From Candidatus Scalindua sp. (GTDB lineage: Bacteria; Planctomycetota; Brocadiia; Brocadiales; Scalinduaceae), in the NCBI GenBank assembly GCA_021776915.1, contig JAIQZU010000003.1:1-64000 (forward strand): a stretch of 64,000 nt of DNA. Reading direction: 5' to 3'. Each line of letters opens with the position of its first letter. Position 1 is the stretch's first letter. Of this stretch, positions 1 to 64,000 are shown piece by piece. A program made the position numbers and the translations under genes. The notes beneath the pieces are model-generated. The model was given only the letters and a program-made list of their open reading frames with translations. It made no database searches and was not told where the DNA came from.

Positions 1-699
1 TGTATCCTTCTTTGACTCTTCCGGTTATGTCTTTTTCACCCTTCGGCTCTCCATGACATTGTAGACATTCTTGCTCTATGTAAAGGGGCAACATATAACG
101 ATAGACCTTAAATCCATCAGAATAAGTAATGACCTCTCCTAGTCCTTTGCCCTTCGGATAGCCGGGTTCTTCAAATATTGCAAAGATTTTGGACTCAAAA
201 GCGTCTGGACGATTAGCTGGATTTCTGTATTTTATACTCGTCTGCTTGAGGTAATAACCCCCCCCATCGTCTTGTTATATATGTAACTCGTCCGTCTGCC
301 TACAACAGCAGGGATAACATTTTTAAATCCCAGGCCCCTTATATTTATTACCTTCTGACTTTCATCTAATATCCTCTTCGTGGAAACAAGCAAGGAGCCA
401 AGCGCTTTTTTTACAGGATCTGTGGAAGAGACATCACTTTCAGAAACCTCTATACCTGTCGCATTCTTAAAATGCTCCCTGGCCTTGCTTATGTATACAT
501 CTCCTGTAAATCCTTTATCGCCTTTTTCAGGATCATTAAACAAATCCTGATTTTGGGCAATAATGGCTCTGCAGGAAATCAGCAACTTTGCAATCAGGTC
601 TGACTGTTTTTCTAACTTTTTTTCGTCAACAGCGAATACCCGGACGTCTGTCATCAAAACTGTAAACACTAAAAATAATCCAATAAACATTGATTTCAT
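1..699 (-). pseudogene. Tll0287-like (DUF3365) c-type heme protein, frameshifted and cut by window edge
   Basis: Exported single-heme sensor or cytochrome of the DUF3365 (Tll0287-like) family. From ATG 699 the protein begins with a signal peptide (MKSMFIGLFLVFTVLMTDV, then VFA). ATG 729 is an in-frame alternative, but only 699 has a purine-rich stretch upstream. The family block near IPAVVGRRTS is visible. At a run of eight G on the coding strand (plus 258-265) the frame breaks and stops at 232. Shifting frame there restores family sequence (YYLKQTSIKYRNPANRPDAF) and an uninterrupted reading to base 1, including the heme motif CLQCH at 53-67 and GRVKEGY at the edge. A tract of six or nine G would restore one frame. 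This is a sequencing error, a phase-variable tract or a pseudogene; sequence alone cannot decide. The family call is confident, the state of the gene is not. Confidence 0.72.
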
Positions 700-823
700 T
701 CTATTCTCTTCTTTTTCCTTCTCAGACATAACATAAAGTTAAAATTACCAGATGAAATTGATTCTTAGATAAAGTTAGGAAAATCCTTAGTAAGTTGAAG
801 TGTTTGTTGTGATAGGTACAAAT

Positions 824-876
824 AAAAAAGGCACAATTGAGAATCTCCTCCTTTAAGAGAACGTCCCAACTGCGCC
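824..876 (-). terminator. Intrinsic terminator of the candidate small RNA
   Basis: Left arm GGCGCAGTTGGGA (876-864) pairs with TCTCAATTGTGCC (842-830) over 13 positions using G-U wobbles, and six T follow directly (829-824). The loop carries a purine-rich AAAGGAGGAG that resembles a Shine-Dalgarno sequence, so the stem could hide or expose it. Confidence 0.65.
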
Positions 877-940
877 TTCGACTTACAAGCCCTGGTCTTG
901 TCCGACAAGGCTGCCTACAACTTATTTGCAGGCAAACATC
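824..940 (-). ncRNA. Candidate small structured RNA or attenuated leader of unknown class
   Basis: A compact transcription unit on the minus strand: a near-consensus promoter (947-975), a predicted start near 940, a hairpin GCCTGC/GTAGGC (933-928 with 918-913), a second hairpin CTTGT/ACAAG (909-897), and an intrinsic terminator ending in six T (829-824). Length is about 117 nt. There is no convincing reading frame inside. The next minus-strand gene, the DUF3365 heme protein, starts 95-125 nt beyond the terminator, so this could be an independent sRNA or a riboswitch-like attenuator for that gene. I do not recognise conserved features of 6S, SRP, tmRNA, c-di-GMP, SAM, TPP, cobalamin or glycine RNAs. 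Confidence 0.5.
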
Positions 941-946
941 TAAGGT

Positions 947-975
947 ATAATACTTTTAACTCAGGCAAATTTCAA
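947..975 (-). promoter_or_regulatory. Sigma70-type promoter of the candidate small RNA
   Basis: On the minus strand, -35 TTGAAA (975-970) and -10 TATTAT (952-947) are separated by exactly 17 nt. Each hexamer matches consensus at five of six positions. The predicted start is about 940. Confidence 0.6.
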
Positions 976-1185
976 GACTTAAGATTAATGAGTTAAATTA
1001 AAATATAGGCAATGTAAATACTCTAACCCAGACGAGTTGGAATTAATTTGGACAGTTATGATAATGTATGTAATATAAAATACTTATATTGTAATGTGTA
1101 CCTATATAGTATGGATAAGTCAACACGGTATGAATAAGTACATAATGAGTATAGATAGTACTGGGTATCTAGGGGGGGTATCTAG

Positions 1186-3804
1186 TTAAAGTGTTTTCAG
1201 GAAAGAGGATAGGTTGATATCTTTATTAATGATGCCTAATTTTCTTCTAATGTTGGCGCGATGCTTTTCTATAGTCAGAAGGGAAATATTTAAAAGGCCG
1301 GCTATCTCTTTGTTTGTAAGGCCATTTTTTATCATATTGCAAATCTCAAGTTCTCTGGAAGTTAATTTGGCTCTTTTTTCGGTCAGCCTTATGCCAAATG
1401 AAGACGTTAACTCTTGCACGTTTGTTCGCAGCAGTTGTATATACTTATGTGATTCCCCTTTTAACCTAAGCTTTTGTATAACAGGCAATAGCAGATTTTC
1501 TGCATTGGCTATTACATTGTCTTTTATCTGTTTCTTTTCAAGTTCAAGCTGTCCAAGAATTTCACTAAGGACTATATTCTTTTGCTCTAAAGCGTTTTTT
1601 TGCTCTTGCAATATTTCCTCCGCCTTCTTCCTCTCGGTGACGTCTCTGAAAATACCCTGAATCACCTTTTTGCCATTACACTCTATAACACTTGCACTGA
1701 TTTCCACAGGAACCTTATACCCGTCTTTACGACATACAAAGACATCTTCCGAAATCCCTTTTCCTCTTCGAGCATGGTCGCTAAAAATCTTTTTGTAAGT
1801 TTCAGCTTCATCTTGTGGATGGAGTTGTTTTTGGTGCATTCCAACGATCTTTTCAGCAGGCATATTCATCAATTCCTCAGCCCGTTTGTTTACATCAAGT
1901 ATAATTCCAGTCTCAACATCCGCTATGAATATAGCATCGTTTGCAGTTTCAATTAATTTGCGATATCTCTCTTCAGATTCACGCATTGCCTTCTCCGCCT
2001 GCCTACGTTCATTTATTTCGATTAGAAGTTCTTTGTTTGTCTTTGACAAATCGGCTGTGCGCTCTGCCACGCGTTGCTCAAGAGATTGGTTGAGTGTTTT
2101 CAACTCCTCCTCCATCTGCTTGCTTTCGGTGATGTCTGTAACTACTGAAACTGCACCAATCTGTTTTTTTTCTTTGCTAAAGAGTGGAAACGAGGAGACC
2201 CTCTGCCAACCATCCATAGTTGGTAATTGGGTTTCCACTGAAACAGATGGGCTTCCCGATAGAACGGCAGCGCACGGGGGTTGTGGATCGGGGGTTGCTG
2301 TTCCGCAGTAAATCAGACGGTAGTCGAGTCCTTTGAGATCGCCGTGAATTGGTTCGAAGCGTTCACGCATAGTCTTGTTGGATCGTATGATGGCGCCGGA
2401 CATATCCAAAATGCAGATGTGATCCTGCATGGCGTTGAAAGACCTCTCCCATTCCTCGTTGGCTATATGCAACGCTTCCTCTGAATTCCGGAGATATTCT
2501 TCAATCTGCTTACGTTCAATTTCCGAGATCGCCTTTGCGGCAAGAATATCCATAACTTCAACCACACGTACCGGGATATTTAGCTTTTTACGTGATACAG
2601 CCCAAATTATCCCAATAGTTTTGCTATTTTTATCTCTCAGGACAGTGCCAACATATCCTTCTGCTCCAATTTCTGAAAGGACCTTGTTTTTTGGGAACAA
2701 TTCACATATTTTCTCTTTGTAAACCTGGTAACCATCTTTAACCACAACTTCACATGATCCATCACCTATGGTGTAACCATAATCGTGAATAATCTTCCCA
2801 TCCATTTGCATTGATAATGCTTTTACATTATTCTCATTCGTTATTTGCCCTATGAAAGCACAATCAGCGCCTAGCCATTCATTTATGCTAACAACAATCT
2901 TGTCAAAGAATTCCTGCCCTGTTTTTCCCACTATGCTTTTTACAAGCGTCTGAATCGCTTTATCCACTTGTTTGCTTTCGGTGATGTCCAGTGAAGTTCC
3001 GATCATTTTTTGCGGCTTGCCATTAGTATCAAACACAACTTCGGCATCACTATGTAAGATACGTTCTGTGCCATCTTTCAAAACAATGCGAAAATCAACG
3101 CTGTATGGTCTTCTTTTGTATAAGGCTTCTTTAATGGCTTTTCTTACCAATTTTTTGTCGTCAGGATGAACGAAATCCAAAAAGAACTCATTCGTTCCAC
3201 CAAATTCCTGTGAAATTAAACCAAATTGGCGATACACCTCATCAGACCAAATTGTCTTGTTTTTTACAATGTCCGATTCCCAACTACCAATGTGGGTAAT
3301 TTTCTGAGCATAATCAAGAGTTTCTTTGCTTTTTAGCAGATCTTCCTCAGCATGCCTACGTTCGGTGATGTCTTCCACAACCGCTATATGATAATCAGGT
3401 TGTTCACCTACATTCCACATGGGGGATACTGTAAGATTTACCCAGACAATTGAACCATCCTTATGGTAGTAACGTTTTTCCATCGAAAACTCGCGTATTT
3501 TACCCTCTTTCAGTTTTTGCATATTATTCAGATCGGCTTGAAGGTCATCTGTGTGGGTAATTTTCATAAATGTAGATGAGATCATTTCCTCTTGTGTGTA
3601 ACCAATAATGTCACAATATCTTTTATTGATCCTGACAAATTCCCCTGTCTTCGTTTCAATCTGAGCTATGCCAACAGATGCCTGATCGAATATAGCAAGA
3701 AATCTTTTTTCGCTCTCCGTGAGTGCCTCATCTGAACGTAAGAGATTATAGCTTTCTTTAATATCTTCCTCTGCTTTCCTGGTGGGTTCAGATACATTTT
3801 TCAT
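1186..3804 (-). CDS. PAS(x4)-GAF sensor with C-terminal LuxR-type DNA-binding domain
   Basis: An 872-residue cytoplasmic one-component sensor-regulator. Domains in order: PAS about 30-150, PAS 165-278, GAF 285-432, PAS 455-562, a coiled coil of the LNQSLEQRVAERTADLSKTN type near 570-600, PAS 605-727, a helical linker, and a LuxR/GerE helix-turn-helix at 810-870 (LTSRELEI, then GLTNKEIAGLLNISLLTIEK). There is no histidine kinase dimerisation or ATPase domain and no transmembrane segment, so signal sensing is probably coupled directly to DNA binding. Each PAS ends in the usual DITE or DVTE junction. The gene stands alone: the next minus-strand gene is more than 450 bp downstream and the region upstream (3805-4167) has no gene. 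The ligand and targets cannot be read from sequence. The C-terminal HTH makes transcription control the safest role. Confidence 0.85.
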   Translation of the reverse strand: MKNVSEPTRKAEEDIKESYNLLRSDEALTESEKRFLAIFDQASVGIAQIETKTGEFVRINKRYCDIIGYTQEEMISSTFMKITHTDDLQADLNNMQKLKEGKIREFSMEKRYYHKDGSIVWVNLTVSPMWNVGEQPDYHIAVVEDITERRHAEEDLLKSKETLDYAQKITHIGSWESDIVKNKTIWSDEVYRQFGLISQEFGGTNEFFLDFVHPDDKKLVRKAIKEALYKRRPYSVDFRIVLKDGTERILHSDAEVVFDTNGKPQKMIGTSLDITESKQVDKAIQTLVKSIVGKTGQEFFDKIVVSINEWLGADCAFIGQITNENNVKALSMQMDGKIIHDYGYTIGDGSCEVVVKDGYQVYKEKICELFPKNKVLSEIGAEGYVGTVLRDKNSKTIGIIWAVSRKKLNIPVRVVEVMDILAAKAISEIERKQIEEYLRNSEEALHIANEEWERSFNAMQDHICILDMSGAIIRSNKTMRERFEPIHGDLKGLDYRLIYCGTATPDPQPPCAAVLSGSPSVSVETQLPTMDGWQRVSSFPLFSKEKKQIGAVSVVTDITESKQMEEELKTLNQSLEQRVAERTADLSKTNKELLIEINERRQAEKAMRESEERYRKLIETANDAIFIADVETGIILDVNKRAEELMNMPAEKIVGMHQKQLHPQDEAETYKKIFSDHARRGKGISEDVFVCRKDGYKVPVEISASVIECNGKKVIQGIFRDVTERKKAEEILQEQKNALEQKNIVLSEILGQLELEKKQIKDNVIANAENLLLPVIQKLRLKGESHKYIQLLRTNVQELTSSFGIRLTEKRAKLTSRELEICNMIKNGLTNKEIAGLLNISLLTIEKHRANIRRKLGIINKDINLSSFLKTL

Positions 3805-4167
3805 TTTCCTGTTACCTCTTAAAAAATAGATGAAAAAACAACTTCAGTATGAAATGTAGAAATACAATAATTTGTTGAATTTCTGAGGATTATATATAAT
3901 AGAAGTGCTAAATAATAAAATCAAGTGGAAAAAAGAGAGGTTATGACATTGCAAATTTCCAACTAATTATGCTTGATATGTGAAAGCTCTACATCAGGAT
4001 ACACAGGGATATAACAGGCCCGCCAAAAGACGCGTCGGGTAAACCTGCCCGACTTCCAGCCGCTAATGCTTGATCAGATAAGTCATTCAGGCGGGTAAGC
4101 ATTCCATTTCAGCTAAACAGGATTCGGAATGACAGTTTAGTATTATCCTATATTGTGATATTTTTTA
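3805..4167. other. Gene-free region with a decayed GC-rich repeat
   Basis: No coding frame seen. Bases 4016-4110 hold fragments of the CGGGTAAAC/CCTGCCCGAC repeat type seen more completely at 15822-15962. The left part is AT-rich and should contain the promoter of the PAS-GAF-LuxR gene. Confidence 0.5.
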
Positions 4168-4206
4168 TTGACACCATAAATATCTAAAGTTACACTATTA
4201 TGTAAC
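4168..4206 (+). promoter_or_regulatory. Promoter with overlapping operator of the Phd/RelE-type locus
   Basis: TTGACA (4168-4173), a 17-nt spacer, then TACACT (4191-4196). A perfect inverted repeat GTTACA-CTATTA-TGTAAC (4189-4206) covers the -10 box. This is the arrangement expected for autorepression by an antitoxin or toxin-antitoxin complex. A strong ribosome site GAAAGGAGGG follows, six bases before the ATG at 4226. Confidence 0.65.
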
Positions 4207-4225
4207 ATTAGAAAGGAGGGATAAA

Positions 4226-4501
4226 ATGCGTTTTGCAGGTGTAAAGGAACTTAAACATAAAACAATGGATATTCTAAAAGATTCTGAAAAAGAGGATATA
4301 ATTATCACCGCTTATGGTAAACCTAAGGCCATACTCCACCATATAACAGAGGATGATCTGGCTGACTACCTTATTGAAAACGATCCTGCCTTTAAAACAA
4401 GGATAGAAGAGGCATATACCGACTATTCCGTCCATGGCGGCATTGAAGCTGATGCACTGATAAATAAATTAGAAAAACGCAGTGGAACAAAAAAGATTTA
4501 A
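4226..4501 (+). CDS. Antitoxin, Phd/YefM family
   Basis: A 91-residue protein of the Phd/YefM antitoxin family. The N-terminal half (FAGVKELKHKTMDILK, then DIIITAYGKPKAILHHI) is the DNA-binding and dimerisation fold of the family; the acidic C-terminal half would wrap the toxin. The start is fixed by GAAAGGAGGG six bases upstream. A palindrome over the promoter (4189-4206) predicts autorepression. The toxin frame overlaps its 3-prime end, opening with GTG at 4482. The antitoxin is intact although its toxin partner is frameshifted. Confidence 0.82.
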   Translation: MRFAGVKELKHKTMDILKDSEKEDIIITAYGKPKAILHHITEDDLADYLIENDPAFKTRIEEAYTDYSVHGGIEADALINKLEKRSGTKKI

Positions 4502-4774
4502 GGTCATATTCAGCAACCAGGCTAAATGTGATATTGAAAAACTAGAGGTTGATTGTTCAATTCAGATTATAAAGGATACAAAGACTTATTTACAACATCC
4601 CCTTTTCCTTTCGGCAAAACTCGTATAAAAAAATTAACCGGTTTTGCACCTCCTCTCTATAGACTCCGAAGCGGAAATTTCAGAGCTTATTATCGAATCG
4701 ACTCAAAAGACATCGTCATTCTCGCCATCACTCACAAAAAGGATAGTGAAAAGATTTTAAAGAAGTTAAAATAA
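4482..4774 (+). pseudogene. RelE/ParE-family toxin, frameshifted
   Basis: mRNA-interferase-type toxin partner of the preceding antitoxin. Reading from GTG 4482, inside the antitoxin 3-prime end, gives VEQKRFKVIFSNQAKCDIEK and onward, a typical RelE N-terminus, up to QHP. At the pyrimidine tract near 4599-4612 the frame must slip by one base to continue as PFPFGKTRIKKLTGF, then PPLYRLRSGNFRAYYRID, and the usual tail ending at 4774. The two halves join into one normal-length toxin of about 97 residues if a single C or T is added to the tract. The second half alone is open only from a TTG at 4553 and would lack the first strand and helices. It is a disabled toxin or an assembly error; the site does not match a canonical -1 slippery heptamer. 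Confidence 0.72.
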
Positions 4775-4791
4775 AACATTTGACTGGCTTC

Positions 4792-4830
4792 CCCGCCCGT
4801 ACCGAATGGTACGTTCGGGCGGGTTGTTTC
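4792..4830 (+). terminator. Probable terminator after the toxin-antitoxin locus
   Basis: Stem CCCGCCCG (4792-4799) with CGGGCGGG (4816-4823), an inner TACC/GGTA stem and a following TTGTTTCTT stretch, 18 bp after the toxin stop. Confidence 0.55.
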
Positions 4831-4913
4831 TTGCCTGCCCCGTTAGAGGCTTGCAATCTAATGGGGTTTCTTCTTTTTACTTTTTACTTCCACCTGTCTC
4901 TCTGTACATCTGC

Positions 4914-5252
4914 CTAAATCTGCGTCCAATGACTTTTCTTTCTTGCGTCTTGTTTCCTGTTTCTTCCTCCTGTCCTTCCTGATCGCCTTGTTTCATGGTC
5001 TCTTTCAGCGGGGAAATAATTTATGATGCACTCCAGAGACTGGTTAGCATTATTAGCATGAAGGGTAGCAAGACAGAGATGGCCGGTCTCTGCAAAGGTT
5101 ATGGCTGCCTCCATAGTCAATGCCTCTCCAGGCATAGGTGTCGTTTTACCTTCCACACGATAAGCAGGTGTAGAGTCAACTGTTATATAAATATCTGAGG
5201 CGGCTTTCTCAACCATTAATTCTAATAATTCTTCTATATTCATTATTTTCAC
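4914..5252 (-). pseudogene. pilT: pilT remnant: type IV pilus retraction ATPase with its core deleted
   Basis: An open frame of 112 codons, but clearly a wreck of a PilT-type twitching ATPase (normally about 350-370 residues). Residues 3-46 match the PilT N-terminal domain (MNIEELLELMVEKAASDIYI, then TPAYRVEGKTTPM). The next residues are from far downstream in the family (MEAAITFAETGHLCLATLHA, then NNANQSLECIINYFPAERD), the region after Walker B. The Walker A loop and about 150-200 residues between are missing, with the frame kept across the junction near codon 46. The last about 28 residues are not PilT-like, so the C-terminal part is also lost. It cannot bind ATP. No other pilus gene is visible nearby. 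Confidence 0.75.
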
Positions 5253-5465
5253 TAAGAATTATGCTTATGCACCATAGGAAGACAGGACTGATGGATTGGT
5301 CAGGTAGGGTGTTACAAATAATAAGGGGTCAGGTCTTTCATTATTACTTTTCATCATTTTTCTCAACCCGCAAACTGGATGATGAAATATTGCTTACAAT
5401 CTTATGCCTAAGAAATCTTATTTATATTTTCTGGTTACCAATTTTTGAAGGGGATATCTTGTTAG

Positions 5466-5636
5466 AAATGCTACTCACATCTTGCTACATCATGCAGGAG
5501 ATATGGAAGGTTCAAATTCAAAATCGATCCATCAGAAGACGTCAGAAAATACACATTCCTCACCGTTCCTTTAGTGAAATATCTGAATGAAAGCCAGAAT
5601 TCAGAAATTTCGAACGGACTTCTCCTGCATGTTTAA
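5466..5636 (+). pseudogene. Orphan C-terminal end of an unidentified gene
   Basis: A 56-codon open stretch with no start codon or ribosome site. Its last 38 codons read like real protein (FKIDPSEDVRKYTFLTVPLV, then KYLNESQNSEISNGLLLHV). A hairpin that could be its terminator follows 11 bp after the stop. I do not recognise the family. It may be the 3-prime end of a gene whose 5-prime part was deleted. Confidence 0.25.
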
Positions 5637-5646
5637 ATAACTGAAA

Positions 5647-5676
5647 ATTTCCCAAATACTTAAGTTTTTGGGAAAT
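5647..5676 (+). terminator. Hairpin following the orphan gene end
   Basis: Perfect 10-bp stem ATTTCCCAAA/TTTGGGAAAT (5647-5656, 5667-5676) with a 10-nt loop; only a weak A/T tail follows. Confidence 0.4.
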
Positions 5677-6009
5677 AAATAGAAAAAGTGTTTAAGCACG
5701 TTAGACGTGTTTGAATTCTGAGGTAATTATGAAGAGTGTAGAAGTGAAGTTTTTTTCCTTTAAACATGTCGTCCCCTCCAGAAGACATACTGATTTTGTG
5801 ACTTTAATGCTTTAAAAAGTATACTCCTAATTCATGAGAAGGAAAATTATCCAAAGTATAATTCACTATTTGTATAAATGCAATAAGGAAATCACCTTAT
5901 ATAAGAAAAATGGTTTATGGCATAAAGGGTAAATATTAAAGATGTTAGTGTGGTTGAAGATTGAAAGTGGAGATATAAAGAAGAAATAGCTAAGTATTAA
6001 AGAGTTTTT

Positions 6010-6096
6010 CTATGCTGAGAAATCAAGTGTTTTTTTGGCAAGTTCCTTTTCAAGCGCAACCAGGTCACCATTCAGGTCTTTGATACCCTTTTGTTT
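6010..6096 (-). pseudogene. Orphan C-terminal tail of a YbdK/GCS2 ligase, copy 1
   Basis: The minus strand reads KGIKDLNGDLVALEKELAKK, then TLDFSA and stop (6012-6010). This matches the end of the intact ligase at 8217-9338 (YKDLSGDLVALEKELATR, then TLDFSV). Nothing upstream on that strand continues the family. The nucleotide match also extends past the stop to 6004 and is shared with copy 2 at 6792-6886. Confidence 0.6.
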
Positions 6097-6153
6097 TTCT
6101 ATAAGAACAACTATGGTGTATTATCTTTACCATTAAAGAAACAAGAATTCCTT

Positions 6154-6182
6154 TTGATACATTACACAAGATGTGCTATAAA
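6154..6182 (+). promoter_or_regulatory. Promoter of the hicBA pair
   Basis: TTGATA (6154-6159), 17-nt spacer, TATAAA (6177-6182): five of six matches in each box. The predicted leader before hicB is about 78 nt. Confidence 0.5.
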
Positions 6183-6266
6183 CACTAAATACTTAATAAA
6201 CCTATATCTATGATAAAGAGTTAGGAATTTTTTTTAATAAGACTTAACACTATATGAGGAAATCTT

Positions 6267-6467
6267 ATGAAATTACATGTGGTAGTTGAACAAGATGAAT
6301 CCGGTTATTATGTAGCCGAGGTTCCTGCACTTCCTGGTTGCCTTTCTCAGGGAAAAACACATGATGAAGCGATTGCCAACATTAAGGAGGCCATTGAAGG
6401 GTGGCTCGAGGTAATGGAATCCAAACAGTCGTTTGATCGTACCAACATTATTGAAGTTGCAGTCTAA
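6267..6467 (+). CDS. hicB: HicB family antitoxin
   Basis: A 66-residue HicB-type antitoxin with the partial RNase H-like fold of the family: MKLHVVVEQDESGYYVAEVP, then ALPGCLSQGKTHDEAIANIK and EAIEGWLEVM. It would bind and neutralise the HicA toxin encoded next, and HicB proteins often repress their own promoter. This short form has no visible C-terminal ribbon-helix-helix or HTH domain. GAGGAAATCTT precedes the start. Its stop shares one base with the toxin start (TAATG at 6465-6469), so the two are translationally coupled. The pair lies between two orphan copies of the YbdK tail. Confidence 0.88.
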   Translation: MKLHVVVEQDESGYYVAEVPALPGCLSQGKTHDEAIANIKEAIEGWLEVMESKQSFDRTNIIEVAV

Positions 6468-6688
6468 TGTCCAAGAAACTAAGGCTTTGTTCTGGTAAAA
6501 AAGTTGTCCAGAAATTTCAAAGAGCAGGATGGTCTGTCGTTCGCCAAAAAGGCTCTCATGTAATGATGACAAAGCCGAAATATCAGTGGACTTTATCTAT
6601 TCCCCAGCACAATGAAATTGGACCTGGTCTTCTTCGAAAATTGATCCGCCAGACAGATCTTACAATAGAAGAATTTAATAATCTGTAG
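6467..6688 (+). CDS. hicA: HicA family mRNA interferase toxin
   Basis: A 73-residue HicA toxin with the double-stranded RNA-binding-like fold. Seen: GKKVVQKFQRAGWSVVRQKG, then SHVMMTKP with the catalytic histidine in GSH, and the ending LLRKLIRQTDLTIEEFNNL. It cleaves mRNA in a ribosome-independent way in characterised family members. The order antitoxin-toxin, with a one-base overlap, is one of the two common hic arrangements. No frameshift or truncation is visible, so this module looks functional, in contrast to the RelE-type locus at 4.2-4.8 kb. Confidence 0.88.
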   Translation: MSKKLRLCSGKKVVQKFQRAGWSVVRQKGSHVMMTKPKYQWTLSIPQHNEIGPGLLRKLIRQTDLTIEEFNNL

Positions 6689-7018
6689 ATTTTTTAATAT
6701 GTGTAGTTCTATTTCATACGGCTTTACATACACCTAATTTCATTCATCTTATATAAGGTAATTGGCATAAAGTCACTGTAGTTGTACCGGTGTTTTTCTA
6801 TGCTGAGAAATCAAGCGTCCTTTTGGCAAGTTCCTTTTCAAGTGCGCGTAAATCACCATTCAGGTTTTTACAAAGAACCCTTTTGTTACAAATATATAAA
6901 TACCTTCAGATAGCAAACACACCGCTAATTATCCAACTAGTGCTCACAAGATATACATTTTATAACCAACCATTGACACATTTACTGATGATGGTGTCGA
7001 TATCACACCAGTCTTACG
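6689..7018. other. Gene-free gap holding the second YbdK tail copy
   Basis: No gene. Bases 6748-6886 repeat elements of 5893-6096 (TCTTATATAAGG, GGCATAAAG, then the ligase tail). The remainder to 7018 is AT-rich without a recognised feature. Confidence 0.45.
6798..6886 (-). pseudogene. Orphan C-terminal tail of a YbdK/GCS2 ligase, copy 2
   Basis: The minus strand reads NKRVLCKNLNGDLRALEKEL, then AKRTLDFSA and stop (6800-6798), aligned with LQRVLYKDLSGDLVALEKEL of the intact ligase. It differs from copy 1 at several codons, mostly conservatively, so the copies appear to be relics of separate paralogous genes or old duplications rather than recent duplicates. Confidence 0.6.
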
Positions 7019-8038
7019 TTATTCTATCTGTTTGAAGGTTATACCTTCCGGCAGGCGTGTACGTCTATCAACGATGGCCTGCACAAGCTGCTTCATCGTT
7101 ATGTTTTTCACTTCCCGCAGATCGGCTCCGCGCAAATCTACACTGCGCAGGTCAGCCCCTGACAGGTTTGCTCCGGTCAAGTTCGCCGAAAGCAATTTTG
7201 CTTTCTGTAAATCTGCTTTCGACAGGTTCGCTTCTTGCAGACTTGCGCCTGTTAAATCAGCTCCTTGTAGATTTGCCCACATCAGGTTCGCTCCCTGCAG
7301 ACTTGCGTTCTTCAAATTTGCCTTTTGTAGATTTGCCTGAGACAGGTTTGTACCGTGCAGATTTGCTGCCGACAAATTTGTCTGTGACAAATTTGCTCCT
7401 GTCAGGTCAGCTTTCTGTAGGGATGACCACGGCATATCCGCTCCTTCAAAATCTCCCCATCTTAATATCATTCCTTTCGCTTCCGCCCCTTCAAGCATTT
7501 TAACACCCAAAGCACTTCTCAGACTGTCCTTATTGTGTTTGGGTATATTCTCAAACGTCATACCCTCTGGAAATTTTGTTTTTTTATCATAAACGGCTAC
7601 AGCAATCTGCCTGGGAGTGAGATTTTGCACTCCGGTCAGGTCTGCTCCCCGTAAGTCTGTTTCTTCCAGGTTTGTCCTGGACAGATTTGCCCCATGCAAA
7701 TCAGCCCCTTGCAGGTTTGCTTTTCGCAGATTTGTTCCTTTCAGATTCGCACCCTGCAGGTTTGCCTGTGCCAGGTTCGCCTCCTGCAGATAGATCCATC
7801 GCAAATCGGCCCCTGACAAGTCCGCTCCTACTAAGGAATCAACACCCCGCTTTCTCTTCAGCTTCTCTTCATCGTACCCGACGTCGTTCTCCTGCAATGC
7901 TACTATTTGTGCTTTCACAGCAGCTTTTTCATGCAAAAAAGACTCGCCCGCATCTACGGTGGAGAACCCGAAAACCGTACACAAACCAATTCCGAAACCG
8001 ATAATAAAGGAACCCTTTTTTGAACTGTTTTTCTTCAT
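7019..8038 (-). CDS. Exported pentapeptide-repeat protein
   Basis: A 339-residue protein with an N-terminal hydrophobic segment (about 10-28, after KKNSSKKG) followed by DAGE, so it is exported or anchored. Two blocks of A(D/N)LXX pentapeptides, about 72-137 and 200-306, form right-handed quadrilateral beta helices. Each block is followed by a short non-repeat module that is itself duplicated: NLTPRQIAVAV, KTKFPEGMTFENI in the middle and NITMKQLVQAI, RTRLPEGITFKQI at the C-terminus. The whole protein therefore looks like a tandem duplication of a helix plus cap. Family members inhibit gyrase by DNA mimicry or act as structural proteins; export makes gyrase binding unlikely here. The role is unknown. 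It lies downstream of the ybdK-like ligase on the same strand, 178 bp away. Confidence 0.82.
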   Translation of the reverse strand: MKKNSSKKGSFIIGFGIGLCTVFGFSTVDAGESFLHEKAAVKAQIVALQENDVGYDEEKLKRKRGVDSLVGADLSGADLRWIYLQEANLAQANLQGANLKGTNLRKANLQGADLHGANLSRTNLEETDLRGADLTGVQNLTPRQIAVAVYDKKTKFPEGMTFENIPKHNKDSLRSALGVKMLEGAEAKGMILRWGDFEGADMPWSSLQKADLTGANLSQTNLSAANLHGTNLSQANLQKANLKNASLQGANLMWANLQGADLTGASLQEANLSKADLQKAKLLSANLTGANLSGADLRSVDLRGADLREVKNITMKQLVQAIVDRRTRLPEGITFKQIE

Positions 8039-8216
8039 TTCCAGTCTTCACCATATAATCAACAATGCAGAGATATTACGCTACTATAATGTCCATCGCA
8101 AATTATTTCCTAAGGGAGCTATAAAGCCAGCCTCTCCCTCTAGCAACCGTGCTACTGTATGACTTCGTGTGATTTACAAACTTAACAGTACCATTAATGC
8201 ATACGTTCCTTCTATG

Positions 8217-9338
8217 TTAAACAGAAAAATCAAGTGTTCTTGTGGCAAGTTCCTTTTCAAGCGCAACCAGGTCACCACTCAAGTCTTTGTATAGTACCCT
8301 CTGCAGGTCTGATTCGCTTCCTTGTTCTAACATAGTTCTGGCAAAACTATGGTGGCGCTCAGCATGCAGTTCTTTTGCTTTTGGTGTAGTCAACTCTATC
8401 AGGCGCCTGAGTTGTTCGCTGATAGTTATAATTTCTTCTGTCTCCGGTTCCACTATTTTAGCATGGAGTCCATATCTCATTGCCTTCCACCAATTCTCTT
8501 CGAGATATCCGGCATGAAGGTTACTTGAGGGTTTTCCTGCAAAAAAGCTGTCTTGATATGTAGCTACGGCAGACTGTATCAGGGCGGCAAGTGCCCCTAT
8601 GCGACGAACGGATGTGGGAATATCAAAGATCCGAAACTCAACAGTACCCAGTGGTGGTTGGGGACGAATAATCCACCAGAGGTCACCGGGACGTGTAATG
8701 TCGCCTGCAGCAAGTAGTTTTTCGTAATAAGCGACCAGTTCCGGAAAGGATTTAAATGGTGGTGCAAATTTGGTTCGAGGCATGGAATGGAACAAGTGCG
8801 CGCGTGTTGAAACCAATCCGGTATCTATCCCATCGTAGTAAGGTGAGTTTGCGGAGAGGGCTAATAGAGGATATGCCCATCGCCGCATTTCGTTCATGAC
8901 ATAAATGGCCGCTTCTTCATTTTTTACCCCGACATGTATGTGTAATCCAAAGGCCAGCATGCGGTGGGCAATATATCCGTGGTTATCACGTACCCATTGA
9001 TAATGGTCACTGTCAACAAAAGGTTGTTTCTTCCAATCGGAGAATGGATGGCTTCCGGCAGCAACAATGTCAACATTGAGTCCCTTACAGCTATCTGCCA
9101 GGACAGTTCGACCGTTAGCTGTCTCTTGTATCAGTTCCTCTACAGTTTTATAAACACCAGTACGCGTCTCTAAGACACACTGAAGCAGTTCGTAACATAT
9201 TCTCTCCCGAAATTCGGTATCAAGAAGCGCCATAACCTCATTGACAGAAGGCGTAAGTTCTGCAGTTTCAGGGTCGATCAAATGAAGTTCTTCTTCTATG
9301 CCTAATGTGGGGTAGTCATTTTTCTTAAACGGTTTCAT
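8217..9338 (-). CDS. YbdK/GCS2-family carboxylate-amine ligase
   Basis: A 373-residue ATP-dependent ligase of the GCS2 family (YbdK-like), which joins a carboxylate to an amine; characterised members have weak glutamate-cysteine ligase activity. Seen: the N-terminal TLGIEEELHLIDPETAELTP motif, a histidine-rich active-site region (FGLHIHVGV), RPQPPLGTVEFRIFDIPTSV, and the C-terminal SDLQRVLYKDLSGDLVALEK. Length is normal for the family. The ATG start is followed directly by the conserved motif. Two orphan copies of its C-terminal end lie 1.4 and 2.2 kb downstream, which suggests the locus once held more related genes. The true substrate is unknown. Confidence 0.85.
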   Translation of the reverse strand: MKPFKKNDYPTLGIEEELHLIDPETAELTPSVNEVMALLDTEFRERICYELLQCVLETRTGVYKTVEELIQETANGRTVLADSCKGLNVDIVAAGSHPFSDWKKQPFVDSDHYQWVRDNHGYIAHRMLAFGLHIHVGVKNEEAAIYVMNEMRRWAYPLLALSANSPYYDGIDTGLVSTRAHLFHSMPRTKFAPPFKSFPELVAYYEKLLAAGDITRPGDLWWIIRPQPPLGTVEFRIFDIPTSVRRIGALAALIQSAVATYQDSFFAGKPSSNLHAGYLEENWWKAMRYGLHAKIVEPETEEIITISEQLRRLIELTTPKAKELHAERHHSFARTMLEQGSESDLQRVLYKDLSGDLVALEKELATRTLDFSV

Positions 9339-9752
9339 TGTTCAGGTAAGAATATCTTTAGAGGCAGCGTAAATCAAGAAAAAGATGAATGAAGCAAATA
9401 ACGAAAGACGAAAGGCAAAAGACATATTTAACGCAGAGCTCGCAGAGAGCGCTAAGAAAACGAAATTTAAAGAATAAAACAAAAGATAACTGCTTTTACC
9501 CTTTGTGTTCTTTGCTTGTCCTCGGTGTCTTCTGTCCGGGGAGCTTCGTGTGAAAATTTTGTCTTTTAATTTACCTGTTTTATCTTTGCGAACCTGGCGC
9601 CTTGGCGAGATACCAGCCTTTTGCCTTTCCAATCATCAATAGTCAGTATTCAATCTTAACTCTTTCCTCTGCGTTCTCTGCGTTGAAATATTATTCTTTT
9701 CAACCAAATTGTTAAAGAACTTAAGAAAGATACCGATATATATATAAACTAT
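9339..9752. other. Gene-free region of degenerate intergenic repeats
   Basis: Contains CGCAGAGCTCGCAGAG-type and GCGAACCTGGCGCCTTGGCG-type phrases, and at 9518-9541 the motif GTCCTCGGTGTCTTCTGTCC with GGGG following. This motif recurs at 32394, 40606 and 51582 (the last two inverted). An open frame on the minus strand here is composed of these repeats and is not a gene. Confidence 0.5.
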
Positions 9753-9780
9753 TTGACATTCAAAAGCTCGGTGATAAACT
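9753..9780 (+). promoter_or_regulatory. Promoter of the PilZ gene
   Basis: TTGACA (9753-9758), 16 nt, TAAACT (9775-9780) within GATAAACT. The same layout, CTATTTGACAT followed by GATAAGCT, occurs at 10388-10418 just before the SUMF1-fold gene. Confidence 0.45.
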
Positions 9781-9825
9781 CTCAAAATGTAACTTATTTA
9801 CTATAAATCAGTTCAGGAAGACTTA

Positions 9826-10218
9826 ATGCTTACTAATAAACGGCTTTTTCCACGGACTAAGGTTAATATCAAGGTCGGATTTGAGTTTGTTAAGTGGAAT
9901 GTAGCAGATCTGGATCATTGCAAGGCTTCTTATGAGGCATCTATTACTGACATTAGTGCAAAGGGTGCAAGTTTAAGTGAATTGCCTGATATTGATAAGG
10001 GTGTTTTGAAGAAACTATCTACAGGGGAAAATAAGATTCGTCTGAATTTTTCACTTTATGCAGATCATGATCCAATCAATACTTTTGCCCGTTTGATCTG
10101 GCACCAACAGACAGATAAGGAAGATATTGATGAGACACAGTATGGTTTTGAGTTTATCGATATACCCGGTACCGCTTTTGAGCGGATTAAGAAATTTGTG
10201 GAATCGGCAGGCAATTGA
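9826..10218 (+). CDS. PilZ domain protein, probable c-di-GMP receptor
   Basis: A 130-residue single-domain PilZ protein. The c-di-GMP contacts of the family are visible: the N-terminal RLFPR (RxxxR) and the DISAKGASL block matching D/NxSxxG. The rest fits the PilZ beta barrel ending in YGFEFIDIPG and a helix. It would bind cyclic di-GMP in the cytosol and act on an unknown partner; no pilus or flagellar gene is adjacent, apart from a dead pilT 4.6 kb away. It is followed at 190 bp by a SUMF1-fold gene with similar upstream sequence, so the two may be co-regulated. Confidence 0.82.
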   Translation: MLTNKRLFPRTKVNIKVGFEFVKWNVADLDHCKASYEASITDISAKGASLSELPDIDKGVLKKLSTGENKIRLNFSLYADHDPINTFARLIWHQQTDKEDIDETQYGFEFIDIPGTAFERIKKFVESAGN

Positions 10219-10407
10219 AATATTTTTATTAAGTGGCGTTTAACCCTCTATTTAAAATCTCCAATATTAAAATTCCCATATCAGCGTTTCCCCAAATCCT
10301 CTATTCTGAATTCTGAATTCTGAATTATCCTCTCAGTCTAAAGATTTAAAGAACTTAAGATCAATGTCTGCATAGCTTAGAAAGACTATTTGACATAAGA
10401 ACATTCT

Positions 10408-11328
10408 ATGATAAGCTTTGAGGATATGGTTACAAAAAGTGATATGAAACAGAAAATCCCCGAGGACATGGTACTCATCCCTGAAGGTCCATTTTTAATG
10501 GGAAGCACAGAAGATGAGGTAAATAAATTATTAGAACTTGACCGTAATGTTGAGGCGAGCAGGTTTGATGTTGAGGTTCCGCAGAGAGAGGTTTCTATGA
10601 GTGCATATCTGATTGATAAGTCTCCCGTAACTAATGCGGAATATAAAAAGTTTATAGAATCAGGTGGTTATAAACAGAGAGATTTCTGGTCGGATGCAGG
10701 TTGGGATTATGTCCAGCAGGCAAAACCTTTGGACGGCGATGTTGTAAACAGCGCCATGGATGGTGAAGATGATTGTCCTGTAGTAAATGTTTCATGGTAC
10801 GAGGCCGAAGCATTTGCAAAATATGCGGGGAAAAGACTCCCTACCGAGGCAGAGTGGGAGAAGGCAGCTCGTGGTACGGACGGCAGGATATATCCGTGGG
10901 GTAATGAATTCGATAAAACAAAATTAAATTGTGCCGAGTCTAAGATTGAAAAACCGACCCCTGTTACAAAATTCATGGATGGTATAAGTGGATATGGATG
11001 TTTTGATATGGCGGGAAACGTCTGGGAATGGACAGCAGACTGGTTTGACAGCCAATACTATCGTTCCGCTCCTGATAGAGATCCACAGGGACCAGCCAAA
11101 GCAGAAGATATGCCGTTTTTCGGGAGGCCGGAGGATGTGGGTACCTCTATTTATGAATTGGAACCCGCAGAGGCTGGCAACAGTACACTGAGTGATTGTA
11201 AGGTGTTGCGCGGCGGTTCCTGGAATGGCGGAGGCGTGATCCATATCCGTTGTGCAAATCGCGATTATGATGAACCTGATTACAGGAATGATACCATTGG
11301 ATTCCGGTGCGCCGGATCTTTAATATAA
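10408..11328 (+). CDS. SUMF1/FGE-fold protein lacking the formylglycine cysteines
   Basis: A 306-residue protein with a single formylglycine-generating-enzyme/sulfatase-modifying-factor fold covering nearly all its length. Seen: DMVLIPEGPFLMGST, ISPVT-like DKSPVTNAEYKKFI, NVSWYEAEAFAKYAGKRLPT, EAEWEKAARG, GCFDMAGNVWEWTADW, VLRGGSWN and DTIGFRCAGS. In true FGE the segment after GGS carries two catalytic cysteines; here it reads WNGGGVIHIRCANR, without them, so formylglycine synthesis is unlikely. Many family members in bacteria have other or unknown roles. The start is uncertain: ATG 10408 has no ribosome site and overlaps a possible promoter (TTGACA 10391, TAAGCT 10413); ATG 10426 or 10444 would remove only nonconserved residues. 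It stands just upstream of the glucose catabolism cluster. Confidence 0.82.
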   Translation: MISFEDMVTKSDMKQKIPEDMVLIPEGPFLMGSTEDEVNKLLELDRNVEASRFDVEVPQREVSMSAYLIDKSPVTNAEYKKFIESGGYKQRDFWSDAGWDYVQQAKPLDGDVVNSAMDGEDDCPVVNVSWYEAEAFAKYAGKRLPTEAEWEKAARGTDGRIYPWGNEFDKTKLNCAESKIEKPTPVTKFMDGISGYGCFDMAGNVWEWTADWFDSQYYRSAPDRDPQGPAKAEDMPFFGRPEDVGTSIYELEPAEAGNSTLSDCKVLRGGSWNGGGVIHIRCANRDYDEPDYRNDTIGFRCAGSLI

Positions 11329-11382
11329 ATATAAATTTTTTAGACAGGATTACAGGATAATCAAGATAATCTTTAGTCAAAA

Positions 11383-11600
11383 TCCGAAATACGAAGCACG
11401 AAATCCCTGTCCGACAAATGGCAGGCGGACGAAACAATGTCAAATAACAAAAACCCTGGATTCAAAACAAAGAAATTTCCGTGTGCAAATAGTCTCTGGT
11501 TTGGGACATTTGAAACTTTGAACTTCGAGTTTGTTTCGAGTTTCGATATTCGGGTTTCGAAATTCTTATTTATTGAATTACCTCTTTGATTTTGGCTTGT
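11383..11600. repeat. Copy of the GAAGCACGAAATCC intergenic repeat family
   Basis: An AT-rich block with GAAGCACGAAATCCCTGTCC and GTTTCGAGTTTCGATATTCG. Related blocks lie at 20643-20762 (inverted) and 51714-51876. No gene in this gap (11329-11619). Confidence 0.5.
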
Positions 11601-11619
11601 TAAGGTTACGGAAGATACT

Positions 11620-12624
11620 ATGATTCTTGCAGGTGATGTGGGTGGTACAAAGACTCGCCTGGCATTTTGCCGGTTAGAGGATGGAAGGATAATCAGACAG
11701 CAGACAGACACATTTGTCAGTCGCGATTATTCCTGCCTTGAGGAAGTTGTACAGAATTTTATAAATAAATACGGAGTCTCTGTAGATAAGTCCTGCTTTG
11801 GAGTTCCCGGGCCGGTTGTTAATGGTGAGGCGAAGGCAACTAAATTGCCCTGGCATTTCAAAGAGGAGCAGATCAGTAAGGACTTGAATATACCAACGGT
11901 TAGACTGGTAAATGACCTTGTCGCCACCGCAGCCGCCGTACCTCATTTAATGCCGGAAGATTTATATGTTCTGCATGATGGTAAGCCGCCTGGGCATAAT
12001 GACAGCAAAGGATCAGAAAAGAGAGAGTCTGTTATTGGAGTATTGGCGCCCGGCACAGGGCTTGGCCAGGCTTTTATATATACAACTGCCGGCCAACGTC
12101 ACATAATGGCCTCAGAGGGTGGGCATACAGACTTTGCGCCCACAAACGAAGTTGAAGTAAAACTTTTTCAATATTTAAAAGCAAAACATGATCACGTCAG
12201 CTACGATCGTATTCTTTCAGGGCCGGGGCTGAACAGTATATATAGATTATTAAAAGATACCGGTTTTGCGCCGGAACCCCCGGAATTAGGAAAACGATTA
12301 CGTGATGAAGACCCCGGAATGGTAATCACAACCACGGGGAAAACGGGTGAGTATGAACTCTGTGCTGAAGCCCTTGATATTTTTGCTTCTATTCTGGGTG
12401 CGCAGGCCGGCAACATGGTGCTTACTTTAATGGCAACAGGGGGCATTTATCTCGGTGGCGGTATTCCGGCAGGTATTTACAAAAAACTGGCGGATGGCAC
12501 TACGGTAAATTCTTATCTAAATAAAGGGAGGTTATCTTATCTTGTAGAAAATACACCTCTGTACGTTATCCTGGATGATCATGCTGCGTTGTTGGGAGCT
12601 GCATACATTGCTTCCGGGTCTTAG
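11620..12624 (+). CDS. glk: Glucokinase
   Basis: ATP-dependent glucokinase of the E. coli Glk family, 334 residues (family about 320). It phosphorylates glucose to glucose-6-phosphate, the entry step for the downstream genes. Seen: phosphate loop LAGDVGGTKTRLA (3-15), sugar-binding LVNDLVATAAAVP, GVLAPGTGLGQAF, the EGGHTDFAP block with the catalytic glutamate and histidine, and GGIYLGGGIPAGI near the C-terminus. It is first in a same-strand set glk-tkt-pgl-gnd-zwf, although gaps of about 55-220 bp filled with repeats make a single transcript uncertain. It is the larger Glk type, not a ROK-family kinase. Confidence 0.92.
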   Translation: MILAGDVGGTKTRLAFCRLEDGRIIRQQTDTFVSRDYSCLEEVVQNFINKYGVSVDKSCFGVPGPVVNGEAKATKLPWHFKEEQISKDLNIPTVRLVNDLVATAAAVPHLMPEDLYVLHDGKPPGHNDSKGSEKRESVIGVLAPGTGLGQAFIYTTAGQRHIMASEGGHTDFAPTNEVEVKLFQYLKAKHDHVSYDRILSGPGLNSIYRLLKDTGFAPEPPELGKRLRDEDPGMVITTTGKTGEYELCAEALDIFASILGAQAGNMVLTLMATGGIYLGGGIPAGIYKKLADGTTVNSYLNKGRLSYLVENTPLYVILDDHAALLGAAYIASGS

Positions 12625-12770
12625 GGAAAGTTAAAAGTGCCTACCCGCCTGCCAATCAGTTCGGGCAGGAAGTTTGAAGTGAGCTAAAGTTGTGGAAAAT
12701 ATTTTATAACTTTAGTCACTTTCCTTGCCTACCGGCAGGCAGGAGTTCACTTAAGGCGCTTCAAACTTCG
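12624..12770. repeat. Intergenic repeat with AAGTGCC/GGCACTT-type arms, copy 1
   Basis: Contains CTTTCCTTGCCTACCGGCAG, then GCAGGAGTTCACTTAAGGCG and CTTCAAACTT. A closely similar inverted copy is at 27074-27187, and a fragment is at 19757-19790. Fills the glk-tkt gap. Confidence 0.65.
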
Positions 12771-12811
12771 TTATATAGAATTCAAATAACTTTGAAAGCG
12801 GATTGGAGAAA

Positions 12812-14833
12812 ATGAAAGAAAAAGAAAACCTGGCTCAGTTATGTATAGGTACTTTACGAACGTTATCCATGGATGCAGTTCAAAAAGCTAATTCCGGACA
12901 TCCGGGAGCGCCCATGGGTCTTGCACCTGTCGCATTTACACTTTGGGATAGATTTATGCGCCACTCTCCCGGCAACACTGATTGGCCTGATCGGGATCGC
13001 TTCGTACTTTCGGCGGGACACGCTTCAATGCTTTTGTACAGTATATTACACATTTTCGGATATGACATCAGTCTGGATGATATAAAAAACTTCAGACAAC
13101 TGCATAGTAAATGTGCCGGCCATCCTGAATATGGCCTGGCGCCGGGTGTGGAAGTGACTACCGGGCCTCTCGGACAGGGCGCTGCAAACAGCGTTGGCAT
13201 GGCGATGGCAGAGAGATGGCTTCAAACATATTTCAACCGTCCCGGACACGAGATAATTGATTATAATATATTTGCCATTGCGGGTGACGGATGCATGATG
13301 GAGGGCATATCCGGTGAAGCGGCGTCTCTGGCAGGTCATCTCGGCCTGAGCAACCTGGTGTGGATTTATGATAATAATCATATTACTATTGAAGGCAACA
13401 CATCACTGGCATTCAGCGAAGATGTGGCCGCCCGCTTCAGGGCGTATGGTTGGAACGTTCAGCATGTTACAGACGCTAATGATTTAGAAGCGTTGGAGAG
13501 GGAACTGCAAACTGCTATAGATGAGAAAGATCGGCCGTCTATAATAATTGTTGATAGTCATATTGCGTATGGCAGTCCAAATAAACAGGATACTGCAGAT
13601 GCGCATGGGGCTCCCCTTGGCGAAGATGAAGTAAGGGCAGCGAAGGGAAATTATGGATGGGATCCTGACAAGACCTTTTATGTGCCTGATGAAGTCTTGA
13701 AGTTTAAAGAGGCTATGATAGATAAGGGTAAACGGTTGGAAGAGGAATGGAACGAAAAGTTAAAGGCCTATACAGTGGCGTTTCCTGATCTGGCAAAACA
13801 ATTTAATATGATGCAGGATTGCGAACTGCCGGAAGGCTGGGAAAGTATCCTTCCAACCTTCCCGGCTGATGCAAAGGGCCTTGCTACCCGGGAATCAAAC
13901 AATAAAATATTAAATCCGATTGCTGATAAAATTCCATGGTTCATGGGAGGCTCCGCTGATCTGGCGCCTTCTACAAAGACCTATATAAAAGAGGCTACGA
14001 GTTTTAATAGAGAGGATTATGGCGGCAGGAATCTCCATTTCGGTATTCGTGAACATGCAATGGGGGCTATTATAAGTGGAATGTCTCTCAGCAAGCTCAG
14101 GCCGTATGGGGCGACATTCTTTGTTTTTTCAGATTATGCACGTCCTGCAATCCGCTTATCTGCTTTGATGAAGCTGCCTGTAATTTATATTTTCACTCAC
14201 GACAGTATTGGTGTTGGTGAGGACGGGCCGACACATCAGCCTGTCGAACATTTGGCTTCTCTGCGTGCCATGCCGGGCTTAGATGTCATTCGTCCATCAG
14301 ACGCCAATGAACTGTCAGTGATGTGGAAGTATATTATGAAACTTAAGGATCGCCCTGTTGCGCTTGTCCTGAGCCGCCAGGCTATGCCTACTCTTGACCG
14401 TTCAATATACGCTCCGGCTGATGGCGCCTTGAAGGGGGGCTATGTCCTGATTGAGAGTGAAGGTGTCCCTGATGTTATTCTGATAGGAACCGGTTCTGAA
14501 GTTCAGATATGTCTTGATGCGTATGATCAATTGATAAATGATGGAATCAAGGCAAGGGTAGTAAGTATGCCGTGTTGCAGTCTCTATCAAAGCCAGGAAA
14601 AAGATTACCGGAAAGCAGTTTTACCTGATTCTGTACAGGCACGCGTTGTAGTAGAAGCGGGATCAACTTACGGCTGGCATGGATATACCGGAAGACAGGA
14701 TGATTGTGGTATATTCGGGCTTAAGGGTTTTGGGGCTTCGGCGCCTGCAAATGATTTATACAAAGAATACGGTTTTACCACGGAGAGAGTAGTGCAGGTG
14801 GCAAAGAATGTTATAAAAAAACAAAAGAGGTAA
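12812..14833 (+). CDS. tkt: Transketolase
   Basis: Thiamine-diphosphate transketolase, 673 residues from ATG 12812 (family about 660-680). It moves two-carbon units between sugar phosphates in the non-oxidative pentose phosphate pathway. Seen: KANSGHPGAPMGLAP near the N-terminus, the TPP motif GDGCMMEGISGEAASLAGHL closing with YDNNHITIEG, the pyrimidine-domain block GIREHAMGAI, DSIGVGEDGPTHQPVEHLAS, and a C-terminal domain with GSTYGWHGYTGR. A TTG three codons upstream (12803) is an alternative start; GGAG at 12805-12808 favours the ATG. Its place between glucokinase and lactonase fits a complete pentose phosphate set. A full-length single-chain enzyme, not the split form of some bacteria. 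Confidence 0.94.
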   Translation: MKEKENLAQLCIGTLRTLSMDAVQKANSGHPGAPMGLAPVAFTLWDRFMRHSPGNTDWPDRDRFVLSAGHASMLLYSILHIFGYDISLDDIKNFRQLHSKCAGHPEYGLAPGVEVTTGPLGQGAANSVGMAMAERWLQTYFNRPGHEIIDYNIFAIAGDGCMMEGISGEAASLAGHLGLSNLVWIYDNNHITIEGNTSLAFSEDVAARFRAYGWNVQHVTDANDLEALERELQTAIDEKDRPSIIIVDSHIAYGSPNKQDTADAHGAPLGEDEVRAAKGNYGWDPDKTFYVPDEVLKFKEAMIDKGKRLEEEWNEKLKAYTVAFPDLAKQFNMMQDCELPEGWESILPTFPADAKGLATRESNNKILNPIADKIPWFMGGSADLAPSTKTYIKEATSFNREDYGGRNLHFGIREHAMGAIISGMSLSKLRPYGATFFVFSDYARPAIRLSALMKLPVIYIFTHDSIGVGEDGPTHQPVEHLASLRAMPGLDVIRPSDANELSVMWKYIMKLKDRPVALVLSRQAMPTLDRSIYAPADGALKGGYVLIESEGVPDVILIGTGSEVQICLDAYDQLINDGIKARVVSMPCCSLYQSQEKDYRKAVLPDSVQARVVVEAGSTYGWHGYTGRQDDCGIFGLKGFGASAPANDLYKEYGFTTERVVQVAKNVIKKQKR

Positions 14834-14838
14834 TAATC

Positions 14839-15045
14839 TAACGCAGAGGCGCAGAGGACCCCGGTGAAATAACTTCAGATTTCACAGGGCAGGCGCAGAG
14901 ATATTATTTTTTAAAAGTAAATGATGAAAATTGCTGAATAATTTTGTTGTTTTGTAGGGGCGTATTGCAATACGCCCCTACTCCTGTATCTTTTTCTCAT
15001 TTTTCAAAGATTTTTCCTTCGCGACCTCTGCTCCTCTGCGTTAAG
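14839..15045. repeat. Nested inverted repeat in the tkt-pgl gap
   Basis: Outer arms TAACGCAGAGGCGCAGAGG (from 14839) and CCTCTGCTCCTCTGCGTTA (to 15045) enclose a perfect 28-bp palindrome GTAGGGGCGTATTG/CAATACGCCCCTAC at 14954-14981. It has the form of a small nonautonomous or REP-like element, and the palindrome could also stop or stabilise transcripts. Confidence 0.6.
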
Positions 15046-15052
15046 GTAAATT

Positions 15053-15811
15053 ATGAAAAGGAAGATTCACGCCTATCCGAATAAGGATAAACTGGTAACT
15101 GCCGCCACTGAGCATGTGGTTAATTCCATCGGGCAGGCGATAGAGGAAAGAGGTTTATGTAATATGGCATTGGCCGGCGGCAATACTCCACGTGAAGTAT
15201 ATTCGATGTTAGCTGATGACACTTGCCGGGACCGTGTGGATTGGAGCAGGCTTCATCTTTTCTGGGGTGATGAACGAATGGTTCCTCCGGAGCATGAGGA
15301 TAGTAATTTCAGGATGGTTAAGGAAACCCTTCTTGATCATGTCAGTATACCGGACGGTAACGTACATAGAATTCGGGGAGAAATTGCGCCTGAACAGGCG
15401 GCCAGGGAGTATGCGGAGTTACTGCACGACCATTTTGAGTCAGATTCACCACGTTTTGATATAATATTGCTCGGGATAGGGGAAGACGGTCATACCGCTT
15501 CACTCTTTCCCGGTACTGATGCGGTTGAAGAGGGCGTTAAACATGCAATGGCTGTATTTGTTCCCAGGCTGGATACATGGCGGGTGACCTTGACATTTCC
15601 TGTACTTAATGCGGCCAGGGAGGTTTTATTTCTTGCTTCCGGGAAATCCAAGTCTGATATTGTTCAGCGCATAATAAGTATTAAACAACCTGCTAAAGAA
15701 TTTCCTGCATCCCTGGTCAATCCGGAAAACGGGACACTTCACTGGATGCTGGATTCTGAAGCTATGGTTTTAATCAATAAAAACGCAAGAGAAGTTATGT
15801 TCCCTTATTAA
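15053..15811 (+). CDS. pgl: 6-Phosphogluconolactonase
   Basis: DevB/SOL-type 6-phosphogluconolactonase, 252 residues (family about 230-260). It hydrolyses 6-phosphogluconolactone, the product of the dehydrogenase encoded by zwf further on. Seen: the sugar-isomerase-like N-terminus MALAGGNTPREVYSMLA, LFWGDERMVPPEHEDSNFRM, LLGIGEDGHTASLFPGT with the conserved GxGEDGH, RVTLTFPVLNAAREVLFLAS, and a C-terminal MLDSEA. The ATG follows TAAGGT. It is the middle gene of the oxidative pentose phosphate set. Confidence 0.92.
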   Translation: MKRKIHAYPNKDKLVTAATEHVVNSIGQAIEERGLCNMALAGGNTPREVYSMLADDTCRDRVDWSRLHLFWGDERMVPPEHEDSNFRMVKETLLDHVSIPDGNVHRIRGEIAPEQAAREYAELLHDHFESDSPRFDIILLGIGEDGHTASLFPGTDAVEEGVKHAMAVFVPRLDTWRVTLTFPVLNAAREVLFLASGKSKSDIVQRIISIKQPAKEFPASLVNPENGTLHWMLDSEAMVLINKNAREVMFPY

Positions 15812-15821
15812 TAAACAATCA

Positions 15822-15962
15822 ATTTAAGCCTTCGGCAGTCTTCATTCTGTCTGATAATTAATGTCGGGTAAGAAACCCGACCTACGTATAAAAATATAAT
15901 ATTTTTGTAGGGCGGGTTTCCCCGCCTGAATAGCGAAGTCGGGCAGGTTACCCGCCGACTTT
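15822..15962. repeat. Repeat with GGGTAAGAAACCC hairpins, copy 1
   Basis: Carries ATGTCGGGTAAGAAACCCGA and GTAGGGCGGGTTTCCCCGCC, then GGTTACCCGCCGACTTT. The inverted counterpart lies at 60973-61096, including the flanking GCCTTCGGC phrase, so the element is about 125-140 bp long. A decayed relative is near 4016. Confidence 0.7.
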
Positions 15963-16011
15963 CTAATACATTTAATTAATCGGTAAAATTCAGAGAGGAT
16001 AAATAGCAATT

Positions 16012-17433
16012 ATGAATAAGCAGGTTTTTGGCCTGATCGGTCTGGGAGTGATGGGACAGAATTTTGTGCTCAATGTTGAGCGCAACGGTTATGGAGTTGC
16101 TGTTTATAACCGAACGGCAGAAACAACAGAGAAATATATTGCAGGTCCTGCCGCCGGAAAGAATATTAAACCTGCGTATACATTAAAGGAATTTGTTGAC
16201 TCGCTGGAAAGCCCCCGCAAGATCATGCTACTGGTCAAAGCCGGTGCGCCTGTTGATGCTACTATCCAGCAACTCATTCCTTTATTAGATAAAGGTGATT
16301 TGATTATAGACGGGGGAAACTCTTTTTTCACTGATACAGAACGGCGGGCGAAGGAGCTGGAGTCTCAGGGTTTCAATTTCTTTGGTATGGGAGTTTCCGG
16401 TGGAGAGGAAGGCGCGTTATGGGGGCCAAGTCTGATGCCGGGCGGTTCCAGAGATGCTTACAAGGAAGTTGAACCTATCATGAATGCGGTAGCTGCAAAG
16501 GCAGAGGAAGATGGGGAACCCTGTGTGACCTATCTGGGTCCAGGGGGTTCAGGGCATTATGTTAAAATGGTACACAATGGTATTGAGTATGGCGATATGC
16601 AGCTTATTGCAGAAGCTTATGATTTGCTCAAACAGGCTCTTGGGCTTTCAGCCCAGGAATTTCATGATATTTTTGCTGAATGGAACAAAGGAGAACTGTC
16701 ATCGTTTTTAATAGAGATAACAGCAAATGTATTTAAGAAAGTGGACGAAGAGAGCGGGCAACCATTAGTAGATGTTATCTTAGACAAGGCCGGTCAAAAG
16801 GGGACTGGTAAATGGATGAGTGAAAATGCCCTGGATTTAGGGGCGGCAATTCCCACAATAACAGCTGCTGTTGATGGAAGGATTCTCTCTTCACAGAAGG
16901 AAGAAAGGGTAAAGGCCGCAGGAATTTTAACCGGTCCGGCAAGAAAATATGATGGAGGTTCACCACAAAAGTTGATAGATGCAGTGCGGGATGCGCTTTA
17001 TGCATCAAAGATTTGTTCTTATGCCCAGGGTATGAGTCTGCTTAAAAAGGCTTCTGAGGAATACAAGTATAATCTGGATCTTGGAACTATTGCGAAGATC
17101 TGGAGAGCAGGGTGTATTATCAGGGCAAGATTTCTTAATGATATAACCAATGCCTATAACCGGAACAAGGATTTGCCAAATTTACTGGTAGATGAGGAGT
17201 TCAGGAAAGCCATAGATACCCGTCAGGAAGCCTGGCGTTTTGTCATTAAATGTGCTATAGAGATGGGTATTCCCATGCCGGCTATGAGCGCTTCGCTGGC
17301 ATATTATGATTCTTACCGCAGCGAACGTCTGCCTGCTAATCTGATCCAGGCACAAAGGGATTTCTTTGGAGCGCATACATTTGAGCGTATTGATAAACCG
17401 GGCACCTTCCATGCTGACTGGGAGGAGACGTGA
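16012..17433 (+). CDS. gnd: 6-Phosphogluconate dehydrogenase, decarboxylating
   Basis: Oxidative decarboxylation of 6-phosphogluconate to ribulose-5-phosphate with NADP+, 473 residues, the usual length of the long (dimeric) form. Seen: Rossmann start [20 protein letters not shown] with YNRT after the second strand, where NRT favours NADP; the [12 protein letters not shown] block; [40 protein letters not shown] with the catalytic lysine; and the C-terminal [19 protein letters not shown] lies before the ATG. It forms the third step of the oxidative pentose phosphate route encoded here. Confidence 0.95.
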
Positions 17434-17488
17434 ATACAACACAAGCCATTATCTCACTCATGAATTTTAAGCAGAAAAGGGGCAAGAA

Positions 17489-19021
17489 ATGAAGAAAGCC
17501 AGGCCTACCACCATAGTTATTTTTGGCGCATCCGGTGATTTGACAAAACGCAAATTGATACCGGCCTTGTTTCAGCTGTTTAAGGATGGTTTGCTTGCAG
17601 AGAAGACCACTATTGTCGGGTTTGCCAGGCGGGAAAAATCTCATGAACAATTTCGTGTTGAAATTGAGGATGCTTTGGTGGAATTTGCCAGATCCAAGCC
17701 TGAGGCAGGATCAGGGGAATTAAAAGTATTCAGTTCCTGTTGCTATTATCAAACCGGAAACTATGACAGCAGTAAGAGCTTTTATGATTTAAAAACAGTG
17801 ATAGATAAACTTGATGAAGAACGCGGAATAGATTCCGGTAAAGCTAACCGCCTGTTTTACCTCTCTACACCTCCCAACGTTTTTTCCGGAGTTGTTACAA
17901 TGCTTGGACAGACCGGACACATCTACGACCCGAATGATAAAGATCGCTGGACAAGAGTCATAGTGGAGAAGCCATTTGGACGCGACCTTGAAACTGCCTG
18001 TGCCTTAAATAAAAGCTTATTATCCATATTAGATGAGAGGCAGATTTATCGTATTGATCATTATCTGGGCAAGGAAACCGTTCAAAATATAATGGCGTTC
18101 CGTTTTGGCAACAGCATATTTGAACCGCTCTGGAACCGCCGCTACGTGAGTCATGTCCATATCACAGTCGCAGAGGCCGTCTGTGTGGAGGGGCGAGGCG
18201 GCTATTATGATAATTCCGGAGCGCTCCGCGACATGGTACAGAATCATATGTTGCAGTTATTGGCGCTTATTGCCATGGAACCGCCTGCTTCTTTTGCGCC
18301 GAATGCTGTTCGCGATGAAAAGGTAAAGTTACTGAGCGCCATCTCCCCTATAGGAATGAATGAGGTTAATAAGTGTTCTATACGTGGACAATATGCGGCT
18401 GGAACTATAAATGGAAAACTGATCCCGGATTATTTAAGAGAGGCGGGTGTAAAGCCCAGTTCCGTGACCGAGACCTTTATGGCGCTGAAGCTACATGTGG
18501 ATAACTGGCGCTGGGCCGGCGTACCGTTTTACCTTCGTACCGGAAAGGCGCTGACTGAACGTCTTACTGAAGTAAATATTGAATTTCGGCAGCCGCCTCT
18601 TGCGCTTTTCGGTCATATAAAAAATGATGGGGATACAGAAAAACGGAGCCGAATGAAACCTAATATGCTCTCTTTACGTGTACAGCCGAATGAGGGTATA
18701 CGCCTCTCCATAGGCATGAAAGTTCCTGGCCCGAAAATGATCTTAGAGCCTAAAGACATGGAATTTTGTTATGATAAAGTTTTTGGTGTAGAACCGCCCG
18801 GGGCATACGAGCGCCTGATTTTAGATGCCATACTGGGTGACACCACGCTCTTTATCAGGCAGGATGAGGTTGAAGTAGCATGGACGTTGGTGAATGGCAT
18901 ACTTAAAGGATGGGCCAGAGAAGAATTACCCCATATTCACCTTTACCGGGCCGGTACCTGGGGTCCTTATGCCGCTGATGAATTTATTACCAATGATATA
19001 AGAAAAACAGGGGCTTTGTAA
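17489..19021 (+). CDS. zwf: Glucose-6-phosphate 1-dehydrogenase
   Basis: Oxidises glucose-6-phosphate to 6-phosphogluconolactone, 510 residues (family about 490-510). Seen: nucleotide-binding IFGASGDLTKRKLIPALFQL, the YLSTPP block, VEKPFGRDL, the active-site RIDHYLGKETVQN with the catalytic histidine pair region, RGGYYDNSGALRDMVQNHML, and FYLRTGKAL. AAGGGG stands six bases before the ATG. It is the last gene of the set and ends 45 bp before a perfect 22-bp hairpin facing the rhodanese gene. The gene order with the first enzyme last is unusual but all steps are present. Confidence 0.95.
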   Translation: MKKARPTTIVIFGASGDLTKRKLIPALFQLFKDGLLAEKTTIVGFARREKSHEQFRVEIEDALVEFARSKPEAGSGELKVFSSCCYYQTGNYDSSKSFYDLKTVIDKLDEERGIDSGKANRLFYLSTPPNVFSGVVTMLGQTGHIYDPNDKDRWTRVIVEKPFGRDLETACALNKSLLSILDERQIYRIDHYLGKETVQNIMAFRFGNSIFEPLWNRRYVSHVHITVAEAVCVEGRGGYYDNSGALRDMVQNHMLQLLALIAMEPPASFAPNAVRDEKVKLLSAISPIGMNEVNKCSIRGQYAAGTINGKLIPDYLREAGVKPSSVTETFMALKLHVDNWRWAGVPFYLRTGKALTERLTEVNIEFRQPPLALFGHIKNDGDTEKRSRMKPNMLSLRVQPNEGIRLSIGMKVPGPKMILEPKDMEFCYDKVFGVEPPGAYERLILDAILGDTTLFIRQDEVEVAWTLVNGILKGWAREELPHIHLYRAGTWGPYAADEFITNDIRKTGAL

Positions 19022-19066
19022 TTAAAAGAAAACTTTCCCTCATTAGTATAAAGATAATGAGGCAGT

Positions 19067-19114
19067 CCTCTCTTTCGAGAGGATTCCAATTCTGGAATCC
19101 TCTCGAAAGAGAGG
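19067..19114. terminator. Perfect 22-bp palindrome between convergent genes
   Basis: Left arm CCTCTCTTTCGAGAGGATTC plus CA (19067-19088), loop ATTC, and an exact complementary right arm ending at 19114, one base before the rhodanese stop codon. No T run, so a rho-independent role is uncertain. Related hairpins with TCCTCTC and GGAATCC blocks occur at 28290-28340, 32345-32392 and 37727-37752, so this is also a repeat family. Confidence 0.6.
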
Positions 19115-19657
19115 CTAATCAGCATCAACATGATATTTCTTCTCAAGCAGTTTTCCCCAATGGGCATTGTAAGGATGGACCTTATGGACTGTTGTCTGGT
19201 TTTGTATAAGCGGCCTTCCCTCATTAGCCCACTTAAATATTGATCCTTCCAGGTTGTATACTTTCGTAAATCCCATATCCTGTAATTTTCCTGCCAGGAT
19301 GGAAGAACGATAACCTACGGAACAGTAGACGACAATAGGGCTTTCCGGTTTGATATCTGTGAGATGTTTCAGGGGGTCTGTTTTATAAGGTATATTTCTT
19401 GCTCCGGTAATATGGCTTATGCGGAATTCCTCCTTTTCCCTGGCATCTATTAAGATTATGGGCTCTCTTTCGGGATCTGTCAGCCATGAATATAACTCAT
19501 CAGTCTGAAGCTGTCTGACATCCGGGTACTTATCTCTGATATTCTTTATCACTTCCGTCCAGGTTAATGCTTCCTGATTATGTGAACACCCTGACATTGT
19601 TACTATACCTGTTACGACAAACATTACGATTAGAATAAGGAATCTTTTCTTTCTCAT
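19115..19657 (-). CDS. Rhodanese-domain lipoprotein
   Basis: A 180-residue exported lipoprotein: charged start MRKKR, hydrophobic stretch to a lipobox TMSGC with the lipidated cysteine at 24, then one rhodanese domain (about 45-160). The active-site loop is CSVGYRS with cysteine 112, and the preceding LIDAREKEEFRISHI and ITGARNIPY motifs are normal. It would transfer sulfane sulfur or bind a thiol substrate at the cytoplasmic-membrane surface or outer membrane. A short C-terminal tail follows. Neighbours give no functional hint. The stop codon abuts the palindrome shared with zwf. Confidence 0.85.
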   Translation of the reverse strand: MRKKRFLILIVMFVVTGIVTMSGCSHNQEALTWTEVIKNIRDKYPDVRQLQTDELYSWLTDPEREPIILIDAREKEEFRISHITGARNIPYKTDPLKHLTDIKPESPIVVYCSVGYRSSILAGKLQDMGFTKVYNLEGSIFKWANEGRPLIQNQTTVHKVHPYNAHWGKLLEKKYHVDAD

Positions 19658-19811
19658 CTACTCTTATATTTCATTGAATACAATAACGGTTTAAACTGTT
19701 TACCCCGCTCAGCTTGGTTTAAACGGCTTAAACGGTTCAAAACGCGTCTGTTTCCTGACTTTAGTCACTTTACACTTTAGACACTTCAAACTTCGTTGCG
19801 GCTATGCCGCA

Positions 19812-20114
19812 CTATACTTCATCTACATCAAACCATAACTCATCTACATCATTCCTGTGAATCCTGATATTTACGTTTCCTTTAGCAATATAAGAAGATA
19901 ATTCGCTGAGGTTTCCTAAAGCAAATGACAGGAACTCCGGGTCGTCAATGTCATCGCTGAGTATCTGGTCATACATTCTAAAAGCGGTTTCAATATCTAT
20001 TTTACCCTTACTGAGCGTTGCGACCACCTCTGCCAATTTTGAAATACACTCCTGCGAGATTTGATGAAAGTAAACTTTTTCTTGAGGCTGGTTCCAATCG
20101 GGGTTATTTATCAT
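19812..20114 (-). CDS. Hypothetical acidic protein, 100 residues
   Basis: I do not recognise this protein. It is acidic, without signal peptide or membrane segment: an opening NNPDWNQPQEKVYFHQISQE, a helical middle (LAEVVATLSKGKIDIETAFR) and an aspartate-rich end (DVDELWFDVDEV). Codon use and amino-acid composition look like a real gene. The gap downstream (19658-19811) holds AACGGTTTAAAC/GTTTAAACGGCTTAAACGG repeats and a fragment of the CACTTTAG repeat family. Any function would be a guess. Confidence 0.55.
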   Translation of the reverse strand: MINNPDWNQPQEKVYFHQISQECISKLAEVVATLSKGKIDIETAFRMYDQILSDDIDDPEFLSFALGNLSELSSYIAKGNVNIRIHRNDVDELWFDVDEV

Positions 20115-20160
20115 CAGATCTCTTTATTCTTTTTTTCAGTTAACAGTTCTAATCTTACTT

Positions 20161-20283
20161 AAATTGAGCGATTTTATATTACATGCCGTTGTAGCCGCTG
20201 GCTTTAGCCTGCGTTTCTCCTCACTTGATGGGTTTGCGTAAGTTACGCAATCTCAAGGTTGCGGCTACGAGATCGCTCAATTT
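20161..20283. mobile_element. MITE-like element, copy 1
   Basis: A 123-bp noncoding block bounded by terminal inverted repeats AAATTGAGCGAT and ATCGCTCAATTT. Inside are CATGCCGTTGTAGCCGCTGG, then CTTTAGCCTGCGTT, and GGTTGCGGCTACGA. A second copy, inverted and 142 bp, is at 52871-53012. The copies match along most of their length but differ by an internal hairpin segment. No transposase in the window. Confidence 0.7.
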
Positions 20284-20320
20284 AGGTCTTACATATATCG
20301 CGCAGTCTTATTTAACTATG

Positions 20321-20467
20321 TTATTTCCTGATTACGTTAGTGAATTTCTGCTTGTGTCTGTACGGTTGCCATTCGGGAAGCTCTTTTATCGTATCTATTT
20401 GCCGACCCTTTTCAATAGCTTTTTTCAGATATTGAAATGCCTCTTTTTCTATTTTAATGCATAGGAT
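20321..20467 (-). pseudogene. Orphan C-terminal tail of a probable TPR protein
   Basis: The minus strand is open from 20467 to the stop at 20323-20321 without a start codon. It reads EAFQYLKKAIEKGRQIDTIK, then ELPEWQPYRHKQKFTNVIRK. The first part is like the last helices of a tetratricopeptide protein and the end like the short tail after such repeats. The upstream side runs directly into the REP-like element at 20456-20558, which may have replaced the body of the gene. Confidence 0.4.
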
Positions 20468-20558
20468 TTAATGTTTATAACACTTCGACTCCGCTCAGTG
20501 TGACGTCATCCTGAGCGGAGTCGAAGGATAGTCTTTTGTCGCGATAGCGACCTAACTT
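20456..20558. repeat. REP-like element (TTCGACTCCGCTCAG family), copy A
   Basis: ATGCATAGGATTTAATG, then CACTTCGACTCCGCTCAGTG, TGACGTCATC, CTGAGCGGAGTCGAAGG, and GTCGCGATAGCGAC. The arms CTTCGACTCCGCTCAG and CTGAGCGGAGTCGAAG are fully complementary. Copies B (33049-33120), C (60882-60954) and D (61103-61201) share the same order of blocks. Confidence 0.75.
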
Positions 20559-20888
20559 AAGTCCGGCATCAGATGCGGCAAGGTATATCCTTGTCAGTGG
20601 CTATTTAGTACCTTAACCAATTTTTTTTGACCATTTTTGGCAAGAAAATTAAATTCGAAATTCTAATATCTCAAAACCAGGCATCGCAAGGTTTTGAATT
20701 TGAAGAATTGGTATTTTGATATTGTTTATAATTTCGTGCTTCGGATTTAGGATTTCCAGTTTATCTGGATTAGAAGGTATGGTAAAAGCTGTCCCAACCT
20801 TCCTCTCAGCGAAAATCCCTGAGGAGTATCTTTCTTCAATATACTAACTTAAGTGGTATCAACAAGATATGAATTTTTAAAAAAATTG
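20559..20888. repeat. Gene-free region with an AT-rich repeat copy
   Basis: Bases 20643-20762 contain AATTTCGTGCTTCGGATTTA, the inverse of the GAAGCACGAAATCC phrase at 11393 and 51717, with GAATTTGAAGAATT-type flanks. No coding frame seen. Confidence 0.5.
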
Positions 20889-20916
20889 TTGATTTTTATA
20901 ATGTATCTGTTATTAT
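20889..20916 (+). promoter_or_regulatory. Possible promoter of the protoglobin gene
   Basis: TTGATT (20889-20894), 16 nt, TATTAT (20911-20916). The leader would be about 60 nt and ends in the unusual G-rich ribosome site AAGAAGGGGGGG (20969-20980), close to the ATG at 20984. Confidence 0.4.
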
Positions 20917-20983
20917 CTAACAATCATTATAGTTTATATCTTTAAAGGTATTATTAATTTTTTTAAGAAGGGGGGGTTAGTAC

Positions 20984-21637
20984 ATGTCAATTATGTCAGA
21001 GGCATACATGAAGATGTATCCCATGGAGGCTAAAGAGAAGAAGTCTTCCGGTAAGCCTACGCCGGTTTTAGATGTACCAGAATTTAGAAAGGCATGGGAT
21101 CTTCACAGGGAAACGAGTATGGATATCGTAAAGCGCTTTGAGTATATGGCTCAATGTGTGGGTTTTACTGATAAAGATACAGAGGCGATTAAAGAATCAA
21201 AAGAGATAATTGCCGCAAACCTGAAGACAATCCTTGACCATATTTATTATGAAAAGCTGATAAAGGATCCATGGTTATCCAGGTGGTTCATGGATGACAC
21301 AGGACAGATCTCTACGAAATACGTTGACGTCAGGAGGGCGAAGCAGCAAAAGTTTCTTCTCAGAATACTGGAGTGCAAATGGGACGAAGACTTTTTAAAT
21401 CATGTTAGATGGGTTGGAGCTATACATGTTCCTACATTCGGGTTGGAGGAGATGTACATACCTATGAGATTGAATATCGCACTCTGGGGATACATCCATC
21501 AATATCTGTTTAACCTGTTTGCTGAGGAACTGAGGGATGATCCGGATAAACTGCGCAGGATTACTACCGCCTGGACAAAGCTCTTCTGGCTGGTTATTGA
21601 CCTTTATCATATTGAATATTTACCTTCATGGATGTAA
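20984..21637 (+). CDS. Single-domain protoglobin
   Basis: A 217-residue stand-alone heme protein of the protoglobin/globin-coupled-sensor globin family. Helices read WLSRWFMDDTG, YVDVRRAKQQKFLLRILECK, then HVRWVGAIHV, where His148 in the VGAIHV block is the expected proximal heme ligand, and GLEEMYIPMRLNIALWGYIH after it. There is no methyl-accepting or cyclase domain, so it is a bare globin that could bind O2, NO or CO in the cytosol. In an organism handling nitric oxide or needing anoxia this would be useful, but that is inference. It is followed by a convergent DUF4438 gene across a strong hairpin. A second ATG lies four codons in. Confidence 0.78.
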   Translation: MSIMSEAYMKMYPMEAKEKKSSGKPTPVLDVPEFRKAWDLHRETSMDIVKRFEYMAQCVGFTDKDTEAIKESKEIIAANLKTILDHIYYEKLIKDPWLSRWFMDDTGQISTKYVDVRRAKQQKFLLRILECKWDEDFLNHVRWVGAIHVPTFGLEEMYIPMRLNIALWGYIHQYLFNLFAEELRDDPDKLRRITTAWTKLFWLVIDLYHIEYLPSWM

Positions 21638-21710
21638 GAAGGCGTCCTTTGTAATATTGAGGCAAGATGCCTCGGCTATTTCAGAATGAAGTTTCTTAAC
21701 GGTTCAATTT

Positions 21711-21749
21711 ACCGCACCTGCCAGAAAAGCTTTATCTGGCAGGTGCGGT
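21711..21749. terminator. Bidirectional hairpin between convergent genes
   Basis: A 15-bp perfect stem ACCGCACCTGCCAGA/TCTGGCAGGTGCGGT with loop AAAGCTTTA. It lies between the convergent protoglobin and DUF4438 genes. A smaller hairpin GAGGCAAGATGCCTC (near 21659) precedes it and recurs near 30259. Confidence 0.6.
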
Positions 21750-21762
21750 GAACTATTACGTT

Positions 21763-22644
21763 TTATTTCAGTTTTAAATAATGTACTAAATTTGATTTCT
21801 TGTTTATTACGGGTGTAATCTTTCCTTTGCCGGAGGTAAGTACTGTCATTACACCGGGGCCGTGGCCTGCGATAACACAGTCTGAGTGGACTACGATGCC
21901 GATTGAAATAGCGCCTGTTTTGTATATTCTTCCATAAGAGTGATCCGCGTCAGATATTGCCACGAAATCTCCAAACCTGAGTGTTCCAAGTCCGAATTTC
22001 TTTGTGACTTTCTTATCGAACATCTGGATGTCATAGTCGCCGGAGTAGCTGTGACTGGAGCCCAGTCCGGATCCCATAATTGCTGCCGGGACTATATGGG
22101 TCACCGGAAATTTGAGAATCCCTTTCGCTTCTTTCACAGGTATCTTTGATAAAAGTCCGGGAGAGATGTTCATTGCGTGTATGTCAGGATAGTAATTTGT
22201 CAGGACTAATCCGGTTCCATACGCCTTTATCTGCATCCTGTCACCCACCACCATCTTTTCAAGGGCCTTTGGAGGGAAGTCTACTATAACATGCTCTATG
22301 CCGCCATGCTTTCCAATTACCAAGCCTTTTGTTCCCTTGGCGTCTCCTGAGATAACCTTTACTTCATTCCCGGCGCATGCCAGTGTGTTCAGCCCCGCAT
22401 TTGGCGACCAGCTTCCGATAGGTTTTTCTGTATTAGTCATACTGACTCCAGGTTCCACATGATCGGCAGCCCAGCCGATTGCCGGGTCTCCAACCCTGAC
22501 GTTGTAAGTGATCCCGCCAACACTCGGAAGGACCAGTGGCTTGCCGTCAGCGCTTATAACATAAGGTGTGCTTGCAAAAGTGGGGCTTGATATTTGCCCT
22601 ACTACTGATTGCATAACTAATTTATCTTTGTTTGTCTTAATCAA
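21763..22644 (-). CDS. DUF4438 domain protein
   Basis: A 293-residue protein matching the DUF4438 family over its length (PYVISADGKPLVLPSVGGIT, GAINIGIVVH-like GAISIGIVVHSDCVIAGHGP, GVMTVLTSGKGKITPVIN). Glycine-rich, no signal peptide or membrane segment, biochemical role unknown. It begins at TTG 22644, supported by GAAGGAG seven bases upstream; the first in-frame ATG is ten codons further. The family appears mostly in anaerobes, which fits the host guess but says nothing of function. No operon partner. Confidence 0.75.
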   Translation of the reverse strand: MIKTNKDKLVMQSVVGQISSPTFASTPYVISADGKPLVLPSVGGITYNVRVGDPAIGWAADHVEPGVSMTNTEKPIGSWSPNAGLNTLACAGNEVKVISGDAKGTKGLVIGKHGGIEHVIVDFPPKALEKMVVGDRMQIKAYGTGLVLTNYYPDIHAMNISPGLLSKIPVKEAKGILKFPVTHIVPAAIMGSGLGSSHSYSGDYDIQMFDKKVTKKFGLGTLRFGDFVAISDADHSYGRIYKTGAISIGIVVHSDCVIAGHGPGVMTVLTSGKGKITPVINKKSNLVHYLKLK

Positions 22645-22835
22645 TTTCTGACTCCTTCAGCTTGAGTGAATGGGATTTCAAAGTCTTTGTTACTGTGGCT
22701 TTCCAGCTTAACACATTTACCAGTATTCTTCCAAATAAATTAAAACATTAAATTTTTACAAAAAGCAGTTGATAGTTATAACGATGCTTTATATAATTCA
22801 AAATTCGCATTTGTAAAGGGATACAGGGAATTTAT

Positions 22836-22841
22836 TATAAT
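22836..22841 (+). promoter_or_regulatory. Possible -10 box of the SurA/PpiD-like gene
   Basis: A perfect TATAAT at 22836-22841 with TTGTAA at 22811-22816; the 19-nt spacer is long, so this is a weak call. Confidence 0.3.
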
Positions 22842-22896
22842 TAAAGAGTTTCCTGTGCTTAGTTTTACGTCTGGAATAACATAATGTGAGGTATAT

Positions 22897-24588
22897 ATGG
22901 CAGCAACAAGTTGGTTTAGAAAAAATCAGAAAAAGCTATTGGGTATTTTAGTTGTATTTTTGATGGTGATATGGGGAATTGGTCCGGCGGCAGAATATCT
23001 GGTGCCAAAGCCTGCTATCGGGGAAATCCTTGGTGAAAAAATCACACAGGAACAGTTTAGTGATACTGCTACCAGATGGGCGAGGATCTTTTTCAGAGAT
23101 CCGGAAGAGCCTGTCGCTAAAATGGTCTGGAGCCAGATGGCGCTTTTTATCCAGGCCGAGAAAATGGGTGTTTTCGTAACTAAAGAAGAACTTGCGCAGG
23201 AGGTACGGAATTTCTTTCCTGTTGACCCGCGTGTCTTTGAAGACAAAGAAGGTTTCAGACGTATGATCGGGTCAGTATTCCATTTGACGGAGTATCAGTT
23301 TGAAAAGACCATTAAGGAATATCTTATAACCCGAAAACTTCAATACCTTTTAAGGAATTCAGTAAAGATTACCAGAGACGAGGCATTGCAGAGATACATC
23401 AAGGAAAATGAAAAAGTAAAAATAAAATATGCAGCCCTTAACGCCAGGGATTTTGTCAGTAATGTTAAGGTTGAGGAGGACGAAATCAGGTCTTTTTACG
23501 ATAAGCACAGTGAAGCCTTCCCGAATGTTGAAGAGGGAAGATGGGGTTATAAAGAGCCTGAGAAGGTCAAGATAGAATATGTGATAACAAAGAATGCTGC
23601 AGTAGAAAGAGAGATAAAAACTACTATTACTGATGCGGCAATGCGTAATTATTACGAAGAGAAAAAGGACCTTATGTTTAGAACGGAAGCCGAAGAAAAA
23701 GATTCAGAGGAAACTTCAGGGGAAACTTCTGTACCAGAATTCAAACCCTTTGAAGAAGTGAAGGAGCAAATAAAAAATAATCTACTTTTTAAAGAGTACG
23801 ACGCCACGATTAACAGACAGATTGCTGATGCGGATGAAGAAATATACGAAATGATTGACAAAGAGGAGTTTATCAGCTTTCCTGATCTTGCGGAGAGACA
23901 TGGCCTTGCGTATGTTATTCCAACAAACTCGAATAATGGAACAAACTATTTTGCAAAAGATGAATTGATTGAAGTGATGATAGATCTTCCGGAATTTCCC
24001 CGGCAGGTATTTGACCGGGATATAAACGATCCTTCTCCGCCCCTTAGTTCTGTGGAAGGTAAATTTATCTATCGGGTGATAGAAAAAATTGCCCCGCGCA
24101 CACCGCCCTATGAAGAAATTCGTGAGAGGGTTGCCAGGGACCTGAGTTATGAAAAGGCGCTTGCAGAGGCAGAGATGGTTGCTGAAAAATGCCTTGAGAA
24201 GATCAACCAGACGTCCTTTGAAGAAGGTCTAAAATTTATTGAAGACAAGGCAGGTAAAATAGAAATAACAGAAACAAAATATATCAGCAGGCCGGGAATT
24301 ATCAGCGAAGATGATGATGTAGAGGTATTGGGGCAGGAAAGAGCTGAGATTGCTGAAATTGTTTTTGGTCTTAAAGTTGGTGAGTCAGCCATTGCAGTGG
24401 AAGATAAAGGGGCAAAAAAATGTTATGTGGTAATGCTGGTAGACAGAAAGAAGGTTGATCCGAATGAATTTGAAGAGGATAAAGATTCAATAATGGCACA
24501 GTATCTAATGGAAAAGCAATTGGCATTTATGACAGAATGGGAATCCTGGGTAGGCAAAAAGTCTCAATTAGGAAAAAGAAAAGGCTGA
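22897..24588 (+). CDS. PpiD/SurA-like periplasmic folding factor
   Basis: A 563-residue membrane-anchored protein: cytoplasmic FRKNQKK, one transmembrane helix about 13-32, then a SurA_N-type chaperone domain (GEILGEKITQEQFSDTATRW) and a long helical body with several modules. Overall layout is that of PpiD (SurA N-domain plus parvulin-like insert), but the usual parvulin active-site motifs are not clearly present, so it may be a chaperone without isomerase activity. It would help outer-membrane or exported proteins to fold. It ends 9 bp before ribF. Long acidic insertions (EEKDSEETSGETS) are unusual. Confidence 0.75.
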   Translation: MAATSWFRKNQKKLLGILVVFLMVIWGIGPAAEYLVPKPAIGEILGEKITQEQFSDTATRWARIFFRDPEEPVAKMVWSQMALFIQAEKMGVFVTKEELAQEVRNFFPVDPRVFEDKEGFRRMIGSVFHLTEYQFEKTIKEYLITRKLQYLLRNSVKITRDEALQRYIKENEKVKIKYAALNARDFVSNVKVEEDEIRSFYDKHSEAFPNVEEGRWGYKEPEKVKIEYVITKNAAVEREIKTTITDAAMRNYYEEKKDLMFRTEAEEKDSEETSGETSVPEFKPFEEVKEQIKNNLLFKEYDATINRQIADADEEIYEMIDKEEFISFPDLAERHGLAYVIPTNSNNGTNYFAKDELIEVMIDLPEFPRQVFDRDINDPSPPLSSVEGKFIYRVIEKIAPRTPPYEEIRERVARDLSYEKALAEAEMVAEKCLEKINQTSFEEGLKFIEDKAGKIEITETKYISRPGIISEDDDVEVLGQERAEIAEIVFGLKVGESAIAVEDKGAKKCYVVMLVDRKKVDPNEFEEDKDSIMAQYLMEKQLAFMTEWESWVGKKSQLGKRKG

Positions 24589-24597
24589 GAGGATAAA

Positions 24598-25545
24598 TTG
24601 GATACAATTTCCGGTATTAAAAAGATAGAAAGGAAACTTAACTGGCCTGTTGTTACATTAGGAGTATTTGATGGAGTACATTCAGGTCATCAGAAGGTTA
24701 TTCAAAAAACTATAAATCTGGCGAATAAAGAAAACGGAGAATCAATAATTCTGACCTTTGATCGTCATCCAAAAAGCTTTCTTTCACAGAAACAACAGTC
24801 CTGCATTACATCACTTGAACACAGATTGGCCTTGTTTGATCAATTGGGCGTTGATATAACAATTGTGTTGGAATTTGATAAAAAGATTGCAGAAATCAGT
24901 GCAGAGGATTTTATAGCTGAGATAATTCATGAATGGCTCGGGGCTAAAGTAGTAGTGCTCGGATTTAACTGTTCATTTGGCAAGGATAGAAGGGGCGATG
25001 CATCAATGGTCTGTAATTTTGCGGAAAAATATGGGTTCGAAGTGGTTGTGTGTGAGCCCGCAGAATTTGAAGGAGAAATAACAAGTAGCACAGCCATACG
25101 AAAAAAGATTATTCAAGGGGATTTGCAGAAAGCGAAAGGAATGCTGGGCAGGCGCGTTTCTGTGCTCGGTACGGTAGTCAAGGGTATCGGTCGCGGCATG
25201 GAGTTAGGATTTCCCACTGCCAATCTTAATCTTCACCATGAGATAAAACCTCCTTCCGGGGTCTATGCTACTAAGGCATTTCTGGATGGAAGGGAATACA
25301 ACGCCATAACCAATATAGGAACTTGCCCTACATTTGAGAAAAATACAGATGATAACGAACCTCTGGTCGAGGTTCACATAATTGATTTTAATGAATCGAT
25401 TTACGGAAAGGATCTGGAAGTCCAGTTTCTTTATAAATTGAGGGAAGAAATTAAGTTTGAAAATGCTGATGAATTGAAACGACAGCTGGAGCGGGACAAA
25501 ATGAGATTCACAAACAGGCATTTTAAAAAGGTCTTGACAGATTAG
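24598..25545 (+). CDS. ribF: Bifunctional riboflavin kinase / FAD synthetase
   Basis: Makes FMN from riboflavin and then FAD. 315 residues, usual length. N-terminal nucleotidyltransferase domain with TLGVFDGVHSGHQKVI and the FNCSFGKDRRGD block, the ISSTAIRK-like ITSSTAIRKKI, then a C-terminal kinase barrel with GRGMELGFPTANL and the PPSGVYATKAFL motif. The start is TTG at 24598, with GAGAGGAT five bases before and no closer ATG that keeps the domain. It follows the folding factor with a 9-bp gap and precedes tRNA-Phe. Confidence 0.92.
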   Translation: MDTISGIKKIERKLNWPVVTLGVFDGVHSGHQKVIQKTINLANKENGESIILTFDRHPKSFLSQKQQSCITSLEHRLALFDQLGVDITIVLEFDKKIAEISAEDFIAEIIHEWLGAKVVVLGFNCSFGKDRRGDASMVCNFAEKYGFEVVVCEPAEFEGEITSSTAIRKKIIQGDLQKAKGMLGRRVSVLGTVVKGIGRGMELGFPTANLNLHHEIKPPSGVYATKAFLDGREYNAITNIGTCPTFEKNTDDNEPLVEVHIIDFNESIYGKDLEVQFLYKLREEIKFENADELKRQLERDKMRFTNRHFKKVLTD

Positions 25546-25580
25546 GGTCAATTCATGAATTACCCCTGCATCATATTCCA

Positions 25581-25656
25581 GGGCAGATAGCTCAGTTGGT
25601 AGAGCACGGGATTGAAAATCCCGGTGTCGCCGGTTCGATCCCGGCTCTGCCCACCA
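25581..25656 (+). tRNA. tRNA-Phe (anticodon GAA), CCA encoded
   Basis: A complete 76-nt cloverleaf: acceptor GGGCAGA pairs with TCTGCCC, D-arm GCTC/GAGC, anticodon stem CGGGA with loop TTGAAAA and TCCCG, T-arm with GGTTCGATC, and a template-encoded CCA at the end. The anticodon is GAA. Confidence 0.97.
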
Positions 25657-25683
25657 CCTTAACTAAAATAAGGAGAAGTTTTA

Positions 25684-26988
25684 GTGTCAGCAACGAGGAG
25701 TTTTTTTAATTTTATCTGGATAGTAATTATTTTTTTCTCTTTAACTCCATGCAGCCTGCATGCGCAAACAGAGAAGAAGCCTGGTCCGGATGTTTATTAT
25801 CAGGATTTTGAAGAGTTCATCACAGTAATAAAGGAAATACAGGATAAATACGTTGACGAAGTTGACCTCAGAGAGCTGCTTAAGAGTGGATATAAAGGTA
25901 TGCTTGGCAGCCTGGACCCATATAGCCAGTTCATTGACTCAAAACATCTTGAAGAGTTGAGGATTGAAACAGGAGGTGTATTTGAGGGGCTGGGTATTGA
26001 AGTTGTTATAAAGGACGGTGTTTTAACTGTTCTGACGCCAATTGTTGATTCACCGGCCTTTCGTGCTGGAGTGTTTATCGGGGATAGAATAATCAAGATC
26101 GATGGAGAATCTACAAAAAATGTTACTATTCGCGAGGCGATTGAAGTACTTCGTGGAGAACCACATACTAAGGTTACATTAACGGTGTTGCATGAGGGAG
26201 AAAGAGATCCGGTTGACATAACTATTGAACGGGCAAAAGTTCAAATCAAAAGCACACGTGGCACGAGGATCGTTAATGAAGAAAGTAAGATTGGCTATAT
26301 TGCAGTTACTGGTTTTCAGGACAATACAATAACTGACCTGGATGCTTCAATTGAGGAATTAGAAAAACAGGGAATGGACTCTCTTATCCTGGATCTACGA
26401 TTTAATCCGGGTGGTCTCTTGAATATTGCAGTAGAGATGTCGGACAAGTTTATTAAAAAAGGTATCATCGTTTATACAAAAGGCAGGCATAAGTCACAAG
26501 AACATGAATATAAGGCGCATAGATCAGGAACATATAAAGATTTCCCACTGATAATATTAGTTAATAATGGCAGCGCCAGCGCCTCTGAAATTGTTGCAGG
26601 CGCCGTCAAAGATCACAACCGCGGCCTCTTGCTGGGGACTAAAACCTTTGGAAAGGGTTCTGTCCAGAGTTTGATACCAATAGAAAATAAAAATACTGCC
26701 TTGAAACTGACAACAGCCAAATACTACACACCCTCCGGCACACTGATTGATGGAGTAGGTATTGAACCGGATATAGAGGTGGACCTTACAAACAAGGAAA
26801 TAAGAGAACTGCATAAAAACCTGACCATAGCTAATGCAACAGACATACGTACGAAAGACCGGGAGGAGCCTTCCAGGGATATCGATGTCAGTGACGATGA
26901 GGGGGAATTTGTTGATGTACAACTTTCCAGGGCAATTGACGTGTTGAAAGGCATAAGGGTTTATGCCAAAACAATAGGAACTGATTAG
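25684..26988 (+). CDS. C-terminal processing peptidase (S41, CtpA/Prc)
   Basis: A 434-residue exported serine protease. A signal peptide ends about LHAQ (27). A PDZ domain (95-180) with GGVFEGLGIEV and AGVFIGDRIIKIDG leads into the S41 catalytic domain: DLRFNPGGLLNIAV, then NNGSASASEIVAGA with Ser299 and FGKGSVQ with Lys324, spaced 25 residues as in characterised Ctp proteases. It cuts other periplasmic proteins near their C-termini. The start is GTG at 25684, and AAGGAG stands upstream. It follows tRNA-Phe on the same strand at 27 bp. Confidence 0.92.
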   Translation: MSATRSFFNFIWIVIIFFSLTPCSLHAQTEKKPGPDVYYQDFEEFITVIKEIQDKYVDEVDLRELLKSGYKGMLGSLDPYSQFIDSKHLEELRIETGGVFEGLGIEVVIKDGVLTVLTPIVDSPAFRAGVFIGDRIIKIDGESTKNVTIREAIEVLRGEPHTKVTLTVLHEGERDPVDITIERAKVQIKSTRGTRIVNEESKIGYIAVTGFQDNTITDLDASIEELEKQGMDSLILDLRFNPGGLLNIAVEMSDKFIKKGIIVYTKGRHKSQEHEYKAHRSGTYKDFPLIILVNNGSASASEIVAGAVKDHNRGLLLGTKTFGKGSVQSLIPIENKNTALKLTTAKYYTPSGTLIDGVGIEPDIEVDLTNKEIRELHKNLTIANATDIRTKDREEPSRDIDVSDDEGEFVDVQLSRAIDVLKGIRVYAKTIGTD

Positions 26989-27073
26989 TCTACAATTGCT
27001 TGCTTTCTTTGACTGGAAATTGTCGACCTAAAGACCTTCTATCACACCGTTCGGCTGAGTTCATGCCGAATAC

Positions 27074-27187
27074 AAGTTTGAAGTGCCTTAAGTGAACTCC
27101 TGCCTGCCGGTAGGCAAGGAAAGTGCCTAAAGTAAAAAAAATTCTACAACTTTAGCTCACTTTAAACTTTAGTCGCTTTTAACTTTA
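27074..27187. repeat. Intergenic repeat with AAGTGCC/GGCACTT-type arms, copy 2
   Basis: Inverted relative of 12624-12770: AAGTTTGAAGTGCCTTAAGT, then GAACTCCTGCCTGCCGGTAG and GCAAGGAAAGTGCC. Fills the ctp-tsaD gap. Confidence 0.65.
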
Positions 27188-27261
27188 TTTGACACGCAAA
27201 AAACTTTTAAAGCCTGGAAAAAAAGCTGCTTTCAGTGCCTAATAAACTCAGTTAAACACAT

Positions 27262-28272
27262 ATGATAATCCTGGGTATCGAAACGTCTTGTGACGAAACG
27301 TCTGCTTCTATAGTAGAAGACGGTATAAAAGTCCATTCAAACATAGTAGCATCCCAACAAGAACTTCACACAAGATTTGGAGGTGTCGTTCCCGAAATAG
27401 CCTGTCGTGCACACACAGATACTATTATAACAGTGATTGACAAAGCTGTTACAGAGGCTAATATTAAGATTAACGATATAGACGCAATCTCGGTGGCAAA
27501 TACACCGGGTCTAATAGGCGCATTATTAATCGGGCTTACGACTGCCAAGACATTGTGCTGGTTATTGGGAATTCCGCTTATAACTATCAATCATTTACAT
27601 GCGCATATTTACGCAAGTAAGATTGAACATGAAGATATTGAGTATCCGGCAATCAGCCTTGTAGTATCGGGCGGGCATACCTCTTTGTTCCTGACACAAA
27701 GTGAAACAAGTCATACACAGGTGGGAGGGACTATTGATGATGCGGCAGGGGAGGCGTTTGATAAAGTTGGTAAGATTTTAGGTTTAGGCTATCCAGCAGG
27801 GCCGGAGATTGATACTTTATCACAAAAAGGTAATGAGAAAGCAATTCTATTTCCCCGGTCTTATCTGAAAAAGGACTCTCTTGATTTTAGTTTTAGTGGA
27901 GTTAAAACGGCGGTTTTGTATCACTGCCTGGGTCAGGATTCAAAGAATACCGGCGAAATGCCGGAATTAAAGGACCGGGAGATTGCAGACCTTGCGGCAA
28001 GTTTTCAGGAAGCGGTTGTTGATGTTCTGGTAAACAAAACTGTTTTTGCCGCAACTAAATTTTCAACCAGAAGTATAATCCTGGGTGGTGGTGTTGCCTG
28101 CAATTCCAGGTTAAGGCAAAGGCTTGCAGATGCTGCAAAGCAACGGGATATACCACTCTATTATCCTTCAAAGAAATTGTGTATGGACAATGCTGCTATG
28201 GTAGCAGGACTGGCATACCATAAGTATGGTGAAAAAGAGTTTGCGGGGTTTGAGGTTGAGGCAATGCCGTAA
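27262..28272 (+). CDS. tsaD: tRNA t6A37 threonylcarbamoyltransferase TsaD
   Basis: Transfers threonylcarbamoyl to A37 of ANN-decoding tRNAs with TsaB/TsaE. 336 residues, usual length. Opens with ILGIETSCDETSASIV, then the metal-binding NHLHAHIYAS (HxxxH), VSGGHTSLF, the GEAFDKVGKILGLGYPAGPE block and GGVACNSRLRQRL near the C-terminus. Only the ATG at 27262 fits. Followed at 150 bp by larB and nnrD in the same direction. TsaB and TsaE are not in this window. Confidence 0.95.
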   Translation: MIILGIETSCDETSASIVEDGIKVHSNIVASQQELHTRFGGVVPEIACRAHTDTIITVIDKAVTEANIKINDIDAISVANTPGLIGALLIGLTTAKTLCWLLGIPLITINHLHAHIYASKIEHEDIEYPAISLVVSGGHTSLFLTQSETSHTQVGGTIDDAAGEAFDKVGKILGLGYPAGPEIDTLSQKGNEKAILFPRSYLKKDSLDFSFSGVKTAVLYHCLGQDSKNTGEMPELKDREIADLAASFQEAVVDVLVNKTVFAATKFSTRSIILGGGVACNSRLRQRLADAAKQRDIPLYYPSKKLCMDNAAMVAGLAYHKYGEKEFAGFEVEAMP

Positions 28273-28289
28273 CTTGACAGTTGTCCTCT

Positions 28290-28340
28290 CCCTTTCGGGA
28301 GGAATCCAGTACTGGACTCCTTGCGAAAGCAAGGTTTTTA
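28290..28340. repeat. Hairpin repeat related to the 19067 palindrome
   Basis: TCCTCTCCCTTTCGGGAGGA followed by ATCCAGTACTGGACTCC and TTGCGAAAGCAAGG: several short stems in tandem, resembling 19067-19114 and 32345-32392. Confidence 0.5.
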
Positions 28341-28423
28341 ATGTGCGGGAATGTTTGATCTGTATAACTTAGGGCTTGGTCAAAAATAACAAGTTTCAGA
28401 TCGTACGTAACAAGGCACTAATA

Positions 28424-29173
28424 ATGGACAATAACTCTATCAAGAGACTTTTAACAAAAGTAAAAAAAGGCGAACTCACAATAGAGAAAGCCTTGCATAG
28501 TTTTAAGGACATGCCATACAAGGACCTGGAATTTGCCAAGGTGGATATTCATCGAACTATACGCTGTGGGTTTCCCGAGGTAATATTCTGTGCAGGTAAG
28601 ACGCCGGAGCAGGTTCTCAAGATTGCCACCCAGATCATCAAGAATGGGGCCGATTTACTGGCAACCCGAGCAAATGAGGAGATATATAAATGTGTTTCTC
28701 AAAAATTTAAAAACACCAGATATAATGATGTGGCCGGAACGATAGTTATTAAGAACTCCCGCTCAAAAAAGAAGAAGGGTTTGATCTTAATTGTAACTGC
28801 CGGTACCTCAGACATCCCTGTTGCCGAAGAAGCAAAAGAGACTGCGGAAATAATGGGAAACAATGTAAAGGTGCTTTATGATGTAGGAGTTGCCGGTATA
28901 CATCGCCTGCTTAGAAATAAAAAAGACATTACTGGCGCCAGGGTGATTATAGTTATTGCAGGCATGGAAGGAGCGCTTGCCAGCGTGGTGGGAGGAATGG
29001 TGGCTTGCCCTGTTATCGGTGTGCCGACAAGTGTTGGATATGGCGCCAGTTTTGGCGGCGTTACTCCGCTATTAGCAATGTTAAACAGCTGCGCTGCAAA
29101 CGTAACGGTTGTAAATATAGACAATGGCTTCGGGGCTGCTTATGTTGCATCTTTGATAAACAATGTTAAATAA
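28424..29173 (+). CDS. larB: Nickel-pincer cofactor biosynthesis protein LarB
   Basis: LarB carboxylates and hydrolyses nicotinic acid adenine dinucleotide, the first step to the nickel-pincer nucleotide of lactate racemase and relatives. 249 residues from ATG 28424; the open frame extends to TTG 28376 with residues of low family likeness. Seen: DIHRTIRCGFPEVIFCAGKT, then LATRA, the AIR-carboxylase-like core TAGTSDIPVAEEAKETAEIM, DVGVAGIHRLL, and VIAGMEGALASVVGGM with CPVIGVPTSVGYGASFGG. No larC or larE in the window. It is next to nnrD and near other NAD genes, which fits its NaAD substrate. Confidence 0.88.
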   Translation: MDNNSIKRLLTKVKKGELTIEKALHSFKDMPYKDLEFAKVDIHRTIRCGFPEVIFCAGKTPEQVLKIATQIIKNGADLLATRANEEIYKCVSQKFKNTRYNDVAGTIVIKNSRSKKKKGLILIVTAGTSDIPVAEEAKETAEIMGNNVKVLYDVGVAGIHRLLRNKKDITGARVIIVIAGMEGALASVVGGMVACPVIGVPTSVGYGASFGGVTPLLAMLNSCAANVTVVNIDNGFGAAYVASLINNVK

Positions 29174-29182
29174 TCTAGACTT

Positions 29183-30079
29183 ATGGTTCAAGTAAAAAAA
29201 CTACATGAATTAACTCCCAGGAAAAGCAACACACACAAAGGCAGCTATGGACGCGTGTTAGTTCTTGCCGGTTCTCCCGGCATGACAGGAGCCGCATATC
29301 TTAGCTCCAAAGCTGCACTGAGAAGCGGATCAGGTATCGTTACATTAGGTATACCTGAAAGCCTGAATCCTGTAATGGAGACGAAACTGACCTGCGTAAT
29401 GACGTATCCACTGCCTGAAACAAAGGCATCTACGCTATCTAACAAGGGTCGGAAAGAAATCCTGAAGTTGTGTGAAACACACGATGTTGTCGCTTTGGGT
29501 CCAGGCCTTTCTCAACAACCGGAGACAAGAGAACTCATCCTCTGGTTAATAAAAACCATAGATCGCACCATGGTAATTGATGCCGACGGGATTAATGCGT
29601 TAGCGGATAATGTGGATGTATTGCACAAGATAAAACAGAACGTAGTGTTAACACCTCATCCGGGAGAGATGTCACGCTTAACAGGTCTTCGTTCAGCAAA
29701 GGATGTGCAAAAAGATAGACTTAACACTGCATCGCAGTTTGTTCAATCAATTCAAAAGAAGTTAAAAGGAGAAAGGAAACTCGTTCTGGTATTAAAGGGA
29801 GATAAAACTATGGTTGCTGATTATGAAAAAGTATACGTAAACCGTACGGGTAACCCCGGAATGGCAACGGCTGGCGCCGGTGACGTCCTTACCGGAATCA
29901 TTGTATCATTAATAGGCCAGGGGTTTGATGTATTTGATGCTTCACAGCTTGGTGTCTACATCCACGGCCTGGCAGGAGATATTGCAGCAAGGAGGAAGGG
30001 AGAGTTATCAATGATCGCTTCTGACATAATTGATTACCTGCCTGACGCATTCATGAAATATAAAAAAGAGAGAAGGTAA
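29183..30079 (+). CDS. nnrD: ADP-dependent (S)-NAD(P)H-hydrate dehydratase
   Basis: Repairs damaged NAD(P)H hydrates with ADP as energy source. 298 residues, only the YjeF C-terminal (ribokinase-like) dehydratase domain, without the epimerase half found in many fused bacterial proteins. Seen: NTHKGSYGRVLVLAGSPGMT, SGIVTLGIP, VVALGPGLSQ, IDADGINAL, VLTPHPGEMSRL, and the GMATAGAGDVLTGII motif with the catalytic aspartate. It starts 9 bp after larB ends and is likely in the same transcript. Confidence 0.92.
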   Translation: MVQVKKLHELTPRKSNTHKGSYGRVLVLAGSPGMTGAAYLSSKAALRSGSGIVTLGIPESLNPVMETKLTCVMTYPLPETKASTLSNKGRKEILKLCETHDVVALGPGLSQQPETRELILWLIKTIDRTMVIDADGINALADNVDVLHKIKQNVVLTPHPGEMSRLTGLRSAKDVQKDRLNTASQFVQSIQKKLKGERKLVLVLKGDKTMVADYEKVYVNRTGNPGMATAGAGDVLTGIIVSLIGQGFDVFDASQLGVYIHGLAGDIAARRKGELSMIASDIIDYLPDAFMKYKKERR

Positions 30080-30128
30080 AAGATAGATATGTAATTACTC
30101 AATATCAAGTAGGAAATTAATGAATTTA

Positions 30129-30283
30129 ACCACTCCTCTTTCCCCTCCTTGTGAAGGAGGGGATGAAGGGGTGGTTTCTCTATCATTTAAATGCATATTC
30201 CACATATATCACGATTAACAATATAGGTCAGGCATCTTGCCTGACCGTTGGTAATACCGAGGCAAGATGCCCCGGCTATTTCT
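30129..30283. repeat. Tandem hairpins in the nnrD-hypothetical gap
   Basis: CCCCTCCTT/AAGGAGGGG (30142-30162) nested in ACCACTCC/GGGGTGGT, then the perfect GGTCAGGCA-TCT-TGCCTGACC (30226-30246), then GAGGCAAGATGCCCCGGCTA, which matches GAGGCAAGATGCCTCGGCTA near 21659. Confidence 0.6.
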
Positions 30284-30318
30284 GATCAAATTACAAATGA
30301 AAGGATGGAAGATTTAGA

Positions 30319-30699
30319 ATGGCTTTGTCAATCGAACAACTTGAAACATGGGAAAAAGAGGCGGGGATTCACTTTGATAAACTTGAGGAAGTAGATGAGA
30401 TGATCCATAGAAAACTGGTGGACAGAAATCTTGCCAAGCGTATGGGTACGGTCGCAGATGATAATATACAGATACTGATATCAAAGCTGAGGGACTCTCT
30501 GGAGGACTCAGATATATCAGATGTGTGTAACGTGCTGGACCAGATAAAGAGAAAAGAATCCGATGACGATATAAAGAACGGGCTGGAGAAGATGGTCGGG
30601 GATAAAGGCGGCAATGACGGTGTAATAGAAATGATTAAGAGCTATGACGGCCACATACTCATGCTTGCAATGCAGGTTATAAAGAAATTACTGAAGTAA
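30319..30699 (+). CDS. Hypothetical helical protein, 126 residues
   Basis: I do not recognise it. Highly charged, predicted all helical: SIEQLETWEKEAGIHFDKLE at the start, repeated DDNIQILISKLRDSLED and CNVLDQIKRKESDDDIKNGL segments, and a hydrophobic end MLAMQVIKKLLK. No signal peptide, cysteine pair or known motif. Codon pattern and a GGATGGAAG site before the ATG support a real gene. It converges with the alpha/beta hydrolase 18 bp away. Confidence 0.6.
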   Translation: MALSIEQLETWEKEAGIHFDKLEEVDEMIHRKLVDRNLAKRMGTVADDNIQILISKLRDSLEDSDISDVCNVLDQIKRKESDDDIKNGLEKMVGDKGGNDGVIEMIKSYDGHILMLAMQVIKKLLK

Positions 30700-30717
30700 A
30701 AGCAGCCTGTCCGCTTT

Positions 30718-31587
30718 TTACAGTTTATTCACAAAATTCCTGATCACATCATAATACTCATCTCCACCCACAATATGGGTATCGTTATGCCCGGCGCCGG
30801 GGATGGTGTAAAATTCCTTGGGTTCATTGGCTGCCTCATACAGCTCCATTCCGTGTTCAATTGGCACAAGTTCATCTTTGTCTCCATGCATGATGAGGAT
30901 TGGTACTTTTATGTTTCCTATCTTTACAAGAGAGTCATATTTTGTCCTTAACAAGAAATGAATAGGCAGGAATGGATAGAGCTTTTTACCCATCTCTTTT
31001 ATAGACGTAAAGGGAGTTTCGAGAATCAGGGCACGGCATTTCTCCTTTACAGCAAGTTCAACGGCTACTGCGCTGCCAAGCGAACGGCCAAAGAAGATAA
31101 TCTTTTCATTGTTTATGTCATTTCGTGAGTGTAGATATGCAAGGGCGGCCCTGGCATCAATATAGGTTCCCTTTTCAGATATCTTCCCTTCACTCCTGCC
31201 GAATTGACGATAGTCAATGATAAAGACGTTTACCGGCACTCTATCATATATCATCTTTATGTTATCAAGCCTGCGGTTTATGTTGCCGGCATTACCGTGA
31301 AACCATAGGAGAGTATGCCTGTCCGTCCCTGCCTTGTCGGCAGGCAGTTGTCCGGCGGGCAGGTCAGCATCGGGTGAGGGGGGTTTTCCAGGGACGAACC
31401 AGCCGTGCAGGTTCAGTCCGTCCTTAGTCCGGAACGTGACATCATCATACTCAATGCCGTAAACATCCGGCGTCGTACTATCATTACTTCTGTCCGGGTG
31501 AAAAATTAATCTTTTTTCTATGAATTTCGGGAAGACCATTATGAATAATATAATTAAGACTGAATATATTACAAATCTCTTCAACAT
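30718..31587 (-). CDS. Alpha/beta hydrolase, membrane anchored
   Basis: A 289-residue serine hydrolase with an N-terminal transmembrane helix (about 4-20), so it acts outside the cytoplasmic membrane. Seen: the LLWFHGNAGNI oxyanion region, IDYRQFGRSEG, the nucleophile elbow FGRSLGSAVAVELA with Ser in GRSLG, DELVPIEHGMELYEAA with the acid, and the terminal GAGHNDTH histidine. This is the family commonly annotated as alpha/beta hydrolase with the YfhR or BAAT_C-like layout. Substrate unknown. A short insert (PSPDADLPAGQLPADKAGT) resembles sequence of the CCTGCCGGCAGG repeat translated, so an intergenic repeat may have invaded the gene. Confidence 0.82.
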   Translation of the reverse strand: MLKRFVIYSVLIILFIMVFPKFIEKRLIFHPDRSNDSTTPDVYGIEYDDVTFRTKDGLNLHGWFVPGKPPSPDADLPAGQLPADKAGTDRHTLLWFHGNAGNINRRLDNIKMIYDRVPVNVFIIDYRQFGRSEGKISEKGTYIDARAALAYLHSRNDINNEKIIFFGRSLGSAVAVELAVKEKCRALILETPFTSIKEMGKKLYPFLPIHFLLRTKYDSLVKIGNIKVPILIMHGDKDELVPIEHGMELYEAANEPKEFYTIPGAGHNDTHIVGGDEYYDVIRNFVNKL

Positions 31588-31647
31588 TGTAAATTATTCG
31601 ACAGTAGCGCTGAGAATATTTTTAGCTGCAATTTCTTCTTTTGGAGT

Positions 31648-32244
31648 TTACTTTGCTGTTATATCCTCTGTAGTTGTGAAAACAGTACCGGCTTCTTTCA
31701 TCTCCTTAAGGGCTTTTCCTTCTCCTTCTTTTGTAATTGCTTTTGTTGCATCCGTAACCAGGGAAACATTGTAGCCGAGTTTTATAATCCCGAGAACAGC
31801 CGCCTTTACACAATAGTCTGTTGCAACTCCAAAAACTACATAATTATGTGCATCCAGTTTTTTTACGATTTCGTCTGTGTTGATACTTTCGAAGATATCA
31901 AAAGTCTGGCTTTCAACGATTATCTGTTCATGATCCAGCATGGATTCAGTAATATCCTGCTCTATATTTTCAATTAAGATATTATCTTTACAAGTGCTGG
32001 CATCGATCTTTTGATTGCCGGGAGTGTCTTTTACACAATGGGGGGGAAAGAGTTTGAACTCCGGGTCATCAACCTTGTGTGCATCTGTTGAAGATAGTAT
32101 TTTAATTTTATGTTCTTTTGCATAGACAAAGAGTTTTTTTATATTATCAATTATGTCTTCAGCATCCGGGACATAAAGAGTACCATTGGGATTCATAAAA
32201 TCAAATTGAGTATCTATGTCAACGAACACAGTTTTGTTCTTCAT
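31648..32244 (-). CDS. Nicotinamidase-like cysteine hydrolase
   Basis: A 198-residue isochorismatase-fold hydrolase close to PncA nicotinamidases. Seen: FVDIDTQFDFMNPNGTLYVP with catalytic Asp11, STDAHKVDDPEF with metal-site residues, FPPHCVKDTPG, and VVFGVATDYCVKAAVLG with nucleophile Cys145. It would convert nicotinamide to nicotinate, feeding NAD salvage. nadC lies elsewhere in this window. PncA activity is probable; related ureidoacrylate hydrolases have the same fold. It has no close operon partner. Confidence 0.8.
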   Translation of the reverse strand: MKNKTVFVDIDTQFDFMNPNGTLYVPDAEDIIDNIKKLFVYAKEHKIKILSSTDAHKVDDPEFKLFPPHCVKDTPGNQKIDASTCKDNILIENIEQDITESMLDHEQIIVESQTFDIFESINTDEIVKKLDAHNYVVFGVATDYCVKAAVLGIIKLGYNVSLVTDATKAITKEGEGKALKEMKEAGTVFTTTEDITAK

Positions 32245-32344
32245 TAGCTTGTTATCCCTTCATGTTCTTTCTGGATACCATGGTCAGAATTGAGTAAATA
32301 TCAGAGTTCCATAAGCACTGTCTGCTGGTAGGTAAGGGTATTTT

Positions 32345-32417
32345 TACTCCCTTTCGGGAGGATTCCAATGTGCTTCTGGATTCCTTGTGAAAAGTCCTCG
32401 GCGCCTTTTGTCCGGGG
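32345..32417. repeat. Two repeat motifs in tandem
   Basis: TACTCCCTTTCGGGAGGATT and TTCTGGATTCCTTGTG (19067-type family), joined directly to GTCCTCGGCGCCTTTTGTCC with GGGG (32394-32417), the motif also at 9518, 40606 and 51582. Confidence 0.55.
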
Positions 32418-32447
32418 AAACAAGGTTAAACCTCTGTCTATCGCAAT

Positions 32448-33017
32448 CTATCTTTTCTCTAATTCATCACGAAGGTGAAAAAGGCTGATTATGGTTTTTC
32501 CATCACAGATTTCTCCATTCTTAATCATTTCAAATGCCCTGGCCAGGGGTATCTCTATAACCTGAATATCTTCGTTTCCTGTGCCAAAGTATTGTTTCTT
32601 TGTCTCCTCTTTTGCTTCAACGTAAGCAAGGTATACAAATATTTTTTCAGAGCATCCGCCTGGGCTCGGGTAGAATTGCGTTAGATATTTCAGATCGTCT
32701 ACCTTATAGCCGGTCTCTTCCAGTACCTCTTTCTTTGCTACAGTAACTTTATCGTTGTCTTTTATCCCTGCAACACATTCTGTCAACCAGCCGGGGCCAT
32801 CGTCCACGTATGCCGGATAACGAAATTGTCTGACCAGGACAACTGATTTATTAGTTTTATTATAGAGGATGACGGCCACAGTGCTTCCTCTGTCGAAATT
32901 TAACCTGTCAATTTCCATGCTCATCGAACCATCAAATTTTTCGTGTTGAAGGACGGCCTTCTCAACCTTGAAAAAACCATCATATACTCTTTTTAAATCT
33001 TTTATTATGACCTTCAC
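32448..33017 (-). CDS. NudK-like Nudix hydrolase
   Basis: A 189-residue Nudix protein most like NudK (GDP-mannose pyrophosphatase) and ADP-ribose pyrophosphatases. The Nudix box reads GIKDNDKVTVAKKEVLEETG, two residues shorter at its start than the canonical box and without its first glutamate, a spacing also typical of the NudK subgroup. YPSPGGCSEKIFVYLAYV and the ending GNEDIQVIEIPLARAFEMIK, then GEICDGKTI, also match NudK. It hydrolyses a nucleoside diphosphate-sugar; the exact substrate is not decided. REP copy B lies just upstream. Confidence 0.85.
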   Translation of the reverse strand: MKVIIKDLKRVYDGFFKVEKAVLQHEKFDGSMSMEIDRLNFDRGSTVAVILYNKTNKSVVLVRQFRYPAYVDDGPGWLTECVAGIKDNDKVTVAKKEVLEETGYKVDDLKYLTQFYPSPGGCSEKIFVYLAYVEAKEETKKQYFGTGNEDIQVIEIPLARAFEMIKNGEICDGKTIISLFHLRDELEKR

Positions 33018-33048
33018 TGTTTTTCTACCTTTCAGAAAAAGTTAATAA

Positions 33049-33120
33049 CACTTCGACTCCGCTCAGTGTGACGTCATTCCGAGCGGAGTCGAGGAATTTT
33101 GTCGTGATAGCGACTTAACT
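33049..33120. repeat. REP-like element, copy B
   Basis: CACTTCGACTCCGCTCAGTG, TGACGTCATTCC, GAGCGGAGTCGAGG, then GTCGTGATAGCGAC and TTAACTT. Its end overlaps the 3-prime end of the CCA/poly(A) polymerase gene and supplies that gene's stop codon (TAA, 33117-33115). Confidence 0.75.
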
Positions 33121-34464
33121 TGATTCTATTGACACAAGTTCCTTTGCTCTTTTTAATGCTTCTTCTTTTGTCGTAATCTTTTGTTCCAATTGATCGTCCT
33201 TTATTGTATCCAGGATCTTTGAGAAAATTGGGCCTGGCTTTAGTCCCAAAGCTATTAAATCATTACCGGTGATGAGGGGTTCCGGCTTTATCTCCTCCTC
33301 CTGCAATTCTTCAAACATATCCTGGCAAAAGTTGTAATCTTCCAGATCCCCTGTACTGGCAAGTGAATCTACTTTATAAAGCTCTGCAAGGTCAGGATAA
33401 CCTTCATGAGCAAAAAGCCTCTTGAGCTTGCTTATCCTCATCTGCTGTGCATGTCTCAGGTAGAGATGCATCTTTATCAGCCATGTTATACGTTCCTTCT
33501 CTGCATTCGACATCCTTAGACGTTCGCATATCTTTTCTGCCATCTCGGCGCCGACATTATCATGATTGTTAAATCTTATGCGGTCTGCAATCTCAAATGT
33601 CACGGGCTTGCCTATATCATGGAGGAGTACGGCCATAGCTAATTCCCAACTATCTACTGACTTTCGGCTGGCAGACAATTCTGATAGTGTGAGCAGGGTG
33701 TGAGTAAACACGTCACCTTCAGGATGGTAGTTTTCAGGCTGCCTTACACCCTTCATTGCCGTTACCTCCGGAAGGATCTCATTCAGGAGGTTTAGATCGT
33801 CCATCATTTTGATACCTGTATGCGGGCTTGGGCCTGTCAATATCTTTCGGAGTTCATCCCTGGTTCTTTCCATACTTACGGTTGATATCTTATCATAAAG
33901 TTTTTTTATGGACTCTGCAGTCTGGTCTTCAATATTGTAATCGAACCTGCATGCAAAACGAACTGCTCTTATCATTCGTAACCTGTCTTCATTAAATCTT
34001 TCAGAAGGGTCGCCAATGGCTCGAACCAGGCGAGCGTTGAGATCATCCCTGCCTCCGACATAATCAAAATGTTTATCATCTATCGGATCGTAAAACATTC
34101 CATTTATGGTAAAATCCCGTCTTAATGCATCACCCCTGGCATCACAGAATGTTACAGTATCAGGGTGACGGCCATCAGTGTATGTGCCGTCTGACCTGAA
34201 AGTAGCAACCTCGAATTCGAAGCCATTCTCTATAACCAGGACAACCCCATAGTGAATGCCTACAGGAACCGTCCTTTTAAAAAGTTTTAAAATATCATCG
34301 GGGCGGGCGTCTGTTGCAATGTCATAGTCTTCAGGGACACTACGCATCAGCATATCCCGAACACAACCACCTGCAAATAATGCATTGAAACCGCTTGCTC
34401 TGAGACGCTTAACGATACCTATGGCAGTTTCTTTAAGCATATTTTTGTCAGCTATCTTTGTCAT
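33115..34464 (-). CDS. CCA-adding enzyme or poly(A) polymerase with HD domain
   Basis: Class II nucleotidyltransferase, 449 residues. N-terminal head FNALFAGGCVRDMLMRSVPE and DYDIATDARPDDI with the catalytic carboxylates, RRDFTINGMFYDP, IGDPSERFNEDRLRMIRAVR, then an HD metal-dependent phosphohydrolase domain (VLLHDIGKPVTFE, NNHDNVGAEMAEKI). It adds or repairs the CCA end of tRNA or polyadenylates RNA; sequence alone does not separate these. The tRNA in this window encodes its own CCA, so a repair or tailing role is possible. Its stop lies inside a REP-like repeat. Confidence 0.88.
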   Translation of the reverse strand: MTKIADKNMLKETAIGIVKRLRASGFNALFAGGCVRDMLMRSVPEDYDIATDARPDDILKLFKRTVPVGIHYGVVLVIENGFEFEVATFRSDGTYTDGRHPDTVTFCDARGDALRRDFTINGMFYDPIDDKHFDYVGGRDDLNARLVRAIGDPSERFNEDRLRMIRAVRFACRFDYNIEDQTAESIKKLYDKISTVSMERTRDELRKILTGPSPHTGIKMMDDLNLLNEILPEVTAMKGVRQPENYHPEGDVFTHTLLTLSELSASRKSVDSWELAMAVLLHDIGKPVTFEIADRIRFNNHDNVGAEMAEKICERLRMSNAEKERITWLIKMHLYLRHAQQMRISKLKRLFAHEGYPDLAELYKVDSLASTGDLEDYNFCQDMFEELQEEEIKPEPLITGNDLIALGLKPGPIFSKILDTIKDDQLEQKITTKEEALKRAKELVSIESS

Positions 34465-34500
34465 AATATGTAATTTTACCTAGACTTTCGTGTTCGAGTT

Positions 34501-35919
34501 TTACTCCTCCAAATGGTGAACTAGTTCTTTAAATCTATTTCCTCTCTCTTCGTAGTTTGTAAACATACCGTAACTTGCACATGCCGGTGATAGTAAAACG
34601 ACATCGCCGGCTTCAGCAATCTCGTATGCCTTTCTCACCGACTCATCAAGAGATGTTGCCACATAAACCTCCGGCTCCGCTTTTGTATCTTTTGCTTCCT
34701 GAATAAGTTCCTGTATATTTCCGGCAGTCTCTCCTATCAGGATTACGCATTTTGTGCTCTTTACACACTCTTGTGCAAACTGGCTGAGGCTTACTTTTTT
34801 ATTATACCCACCTGCAATCAATATTGTCTGGCTGTCAAAAGCCGTTATGCCGGCAATTGCGGCTTCCGGTGTTGTTGCCTTTGAATCATTGTAATATTGC
34901 ACTTCATTTATAGTGTTTACATATTCCAATCGATGTTCTAACCCTGTAAATCCTGCAATCGCATTTTTAATAGACCCGACGTCTGCATGCATTGCGATTG
35001 CTGCATATGATGCGGCCATTATGTTTTGTCTATTATGAATGCCCTTTATGTTAGTTTGTATTGGGCATGAGATAACGTTAGAATTATGATTAATAATGAT
35101 TGCGTTATTCTTCAGAAAAGCGCCATGTTCCAGTTCTTTTGTGGCGCTGAACCATAGAACCTGGCTTTTGCATTCACCTTCCCATTCTCTCAATGACGGA
35201 TCGTCATAATTCAGTATTGTGTAATCATCCTCTTTTTGATAATGAATAATTGCTTTCTTGGCGGCTATATAATTTTCCATGGTCTTGTGTCTGTCAAGGT
35301 GATTTGGCGCTATATTTGTTACTACACTTATGTGCGGACTCATTTCTATTCTGGAGAGGAGATTAAGTTGAAAACTTGATATCTCAAGGACAACTACATC
35401 ATCCGGTTTTATTTCATCAAGATGTTCCAATAATGAAACACCTATGTTTCCTCCAATCCACGTTTTAATCCCTGCTTCCTTCAGCATCTCTCCTAACAAA
35501 GATGTGGTTGTAGATTTACCATTACTTCCCGTAATCCCTATTATAGGCGCCGGACAAAGCCTGAAGAAAATATTCAGCTCTGAATCTATGCATACATTAT
35601 TATTACGTGCTATTTGTAAGAACCTCGAATCATCTGGCACTGCAGGACTAACGACCAACAAATCCACATCCTGAAAATCTTCTTCAGAGTGTTTCCCGAA
35701 CCGAAACTTAACAGGCAGGCCGTTTAAGAGCATAAGAGATGCTGATAATTCCTCAGCACTTTTCAGGTCTGTAACCGTTACGTCTGCACCCTGAGAAACA
35801 AGGAATCTGGCGACACCAACACCTCCTCCAAATAATCCCAATCCCATTACGGTTACTTTTTTGTCTTTAAAACTTTCCTTTGGAATAGGCTTTTGATTCA
35901 TAGGATTCTTAAAATACAC
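34501..35919 (-). CDS. murD: UDP-N-acetylmuramoylalanine--D-glutamate ligase
   Basis: Adds D-glutamate to UDP-MurNAc-L-Ala in cytosolic peptidoglycan synthesis. About 466-472 residues (family about 440-460). Seen: KVTVMGLGLFGGGVGVARFL, ATP loop ITGSNGKSTTTSLLGEM, IGGNIGVSLL, VLEISSFQL, TNIAPNHLDRHKTMENY, NDSKATTPEAAIAG and LLSPACASYGMFTNYEERG. Start undecided: GTG 35919 with GAAGG upstream, or ATG 35901. A TTGACA(17)TATTTT promoter (35939-35911) would favour the ATG. Other mur genes are absent, so murD is outside a dcw cluster. It shows that the host can make a peptidoglycan precursor. Confidence 0.93.
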   Translation of the reverse strand: MYFKNPMNQKPIPKESFKDKKVTVMGLGLFGGGVGVARFLVSQGADVTVTDLKSAEELSASLMLLNGLPVKFRFGKHSEEDFQDVDLLVVSPAVPDDSRFLQIARNNNVCIDSELNIFFRLCPAPIIGITGSNGKSTTTSLLGEMLKEAGIKTWIGGNIGVSLLEHLDEIKPDDVVVLEISSFQLNLLSRIEMSPHISVVTNIAPNHLDRHKTMENYIAAKKAIIHYQKEDDYTILNYDDPSLREWEGECKSQVLWFSATKELEHGAFLKNNAIIINHNSNVISCPIQTNIKGIHNRQNIMAASYAAIAMHADVGSIKNAIAGFTGLEHRLEYVNTINEVQYYNDSKATTPEAAIAGITAFDSQTILIAGGYNKKVSLSQFAQECVKSTKCVILIGETAGNIQELIQEAKDTKAEPEVYVATSLDESVRKAYEIAEAGDVVLLSPACASYGMFTNYEERGNRFKELVHHLEE

Positions 35920-36076
35920 CTGCCTTCATATAATGTCAAGTTGTAACCCATGTATTTGGCATGTATAAGATAGAAATTAATATTGATTTTATCTATAGTT
36001 GGCATTAGTATGATTTTGATTGACGGTTCATGCTGATAAGCAAATCAGTTATCAAGATAATGCAGATTTTATATAA

Positions 36077-36865
36077 ATGTTTATTCTCAAGAAGATTATT
36101 TCAGGTTTCCTGTCTCCATTGACTTTGAGTCTTTTGCTTTTATTTCTGGGACTATACCTGCTATGGTTTACGTCTAAACAGAAAGCGGGAAAGATACTGG
36201 TTTCGGCAGGTTTGGTTATTTTGACCTTGTTCAGCTACAGCGTTATAGGTGATAAGCTTCTAAGGCCGCTTGAAAGAGAATACAATTCGTTTGAAATGAA
36301 AGGCTCCTCATCGGTATCAAAAACAGAAAATGAGTCCGCAATAAAATATGTTGTCGTTCTCGGGGGAGGGCACTCTTCAGATCCTGAGTTACCATTATTA
36401 AGCCAGATAGGCAGAGGTTCATTGGTGAGACTGATAGAAGGAATTCGTATTTACAGGAAATACCCCGGGGCAAAACTTCTTTTGTCAGGAGGCAGCGTCT
36501 TTGATCCTGTCCCCGAGGCTGAAGTACTGGCGCGTGTTGCAATTGAGACAGGCGTACCCGAAAAAGATATAATCCTTGAATCCAAATCAAAAGATACAAA
36601 AGATGAAGCAATGTTTATTAAGCCCATAGTTGGTAATGAACCATTTGTATTAGTAACTACTGCTTCCCATATGCCAAGATCAATGGCACTGTTTAAAAAA
36701 CTTGGTATGAAACCCATTCCATCCCCAATCGGCCATCGTGTTAGTGAAAGACAAGGATTAAGTCCTCATTCTTTTTTTCCAAGTACAGGCAATCTTTTCA
36801 GGTCAGAAATGGCTATTCATGAATATTTAGGCCTAACCTGGTCAAAACTTAGAGGTCAGCAGTAG
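36077..36865 (+). CDS. YdcF/ElyC-type membrane protein (DUF218)
   Basis: A 262-residue protein with two N-terminal transmembrane helices (about 14-31 and 38-58), then a DUF218 domain: YVVVLGGGHSSDP, LVRLIEGIRIYRKYPGAKLL, LSGGSVFDP, ILESKSKDTKDEA and FVLVTTASHMPRSMALFKKL. The E. coli relative ElyC supports envelope biogenesis. Enzyme activity unknown. It is divergent from murD, with 157 bp between, and followed by phhB with 27 bp, so its transcript may continue there. Confidence 0.85.
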   Translation: MFILKKIISGFLSPLTLSLLLLFLGLYLLWFTSKQKAGKILVSAGLVILTLFSYSVIGDKLLRPLEREYNSFEMKGSSSVSKTENESAIKYVVVLGGGHSSDPELPLLSQIGRGSLVRLIEGIRIYRKYPGAKLLLSGGSVFDPVPEAEVLARVAIETGVPEKDIILESKSKDTKDEAMFIKPIVGNEPFVLVTTASHMPRSMALFKKLGMKPIPSPIGHRVSERQGLSPHSFFPSTGNLFRSEMAIHEYLGLTWSKLRGQQ

Positions 36866-36892
36866 GATAGATTTTTTACGAAAGGAGTTAAA

Positions 36893-37222
36893 ATGTCGCT
36901 TGCCAGAAAAGAATGCATACCCTGTAAGGGTGGAGTGCCGCCATTAAAGGGTGAGGAGCTGAAACAACTTAAAGAACAGGTAGACGGATGGGATGTGATT
37001 GAGGAACACCACATTTCCAAGACGTATAAGTTTCCAAATTTTGTAAAGGCGCTTGCATTTGTAAACAAGGTGGGAGAAATTGCAGAAGAGCAGGGACACC
37101 ATCCTGATATCTTTCTGACCTGGGGAAAAGTCAGTATTAAGACCTGGACTCACAAGATAGACGGCCTGACAGAAAGCGACTTCATCCTGGCCGCAAAGAT
37201 TGATGAGATTCCTGTTAGTTAG
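36893..37222 (+). CDS. phhB: 4a-Hydroxytetrahydrobiopterin dehydratase (PCD/DCoH)
   Basis: A 109-residue pterin-4a-carbinolamine dehydratase. The body matches the family: DVIEEHHISKTYKFPNFVKA, LAFVNKVGEIAEEQGHHPDI with the EQGHHPD active-site histidines, and VSIKTWTHKIDGLTESDFIL. The first 18 residues include a CIPC pair (RKECIPCKGG), seen in many bacterial homologues. GAAAGGAG precedes the ATG. It may serve molybdopterin or pterin recycling; no hydroxylase is visible near it. Confidence 0.9.
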   Translation: MSLARKECIPCKGGVPPLKGEELKQLKEQVDGWDVIEEHHISKTYKFPNFVKALAFVNKVGEIAEEQGHHPDIFLTWGKVSIKTWTHKIDGLTESDFILAAKIDEIPVS

Positions 37223-37243
37223 GGATCATCAAGGAGATTGTTT

Positions 37244-37714
37244 ATGGAAAATCAGTATACGCTTCTTTTTAATGAAGCAATCAGGGTGGAAAGAAACATT
37301 GCTTCCTTTTATACGTTGTGTGCAGGTCATTTCAAAGAGGATCAGGTATTCTGGCAGACACTTAGTGAGGAAGAGGAGCACCATGCTACAATTCTTGAAA
37401 GTGGACTTGAATTGCTTCTGGAAGAAAATCTGTTTCCAGATGCAATATTGGATCTGGATAGAAAAGATTTAAAGGTGACAAATAACAAGCTGGAAGAGAA
37501 AATAGCACAATTCCATGAGAAGGCACTTAACAAGAAGGATGCATACACCTATGCCCTTGAGCTGGAACAGGCCTCTCTTGAATTCTTTTTTCAACAGACT
37601 GCTTCAAAAAGGGCAGATGAAAAAGCATTGAAAGTTTTTGATAATCTGGTCGGATTTGATAAAGACCACGCCCAGAGAATACAGGATTTAATTAACAATA
37701 CAAAATTTGATTAA
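37244..37714 (+). CDS. Ferritin-like/rubrerythrin-type four-helix protein
   Basis: A 156-residue helical protein with the spacing of diiron ligands: NEAIRVERNIASFY in helix 1, SEEEEHHATILESGLELL with the ExxH pair, then LELEQASLEFFFQQTAS in helix 3, and DKDHAQRIQDLI in helix 4. No rubredoxin domain. It probably binds two irons and acts in oxygen or peroxide reduction or iron handling. ATG 37244 is chosen because AAGGAG sits seven bases upstream; TTG 37238 is too close to it. It follows phhB by 21 bp and could be co-transcribed. Confidence 0.75.
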   Translation: MENQYTLLFNEAIRVERNIASFYTLCAGHFKEDQVFWQTLSEEEEHHATILESGLELLLEENLFPDAILDLDRKDLKVTNNKLEEKIAQFHEKALNKKDAYTYALELEQASLEFFFQQTASKRADEKALKVFDNLVGFDKDHAQRIQDLINNTKFD

Positions 37715-37726
37715 TATTTCGTTTCC

Positions 37727-37752
37727 GTACTGGAATCCTCTCGAAAGAGAGG
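37727..37752. repeat. Partial copy of the 19067 palindrome family
   Basis: TACTGGAATCCTCTCGAAAG then AGAGG: one arm of the palindrome, identical for about 21 bases to 19093-19114. Confidence 0.55.
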
Positions 37753-37883
37753 TTTGCCATACGCATGAATGATTGAACAATGTAGCGGTGGCCTTCAGGC
37801 CTCCACCCATGTGGTCAGCTTTAAATACAAAGAAGATAGGAAATGTAAAATAATAATCACACAAAGACTCAAAGGAGGAATCT

Positions 37884-38102
37884 ATGTCAAAACATAAGGT
37901 AACAATTTTCAAACCATATCCGTTCCGGGTGGGCCAGAAAATCAGGATAGAGGGATCGCAACGCGAGGGCGATTGGGAGGTTGTCGATACAACCGAGAGC
38001 AAGGTTACTCTGCGCTGTCCCATAACAAAGAAAGAATATACTTGGGACCTATTCTGTTATATTTCGGAGGAAAAGGATGATGCTCCATGGCCTGTGGAGT
38101 AG
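37884..38102 (+). CDS. Hypothetical small protein, 72 residues
   Basis: I do not recognise a named family. Predicted as a small beta barrel: KVTIFKPYPFRVGQKIRIEG, then GDWEVVDTTESKVTLRCPIT, KKEYTWDLFCYISEEKD. The pattern of strands and the two cysteines suggest a compact cytosolic domain. The ribosome site AAAGGAGGAATC is near perfect, so translation should be strong. Standing alone between the ferritin-like gene and a repeat region, it has no functional context. Confidence 0.7.
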   Translation: MSKHKVTIFKPYPFRVGQKIRIEGSQREGDWEVVDTTESKVTLRCPITKKEYTWDLFCYISEEKDDAPWPVE

Positions 38103-38148
38103 ATTCAAGGGATATCTTTTTCTTGTTGATACACGATTACCATTTCCT

Positions 38149-38298
38149 CACCCTTCGACTCCGCTCAGGGTGACAGTGTTTGCTTAGTTCTTCTCAGGAT
38201 GACCGGTAATATCTATCGCTGTCTGGGTAACAGTTTGTATTCAGTTTTTTCGGCATCCAGGTTCCTGTTTTGTCATCCCGAGCGGAGTCGAGGGATAG
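38149..38298. repeat. REP-like arms flanking and entering the GIY-YIG gene
   Basis: CACCCTTCGACTCCGCTCAG (38149-38168) and TGTCATCCCGAGCGGAGTCG (38271-38290) are complementary arms about 100 bp apart. The second arm lies inside the 3-prime part of the GIY-YIG gene. Confidence 0.6.
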
Positions 38299-38610
38299 TT
38301 TTTTGTGATGAACATGAGTAGTAATATTTTTACATTTTGCTGACTCATGAATTTTATTCCAATCGCCTTGAAAAAGAGCCTCTTTCTTTTTTCTACTCCA
38401 GCCTTTTATCTGTTTCTCTGCTGCAATTGCATCTTTTGGATTTGAAAAGTCTTGAACAAACATTAGTTTTACAGGCTGCCTTTTATACGTATAGCAATCC
38501 GGATTAATCCCATGATTATGCCCATATAATCGACGCTCAATATTATTCGTGATGCCTGTATAGTATGACTGATCGGCACATTTGACGATGTATACATAAT
38601 ACGTTTTCAT
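38194..38610 (-). CDS. GIY-YIG nuclease-like protein with a repeat-derived tail
   Basis: A 138-residue protein with one GIY-YIG domain (about 1-85): YYVYIVKCADQSYYTGITNN, IERRLYGHNHG, AIAAEKQIKGWSRKKKEALF. It is of the small UvrC-N-like family common near genomic repeats; cleavage has been shown for few members. The family normally ends near GDW. Here the frame continues for about 55 residues, and the part reading KLSLDSARDDKTG is simply the translation of the REP-like arm (38271-38298), so the tail is probably acquired and not functional. REP arms lie on both sides. Confidence 0.82.
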   Translation of the reverse strand: MKTYYVYIVKCADQSYYTGITNNIERRLYGHNHGINPDCYTYKRQPVKLMFVQDFSNPKDAIAAEKQIKGWSRKKKEALFQGDWNKIHESAKCKNITTHVHHKKLSLDSARDDKTGTWMPKKLNTNCYPDSDRYYRSS

Positions 38611-38627
38611 GATAGTCTTATATAGTT

Positions 38628-38885
38628 CACCCTTCGACTCCGCTCAGGGTGACGGTGTTTATGCTGTCCTGCTCAGTGTGACCGCGTAAGTCAGTTCCTC
38701 TTATGGTAGAAAGTTTGTATCAGGCTATGTTCCGTGTGTCCAGTGGCACTAGCTCTTATCAGGATTACCGTGTTTATTCAACTTTACTCAGTGGGTGGCG
38801 TGTCTTTGATTCTACTTCAACCTGACCTACTATTTTTGTTGTCCAGACCTAACTATTCTGTCATCCTGAGCGGAGTCGAAGGAAG
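38628..38885. repeat. Second pair of REP-like arms
   Basis: CACCCTTCGACTCCGCTCAG (38628-38647) and TGTCATCCTGAGCGGAGTCG (38859-38878), complementary, about 210 bp apart, lying between the GIY-YIG gene and pgi. No gene within. Confidence 0.6.
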
Positions 38886-38904
38886 TGAATCTAAAATATT
38901 ACTT

Positions 38905-40593
<1,689 letters not shown>

Positions 40594-40605
40594 TTAATTT
40601 TCCTT

Positions 40606-40700
40606 CCCCGGACAAAAGACGCCGAGGACTTTCCCTGGTCAAAAAGCGCCAAGAACTTTAGTCCCTCCTTTACTAAAGGGGGATCTATGGGGATTTGTAA
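40606..40700. repeat. Repeat motifs in the pgi-UDPGP gap
   Basis: CCCCGGACAAAAGACGCCGA then GGAC (40606-40629), a degenerate second copy (GGTCAAAAAGCGCCAAGAAC) and a CCCTCCTTTACTAAAGGGGG hairpin. Confidence 0.55.
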
Positions 40701-40702
40701 AC

Positions 40703-42157
40703 TCATTGTAAATTCAGTTCACCGGTAAAAACAATTTCATGGTCAATCTTTTTTTTCAGTTCTTTGGCATCCAGGGCGTAAAGAGGGCTAATCTCAATAG
40801 TGCCCTTGACGTTTCCGGCTTCGTCTTTCGGGATTTCAATCCCTGCCTCTTGCAACCATCTACCAAACATATTTATCATGCTTTGCTTCGCAGTATCAGG
40901 AGAGTCTTTACCTTCCGCATTCTTAACCGGAGAGAACTCATCTTCACGTACTACCTCCATAATTATAGACTTCCCCGCATGTTTGAGTGCATCAAAGATG
41001 AACATTTCAAATTTGGCAGCGTTGTTTTCGGATGGTTTTGTTTTACAGCCATTTTCATCGACACAAGGCACTTTTTTTACTGCTTTGTGATAAGGCAGCG
41101 CAAAATGGCTTTCATTGATTTTTTCAACAAAATCTACATCAAGTAAATAAATGGCTGGATTTCCCATACCGAACTTGAGAGTTCCGTCCGGATTAAGCGC
41201 ATGCTTTTCTTCATTACTCAGTTCACTGTATTCTATTGTGTCCAGGTGTCCGTCTTTTATGCCAACAATACCTACCTTCTCTTCAGGGTCGGCCTTTGGT
41301 ACCACCTTTGGAGACATCTTAGCTCCCTCCCTAATGTGATATCCTAAATAAACAGGATCGGCAATCTTTATCAATATGTTGTCAATCTGATGATAAAAGA
41401 TGTGTTTAATTCCGCGTTGGTTCATGTTGGACAGAATACCTCTTTCTTTCAGAGCAAGCAAAGTTCCTCCATGGCCATTTGGACTGGTTACAATACTGTT
41501 TTTTGAGTCCATTAACAGTTTGCCTTGAAGATCCATCACGGGGAGGACTCCCTGTGTGAAGAATGAAACATTGTCAGTGTTTAAACCAAAGAAACGGTTT
41601 TCTTCAAAAAAGCTGCGTGTCATTTCGTCATTGTTCAGACTCGTCATAATATACCACGGAATAACAGTATCATACTTATTCATAATAGCGTGAATTTTTT
41701 CGGCATGCAGTTGGAAAATGCTCTTCCCCATGATGGGGCTGATAGGGAGCGTACCTTTTGGTCTGTTCGCTCCTAATCTGGTGCCCAATCCTCCGGCAAC
41801 AGTAACAACTGCGACCGTACCGGCGCCTATGGCGTCTTCCCCAATCTTCCCGGCCTCATCTGAGCGTGCCTTTTGTGAATCGTTTTGTGGAATTGGAATG
41901 ATGTCTGGTGGTTCCAGGGTTGCCGCCTCTGGACTGGTAAGCTTATTTCCTTTGATGTGCTTTTCTGTCAGGCATTGAAGAAGCGTAAAGTCTACGAGTC
42001 TTAACTGGTTTAAAAGGTTTTTCTGTCCATTTATGGTAAGATCATTCCACCACCTGAATACATGTTCCTGTTTATGGGAAAATACCTTCTCCACAAGGAG
42101 CTTGTCAGAGTCATTTTCTGTCTTAATTTCAGAATGTTTGAGTTTGCCTGTGCTCAT
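40703..42157 (-). CDS. UDPGP-type UTP--sugar-1-phosphate uridylyltransferase
   Basis: A 484-residue enzyme of the eukaryote-like UDPGP family (UDP-GlcNAc/UDP-glucose pyrophosphorylases), not the bacterial GalU type. Seen: VVTVAGGLGTRLGANRPKGT, SIFQLHAEKIHA, MTSLNNDEMTRSFFEENRFF, FTQGVLPVMD, SPNGHGGTLLAL, HQIDNILIKIADPVYLGYHI, GNPAIYLLDVDFVEKI. It forms UDP-glucose or UDP-GlcNAc for glycogen or envelope polysaccharides. The neighbouring pgi supplies hexose phosphate. This family is common in Planctomycetota and rarer in other bacteria, which supports the host guess. Substrate preference cannot be read from sequence. Confidence 0.88.
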   Translation of the reverse strand: MSTGKLKHSEIKTENDSDKLLVEKVFSHKQEHVFRWWNDLTINGQKNLLNQLRLVDFTLLQCLTEKHIKGNKLTSPEAATLEPPDIIPIPQNDSQKARSDEAGKIGEDAIGAGTVAVVTVAGGLGTRLGANRPKGTLPISPIMGKSIFQLHAEKIHAIMNKYDTVIPWYIMTSLNNDEMTRSFFEENRFFGLNTDNVSFFTQGVLPVMDLQGKLLMDSKNSIVTSPNGHGGTLLALKERGILSNMNQRGIKHIFYHQIDNILIKIADPVYLGYHIREGAKMSPKVVPKADPEEKVGIVGIKDGHLDTIEYSELSNEEKHALNPDGTLKFGMGNPAIYLLDVDFVEKINESHFALPYHKAVKKVPCVDENGCKTKPSENNAAKFEMFIFDALKHAGKSIIMEVVREDEFSPVKNAEGKDSPDTAKQSMINMFGRWLQEAGIEIPKDEAGNVKGTIEISPLYALDAKELKKKIDHEIVFTGELNLQ

Positions 42158-42465
42158 AATCGAAAATTCTACAATACACCCTGAAGTTGTTCAAGGTAAA
42201 AGATGCTAATATGAAATTAAAGGATTTAAGAATTGAGGTATTTTATGATTCCTTAATCCACCCTTATTCGTTTATTGTTTTTGCCTCAACTATTTGTGTT
42301 AAATCTGTGTTATCAGTGAAATCTGTGGTTTCTCTTTTTAATCAACTTGTGCAGCTATGTTCTTATAGCCCTGGAATTTGCTTGACCATAGGTTTTAAAT
42401 AACTAAAATTTCTTTATACCTTTTAAATATGTTAAACCATATCATTTCATACACTTATTAACGTA
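42158..42465. other. Gene-free region
   Basis: AT-rich. Contains GTGTTAAATCTGTGTTATCA and GTGAAATCTGTGG phrases typical of degenerate intergenic repeats; an open frame spanning them is not a gene. Promoters of the divergent genes must be here, but I see no clear boxes. Confidence 0.4.
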
Positions 42466-42852
42466 ATGCCAGAACTGCCTGGGCCATTGAAGATTTTTGA
42501 ATTTTCAAGAAAGGAATCTCTTGCCGCATTCTTCCTCATAACGACAATCTTAATAGGAACAGGGATCAGGTATTCGATAGACCAGCATTGGTGGCTACCT
42601 GAAACTGAAGTTGAAGACACTGATCCAGAATCGATAAAATTAAAGATTGACTTGAACAGGGCGGAATGGTACGAACTTATAATCTTACCTGGAATTGGTG
42701 AGAAGAAGGCCAGGGCAATTGTTGAATATCGAAAAGAAGCCGGTAGATTTAAAACTATAGAACAGTTGTGTGAGGTTAGTGGTATAGGGGCAGAGACCGT
42801 GAAGAAAATTGAGAATCTCGTCTTTATTAATAATTTTGCTCGGGTGGAATGA
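42466..42852 (+). CDS. ComEA-like helix-hairpin-helix membrane protein
   Basis: A 128-residue protein with one transmembrane helix (about 19-36) and two C-terminal helix-hairpin-helix motifs: DLNRAEWYELIILPGIGEKK, ARAIVEYRKEAG, then FKTIEQLCEVSGIGAETVKK. This is the soluble DNA-binding part of ComEA-type competence proteins, placed outside the membrane. It might bind incoming DNA, but no comEC or pilus genes are next to it, so other roles are open. It is followed at 13 bp by an AI-2E family permease. Confidence 0.82.
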   Translation: MPELPGPLKIFEFSRKESLAAFFLITTILIGTGIRYSIDQHWWLPETEVEDTDPESIKLKIDLNRAEWYELIILPGIGEKKARAIVEYRKEAGRFKTIEQLCEVSGIGAETVKKIENLVFINNFARVE

Positions 42853-42865
42853 AAGGGATTAATTT

Positions 42866-44086
42866 ATGGAAAAACAGAAAATATTTGAAAATGTGTGGAT
42901 AAGAACTTTTGCAATATTCGGCGCGCTGGCTCTGTTCTTCACGTTATGCTATTTCCTGAAAGGAATCCTGATATCGCTTTTCCTTGCCTTTACCATAGCA
43001 TATATTTTTGATCCGTTAGTGGATTTTATATCAAACAGAAGACTCTTATTTTCAAAAAAGGATGTGCCGCGTGGTCTTGCAATAGCGATACTTTTCACCC
43101 TGGTATTTCTGGTAATGGGAGGATTGTTAACATACACGATTCCTAAAACGGTTAGTGGTATTCAGCGTGTCGGAACTGCCTTAAAGAGTCAATATCCAAA
43201 GTATCAGGAAAAGGTGGAAAAGATAATAGAAGAATACGGTGATACCGAGGTTGGGACATTCCTTAAATCAAAACTGGGAGTTCAGACAACTAAGGAAGAG
43301 GAAACTGAAAGCAGTGAACCACAACCACAACCACAAGAGAACAAAGTGGTCACAACGAAAAAACCGGTTGACGTAAAACGCACTATTCCTGAGCCTTTGT
43401 TTAAGATGAAGAAGTACGTGCCGCAAGCCTTGAACTTTGTATTGGGAATCGTAAAAAATATATTTTACAGTACATTTGGGTTCTTTGGAATAGTTATGAA
43501 CGTTGTGGTATTCGGGGTTGTGATGGTGTATCTCCTGAAGGATTTTGATATAATTATAGCAAAGGGCAAAGAGTTGCTGCCGGTTTCTAAAGAAGAGAAG
43601 ATATCTGATATCGTTAGCAGGATAGATGAAAACCTCAAAGCATTTTTCAGAGGCCAGATTACGGTTTGTATTATTCTGTCAATTATCTATGGTATTGGGC
43701 TCACTATTATAGGGGTGCCCATGTCATATCTGTTGGCACTTGTGGGTGGGTTTGGGAACATGATACCTTATATAGGTATCATGCTGGGTCTTATACCGGC
43801 CCTGCTCCTTGTCTTTATTCAATTCCAGGATATCACTCATCTCCTTCTTGTCGGGCTGGTTTTTAGTATAGGGCAATTTTTAGAAGGTACTGTGATAACG
43901 CCGAAAATTGTGGGTACTAAATTGGGGTTAAATCCGGTTGCTATCATACTGGCAATCCTGATTTGTGGTCAGATATTAGGGTTTCTGGGACTTTTACTTG
44001 CCGTACCTATTGCATCTGTAGCCAAAGTATTAATCGACGAGGGGATTGTTAAATATAAAGAGACAAAGCTTTTTAAGGGAAGCTAG
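42866..44086 (+). CDS. AI-2E family transporter
   Basis: A 406-residue polytopic membrane protein of the AI-2E/YdiK/PerM family. Two or three N-terminal helices (GALALFFTLCYFLKGILISL, FLAFTIAYIFDPLVDFI), a cytoplasmic or periplasmic loop with a low-complexity segment (SSEPQPQPQENKVV), then five more helices with DENLKAFFRGQITVCIILS, GFGNMIPYIGIMLGLIPALL and FLGLLLAVPIASVAKVLIDE. Family members export small molecules or act in sodium/proton exchange; AI-2 export is shown for few. The substrate is unknown. Probable operon with the ComEA-like gene. Confidence 0.88.
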   Translation: MEKQKIFENVWIRTFAIFGALALFFTLCYFLKGILISLFLAFTIAYIFDPLVDFISNRRLLFSKKDVPRGLAIAILFTLVFLVMGGLLTYTIPKTVSGIQRVGTALKSQYPKYQEKVEKIIEEYGDTEVGTFLKSKLGVQTTKEEETESSEPQPQPQENKVVTTKKPVDVKRTIPEPLFKMKKYVPQALNFVLGIVKNIFYSTFGFFGIVMNVVVFGVVMVYLLKDFDIIIAKGKELLPVSKEEKISDIVSRIDENLKAFFRGQITVCIILSIIYGIGLTIIGVPMSYLLALVGGFGNMIPYIGIMLGLIPALLLVFIQFQDITHLLLVGLVFSIGQFLEGTVITPKIVGTKLGLNPVAIILAILICGQILGFLGLLLAVPIASVAKVLIDEGIVKYKETKLFKGS

Positions 44087-44095
44087 GATTTTAAT

Positions 44096-44575
44096 ATGAA
44101 AAGCTCAGTGTATCTTGATTCAACAATTTCGAGTTATTACTTTGATGGAAGGGAATCTTTAAGGCCATTTGTTGAAATTACAAAAAAATGGTGGGAGGAA
44201 GAACGAAATAAATTCGACATTTTTACATCTGAAGAAACCCTTGATGAATTAAACGAAGGAAGTTATCCAAATAAAGTTAAAGTAATCGAGTTTGCGGCAA
44301 AATTGACATTATTACCACCCGATGAAAAAGTTATTGAAATAGCCGGAATTTATCTTGAAAATTATGTGATGCCTCAAGTTTTAAAAGGCGATGCCATTCA
44401 TTTAGCATATGCTTCATATTATAAAATGGACTTTTTATTAACGTGGAATTGTAATCATTTGGCAAACGCAAATAAGAAACAGCATATTCGGCTTATCAAC
44501 ACCAGACTAAATCTATCAATCCCAGAAATTACAACCCCATTAGAATTGGTTACGGAGGAAAAAAATGATTATTAA
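44096..44575 (+). CDS. PIN-domain ribonuclease, probable toxin
   Basis: A 159-residue PIN-fold protein. Acidic active-site residues: SVYLDSTISSYYFDGRES at the start, TSEETLDELNEG, then LKGDAIHLAYASYYKMDFLL with the GDAIHLA motif, and TWNCNHLANA. This subtype with an N-terminal YLDSTIxSYY is listed as a VapC-like toxin in many genomes. It overlaps the following small gene by 11 bp. Base composition is AT-richer than flanking housekeeping genes, as in the whole 44.1-49.6 kb block, which suggests transfer. Order toxin then partner is the reverse of vapBC. Confidence 0.78.
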   Translation: MKSSVYLDSTISSYYFDGRESLRPFVEITKKWWEEERNKFDIFTSEETLDELNEGSYPNKVKVIEFAAKLTLLPPDEKVIEIAGIYLENYVMPQVLKGDAIHLAYASYYKMDFLLTWNCNHLANANKKQHIRLINTRLNLSIPEITTPLELVTEEKNDY

Positions 44576-44774
44576 TCCTATACTCAAGGAGAAATATGAC
44601 TCTCAAAAACGACTTAATAAAAAAGCAAATAATGATATACACGCTTATTTTAAGAACTCACATCGCAACGTTTCTGAAATGGCAGAAAAATACGGACTGC
44701 AATTAAAATTCACTGAGAGAAAAGGTGGATATTTGAAACCAATAAAAGAAGATTTGGCGAAAAACACCTTATAA
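44565..44774 (+). CDS. Small partner protein of the PIN toxin, possible antitoxin
   Basis: A 69-residue basic protein translated from an ATG that overlaps the PIN gene end, after a clear ACGGAGGAA. Sequence: NPILKEKYDSQKRLNKKANN, then DIHAYFKNSHRNVSEMAEKY, GLQLKFTERKGGYL. I see no classical antitoxin DNA-binding motif, but its size, overlap and position make an antitoxin the simplest reading. No function assigned from the sequence itself. Confidence 0.6.
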   Translation: MIINPILKEKYDSQKRLNKKANNDIHAYFKNSHRNVSEMAEKYGLQLKFTERKGGYLKPIKEDLAKNTL

Positions 44775-44949
44775 TCCAAGTTGTTATAAAAATTTGGGTA
44801 TAAAAATCAACTGTTCCAGACCTGCTTGCCAAACAATGAATATTACTTTATTCTAAAGTTATCTGAGGATGATAAATTAGGATTGAAAAAAATGAACACA
44901 TAATGATTCAATAGGTATGTACAAAAGGGATAATAAAGAAAAAGCATAA

Positions 44950-47778
44950 ATGAATACGATTTACAATCTTATACGAAGTAAAACAGAAACATGGATAAAA
45001 CTTGAGAAAGAAAATTCTCAGTCAATAATCAACGATTTAATCACGCATATCGAAAAAAAAGACAAATTAAGACCACCCCAAAAAGAGGCGATCGAAACTT
45101 ATTTATGGGTAAAATTTGTCGGACTTAACAAAAAATTATCAGAAATAGTAAAAATAGGACTTTTGTACGATGATATTTCTGCCCAGGAATATGATTACTA
45201 TCATACTTTTAAGGATAATTATGTAACGCAATTTCTAAATCAATTCTTTCAGGACAATGAGTTAAAAAACCTTAATAAGAAATTAGTCAATGATCCTGAC
45301 GGCAAACAACTAAACTGGGAAAATATTTTAGAAGAATTATTACATAACTTTGATTACACGAACTATTTATTCAGTTTGCCTATGGGGGCTGGCAAGACTT
45401 ACTTAATGGCTTCCTTTATATATTTAGATTTATATTTTGCTTCACTGTTTAAAGATGATAAAAGATTTGCCCATAACTTCGTTGTATTTGCGCCACAAGC
45501 AACAAAAACAGCTATTTTGCCTTCACTGCGAACCATAAAAGATTTTCACCCCGAATGGATTCTGCCAAAAAACGAAGCGGAAAGATTAAAGCAGGTTATT
45601 ACGATCGAAATTCTTGATAGCCTGAGTTCAAAAAGAAAAGACAAGCTTCATGGCAATAATCCTAATCTTGAGAAAGTAAACAGGATAAAGCAGACAAATA
45701 ACTTCGGTCTCGTTTTCATAACAAATGCAGAAAAGGTCGTCCTGGAAAAATATGATGATAAGGACAAGGTGTTTGTTAAAGATTTAAAAAAAGGACAATC
45801 TCTTCTGGGCAATAGAGAATTGAAAGATATTCAGAAAACAAATGAATTGCGAGAGGCTTTATCTCAAATACCGAATTTGACCGTTATTCTTGATGAGGTG
45901 CATCATACTTATGGAAGCATCGGAAATGGCGAGAAAAAATTACGGCAGGCTATCACCGTATTGAATCAGCATGGCAACATAAATACTGTACTGGGCTTAT
46001 CCGGTACTCCGTATGTTAAGAGCAAGATTGAAATTGATGGAAAAGAGACCATAAAATTGAATCAGATACAGGATATTGTTTATAATTATCCGCTTAATGT
46101 TGGCATAGGCAAATTTCTGAAAATACCAGACATCAGAAAATCCAGTATAAAGGAGACTGCGTTTATCAAACAAGCGCTTACGGATTTCTTTAATGACTAC
46201 AATAAGAAATACAACAATAACACAAGAAGCAAAATTGCTTTTTATTGCCCGTCTATTGAAAAACTAAACGAGGATATTTTACCGCTCGTAAAAGAGTGGT
46301 ATGCAGAAAACAGAAAGGGTAAAGAAGGTGAGATATTCAGATTCTATTCAAATGTAGATAAAAAGAATAAAGAATATGCTTTGCCTAAGGAGAGCCTGGC
46401 GGTATTCAATAATCTTGATAAACCTTATTCAAAGAAAAGAGTTGTTTTGCTTGTTGCCATTGGAACGGAGGGTTGGGACTGCAAGAGTTTAACAGCTGTC
46501 GTCCTTCCAAGACAAAAGACAACAAAAAACTTTGTTTTGCAGACAACATGCCGCTGCTTAAGAGAGGTTGATAATGCTGAGAATGAAAAAGCCTTAATTT
46601 ATCTGTCTGATGACAACTATGAGACATTAGATAAAGAATTAAAAGAAAATTACAAACTCTCAATCAGCGATTTAATAGGAAAATCTGATCAGACAATAAA
46701 GGTACAAGTACGCAAACCAAAACTTGGAAAGATTAAGTACAAACAGATTGAAACCAAATATAAGATTGTAAAGAAATCATCTCCTGATACCAAAAGGGAA
46801 TTGGATAAATTCGCATTTTCAAAGTACAAAAAGAAATTTGAATACGACAAAGCCATTATTTCCGGTAAAATTGGCAAATCTGGCCTTACCGGAGAGGTCT
46901 CTATCAAGGATGCGCAAATAGAGGCAAAAAATGAAATAGAATATAATGACCTGCTTTATATGATTTCAAAATATTCTTACGGATTATTATCTGAAACAGA
47001 TTTGACAAAGGCACACGATAAACCTCTTAATTCTGTCCTCAGGAAGATAACTAAAGAACATGATTGGATATATTTAAATCCTTACCTGGAAATCGAAGAC
47101 ATAATCAGGGATATTTCGGCTTGTTTTATGGACAGAATCGAGTATGCAAAAGAAGTAATAGAAGAAGAAACGGAAATTGAGCTTCTTGAATGGCAATGCA
47201 GCAGTCCTGAAATGACTTTTATATCACCGAACGGAAGCGTTTATAAATTTATGCCGAGAATTTCAAGACGCGACGCAAGAACCTACCAAAGACACCCGGA
47301 AGATATGCTTGAAGATTGTTTCGGCGTGGACAATAATATTGATCCGCAGGATATAAGTTTTAACTATATCCCCTATAAAATGGACTCTGAATTTGAACAA
47401 AACGCTTTGCAGGAAATGCTTAAGTTGAGTGAATTATCAGGCTATGAAGTATATTTTAACGGCTATAAAGATGAAAAACTACAAAGTTTCTGGATACAAA
47501 CACCGAGAGGCAGATACACCCCTGACTTTTTAATACTCAAAAGGAAAGGGGGGAAAAAATACCGTAAAAATTCAAAGATTAATATTGAAAAGATTTTGAT
47601 ATTGGAAACAAAAGGCCAGCCTTATTACAACGATGAATTTAAGTCAAAAGAGAAATTTGTAAACGAGGAGTTTTTAAAACACAATAAACACTTCAAGTAT
47701 TACTGCTTTGTAGATGAAGGGGAAAATGATTTCAGAAAACATCTGACAGAGTTCAAAGAAATATTAAAGGAATTTTAA
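44950..47778 (+). CDS. Type III-like restriction enzyme, Res subunit (helicase-nuclease)
   Basis: A 942-residue SF2 helicase with a C-terminal nuclease. Motor: PMGAGKTYLM with GAGKT at 146-150, DEVHH at 315-319, LGLSGTPYVK, then the second RecA domain with VLLVAIGTEGWDCKSL and LQTTCRCLREV. C-terminal PD-(D/E)xK site: YTPDFLIL (Asp about 859) and ILILETKG (Glu886, Lys888). With the methyltransferase four bases downstream it forms a restriction-modification system of the type III kind, cleaving DNA that lacks methylation after ATP-driven movement. The res-mod order is the reverse of the usual mod-res. AT-rich and lysine-rich, unlike flanking genes. Confidence 0.85.
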   Translation: MNTIYNLIRSKTETWIKLEKENSQSIINDLITHIEKKDKLRPPQKEAIETYLWVKFVGLNKKLSEIVKIGLLYDDISAQEYDYYHTFKDNYVTQFLNQFFQDNELKNLNKKLVNDPDGKQLNWENILEELLHNFDYTNYLFSLPMGAGKTYLMASFIYLDLYFASLFKDDKRFAHNFVVFAPQATKTAILPSLRTIKDFHPEWILPKNEAERLKQVITIEILDSLSSKRKDKLHGNNPNLEKVNRIKQTNNFGLVFITNAEKVVLEKYDDKDKVFVKDLKKGQSLLGNRELKDIQKTNELREALSQIPNLTVILDEVHHTYGSIGNGEKKLRQAITVLNQHGNINTVLGLSGTPYVKSKIEIDGKETIKLNQIQDIVYNYPLNVGIGKFLKIPDIRKSSIKETAFIKQALTDFFNDYNKKYNNNTRSKIAFYCPSIEKLNEDILPLVKEWYAENRKGKEGEIFRFYSNVDKKNKEYALPKESLAVFNNLDKPYSKKRVVLLVAIGTEGWDCKSLTAVVLPRQKTTKNFVLQTTCRCLREVDNAENEKALIYLSDDNYETLDKELKENYKLSISDLIGKSDQTIKVQVRKPKLGKIKYKQIETKYKIVKKSSPDTKRELDKFAFSKYKKKFEYDKAIISGKIGKSGLTGEVSIKDAQIEAKNEIEYNDLLYMISKYSYGLLSETDLTKAHDKPLNSVLRKITKEHDWIYLNPYLEIEDIIRDISACFMDRIEYAKEVIEEETEIELLEWQCSSPEMTFISPNGSVYKFMPRISRRDARTYQRHPEDMLEDCFGVDNNIDPQDISFNYIPYKMDSEFEQNALQEMLKLSELSGYEVYFNGYKDEKLQSFWIQTPRGRYTPDFLILKRKGGKKYRKNSKINIEKILILETKGQPYYNDEFKSKEKFVNEEFLKHNKHFKYYCFVDEGENDFRKHLTEFKEILKEF

Positions 47779-47781
47779 GGT

Positions 47782-49608
47782 ATGAAAAAACCAAGACAAT
47801 ACAATATCACACCGGCAAAAGGGCAGGCATTATTAAGCTTTCAGGGGAGAAGGTTCCCTGAAAAGATTGACCTTTTCGAAACTGACCTGATTGAAGAAGT
47901 AAGAGGCAAAAAAGAGAGACAGCAAAACCTTTTTGATAAAGAGACAGATTTAAACTCCGATTTCAGGAACCTGCTTATTCAGGGTGATTGCCTTTCTGCC
48001 TGCGCTTATTTAAAGTCAAAAAACATTAAAGTTGATTTGGTATATATTGACCCGCCTTTTGCAAGCGGGGCACATTATGCAAAACAGATCTATTTAAGAA
48101 ATGGCAAAAAAGACGAAATGGAAAGCGAAATTGCATCAATCGGTGAGGAGGTTATGTATGGTGATATTTGGCAAAAAGAAGATTATTTGAACTGGCTCTA
48201 TGAAAGACTGTTGGCAATTAAAGAAATTATGTCAAGCATTGCTAGCATATATTTACATCTTGATTGGCATATTGGACATTATGCAAAACTTCTAATGGAT
48301 GAGATATATGGTGAAGAAAATTTTAGAAACGAAATAATATGGTACTATCCAAATAAAATTCCTGATAAAAGGAAACCTCTTTTTACAAATTGCTGTGATT
48401 TTATTCTGTTTTATTCAAAGGGGGAAGGGCAGATATTCAATATACAATATAAAAAAATTGAGCCACATAAAAGAGCAAAAGAAGTAAAAATTAATGGAGT
48501 AAAACAATCAGTTCGAGATGAAAATGGAAATGTTATTTATGAAACATTCGATAAAACTATGTTAAATAATGTATGGGAAATCCCTTCTTTAGCTGGTTCA
48601 TCAGGTGAACGCTTAGATTATATTACACAAAAACCAGAAGAGTTGCTAAGGAGGGTGATAGAAGCTTCATCTCTTCGCGGAATGATTATCGCCGATTTGT
48701 TCTCAGGCTCCGGTACTACTGCCAAGATTGCAAATGATTTGGGCAGAAAATTCATAGGCTGCGATATAGGCATAAACGCCATACAAGCAACAAGAGACCG
48801 TCTTATAAAATCAGGTGCCGAATTTGATATATTAAAAATACGGGACGGGTTACGCATATTCAGAAACCCCGCACAAACAACTGCAAAAATATTCAGCATC
48901 ATTGACGGATTTAAAAGCAGATCAGACTTAAACCTTAACGAGTTCTGGGATGGCGGGATTGCCTATGCAAACGGTTCATATACTCCTGTTAAGTTCTCAG
49001 GTATCCATGAAAAACTGACAAAAGAACTGCTTGATGTTTATCTGGAAGAGATATATCAACTGGAAAACGTATCTGACAAGACAAACGATGTTATAATGAT
49101 TTACGCGCATAAGGACATTGATATTGACCAGGCATACTTAAATAAACAGTTAAATAAAACCGCAAAAACTACCCTGAAAGTAAAACTTGTTTCTCTCGAC
49201 AGTCTGCTTAGAGAAAAAGGCGATGCCCTGTTTATGCCGGATAATGCTGATATTAAAATTTCAAAATCTGGTAATAAATATAAAGTGGAAATAAAACAAT
49301 ATTTCAGCCCCTATCTTAAAAACAAGATTGATGATTACAACGCAAAGAAGACGAAAAAAGGGGTTTTAGCGCAGGATTTGAGCAAGGCTGTGAAGATAAG
49401 CAAATCAGGTCTTGAATTAATTGAATCTATCCAATTTGATACTACCTTGAAAAAAGATGTCTGGACAAGCAATCTCAGGCTTGAAGATAAAGCGGGGATA
49501 AAAGAAAAAATAAAAGGCACATATTTACTTGGTACCAATAAATTTAAAATAAAAATCCGGAATATTGCAGGAGACGAAATAGTTATTGATGGCAAAGAAC
49601 TAAAATAA
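47782..49608 (+). CDS. Type III-like DNA methyltransferase, Mod subunit (beta class N6-adenine)
   Basis: A 608-residue site-specific DNA methyltransferase. The catalytic motif [13 protein letters not shown] (DPPF at 90-93) precedes the SAM motif [24 protein letters not shown], the order of beta-class enzymes as in EcoP15I Mod. Between them lies a target-recognition region (about 180-280). After the SAM motif come about 290 residues of a Mod-specific C-terminal part. It methylates adenine (or cytosine N4) in a recognition site not readable here, and gives the sequence specificity of the Res complex. Starts after AAGG, four bases after res, and ends one base before uvrB. Confidence 0.88.
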
Positions 49609-49609
49609 G

Positions 49610-51571
49610 ATGTCTATCTTCAAATTATCATCAGAATATGAACCCCAGGGTGACCAGCCCGAGGCGATAAAAGAATTAACAAGGGCCTTTAAATCAGGTG
49701 AAAAGTTCCAGACTCTCATGGGAGTAACAGGTTCGGGAAAGACCTTCACCATGGCAAACGTCATAAAGGCCCTGGGCAAACCTACGCTCGTGATGTCCCA
49801 CAACAAAACTCTCGCCGCACAGCTTTACAGTGAGTTCAAGGAGTTCTTTCCGGAAAATGCAGTAGGTTATTTTGTAAGTTATTATGATTATTATCAGCCG
49901 GAGGCCTATATTCCGCAGAGGGATATTTATATTGAAAAAGAGGCGACAATAAATCAGGAGATAGACCGTCTTCGTCTGGCAGCCACAAGCGCCCTGATGT
50001 CACGGAAGGACGTGATATTAGTGGCAAGTGTATCATGCATCTACGGCCTGGGTTCACCGGAAGAGTATCGGGAGATGTATGTGCAGGTGAAAAAAGGGCA
50101 GGAGATAGAGAGAAACACACTCCTCTTAAAACTTGTGAATATACTTTACGAGAGGAGTGACATTAAATTTGAACGTGGTGTGTTTCGTGTTCAGGGTGAT
50201 GTGGTCGATGTGTTTCCCGCTTATGAAAAATTTGCCTATCGTATTGAACTGTTTGGAGACGAGATTGACAGGCTGTCCATTATTGACCCATTGACCGGAG
50301 ACAGGTTAGAGGAGATGGAAGAGATATCCATCTATCCTGCCAAGCATTTTGTAATGCCGGAAGGTAAGATAGAAAGCGTTATAGAATCAATCGAAAGGGA
50401 ACTGGATGCATGGCTGAAGGAGTTGCGTTCTCAAAATAAAGATTTCGAGGCACAGCGCCTGGAGGCAAGGACGCGTTACGATATGGAGATGTTGTCAGAG
50501 ATAGGTTACTGTCATGGTATTGAAAACTATTCCCGGCATATCAGCGGGCGGGCGCCGGGAGAGAGGCCGTACTCATTGATTGATTATTTTCCTGATGAAT
50601 TTTTCATGATTGTTGATGAGTCTCATGTCGCAGTTCCTCAGATTCGTGGTATGTACGCTGGAGACAGGTCACGGAAAGAGACTCTGGTAAAATATGGTTT
50701 CAGGCTTCCTTCCGCTCTGGATAACAGGCCCTTGCGTTTTGATGAATGGGAATCTATGGTTAAACAGGTATTGTTGGTCTCAGCAACTCCTTCAGAGTAT
50801 GAGATAAATAAGTGTCATGGTAAGGTTGTTGAGCAGATAATTCGTCCGACAGGACTTGTTGATCCAATAGTAAGGATATTGCCTGCAAAGACCCAGGTTA
50901 AAGACCTTCTGTTACAGATCAGGAAGAGAGCAGACAAGAAAGAACGTGTACTTGTAACGACACTGACCAAGCGGCTTGCGGAAGATTTGAGTGAATACAT
51001 AAAAGAAGATGGCCTTAAAGGAATGTATTTGCATTCAGAATTTAACGCTATTGAGAGGGTGGAGATACTTAGAGACCTCAGGCTTGGAAAGTTTGACGTA
51101 GTTGTGGGCGTGAATCTGTTGCGGGAAGGCCTTGATCTGCCGGAGGTATCATTGGTGGCAATACTGGATGCTGATAAGGAAGGGTTCCTTCGTTCAGAGA
51201 CATCCCTTATACAAACGATTGGACGGACTGCCAGAAACGTAAACGCAGAGGTTATATTATATGCTGATGAGGTAACGCAGTCCATGCAGAAGGCGATGGA
51301 TGAAACTGAGAGAAGGCGCAGGATTCAGCTTGAACATAATAAAGAGAATAATATTACACCGCAGACTATTCGTAAGGGAATCAGAAAAAGTATTGAAGAT
51401 GAAAGCGCTTCAAAAAAGATTGCAAGGCAGATGGTTAAAGAAGATGAGGCTGAATACGTAACTCAGGAATATATAAGAGAACTTGAAGAAGAAATGCTTC
51501 AGGCGGCCAGCGATCTCAACTTTGAAAAGGCGGCTGAGATACGCGACAGGGTCATCAGATTGCAATCGTAG
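49610..51571 (+). CDS. uvrB: Excinuclease ABC subunit B
   Basis: Damage-recognition helicase of nucleotide excision repair, 653 residues, usual length. Seen: [20 protein letters not shown], the beta-hairpin [56 protein letters not shown], the motif [30 protein letters not shown], and a C-terminal UVR motif ([20 protein letters not shown]). The ATG is one base after the mod stop, without a ribosome site of its own except inside mod, so its translation may now depend on the R-M genes. Codon and base use return to the housekeeping style. Confidence 0.96.
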
Positions 51572-51968
51572 ACACGAATTTCCCCCGGACAAACAGCGCC
51601 GAGGGCGAGTAAAAGGCACGAATTGACACTAAGGTTGTAGACACGAATTGCACGAATTAACACGAATTGGCAGTAATTGAAAGATAATGGAGGATAGGTT
51701 GTTAGAATAAATTCGAAGCACGAAATCCGAAATTAGAAACAATTTTCAAATCACCAAAATTCCAATTTTAAAAACTAAAGAATTTAAGTCCACAAAATAT
51801 CTTTTGCTTTGAGCATTTAGAAATTTGAATTTTGGATTTGTTTCGAATTTCGATATTCTGATTTCGAATTTTAACTAATGAAACTTCAACAACTTATAAA
51901 ACATCAACAACATGTTAGTAGTTTTGACGATTTAAGCGCCTAAAGTTATTGGAATATTACAGACAGAT
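51572..51968. repeat. Gene-free region with two repeat families
   Basis: CCCCCGGACAAACAGCGCCG (51582) of the 9518/32394/40606 family, tandem GACACGAATT phrases (51571-51670), and the GAAGCACGAAATCCGAAATT block with TTTCGAATTTCGATATTCTG (51714-51876), related to 11383-11600. Confidence 0.55.
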
Positions 51969-52862
51969 ATGCATACAGAATTTGATCTTGAAAAGATAAA
52001 AGAAATCGTTCAGTTGGCTATTAAGGAAGATATCGGAGACGGAGATATAACCTCTAAGATATTCATTCCCGATGGTTCCGAATCAGAAGGGATGTTAATA
52101 GCGAAGGAAGCCGGTATTGTTGCAGGGCTGCCGGTTGCCGGATATGTCCTGTCACAAATAGATGAGAATTTGATTCTCACTTCAAATATTGAAGACGGTT
52201 CAATGGTCAAAAAAGGTACGATAATAGGCAGTGTTAAGGGTTTAACATTATCATTGTTGTCGGCAGAAAGGTTGGTGCTGAATTTCCTGCAGAGACTTTC
52301 CGGTATTGCGACCGCCACAAACAGGTTTGCGGAGAAAATCAAGGGATATAGGACACAGATAATGGATACGCGCAAGACTGCACCGGGCTGGCGTTACCTC
52401 GAAAAATATGCCGTGAGGGTTGGAGGAGGGATAAATCATCGTATGGGATTATACGATCAGATTCTGATAAAGGATAACCATCTAAAGACAATGGGATCAG
52501 AGAAAGAAAATGGTACTATCATCAGGCTTGTAAAAAAGGCCAGGGAGCAAATAGAAAATGGGATGCTCATAGAAATCGAGGTAGAAGATTTATGCCAGAT
52601 CAAGGACGTGGTAAATGCAGGTGTTGACATAATCTTGTTTGACAATATGGAGCCATCAAAGATAAGAGAAGCCGTTAGCATGGTGAAGGAAGCCGAAAAG
52701 AATCAAGGTGCAGGAACAGGCAAAGCCATCCTGACAGAAGCCTCAGGAAATATTACCATTGAAAATGTTGAAGAATATGCGGGCGCCGGAGTGGACAGAA
52801 TTTCGGTTGGCGCTATAACTCATTCGGCCAGGGCGCTAGACATGTCTTTTGAGATAAGTTAA
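51969..52862 (+). CDS. nadC: Nicotinate-nucleotide pyrophosphorylase (carboxylating)
   Basis: Quinolinate phosphoribosyltransferase, 297 residues (family about 280-300), the last committed step of de novo NAD synthesis. Seen: LAIKEDIGDGDITSKIF, AKEAGIVAGLPVAGYVL, LLSAERLVLNFLQRLSGIAT, MDTRKTAPGWRYLEKYAVRV, GGGINHRMGLYDQILIKDNH, IEIEVEDLCQ, LTEASGNITIENVEEYAGAG with VDRISVGAITHSARALDMSF. The ATG at 51969 is the only fit. nadA and nadB are not in the window. A MITE-like element follows 9 bp after the stop. Confidence 0.95.
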   Translation: MHTEFDLEKIKEIVQLAIKEDIGDGDITSKIFIPDGSESEGMLIAKEAGIVAGLPVAGYVLSQIDENLILTSNIEDGSMVKKGTIIGSVKGLTLSLLSAERLVLNFLQRLSGIATATNRFAEKIKGYRTQIMDTRKTAPGWRYLEKYAVRVGGGINHRMGLYDQILIKDNHLKTMGSEKENGTIIRLVKKAREQIENGMLIEIEVEDLCQIKDVVNAGVDIILFDNMEPSKIREAVSMVKEAEKNQGAGTGKAILTEASGNITIENVEEYAGAGVDRISVGAITHSARALDMSFEIS

Positions 52863-52870
52863 TGATATCT

Positions 52871-53012
52871 AAATTGAGCGATTTCGTAGCCGCAACCTCA
52901 AAGCTGAGCTTAGCTCTGTGAGGTTGCGTAACTTACACAAATCCATCAGGTGATGTAAAACGCAGGCTAAAGCCAGCGGCTACAACGGCATGTAAAATAA
53001 AATCGCTCAATT
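52871..53012. mobile_element. MITE-like element, copy 2 (inverted)
   Basis: 142 bp with termini AAATTGAGCGAT and ATCGCTCAATT, inverted relative to 20161-20283. Contains an internal hairpin CGCAACCTCA/TGAGGTTGCG around GCTGAGCTTAGC that copy 1 lacks in part. Located just after nadC. Confidence 0.7.
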
Positions 53013-53049
53013 CAGGTGATAGAAGATTTTCACTGTTTCAGGAATTTAT

Positions 53050-53664
53050 TTAATTTTCTAAAGACATCCCTGTTTCAAATGCAATCTTCAGTGCGTCAGG
53101 ATGCTTAATAATGTCTCCTTTCTTTTCCATACCTGTAAATAATAGCTCACCTTTGTATTTTATGTCAAGTACGTGAAATATAGCCTTTACTACTATAATT
53201 GCTCCTTCAAAAATATTTTTACCATCTATCGATCCCGCAGTGGAAATGAAATATCCTGAACGGTTTCCTTTTTCAGGACTTATCAATGCCTTCTTAAGGA
53301 CATATTTTCTGGACCATAAGGCCTGACAACGGTCAATAAGTGATTTCAATTGGGCACTAACTCCTCCAAAATAAATCGGAGAAGCAAACACTATGTAATC
53401 TGCTTCCAATAATTTGTTATACATCAATTGCATATCGTCATCGATTATACACTGACCATTCTTTTGGCAAGAATCACAAGACGTACATGGCGATATTTTA
53501 AATTCATTGAGAATAAATAGCTCAGTTTGATGGCCGTTGGCCCTGGCGCCTCGTAAAAACTCTTTTAAAAGTAGTTCGGTATTTCCATCCCTCCTGGGAC
53601 TGCCAGATATTCCCAATACCTTACCAATTCCTGTCATTTGCAATTCCTGCTCGGGTTTTGTCAT
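53050..53664 (-). CDS. NADPH-dependent FMN reductase / iron-sulfur flavoprotein
   Basis: A 204-residue flavodoxin-fold protein of the iron-sulfur flavoprotein type. FMN loop: LGISGSPRRDGNTELLLKEF. A compact cysteine motif SPCTSCDSCQKNGQCIIDDD (CxxCxxC with a fourth cysteine) binds a 4Fe-4S cluster in characterised anaerobe proteins. IVFASPIYFGGVSAQLKSLI is the second flavin loop. It may move electrons from reduced ferredoxin or reduce O2 and peroxide. Start is ATG 53664 (GTG 53667 just before it); ATG 53637 is also possible, since the conserved part begins GIGKVLGIS. Its promoter region shares the 398-bp gap with the TPR gene. Confidence 0.82.
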   Translation of the reverse strand: MTKPEQELQMTGIGKVLGISGSPRRDGNTELLLKEFLRGARANGHQTELFILNEFKISPCTSCDSCQKNGQCIIDDDMQLMYNKLLEADYIVFASPIYFGGVSAQLKSLIDRCQALWSRKYVLKKALISPEKGNRSGYFISTAGSIDGKNIFEGAIIVVKAIFHVLDIKYKGELLFTGMEKKGDIIKHPDALKIAFETGMSLEN

Positions 53665-54064
53665 CACCGGTGCAAAATCAAATCTATCCAGATATACATT
53701 TCCGATATAAATTTCAATCCATTGTATAAAATGTTAATTCTCATTTGGATGTTTAATCTATGTTATAATATATTGCGCTAAAATATTGAAATAAAATAAA
53801 TACAAAATGTTTCTTCCGGATTGGCTCACCGCTAAGGTTGAGGGAAATCCAGATTATCAATTCCCTGAAGATTTTTCACCTTGAGGGGCTATTTATTAAA
53901 GCTCAAAAAATAAGTCAAAATACCCCTGATACCATTGAAAAGTGAGTATTTAAGACGTTAATATAGGCTTGACCGTCATACCTTATTTATGTATATTTCC
54001 TGAGTTCATGTGTGATTATTTGTGATGCTTTGTTAAAAGAATACGTTTTTATTTGGAGAATAGG
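53665..54064. other. Gap between divergent genes
   Basis: Gene-free. Contains a good promoter for the TPR gene (53969-53997). The rest is AT-rich; ATTCCCTGAAGATTTTTCAC-like phrases near 53860 show no clear feature. Confidence 0.4.
53969..53997 (+). promoter_or_regulatory. Promoter of the TPR membrane protein gene
   Basis: TTGACC (53969-53974), 17-nt spacer, TATATT (53992-53997); about 60 nt of leader before ATG 54065. Confidence 0.5.
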
Positions 54065-55474
54065 ATGGATACTTATCTGGACAAGCTTGCACCATGGGAG
54101 GAGAGAAGGGCGTATTATAATAATATAAAACCTGGCAATAGCATCACAAAGATGAAAGAAGCCTTGAAGAAGCAGACGCAGAAGATGATAACTGCTCAAA
54201 TTGCCTCAACAGATTCAATTATTTCAAGCCAGGAAAGAAAAGACGATGTAATTCAGGATATTGAATATGACATAAAAAGTGTCGGGAAGGGGATGTTCGG
54301 GTTGAAGGCGGCATTCGAGTGGGGAATATCTGATGTCGTCTGGTTAATAGAAAAGGATACAGAAGATTTTAAAGAGGTTATGATAGCCATTAGTAGGGCC
54401 TCTAATACACAAATAGATAGGCTCAGGGACAAAGCGGAAGGTGCTTATGCAAGTGGTAAGATGGATAATGCGCTGGTGTATTTCACGGAATTGGAACCAT
54501 ATACTACGAAAGATTTCTCTGTTTGTACAAGTCTTGGAATGATTTACCTTTTTCACAAGATAAATAAAAAAAAGGCTCTGGAATATTTTGAGAAAGCCGT
54601 AAAATATGCCAGATCGCTTTCTGCTTATTACGCAAGTTACGCTTTGTTATACAAGGCATTAATCAAACGTGATTTTGGACTCATAGAGGAAGCTGAGGGA
54701 TGTACAAATGAAGCGGTTAAACTTTCGCCTGATTTTGCTGAGGCGGTGTATCAAAATGCTCAATATAATGCCCTTTTGAAGAGACCTGAGAAAGCTGTTT
54801 CGTTATTAAAGAAGGCTATTAAAGAGGATATTATCTACTGTTTAAAGATTAACGGTGAACGGGATTTTAACGGAATAAAACCTGAAATCATTAAATTGTA
54901 CGAGGAAATCAGGAACGAGAAGAATGGAGAAGTTAAAGAAAAATTAAAAGAAGAGAAAAAAAGAGCGGATTTAATAAATAATGCCGTAAATAGTATTCAA
55001 AGGTTAGGATATGATGTACCCGAAAATTATTCCGTTGAATTATTCCAAAAAGGTGAAAACAATGAAATAGATAAAATGCTGGAAAACAATTCGATTTTTG
55101 ATGCACACATAGCAGGTATTCTACTTGCGCTCTTATCTAAGAAGCTGCAACTAAAAAAGGAACTGTTAAGAAGAAAAGGGGATGAAATACTTATAAAGAT
55201 TGATGACCAAATGCAAAAGTTAAGTGATGGGTTGATAGGGGAAAAGAAGAAAGGCGGCTTTATGTCTTTTTTCCTTCTTCTTCTTTGCGGCCAGATAATC
55301 GCATTTCCATTTGGGTGGTATATTGGAATACCTATAGGAATATGTGTGACAGAAGGCATTCTTCTTTTTATATGTTTGTATGTGAGTGTTGTCTTACCTC
55401 AGTCAAAATGGAAAGAGGTTAATGCCAAACAAAATGAAAAAAACAAACTGGTACGGGTTACGAAAAAGATATAG
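54065..55474 (+). CDS. TPR-containing membrane protein
   Basis: A 469-residue protein from ATG 54065 (GGAG six bases upstream; TTG 54053 is less likely). An N-terminal helical part with a GLKAAFEWGISDVVWLIEKD block, seen in several bacterial proteins with unknown roles, is followed by three or four tetratricopeptide repeats (AEGAYASGKMDNALVYFTEL, NKKKALEYFEKAVKYARSLS, LIEEAEGCTNEAVKLSPDFA, then EKAVSLLKKAIKED), a coiled coil with KEKLKEEKKRADLINN, and two transmembrane helices near 400-445. TPRs bind partner proteins; the partner is unknown. The small membrane ORF behind it starts with no gap. Confidence 0.78.
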   Translation: MDTYLDKLAPWEERRAYYNNIKPGNSITKMKEALKKQTQKMITAQIASTDSIISSQERKDDVIQDIEYDIKSVGKGMFGLKAAFEWGISDVVWLIEKDTEDFKEVMIAISRASNTQIDRLRDKAEGAYASGKMDNALVYFTELEPYTTKDFSVCTSLGMIYLFHKINKKKALEYFEKAVKYARSLSAYYASYALLYKALIKRDFGLIEEAEGCTNEAVKLSPDFAEAVYQNAQYNALLKRPEKAVSLLKKAIKEDIIYCLKINGERDFNGIKPEIIKLYEEIRNEKNGEVKEKLKEEKKRADLINNAVNSIQRLGYDVPENYSVELFQKGENNEIDKMLENNSIFDAHIAGILLALLSKKLQLKKELLRRKGDEILIKIDDQMQKLSDGLIGEKKKGGFMSFFLLLLCGQIIAFPFGWYIGIPIGICVTEGILLFICLYVSVVLPQSKWKEVNAKQNEKNKLVRVTKKI

Positions 55475-55651
55475 ATGGAAATCTTTGGCTTATTCATATC
55501 CACTATCTTATTAAGGCCGTATGTCTTTGTATGGTTGGGATTGTATTTCATTGCCGGTGGTCTGCAGCTTGGGATGAAGAGAATAATAGTCTTTACCATC
55601 CTGGCTTATGTTATTGCCTTCATTAAAAACAGACACCTGGTATTCCTTTGA
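55475..55651 (+). pseudogene. Short membrane ORF, possibly an N-terminal remnant of a DUF422 (CruF-like) carotenoid protein
   Basis: 58 codons beginning directly after the stop of the TPR gene: MEIFGLFISTILLRPYVFVW, LGLYFIAGGLQLGMKRIIVF, TILAYVIAFIKNRHLVFL. Two hydrophobic helices. The LLRPYVFxxLGLYF and LGxKRxxxFTxLAYxIAF pattern is that of the first helices of DUF422 carotenoid biosynthesis membrane proteins (normally about 250-300 residues). The sequence then departs and stops. It is either a remnant of such a gene or a small membrane protein with chance likeness. No clear ribosome site beyond the overlapping TPR gene. Confidence 0.4.
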
Positions 55652-56085
55652 GGTATTGCTTATCAATGCCATGCAAGTTATATATTGCAGACAGTATGTA
55701 AATCACCCATGAAATATCCATAAGCAGCAACTTTGTTGATCACTACAGTTTTTTTTCAGTTTTTTTTCTTGAAACGAAAGTATACTGCTGTTAGCATAAA
55801 GCACCTTAAATCTGTGGTAGTCGGAATTCTTTAATTTATTTACCTGTTGAATTTGTGCATATGGTGTCTGGCCTAAAACATAAGGAACACTTACACAACC
55901 GCAAATTATCTCATTTCACAGCTTTCATACCTGGATGTGTTGCTCAGGATATTGACAATAAGAAACGTACAAAAACCAATATTTCAAATTTAATAAACAA
56001 ATGATTTATTAGTTTCTATCAAAGACATTATTAAGAGAAATCATGTTTGGTCTTAGCGGCTCATATTTGAACTAAAGGAGGGGAA
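55652..56085. other. Gap with a small unassigned ORF
   Basis: AT-rich. Holds the 47-codon frame at 55861-56004 (separate entry) and T-rich stretches near 55748-55771. The strong AAAGGAGGGG at its end belongs to the next gene. Confidence 0.4.
55861..56004 (+). CDS. Possible small protein, 47 residues
   Basis: An ATG frame reading MVSGLKHKEHLHNRKLSHFT, AFIPGCVAQDIDNKKRTKTN, ISNLINK. Its composition is plausible for a protein, but it has no ribosome site of note and no recognised family. It may be a gene fragment. Very low confidence. Confidence 0.2.
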   Translation: MVSGLKHKEHLHNRKLSHFTAFIPGCVAQDIDNKKRTKTNISNLINK

Positions 56086-56982
56086 ATGTCGTACAGATTC
56101 TTTTGTGTTTCTTTCATTTTGATTTTGACAATGTGTACAGAGACGTATGCTGATACTTTAAAGCTGGAGGGATTTGGAGAAAAGATTGATGTAAAGATAC
56201 TCGAAATGAATGAGGAGTTTATTAAGGTTGTTGTCCCTCAAAGAGAGATTGGTTCGCTAGGTATCAAATCACAGGATGACGATAAATATCCGGATACAGT
56301 CTTCATAAAAGTTGATGACAAAGAAGGTAAGGTGATTTGTAAGATTGTGAAAATAACTAAAGAACCAGGAAGTATTACATTGCAAATCCCCAGAGAGAAG
56401 GTTTCTGCAATACAGATAGCCTTTCCCGGCACTGAGCAGGATACGGACAGTAATCAGAGGGGTTCCTCAGATGAACGCAGGAAAGAGAGCGTGCCTCCAC
56501 CAGTAGATACTGAAAGGTTAAAAGAACAGATAAAAGAAGAGTTAAGGCTTGAGTTTGAAAGAAAGCAGGGTAAAGGTGATATTGCAATTGAAGAAAAAAT
56601 AAAAGAAGAATTAAGGCTTGAGTTTGAGGATAAAAAGCAGATGGACGAGGAGTTATTTGAGGTAGAGAACTACGGCAAGGTGACAGGCCGTATGCTTGCT
56701 AAAGGCAAGCCTCTTCCGGGGTGTCAGGTAAAAATAATGATGTTGGAAAAATGGGGAATATTTGGCAAGCCAAAGGAAGGTTTAAGATTTGAAACAATTA
56801 CAGATGAGAATGGACGTTATCTTTTTGAAAAAGTACCTCCCGGCGGGTACAAAATATACTGGAAGCCACCCGGCGAAACTTCCTGGATCAGGAGCATTAA
56901 GATGGAGCCGGAAATCTTTGTAGAAGCGGGAGAGACTTATCATTTCCGTGATAGAGAGACAAATATAAGAACGGTAAATTAG
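56086..56982 (+). CDS. Exported protein with C-terminal carboxypeptidase-regulatory-like domain
   Basis: A 298-residue protein with a signal peptide (cleavage near TYADT, about 22). The mature N-terminal part (TLKLEGFGEKIDVKILEMNE, KYPDTVFIKVDDKEGKVICK) is a beta-rich domain of no known family. A charged coiled-coil linker repeats twice the segment IKEELRLEFE (near 147 and 168). The C-terminal part is a beta sandwich like CarboxypepD_reg/SdrB-type domains: GKVTGRMLAKGKPLPGCQVK, ITDENGRYLFEKVPPGGYKI. It probably sits in the periplasm and binds a protein or envelope component. GGAGGGG stands before the ATG. The histidine kinase gene follows at 78 bp, so a sensory accessory role is possible. Confidence 0.72.
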   Translation: MSYRFFCVSFILILTMCTETYADTLKLEGFGEKIDVKILEMNEEFIKVVVPQREIGSLGIKSQDDDKYPDTVFIKVDDKEGKVICKIVKITKEPGSITLQIPREKVSAIQIAFPGTEQDTDSNQRGSSDERRKESVPPPVDTERLKEQIKEELRLEFERKQGKGDIAIEEKIKEELRLEFEDKKQMDEELFEVENYGKVTGRMLAKGKPLPGCQVKIMMLEKWGIFGKPKEGLRFETITDENGRYLFEKVPPGGYKIYWKPPGETSWIRSIKMEPEIFVEAGETYHFRDRETNIRTVN

Positions 56983-57060
56983 CACATTTCATGATCGACT
57001 GCTCAGATGACTGCCAATTTAAATTGCGTAGAATAAATCAAAACAAGGAACGGATAGAAA

Positions 57061-59286
57061 ATGACTATTAGAGTTAAAAGCCTGTTATGGTTCCTGCTTC
57101 CTTTTATTTTAATCGCAACTGTAACGGCGACATTTTGGTATTTCTATACCCACAAAACAGTAAAAAAGAATATTTTTGATCAATTGGAAATAGCTGCTGA
57201 TGAATTGAAGAAACACGTAAATATTTTTTTAGAAGGGAAAAGAGGGAGAATCATTGACTTCAGCTCTGATGGTTTTGTCAGAGATTGTACAGAAGAGATA
57301 ATCTTAAGAAAAGAGAGGATTCCGTATTGTACTGACCGCTTAAATACGCACCTTACTCTGAACAAGAAACCGCTTGATCCTGATATCCTTGCGGTGTTTG
57401 TCGTTGACCTCGATGGCAAAGTATTCAGTTCAACAGATAATGAACAAATTGGCAGAGATATCTCAGGTGAAACATGGTTTTCAGAGACAATGAGTAGTGG
57501 TTTTTACATAAGCGATATAAAATTGTCTTCAGAATTTGAACAAAGTACATTCTTTGATGTAGCAAGATTACTATTGACCAATGACGGTCTGCATACCATA
57601 GGCATAATAGCAAACAGATACAGAGGTGACAGTTTTAGAAAAATCACCCGCAGTGGAATAATAGGGGAATCCGGGCAGGAGATACCACTGGAAGGATTAG
57701 GAGAGACAGGAGAGGTGTATATTGTAAACAGTGACGGGTTAATTATAACTGAATCAAGATTCAATAATGATGTCGTGTTTAAACAGGTTGTTGATACAGA
57801 AGGTGTCAGGGCTGCATTCGATAATGAAGTGGGTATGACTGGCATATATACCGGCTATAAAGGTCATCAGATACTTGGTGTATCCCGGTATATTGAGAGG
57901 ATGGGTTGGGTGGTGCTGGCAGAAAAGAGCATCTCCGAGGCTTTCGCTCCACTTACAAGGGTGAAAATTTTTACCATCATTATGGGTTCAGTGGGCATAA
58001 TAGTTATATTAGCAATTGCAACCTTTTTTTCCAATATGATAACAAGGCCTATCACCTCACTGGCTTTAGCTGCAGACGACATAGCAAATGGTAATTTAAA
58101 AGGCATAGAAGGAATTAAGTCCAGAGATGAGATAGGCAATCTGGCAGATTCTTTTAACAAGATGACCATAGACTTGAGAAGATTCAGAGATGATCTGAAA
58201 CAATCGGAAGAAAGGTATCGGGGGTTGATTGAAAATTCCTCAGAGATTATCTACCAGACAGATCAAAAGGGATTCTTTGCAGGTATGAACAAAACAATGT
58301 TAGATAAACTTGGGTATTTACCTGAAGAGCTTATGGGAATGAAAATAGAAAATATTGTGCCTGTTATTGAGCGTGAGAAGATAACAAGTCATATCCGGAG
58401 GGTAATTGGAAAAGGTAGCGACTTTATGGAAACAATGTTTCTCTCCAGGCAGGGAGAGATAATATATGTTGAAATCAATGCTAACGCCATGTATGATGCA
58501 AAAAAACGATGTATAGAGACAAGGGCGTTCGTTCGTGATATTACAGAAAAAAAGAAGGCAGAGGCATCGGAAAAGCACGAGAAGGAGTTACAGCTATTGT
58601 CTTCGCACATAATCTCCATCCAGGAAAAAGAGAGAAGGCGAATCTCCCGGGAACTTCACGACGAAGCGGGACAGGCGCTCACAGCCATGAAAATTAATAT
58701 AGAGATGATGGAAAAAAATATTCCTGGAAGCGCAACAAATATCAGAGAAAGACTTGCCGAAACAAAGCAGCTTGTAATACATACCTTGCAGGAAATGCGA
58801 TCGCTCGCATTCGACCTCAGGCCTTCATTGCTCGATCATTTTGGCGCCCTGGCGGCGATAAGAGAATATTCAAAGAACTATTCTGATAGAACTAATATAA
58901 ACGTACAGGTTCGAGGCGAAAATATTGTTGAAAGATTTTCTCCTGAGATAGACATCCTTTTATATCGTTGTGCACAGGAAGCTTTAAACAATGTAGCAAA
59001 ACATTCCGAAGCAACAGGTGTTATAATAGAAATTGTACAGGAGGAGCAGGAAGTCTGTATGAGGATAAAAGATAACGGTAAGGGGTTTGATATAGTAGAT
59101 CCTTTTGAGGGAAATATGAATGGTTCAGGTATCGGCTTATTCGGTATGAGGGAAAGAGTGGCTCTCCTGAATGGGAGTATAAGAATACATTCAGAAGAAA
59201 ATAAGGGTTCAGAAATAGAGATCCTTGTGCCTTTTATTAAAACTAATAATGAAAACCGTTCTTCTGAGGTGGCTGAAAATGTCTAA
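57061..59286 (+). CDS. dCache-HAMP-PAS sensor histidine kinase (NarL/DegS type)
   Basis: A 741-residue membrane sensor. TM1 8-28, an extracytoplasmic dCache-like domain (about 38-295, with VFVVDLDGKVFSSTDNEQIG and YIVNSDGLIITESRF), TM2 303-324, HAMP 325-380, PAS 385-497, HisKA_3 with ISRELHDEAGQALTAM (phospho-His533) and HATPase with EALNNVAKHSEATG, DNGKGFD and GIGLFGMRERV to about 727. It senses a periplasmic ligand and phosphorylates the response regulator encoded next, whose start overlaps its end by 8 bp (ATGTCTAA). The ligand is unknown; the exported protein upstream and the multiheme cytochrome downstream are possible context. Confidence 0.92.
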   Translation: MTIRVKSLLWFLLPFILIATVTATFWYFYTHKTVKKNIFDQLEIAADELKKHVNIFLEGKRGRIIDFSSDGFVRDCTEEIILRKERIPYCTDRLNTHLTLNKKPLDPDILAVFVVDLDGKVFSSTDNEQIGRDISGETWFSETMSSGFYISDIKLSSEFEQSTFFDVARLLLTNDGLHTIGIIANRYRGDSFRKITRSGIIGESGQEIPLEGLGETGEVYIVNSDGLIITESRFNNDVVFKQVVDTEGVRAAFDNEVGMTGIYTGYKGHQILGVSRYIERMGWVVLAEKSISEAFAPLTRVKIFTIIMGSVGIIVILAIATFFSNMITRPITSLALAADDIANGNLKGIEGIKSRDEIGNLADSFNKMTIDLRRFRDDLKQSEERYRGLIENSSEIIYQTDQKGFFAGMNKTMLDKLGYLPEELMGMKIENIVPVIEREKITSHIRRVIGKGSDFMETMFLSRQGEIIYVEINANAMYDAKKRCIETRAFVRDITEKKKAEASEKHEKELQLLSSHIISIQEKERRRISRELHDEAGQALTAMKINIEMMEKNIPGSATNIRERLAETKQLVIHTLQEMRSLAFDLRPSLLDHFGALAAIREYSKNYSDRTNINVQVRGENIVERFSPEIDILLYRCAQEALNNVAKHSEATGVIIEIVQEEQEVCMRIKDNGKGFDIVDPFEGNMNGSGIGLFGMRERVALLNGSIRIHSEENKGSEIEILVPFIKTNNENRSSEVAENV

Positions 59287-59935
59287 AATCAAGGTGTTAC
59301 TGGCGGATGATCACACTATAGTAAGGCAGGGTTTAAGGGCCCTTCTAGATTCTCAAGAAGATATCGAGGTAGTTGGAGAGGCGAAAGATGGAAGGCAGGC
59401 ATTTGAGAAAACGAAAGAACTGCTCCCTGATGTAGTAGTAATTGACATTACTATGCCAAATCTTAATGGAGTTGAAGCAACACGTCAGATTAAGAAACTG
59501 AATCAGGAAATTAAGGTACTGGTTCTGACAGTGCATGACAATGAAGAGTATGTACATCAAATCCTTCAGGCAGGAGCCTCCGGATATCTACTCAAGGAGT
59601 CGGCAGTATCAGACCTGGTTTCAGCAATAAATGCCGTAAAAGAAGGAGATATATTTTTAAGCCCTTCAATTTCTAAAGTAGTTGTTAAAGATTATATAAG
59701 ACATGCTGTGGATGGGTCAGGGGATTTTGATAGTCTGGATGTGCTCACCGGTCGGGAACGTGAAGTATTACAGTTAATCGCTGAGGGCCACACAAACAGG
59801 GAGGTTGCCCACAATCTTAAGTTAAGTGTAAAGACTGTTGATGTCCACAGGTCTCACATAATGGAGAAACTTAATATACACGATATAACAGGTCTCGTAA
59901 AATATTCAATTAGAAAAGGACTTATAAAGTTTTAG
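59279..59935 (+). CDS. NarL/FixJ-family response regulator
   Basis: A 218-residue two-domain regulator. Receiver: KVLLADDHTIVRQGLRALLD with the acidic pair D10/D11, VVVIDITMPNLNG with phospho-acceptor Asp56, GYLLKES with the conserved lysine. C-terminal LuxR HTH (about 150-212): LTGREREVLQLIAEGHTNRE, VAHNLKLSVKTVDVHRSHIM. ATG 59279 overlaps the kinase stop (ATGTCTAA) and fits the receiver start; an upstream GTG/ATG reading adds 18 non-family residues. Cognate partner of the upstream kinase. Its targets are unknown; no clear half-sites were found ahead of the cytochrome gene. Confidence 0.94.
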   Translation: MSKIKVLLADDHTIVRQGLRALLDSQEDIEVVGEAKDGRQAFEKTKELLPDVVVIDITMPNLNGVEATRQIKKLNQEIKVLVLTVHDNEEYVHQILQAGASGYLLKESAVSDLVSAINAVKEGDIFLSPSISKVVVKDYIRHAVDGSGDFDSLDVLTGREREVLQLIAEGHTNREVAHNLKLSVKTVDVHRSHIMEKLNIHDITGLVKYSIRKGLIKF

Positions 59936-60156
59936 CAGTTCAGCATACCTCTAATTTCCAACAACACATTTGCTCCTTTTTCTGTAATTGCTATATCAAT
60001 TTTGTATTCCAGTACAAACGTAACCAATTCCAAAATTTCTGATCTCTGTGATTTAAAGACGGCACCAGGGTTTGCCTGTATCAGTTAATCACGGTGAGAA
60101 CATTTTCCGCCATCAGGCTTATCAGGATTCATGATTAATTCTTCGTTTGAAGTCAT
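59932..60156 (-). pseudogene. Possible small gene with an in-frame stop
   Basis: The minus strand from ATG 60156 reads MTSNEELIMNPDKPDGGKCS, HRD, then TAA (60087-60085), and continues in the same frame as LIQANPGAVFKSQRSEILEL, VTFVLEYKIDIAITEKGANV, LLEIRGMLNC to TAA at 59934-59932, overlapping the response-regulator stop. The second part is distinctly protein-like. It may be a 74-residue gene with a nonsense mutation, or two unrelated open stretches. Family not recognised. Confidence 0.3.
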
Positions 60157-60881
60157 GTCATCCTGCAGATGAAAACCTCAATTCAGATACTGATAACAAA
60201 AGTCTTACAAAAAAATTTAGATACATATTTTAGCCCCTTCTGTACATTGTGTTGGCAGCCTAACATGTTGATAATACAGTGTATATTACAAATGCATCAT
60301 AGAAATCAAGTGCCTTTAATGAATAATTCTATATAGGAGATTAAATATTTACCTTATTAAAATGCTGTAAATTAGTGTCATTTTGTCAAAACAACAAATA
60401 GAATTTTTCCTTAGTTTGCCGGTAAAATCGTAAGATTAGATAAGGTGTAATTAATGAGCATGTAGGGTTAATTACTTATTATTAATAGCATTGCTGTGAG
60501 AAGTCGGTTCGAAAAACGTAATAAAATGTGCATTGTAAAATTAGTGCCTTAAAATTATACCATAATTCTTGATTATCAACCTTCAATAGCCCTATAAGCT
60601 TAATATTTTTTACTTATATGTGTTAATGACACATTGTGCCACGGATATAGTTTGGCCTATCTGTAAATGACAATGTATGCAGTTTTATCACGATACCTTC
60701 AAGCCATTCCTTTATATCCAGATAGGGTTTATTGGCGTAAGTCATATTGGTATTAGTGTTTAGCCGGTAATATCAATATAGAAATTTGTGTTATCTTTAT
60801 AATCGGTACTATGTTTGCTGAAACTAATAAAGTTTTCGTTTAGAGTAACTTGATGTATCGGAATTTCAATAATATTGATCA
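60157..60881. other. AT-rich region without recognised genes
   Basis: No coding frame, tRNA or clear repeat seen. Contains long AT stretches and scattered TTGT/TATAAT-like words without reliable spacing. Confidence 0.4.
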
Positions 60882-60954
60882 CACTTCGACTCCGCTCAGT
60901 GTGACGTCATTTCGAGCGGAGTTGAGGAATTTTGTCGTGATAGCGACCTAACTT
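60882..60954. repeat. REP-like element, copy C
   Basis: CACTTCGACTCCGCTCAGTG, TGACGTCATTTC, GAGCGGAGTTGAGG, GTCGTGATAGCGACC, TAACTT; preceded by GGAATTTCAAT as in copy D. Confidence 0.75.
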
Positions 60955-60972
60955 GGTGTATGAGGAATTTCA

Positions 60973-61096
60973 AAGTCGGCGGGTAAGAAACCCGCCCTAC
61001 AAAAATATTAAATTATTACGAGTAGGTCGGGTTTCTTACCCGACACTTGTTATCAGAAAGAATGAGGACATAAAAATTTCGCCGAAGGTTTAATTT
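60973..61096. repeat. Repeat with GGGTAAGAAACCC hairpins, copy 2
   Basis: CAAAGTCGGCGGGTAAGAAA, CCCGCCCTAC, then GTAGGTCGGGTTTCTTACCC and GACACTTG, ending GCCGAAGG. Inverse of 15822-15962. Confidence 0.7.
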
Positions 61097-61102
61097 AATG
61101 CA

Positions 61103-61201
61103 TAGGAATTTCAATGTTGATAACACTTCGACTCCGCTCAGTGTGACGTCATCCTGAGCGGAGTCGAAGGATAGTCTTTTGTCGCGATAGCGACTTAACT
61201 T
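61103..61201. repeat. REP-like element, copy D
   Basis: CATAGGAATTTCAATGTTGA, TAACACTTCGACTCCGCTCA, GTGTGACGTCATCCTGAGCG, GAGTCGAAGG, GTCGCGATAGCGACTTAACT. Nearly identical to copy A. It ends about 60 bp before the cytochrome gene. Confidence 0.75.
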
Positions 61202-61262
61202 AATACTGATTAAATAAGAAAAGTTTAGTGAAAAAGTAAGAAGGCCAATTTAGAGTAAAAAT

Positions 61263-64000
61263 ATGAGCAAAAGGGAAGAAGAAAAATCATATGTGGTTTT
61301 GTACGTAGTGTTAAGCTTTATACTTGCATCCACAAACGTATGGGCATTCTGGAATGAAATTGTAGGTAAAAGGCCATGGAAAGATTATCAAAATCGCTTT
61401 TATGAGCTGGAATACGAAAATGCAGAAAAGAAATATGAAGATGCTGTATTGGCTTTTGGGCAACCTGATAAACAGTATATCTACAAGGCGTTCGAGAAAA
61501 AGCTAAATGAGGCAAAGGAAGAGTTTGAGAGACCGGCTACACAGTACAAATATAAAAAGGCATTAGAAGAATTACACGCTTTGGATAGGGATGAGTTGGC
61601 GCCGCTAACATTTGAATCAATAGTTACACGTAATAAGATGCTGGAAGAAGAATACAAGTATGGCAAGTACAAGAGAGAGGAATCAAAGAAAAAGATAGAG
61701 GAAATGGATAAAAAGATAAAAGAACTAGCTGAAAAAATTAAACATATTGAGGAGAAGAGAACCGGGTTGCAAAAGGAAATAGACGGGCTTACGAGTAAGA
61801 TTACGAGGTACACAAAGGAATTGGAGTCACATTCGAGTAACATGCTCAAATATAAGGATGCTATGGTTAATTTAGGGTCGAGACGTCCACAGTTGCAGGT
61901 ATACCAGGTGCATCTTGATGAACTGAATAAGGTAGATAGGTGTATGTCCTGCCACGTGGGTATAAATGAAAAGGAAAGCATTTCTGAAGAGCAGCCTTAT
62001 AGCCGCCATCCAAGGAGAGAAGTGTATCTAGGTAATCATCCGCCTGAGCAGTTTGGTTGTGCATTGTGTCATGAAGGGCAGGCAAGAGCAACGACAAGTC
62101 CAAAAGAGGCACATGGTGAGGTTGGATATTGGTTGGAACCTATGAATAGGGGCAAGATGGCGCAATCTTCATGTATAAAATGTCATGATAAAGGCGAAGA
62201 GTTGGCGGGAGGCGAGGAGCTTTGGAAAGGGATAAAGTTGTTTGAGGAGCTGGGATGTTTTGGTTGTCATGCGACAGATGGATTTGGTGAAGATGAAAAC
62301 AGGACGATAGGGCCTGATTTGACGGAGACAGGCAGAAAGGTTAATCCGGGATGGTTGGTTTCGTGGTTAAAGGGGCCTAAGAGTTTCCGGGCAAGTACGA
62401 GGATGCCTGATTTTAAGTTTGAAAAAGATGAAGCTGAGTCTATAGCCGCTTACCTCTGGCAGAATTCCGGAGATACAGGCGTTGAGAATGAAAGAGAATT
62501 TAATGAGGATATGATAGAAGAGGGTGGGTATATATTTGAGGATGTCGGTTGCCTGGCATGTCATAGCGATGAAGAAGATAGCGGCAGAACACATGGGCCA
62601 AATCTTGCCAGGATTGGCGAGAAGATGAACTATGATTACCTGGTTAGCTGGTTATTAGATCCAAAGCAACATCAGCCGAAGACAAGAATGCCAGATTTTC
62701 GGCTGGATGAGAATGATGCAGAATTATTAGCAGCGTATTTGATGAGTTTAAAGAGTGAAGAGTACGAAAAACCGGCAGAAGAGGCTGGATGGTTGAATGA
62801 TAGTAGAACGGCAAAAAGAGGAGAAAAATTAGTAAGCAGATATGGTTGTTTTGGTTGTCATGAGATGCGGGGCATGGAAGGGAAATCCAATATAGGCGCA
62901 GAGCTTTCAGAGGTAGGTTCTAAACATATACATTTGTTTGATTTTGGTTTATCGGAGAAGGAATTGCTTCAAGAAGCCGGCCTGAAATATTCTCATGAGA
63001 ATATCGGAGAGGCCAGGCGTGCCTGGATAATGGCAAAATTAGCGGATCCGAGACAATTTGATAAAGGAAGGTATAAGAGGCCGGAAGATAGATTAAGAAT
63101 GCCCAATTTCGGTCTAACCGAAGATGAAATCGGAGCGCTATCAATACTGCTGGCAGGAATGAGAGAAGATGAAATGTCAGGGAGTTATGTGTATAAACAG
63201 ACAGAGAAACAGAGGTATTTGGCAGAGGGTAAGAGGGCAGTTGAAAAGTATAATTGTATGGGTTGCCATCAGTTTACTATAGATAAATTGTATTTGGAGG
63301 ACGGCACAGAGGTAAATGGTATGGTTAAACTTGAGGAGGAGGACAGCTTATACTTTCAGTTATGGGAGGATAATGATAATTTGGACCGGAAGGCAGGAGA
63401 GACGGCCCAAATAATGAAGGAACAGATAAAGGGCAGAAAGAGGTCTGAGGGGGGAGAAATAGCTTCATTTATAATAGATTATCATGTAGAGGAAGAGGGA
63501 AGATTGCCGGAAGAGGCCAAGGTATTTACACCACCGGTACTCTATGGGGAAGGCAAAAAGGTACAGTCTGAGTGGTTATTTAAATTCCTCAACAGGCCGA
63601 TTAACCTGAGGCCATGGCTTGATGTAAAAATGCCAACGTTTAAATTTTCAGGGAATGAAGCTTCGCTTATTGTAAGATATTTTGCTGCAATGGATGAGCA
63701 GGAATACCCTTACGAGTTTCATAAGGAGACAGACAAGGGATATATGAAAGAAAAAGAGAGGGAAAATCCAGGTTATCTGGCAAGGGCAAGGAGTCTATTT
63801 GAGTCCAGGGACATAAACTGTGCGTCATGTCATGTCAGGGGAGATATAACACCAGAGGGAGATCCTTCAGATTGGGCGCCTGATTTATCACTGGCAAGCA
63901 AAAGATTAAAACCGGGTTGGATAGTAAGATGGTTGCTGAATCCGCAATTGATCCAACCCGGCACAAAGATGCCAAGTTTTTTTAGAAAAGATGCATTTCA
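61263..64000 (+). CDS. Large membrane-anchored multiheme c-type cytochrome, 3-prime part beyond window
   Basis: Open from ATG 61263 to the window edge, 912 codons seen. One N-terminal hydrophobic segment (about 10-30, VVLYVVLSFILASTNVWAFW), a long charged coiled coil (about 125-215), then heme-binding CxxCH motifs at residues 227 (CMSCH), 266 (CALCH), 304 (CIKCH), 332 (CFGCH), 430 (CLACH), 529 (CFGCH), 665 (CMGCH) and 853 (CASCH). The last five each head a class I-like cytochrome module closing with a distal-ligand motif (RMPDF, RMPDF, RMPNF, KMPTF, KMPSF). The first three lack such Met motifs and may be bis-His. It would carry electrons outside the membrane. Copies of the module suggest internal duplication. 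Start supported only by frame, with a weak ribosome site. Confidence 0.88.
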   Translation, partial: MSKREEEKSYVVLYVVLSFILASTNVWAFWNEIVGKRPWKDYQNRFYELEYENAEKKYEDAVLAFGQPDKQYIYKAFEKKLNEAKEEFERPATQYKYKKALEELHALDRDELAPLTFESIVTRNKMLEEEYKYGKYKREESKKKIEEMDKKIKELAEKIKHIEEKRTGLQKEIDGLTSKITRYTKELESHSSNMLKYKDAMVNLGSRRPQLQVYQVHLDELNKVDRCMSCHVGINEKESISEEQPYSRHPRREVYLGNHPPEQFGCALCHEGQARATTSPKEAHGEVGYWLEPMNRGKMAQSSCIKCHDKGEELAGGEELWKGIKLFEELGCFGCHATDGFGEDENRTIGPDLTETGRKVNPGWLVSWLKGPKSFRASTRMPDFKFEKDEAESIAAYLWQNSGDTGVENEREFNEDMIEEGGYIFEDVGCLACHSDEEDSGRTHGPNLARIGEKMNYDYLVSWLLDPKQHQPKTRMPDFRLDENDAELLAAYLMSLKSEEYEKPAEEAGWLNDSRTAKRGEKLVSRYGCFGCHEMRGMEGKSNIGAELSEVGSKHIHLFDFGLSEKELLQEAGLKYSHENIGEARRAWIMAKLADPRQFDKGRYKRPEDRLRMPNFGLTEDEIGALSILLAGMREDEMSGSYVYKQTEKQRYLAEGKRAVEKYNCMGCHQFTIDKLYLEDGTEVNGMVKLEEEDSLYFQLWEDNDNLDRKAGETAQIMKEQIKGRKRSEGGEIASFIIDYHVEEEGRLPEEAKVFTPPVLYGEGKKVQSEWLFKFLNRPINLRPWLDVKMPTFKFSGNEASLIVRYFAAMDEQEYPYEFHKETDKGYMKEKERENPGYLARARSLFESRDINCASCHVRGDITPEGDPSDWAPDLSLASKRLKPGWIVRWLLNPQLIQPGTKMPSFFRKDAF

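Follow-up and report, generated by a model that had tools for sequence, protein, structure and literature searches.

A probable octahaem c-type subunit of the R/b-2 Rieske/cytochrome b complex in a Scalindua-type anammox bacterium and its gene linkage to a cupredoxin/bd-like module

The 64,000-nt stretch of DNA analysed here (the window) ends within an open reading frame (61263-63998, strand +) for a long multihaem cytochrome. The question raised by this locus is whether such a protein is a free-standing electron conduit or a subunit of a known complex and, in the latter case, with which partners it might exchange electrons.

Gene, haem motifs and haem ligands

The preliminary description of this DNA had called for the downstream sequence. 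In the same contig the stop was found 50 codons past the window end; the octahaem gene (61263-64151, strand +, 962 aa) is complete at 64151, 151 bases beyond the window, so that just 50 residues are absent from the window. A truncated or artefactual reading frame was ruled out, the gene being complete in the contig and a 69 % identical paralogue being present in the genome. The features of the gene are as follows.

61263..64000 (to 64151 in the contig), strand +: octahaem cytochrome c gene (ORF, contig sequence)
61284..61352, strand +: N-terminal transmembrane anchor, residues 8-30 (hydropathy; predicted helix 4-33)
61374..61877, strand +: helical arm, residues 38-205, with heptad coiled coil only in 139-205 (AlphaFold2, heptad test)
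61941..62186, strand +: tri-haem domain, CxxCH 227/266/304, predicted distal ligands H249, H259 and H284 (motifs, alignment)
62211..62462, strand +: class I module, haem 4 (C332) and M381 (motifs, alignment)
62505..62744, strand +: class I module, haem 5 (C430) and M476, best Pfam Cytochrom_C match (motifs, Pfam)
62802..63158, strand +: class I module, haem 6 (C529) and M613 (motifs, alignment)
63204..63692, strand +: class I module, haem 7 (C665) and M790, with beta insert 674-726 (63282-63440) (AlphaFold2, motifs)
63774..64000, strand +: class I module, haem 8 (C853) and M903 (motifs, alignment)

The complete protein contains exactly eight CxxCH motifs (residues 227, 266, 304, 332, 430, 529, 665 and 853), where at least eight haems had been predicted, and five MPxF motifs (residues 381, 476, 613, 790 and 903). 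Composition-matched shuffles of the octahaem sequence (n=2000) gave a mean of 0.005 CxxCH and a maximum of one, which excludes a chance origin of the eight motifs. The described layout of three closely spaced CxxCH followed by class I modules ending in MPxF was borne out, with exactly five modules whose CxxCH intervals (98, 99, 136 and 188 residues) agree with the separation of 75-190 residues given for them. The transmembrane anchor was likewise found, as a single N-terminal hydrophobic helix (strongest hydropathy window residues 11-29). Besides the window octahaem, with its eight c-haems and one N-terminal membrane anchor, nearly all relatives examined in full also had eight c-haems.

Haem ligands were compared in an alignment of 53 octahaem relatives, including 16 distant planctomycetes outside Brocadiales, and the eight haem sites were almost invariant. 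The only conserved histidines outside CxxCH were H249, H259 and H284, which were present in all sequences. Among the methionines, M381 and M476 were present in all 53 relatives, M613 and M790 in all but for one gap, and M903 in 48. These haem sites, three histidines and five methionines therefore make a set of three bis-His and five His/Met haems a well-supported prediction, as had been proposed for the triplet and the Met-ligated modules.

The number of haems could also suggest a catalytic cytochrome of the hydroxylamine oxidoreductase (HAO) type, such as a nitrite reductase, the more so as an HAO-like octahaem belongs to the related R/b-3 complex (PMC12954380). The octahaem matched no HAO family in Pfam or NCBIfam, five of its haems lie in Met-ligated class I modules, and a conserved candidate sixth ligand was found for every haem, leaving no obvious open catalytic site; we find this reading scarcely credible. 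A decahaem lipoprotein of the MtrC/OmcA type was also rejected, since the Pfam match covers residues 219-312 only (the tri-haem domain), the NCBIfam decahaem model scored far below its cut-off and the octahaem has a membrane helix anchor.

Structure was predicted with AlphaFold2 from an alignment of 33 sequences and without haems, giving a weak model (pLDDT 65, pTM 0.39). The arm was predicted as four helices (38-65, 68-88, 91-136 and 139-205; block pLDDT mostly 80-92). Of the coiled coil of about 90 residues that had been described, the helical arm was retained, but a significant heptad pattern was confined to residues 139-205 (67 residues; reached by none of 5000 shuffles). The model also revealed a beta insert (approximately 674-726) in the haem 7 module, the fourth class I module, which had gone unnoticed before. 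Among PDB structures, the best fold match of this low-quality model was the dihaem cytochrome Kustd1711 (7zs0; E 7e-4). Given the modest model quality, only this consistent fold signal was used; Hfq/Sm-like fold matches were discounted, as they reflect the small beta insert.

Orthology with Kustd1485 and occurrence in Planctomycetota

A homologue with 52 % identity over approximately 935 aa, i.e. over the full length, was found in a complete 4.406-Mb Brocadiaceae genome (L049 10318-13155). It is the last gene of an operon in the order Rieske, cytochrome b (b(N)), FAD/FeS protein, subunit IV (b(C)) and octahaem, and the Rieske protein of this operon is identical over 117 residues to PDB 9rk3, which is Kustd1480 (PMC12954380). 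The operon is therefore Kustd1480-1485 and its octahaem Kustd1485, the large multihaem cytochrome of the R/b-2 complex of Kuenenia stuttgartiensis (PMC12954380). In these complexes, hexa- or octahaem cytochromes stand in the place of cytochrome f (PMC12954380). Named relatives at 59-70 % identity were Candidatus Scalindua, which places the genome in the Scalindua family of anammox bacteria. Judged by sequence, the window octahaem is the marine-anammox (Scalindua-type) orthologue of Kustd1485, a known but unpurified subunit, and it is very probably the octahaem c-type subunit of R/b-2, an unusual quinol-oxidising Rieske/cytochrome b complex of anammox bacteria, in a Scalindua-type organism. The preliminary description recognised no characterised protein with this layout, a view that is not supported, since the complex containing Kustd1485 has been described and modelled (PMC12954380).

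The arrangement seen in Brocadiaceae is widespread. The order Rieske-b6-SUIV-octahaem recurs across Planctomycetota, and elsewhere in Brocadiales and other planctomycetes most loci have the octahaem directly after a SUIV-like b gene. This was the case for 14 of the 16 non-Brocadiales planctomycete loci sampled, where the cytochrome b subunit is split (SUIV-like) or, in L200, fused, and where a cupredoxin-like gene often comes next after the octahaem. One fragment-like planctomycete relative had seven CxxCH; the others kept the eight-haem pattern. The octahaem is therefore no peculiarity of the window but the c-type subunit that is standard in a b6f-like complex of planctomycetes, and its phylum-wide occurrence suggests that such a Rieske/b complex is general in planctomycetes.

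These data bear on the proposal that the protein is a beads-on-a-string wire projecting from the membrane for long-distance electron transfer. Such a wire would be compatible with the eight haems, the wide spacing of the five class I modules and the single membrane anchor, and in several Scalindua genomes CxxCH-bearing porin-like proteins adjoin the gene. The AlphaFold3 model published for the Kuenenia complex, however, shows the long helices of Kustd1485 wound around half of the complex and its haems clustered in twos and threes (PMC12954380), which argues against a mast out of the membrane. The N-terminal 170 residues of the window octahaem were likewise predicted as several helices and not as a single mast, and the gene order found throughout the phylum ties the octahaem to cytochrome b. 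The two structural models make an outward-projecting conduit unlikely, and with the gene order added we consider the wire very improbable.

Three further relatives deserve mention. In Scalindua RBC_AMX3, in-frame stops divide the octahaem gene (L102 9543-12383) into parts of 540 and 337 residues, which may reflect sequencing error or decay. An Acidobacteria MAG (L182 1-2948) carries a relative with eight haems (33 %) and, directly after it, a cupredoxin-like gene (49 %); this may be due to transfer or mis-binning, and the locus was left out of the argument. A fragment labelled 'Neomarinimicrobiota' (L173) looks like a mis-binned piece of Scalindua.

Gene neighbourhood, second copy and the cupredoxin/bd-like module

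The window contig (C13) carries a Kustd1480-type Rieske gene together with those for b(N), the FAD/FeS protein and b(C), located some 15 kb downstream of the octahaem. The order along the contig is octahaem, EB_dh, porins and two-component system, Rieske/b, cupredoxin and bd-like. The octahaem here does not directly follow a SUIV-like b gene, the Rieske/b genes lying 14.8 kb downstream, with EB_dh, porins and a two-component system between the octahaem and the b genes. The bd-like gene runs off C13 and continues on contig C43 with a 141-base exact overlap (L015 9176-10615, L017 3326-5087); as the overlap lies inside this gene, a second complete bd-like module, split by the assembly, is present in the genome besides the one on contig C6. 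Upstream of the octahaem, two features were noted.

56086..56982, strand +: secreted protein, 29 % match to a gene adjoining the bd-like module in a Kuenenia-type genome (sequence comparison), 5 kb upstream of the octahaem
57061..59935, strand +: histidine kinase (57061-59286) and LuxR-type response regulator (59225-59935) (read from translation)

The kinase/LuxR pair may regulate the locus. Downstream, two predicted beta-barrel porins (contig positions 67701-69452 and 75013-76611) carry a CxxCH close to the start of the mature protein; in several Scalindua genomes the first type also lies upstream of the octahaem or the Rieske/b genes. Searches with porin-like neighbours (three against Pfam, the first only against NCBIfam and PDB) gave no match. 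Elsewhere in the genome, a 671-aa octahaem on contig C51 (L016 8655-10670) ends a different Rieske/b operon; it keeps the tri-haem and class I layout and has almost no helical arm.

The second octahaem copy, on contig C6, is 69 % identical to the window copy and heads the operon octahaem-cupredoxin-bd-like-dihaem-monohaem-EB_dh/dihaem-tetrahaem-monohaem. The genes after this octahaem are counterparts, in order, of Kustd1713-1707 from the Kuenenia nxr cluster, the dihaem gene being orthologous to Kustd1711. No Rieske/b genes were found beside the C6 octahaem on its 15.8-kb contig. A phylogenetic tree separated the window copy from the C6 type and joined it to a copy found in the order porin-octahaem-EB_dh in another Scalindua genome, which indicates that the window and C6 copies are old paralogues.

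An octahaem directly preceding the cupredoxin/bd-like/cytochrome module was found in the Scalindua family, in a sister family and in two non-anammox planctomycetes. The whole Rieske/b operon, octahaem and bd-like module form one run in Scalindua SCAELEC01 and RBC_AMX3, and the run is nearly complete in S. rubra. Two genomes of the sister family have the order b(N)-b(C)-octahaem-cupredoxin-bd-like, the Rieske gene being beyond the stretch covered, and the non-anammox planctomycete L196 has Rieske-b(N)-b(C)-octahaem-cupredoxin-bd-like-dihaem-monohaem-EB_dh. A third Brocadiales family (L054 840-6278, L055 and L056) has a DMSO-reductase type II molybdoenzyme with a beta subunit and a NarJ-like chaperone directly upstream of Rieske-b-octahaem-cupredoxin; no bd-like gene was found in these genomes. 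A TPR protein near the Kuenenia-type bd-like cluster was compared as a candidate NxrA, with a negative result.

It could be argued from such linkage that the Scalindua octahaem has been recruited mainly as a subunit of the bd-like module associated with NXR and has ceased to serve Rieske/b. In nine genomes of the family the octahaem heads octahaem-cupredoxin-bd-like without adjoining Rieske/b genes, the present genome yielded a single close R/b-2 cytochrome b against two octahaems and two bd-like modules, and several Rieske/b operons of the family (L106-L108) carry their own, shorter octahaem. However, Rieske/b genes share the contig with the window octahaem, the order Rieske/b-octahaem-bd-like is kept in two sister-genus genomes and nearly so in S. 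rubra, and the ligand and helix features of the octahaem are all kept, so that recruitment of this kind seems rather unlikely. The R/b-2 subunit assignment, which we prefer, has to accommodate a window copy away from the b genes, a C6 contig without Rieske/b, a single close b for two octahaems and, in Brocadiaceae, a bd-like module approximately 200 kb from the octahaem.

Proposed electron path and comparison with known systems

The sequences show the orthology, the number of haems, the conservation of their ligands and the linkage of the genes; the subunit contact, the electron path and its direction are inferred. The octahaem would take the place of cytochrome f/c1 in the Rieske/b complex, held by one transmembrane helix, with its helical arm embracing the complex. 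The tri-haem bis-His domain would lie near the membrane, and the five His/Met haems would form the electron connection between the Rieske protein and its p-side partners, whether soluble or in the membrane. Going by gene order, the most likely partners are the cupredoxin, the di-haem (Kustd1711-type), EB_dh and tetrahaem cytochromes and the bd-like membrane protein, and electrons would pass to or from the cupredoxin, the dihaem and the bd-like module. An electron-transfer role, as the preliminary description had proposed, is supported. Bis-His haems are usually of low potential. The Rieske protein Kustd1480 of Kuenenia, in contrast, has a potential of +335 mV (PMC12954380), so that the order of the haems along the path is not obvious; that of the dihaem Kustd1711 is about +350 mV (PMC11791136).

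The favourable reaction that pulls electrons through Kustd1480-1485 has no proposal in the literature (PMC12954380). The octahaem/bd-like linkage suggests the NXR-associated module as the electron partner of R/b-2, to which the octahaem would wire the Rieske/b complex. This conserved link is the newer point beyond the known identity of the R/b-2 subunit: it provides a testable answer to what draws electrons through Kustd1480-1485, and joins two separately described, unexplained membrane systems of anammox bacteria. More tentatively, the octahaem might link a supercomplex of Rieske/b, cupredoxin and bd-like components (with an NxrC-like EB_dh), wiring the menaquinone pool and an NAD(P) reductase directly to the nitrite/nitrate couple, non-anammox planctomycetes included.

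The window octahaem resembles Kustd1485 in its eight CxxCH, N-terminal anchor and long helices and in having Rieske/b partners of the same type on its contig. Unlike the gene of the Kustd1480-1485 operon, it is separated from the Rieske/b genes by 15 kb, neighbours an EB_dh/dihaem cytochrome gene and has a 69 % paralogue at the head of a bd-like operon. Like the haem 7 module of the octahaem, Kustd1711 (PDB 7zs0; PMC11791136) bears a beta insertion on a cytochrome domain, in its case the C-terminal one, but it has two haems instead of eight. All seven genes of the Kustd1707-1713 module, which includes the bd-like oxidase (PMC3578206, PMC6606698, PMC6423088), lie beside the C6 octahaem, and a second set of this type lies on C13, continued on C43; in Kuenenia the module adjoins NXR without an octahaem. 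An octahaem of the Kustd1485 type, as present here, is not reported for the Nitrospira CIII_1 region in the corresponding section of PMC6606698. In that account, Rieske/cytochrome b, bd-like and alternative NxrC genes lie together, as they do here, and it is proposed that complexes III and IV form a supercomplex (PMC6606698).
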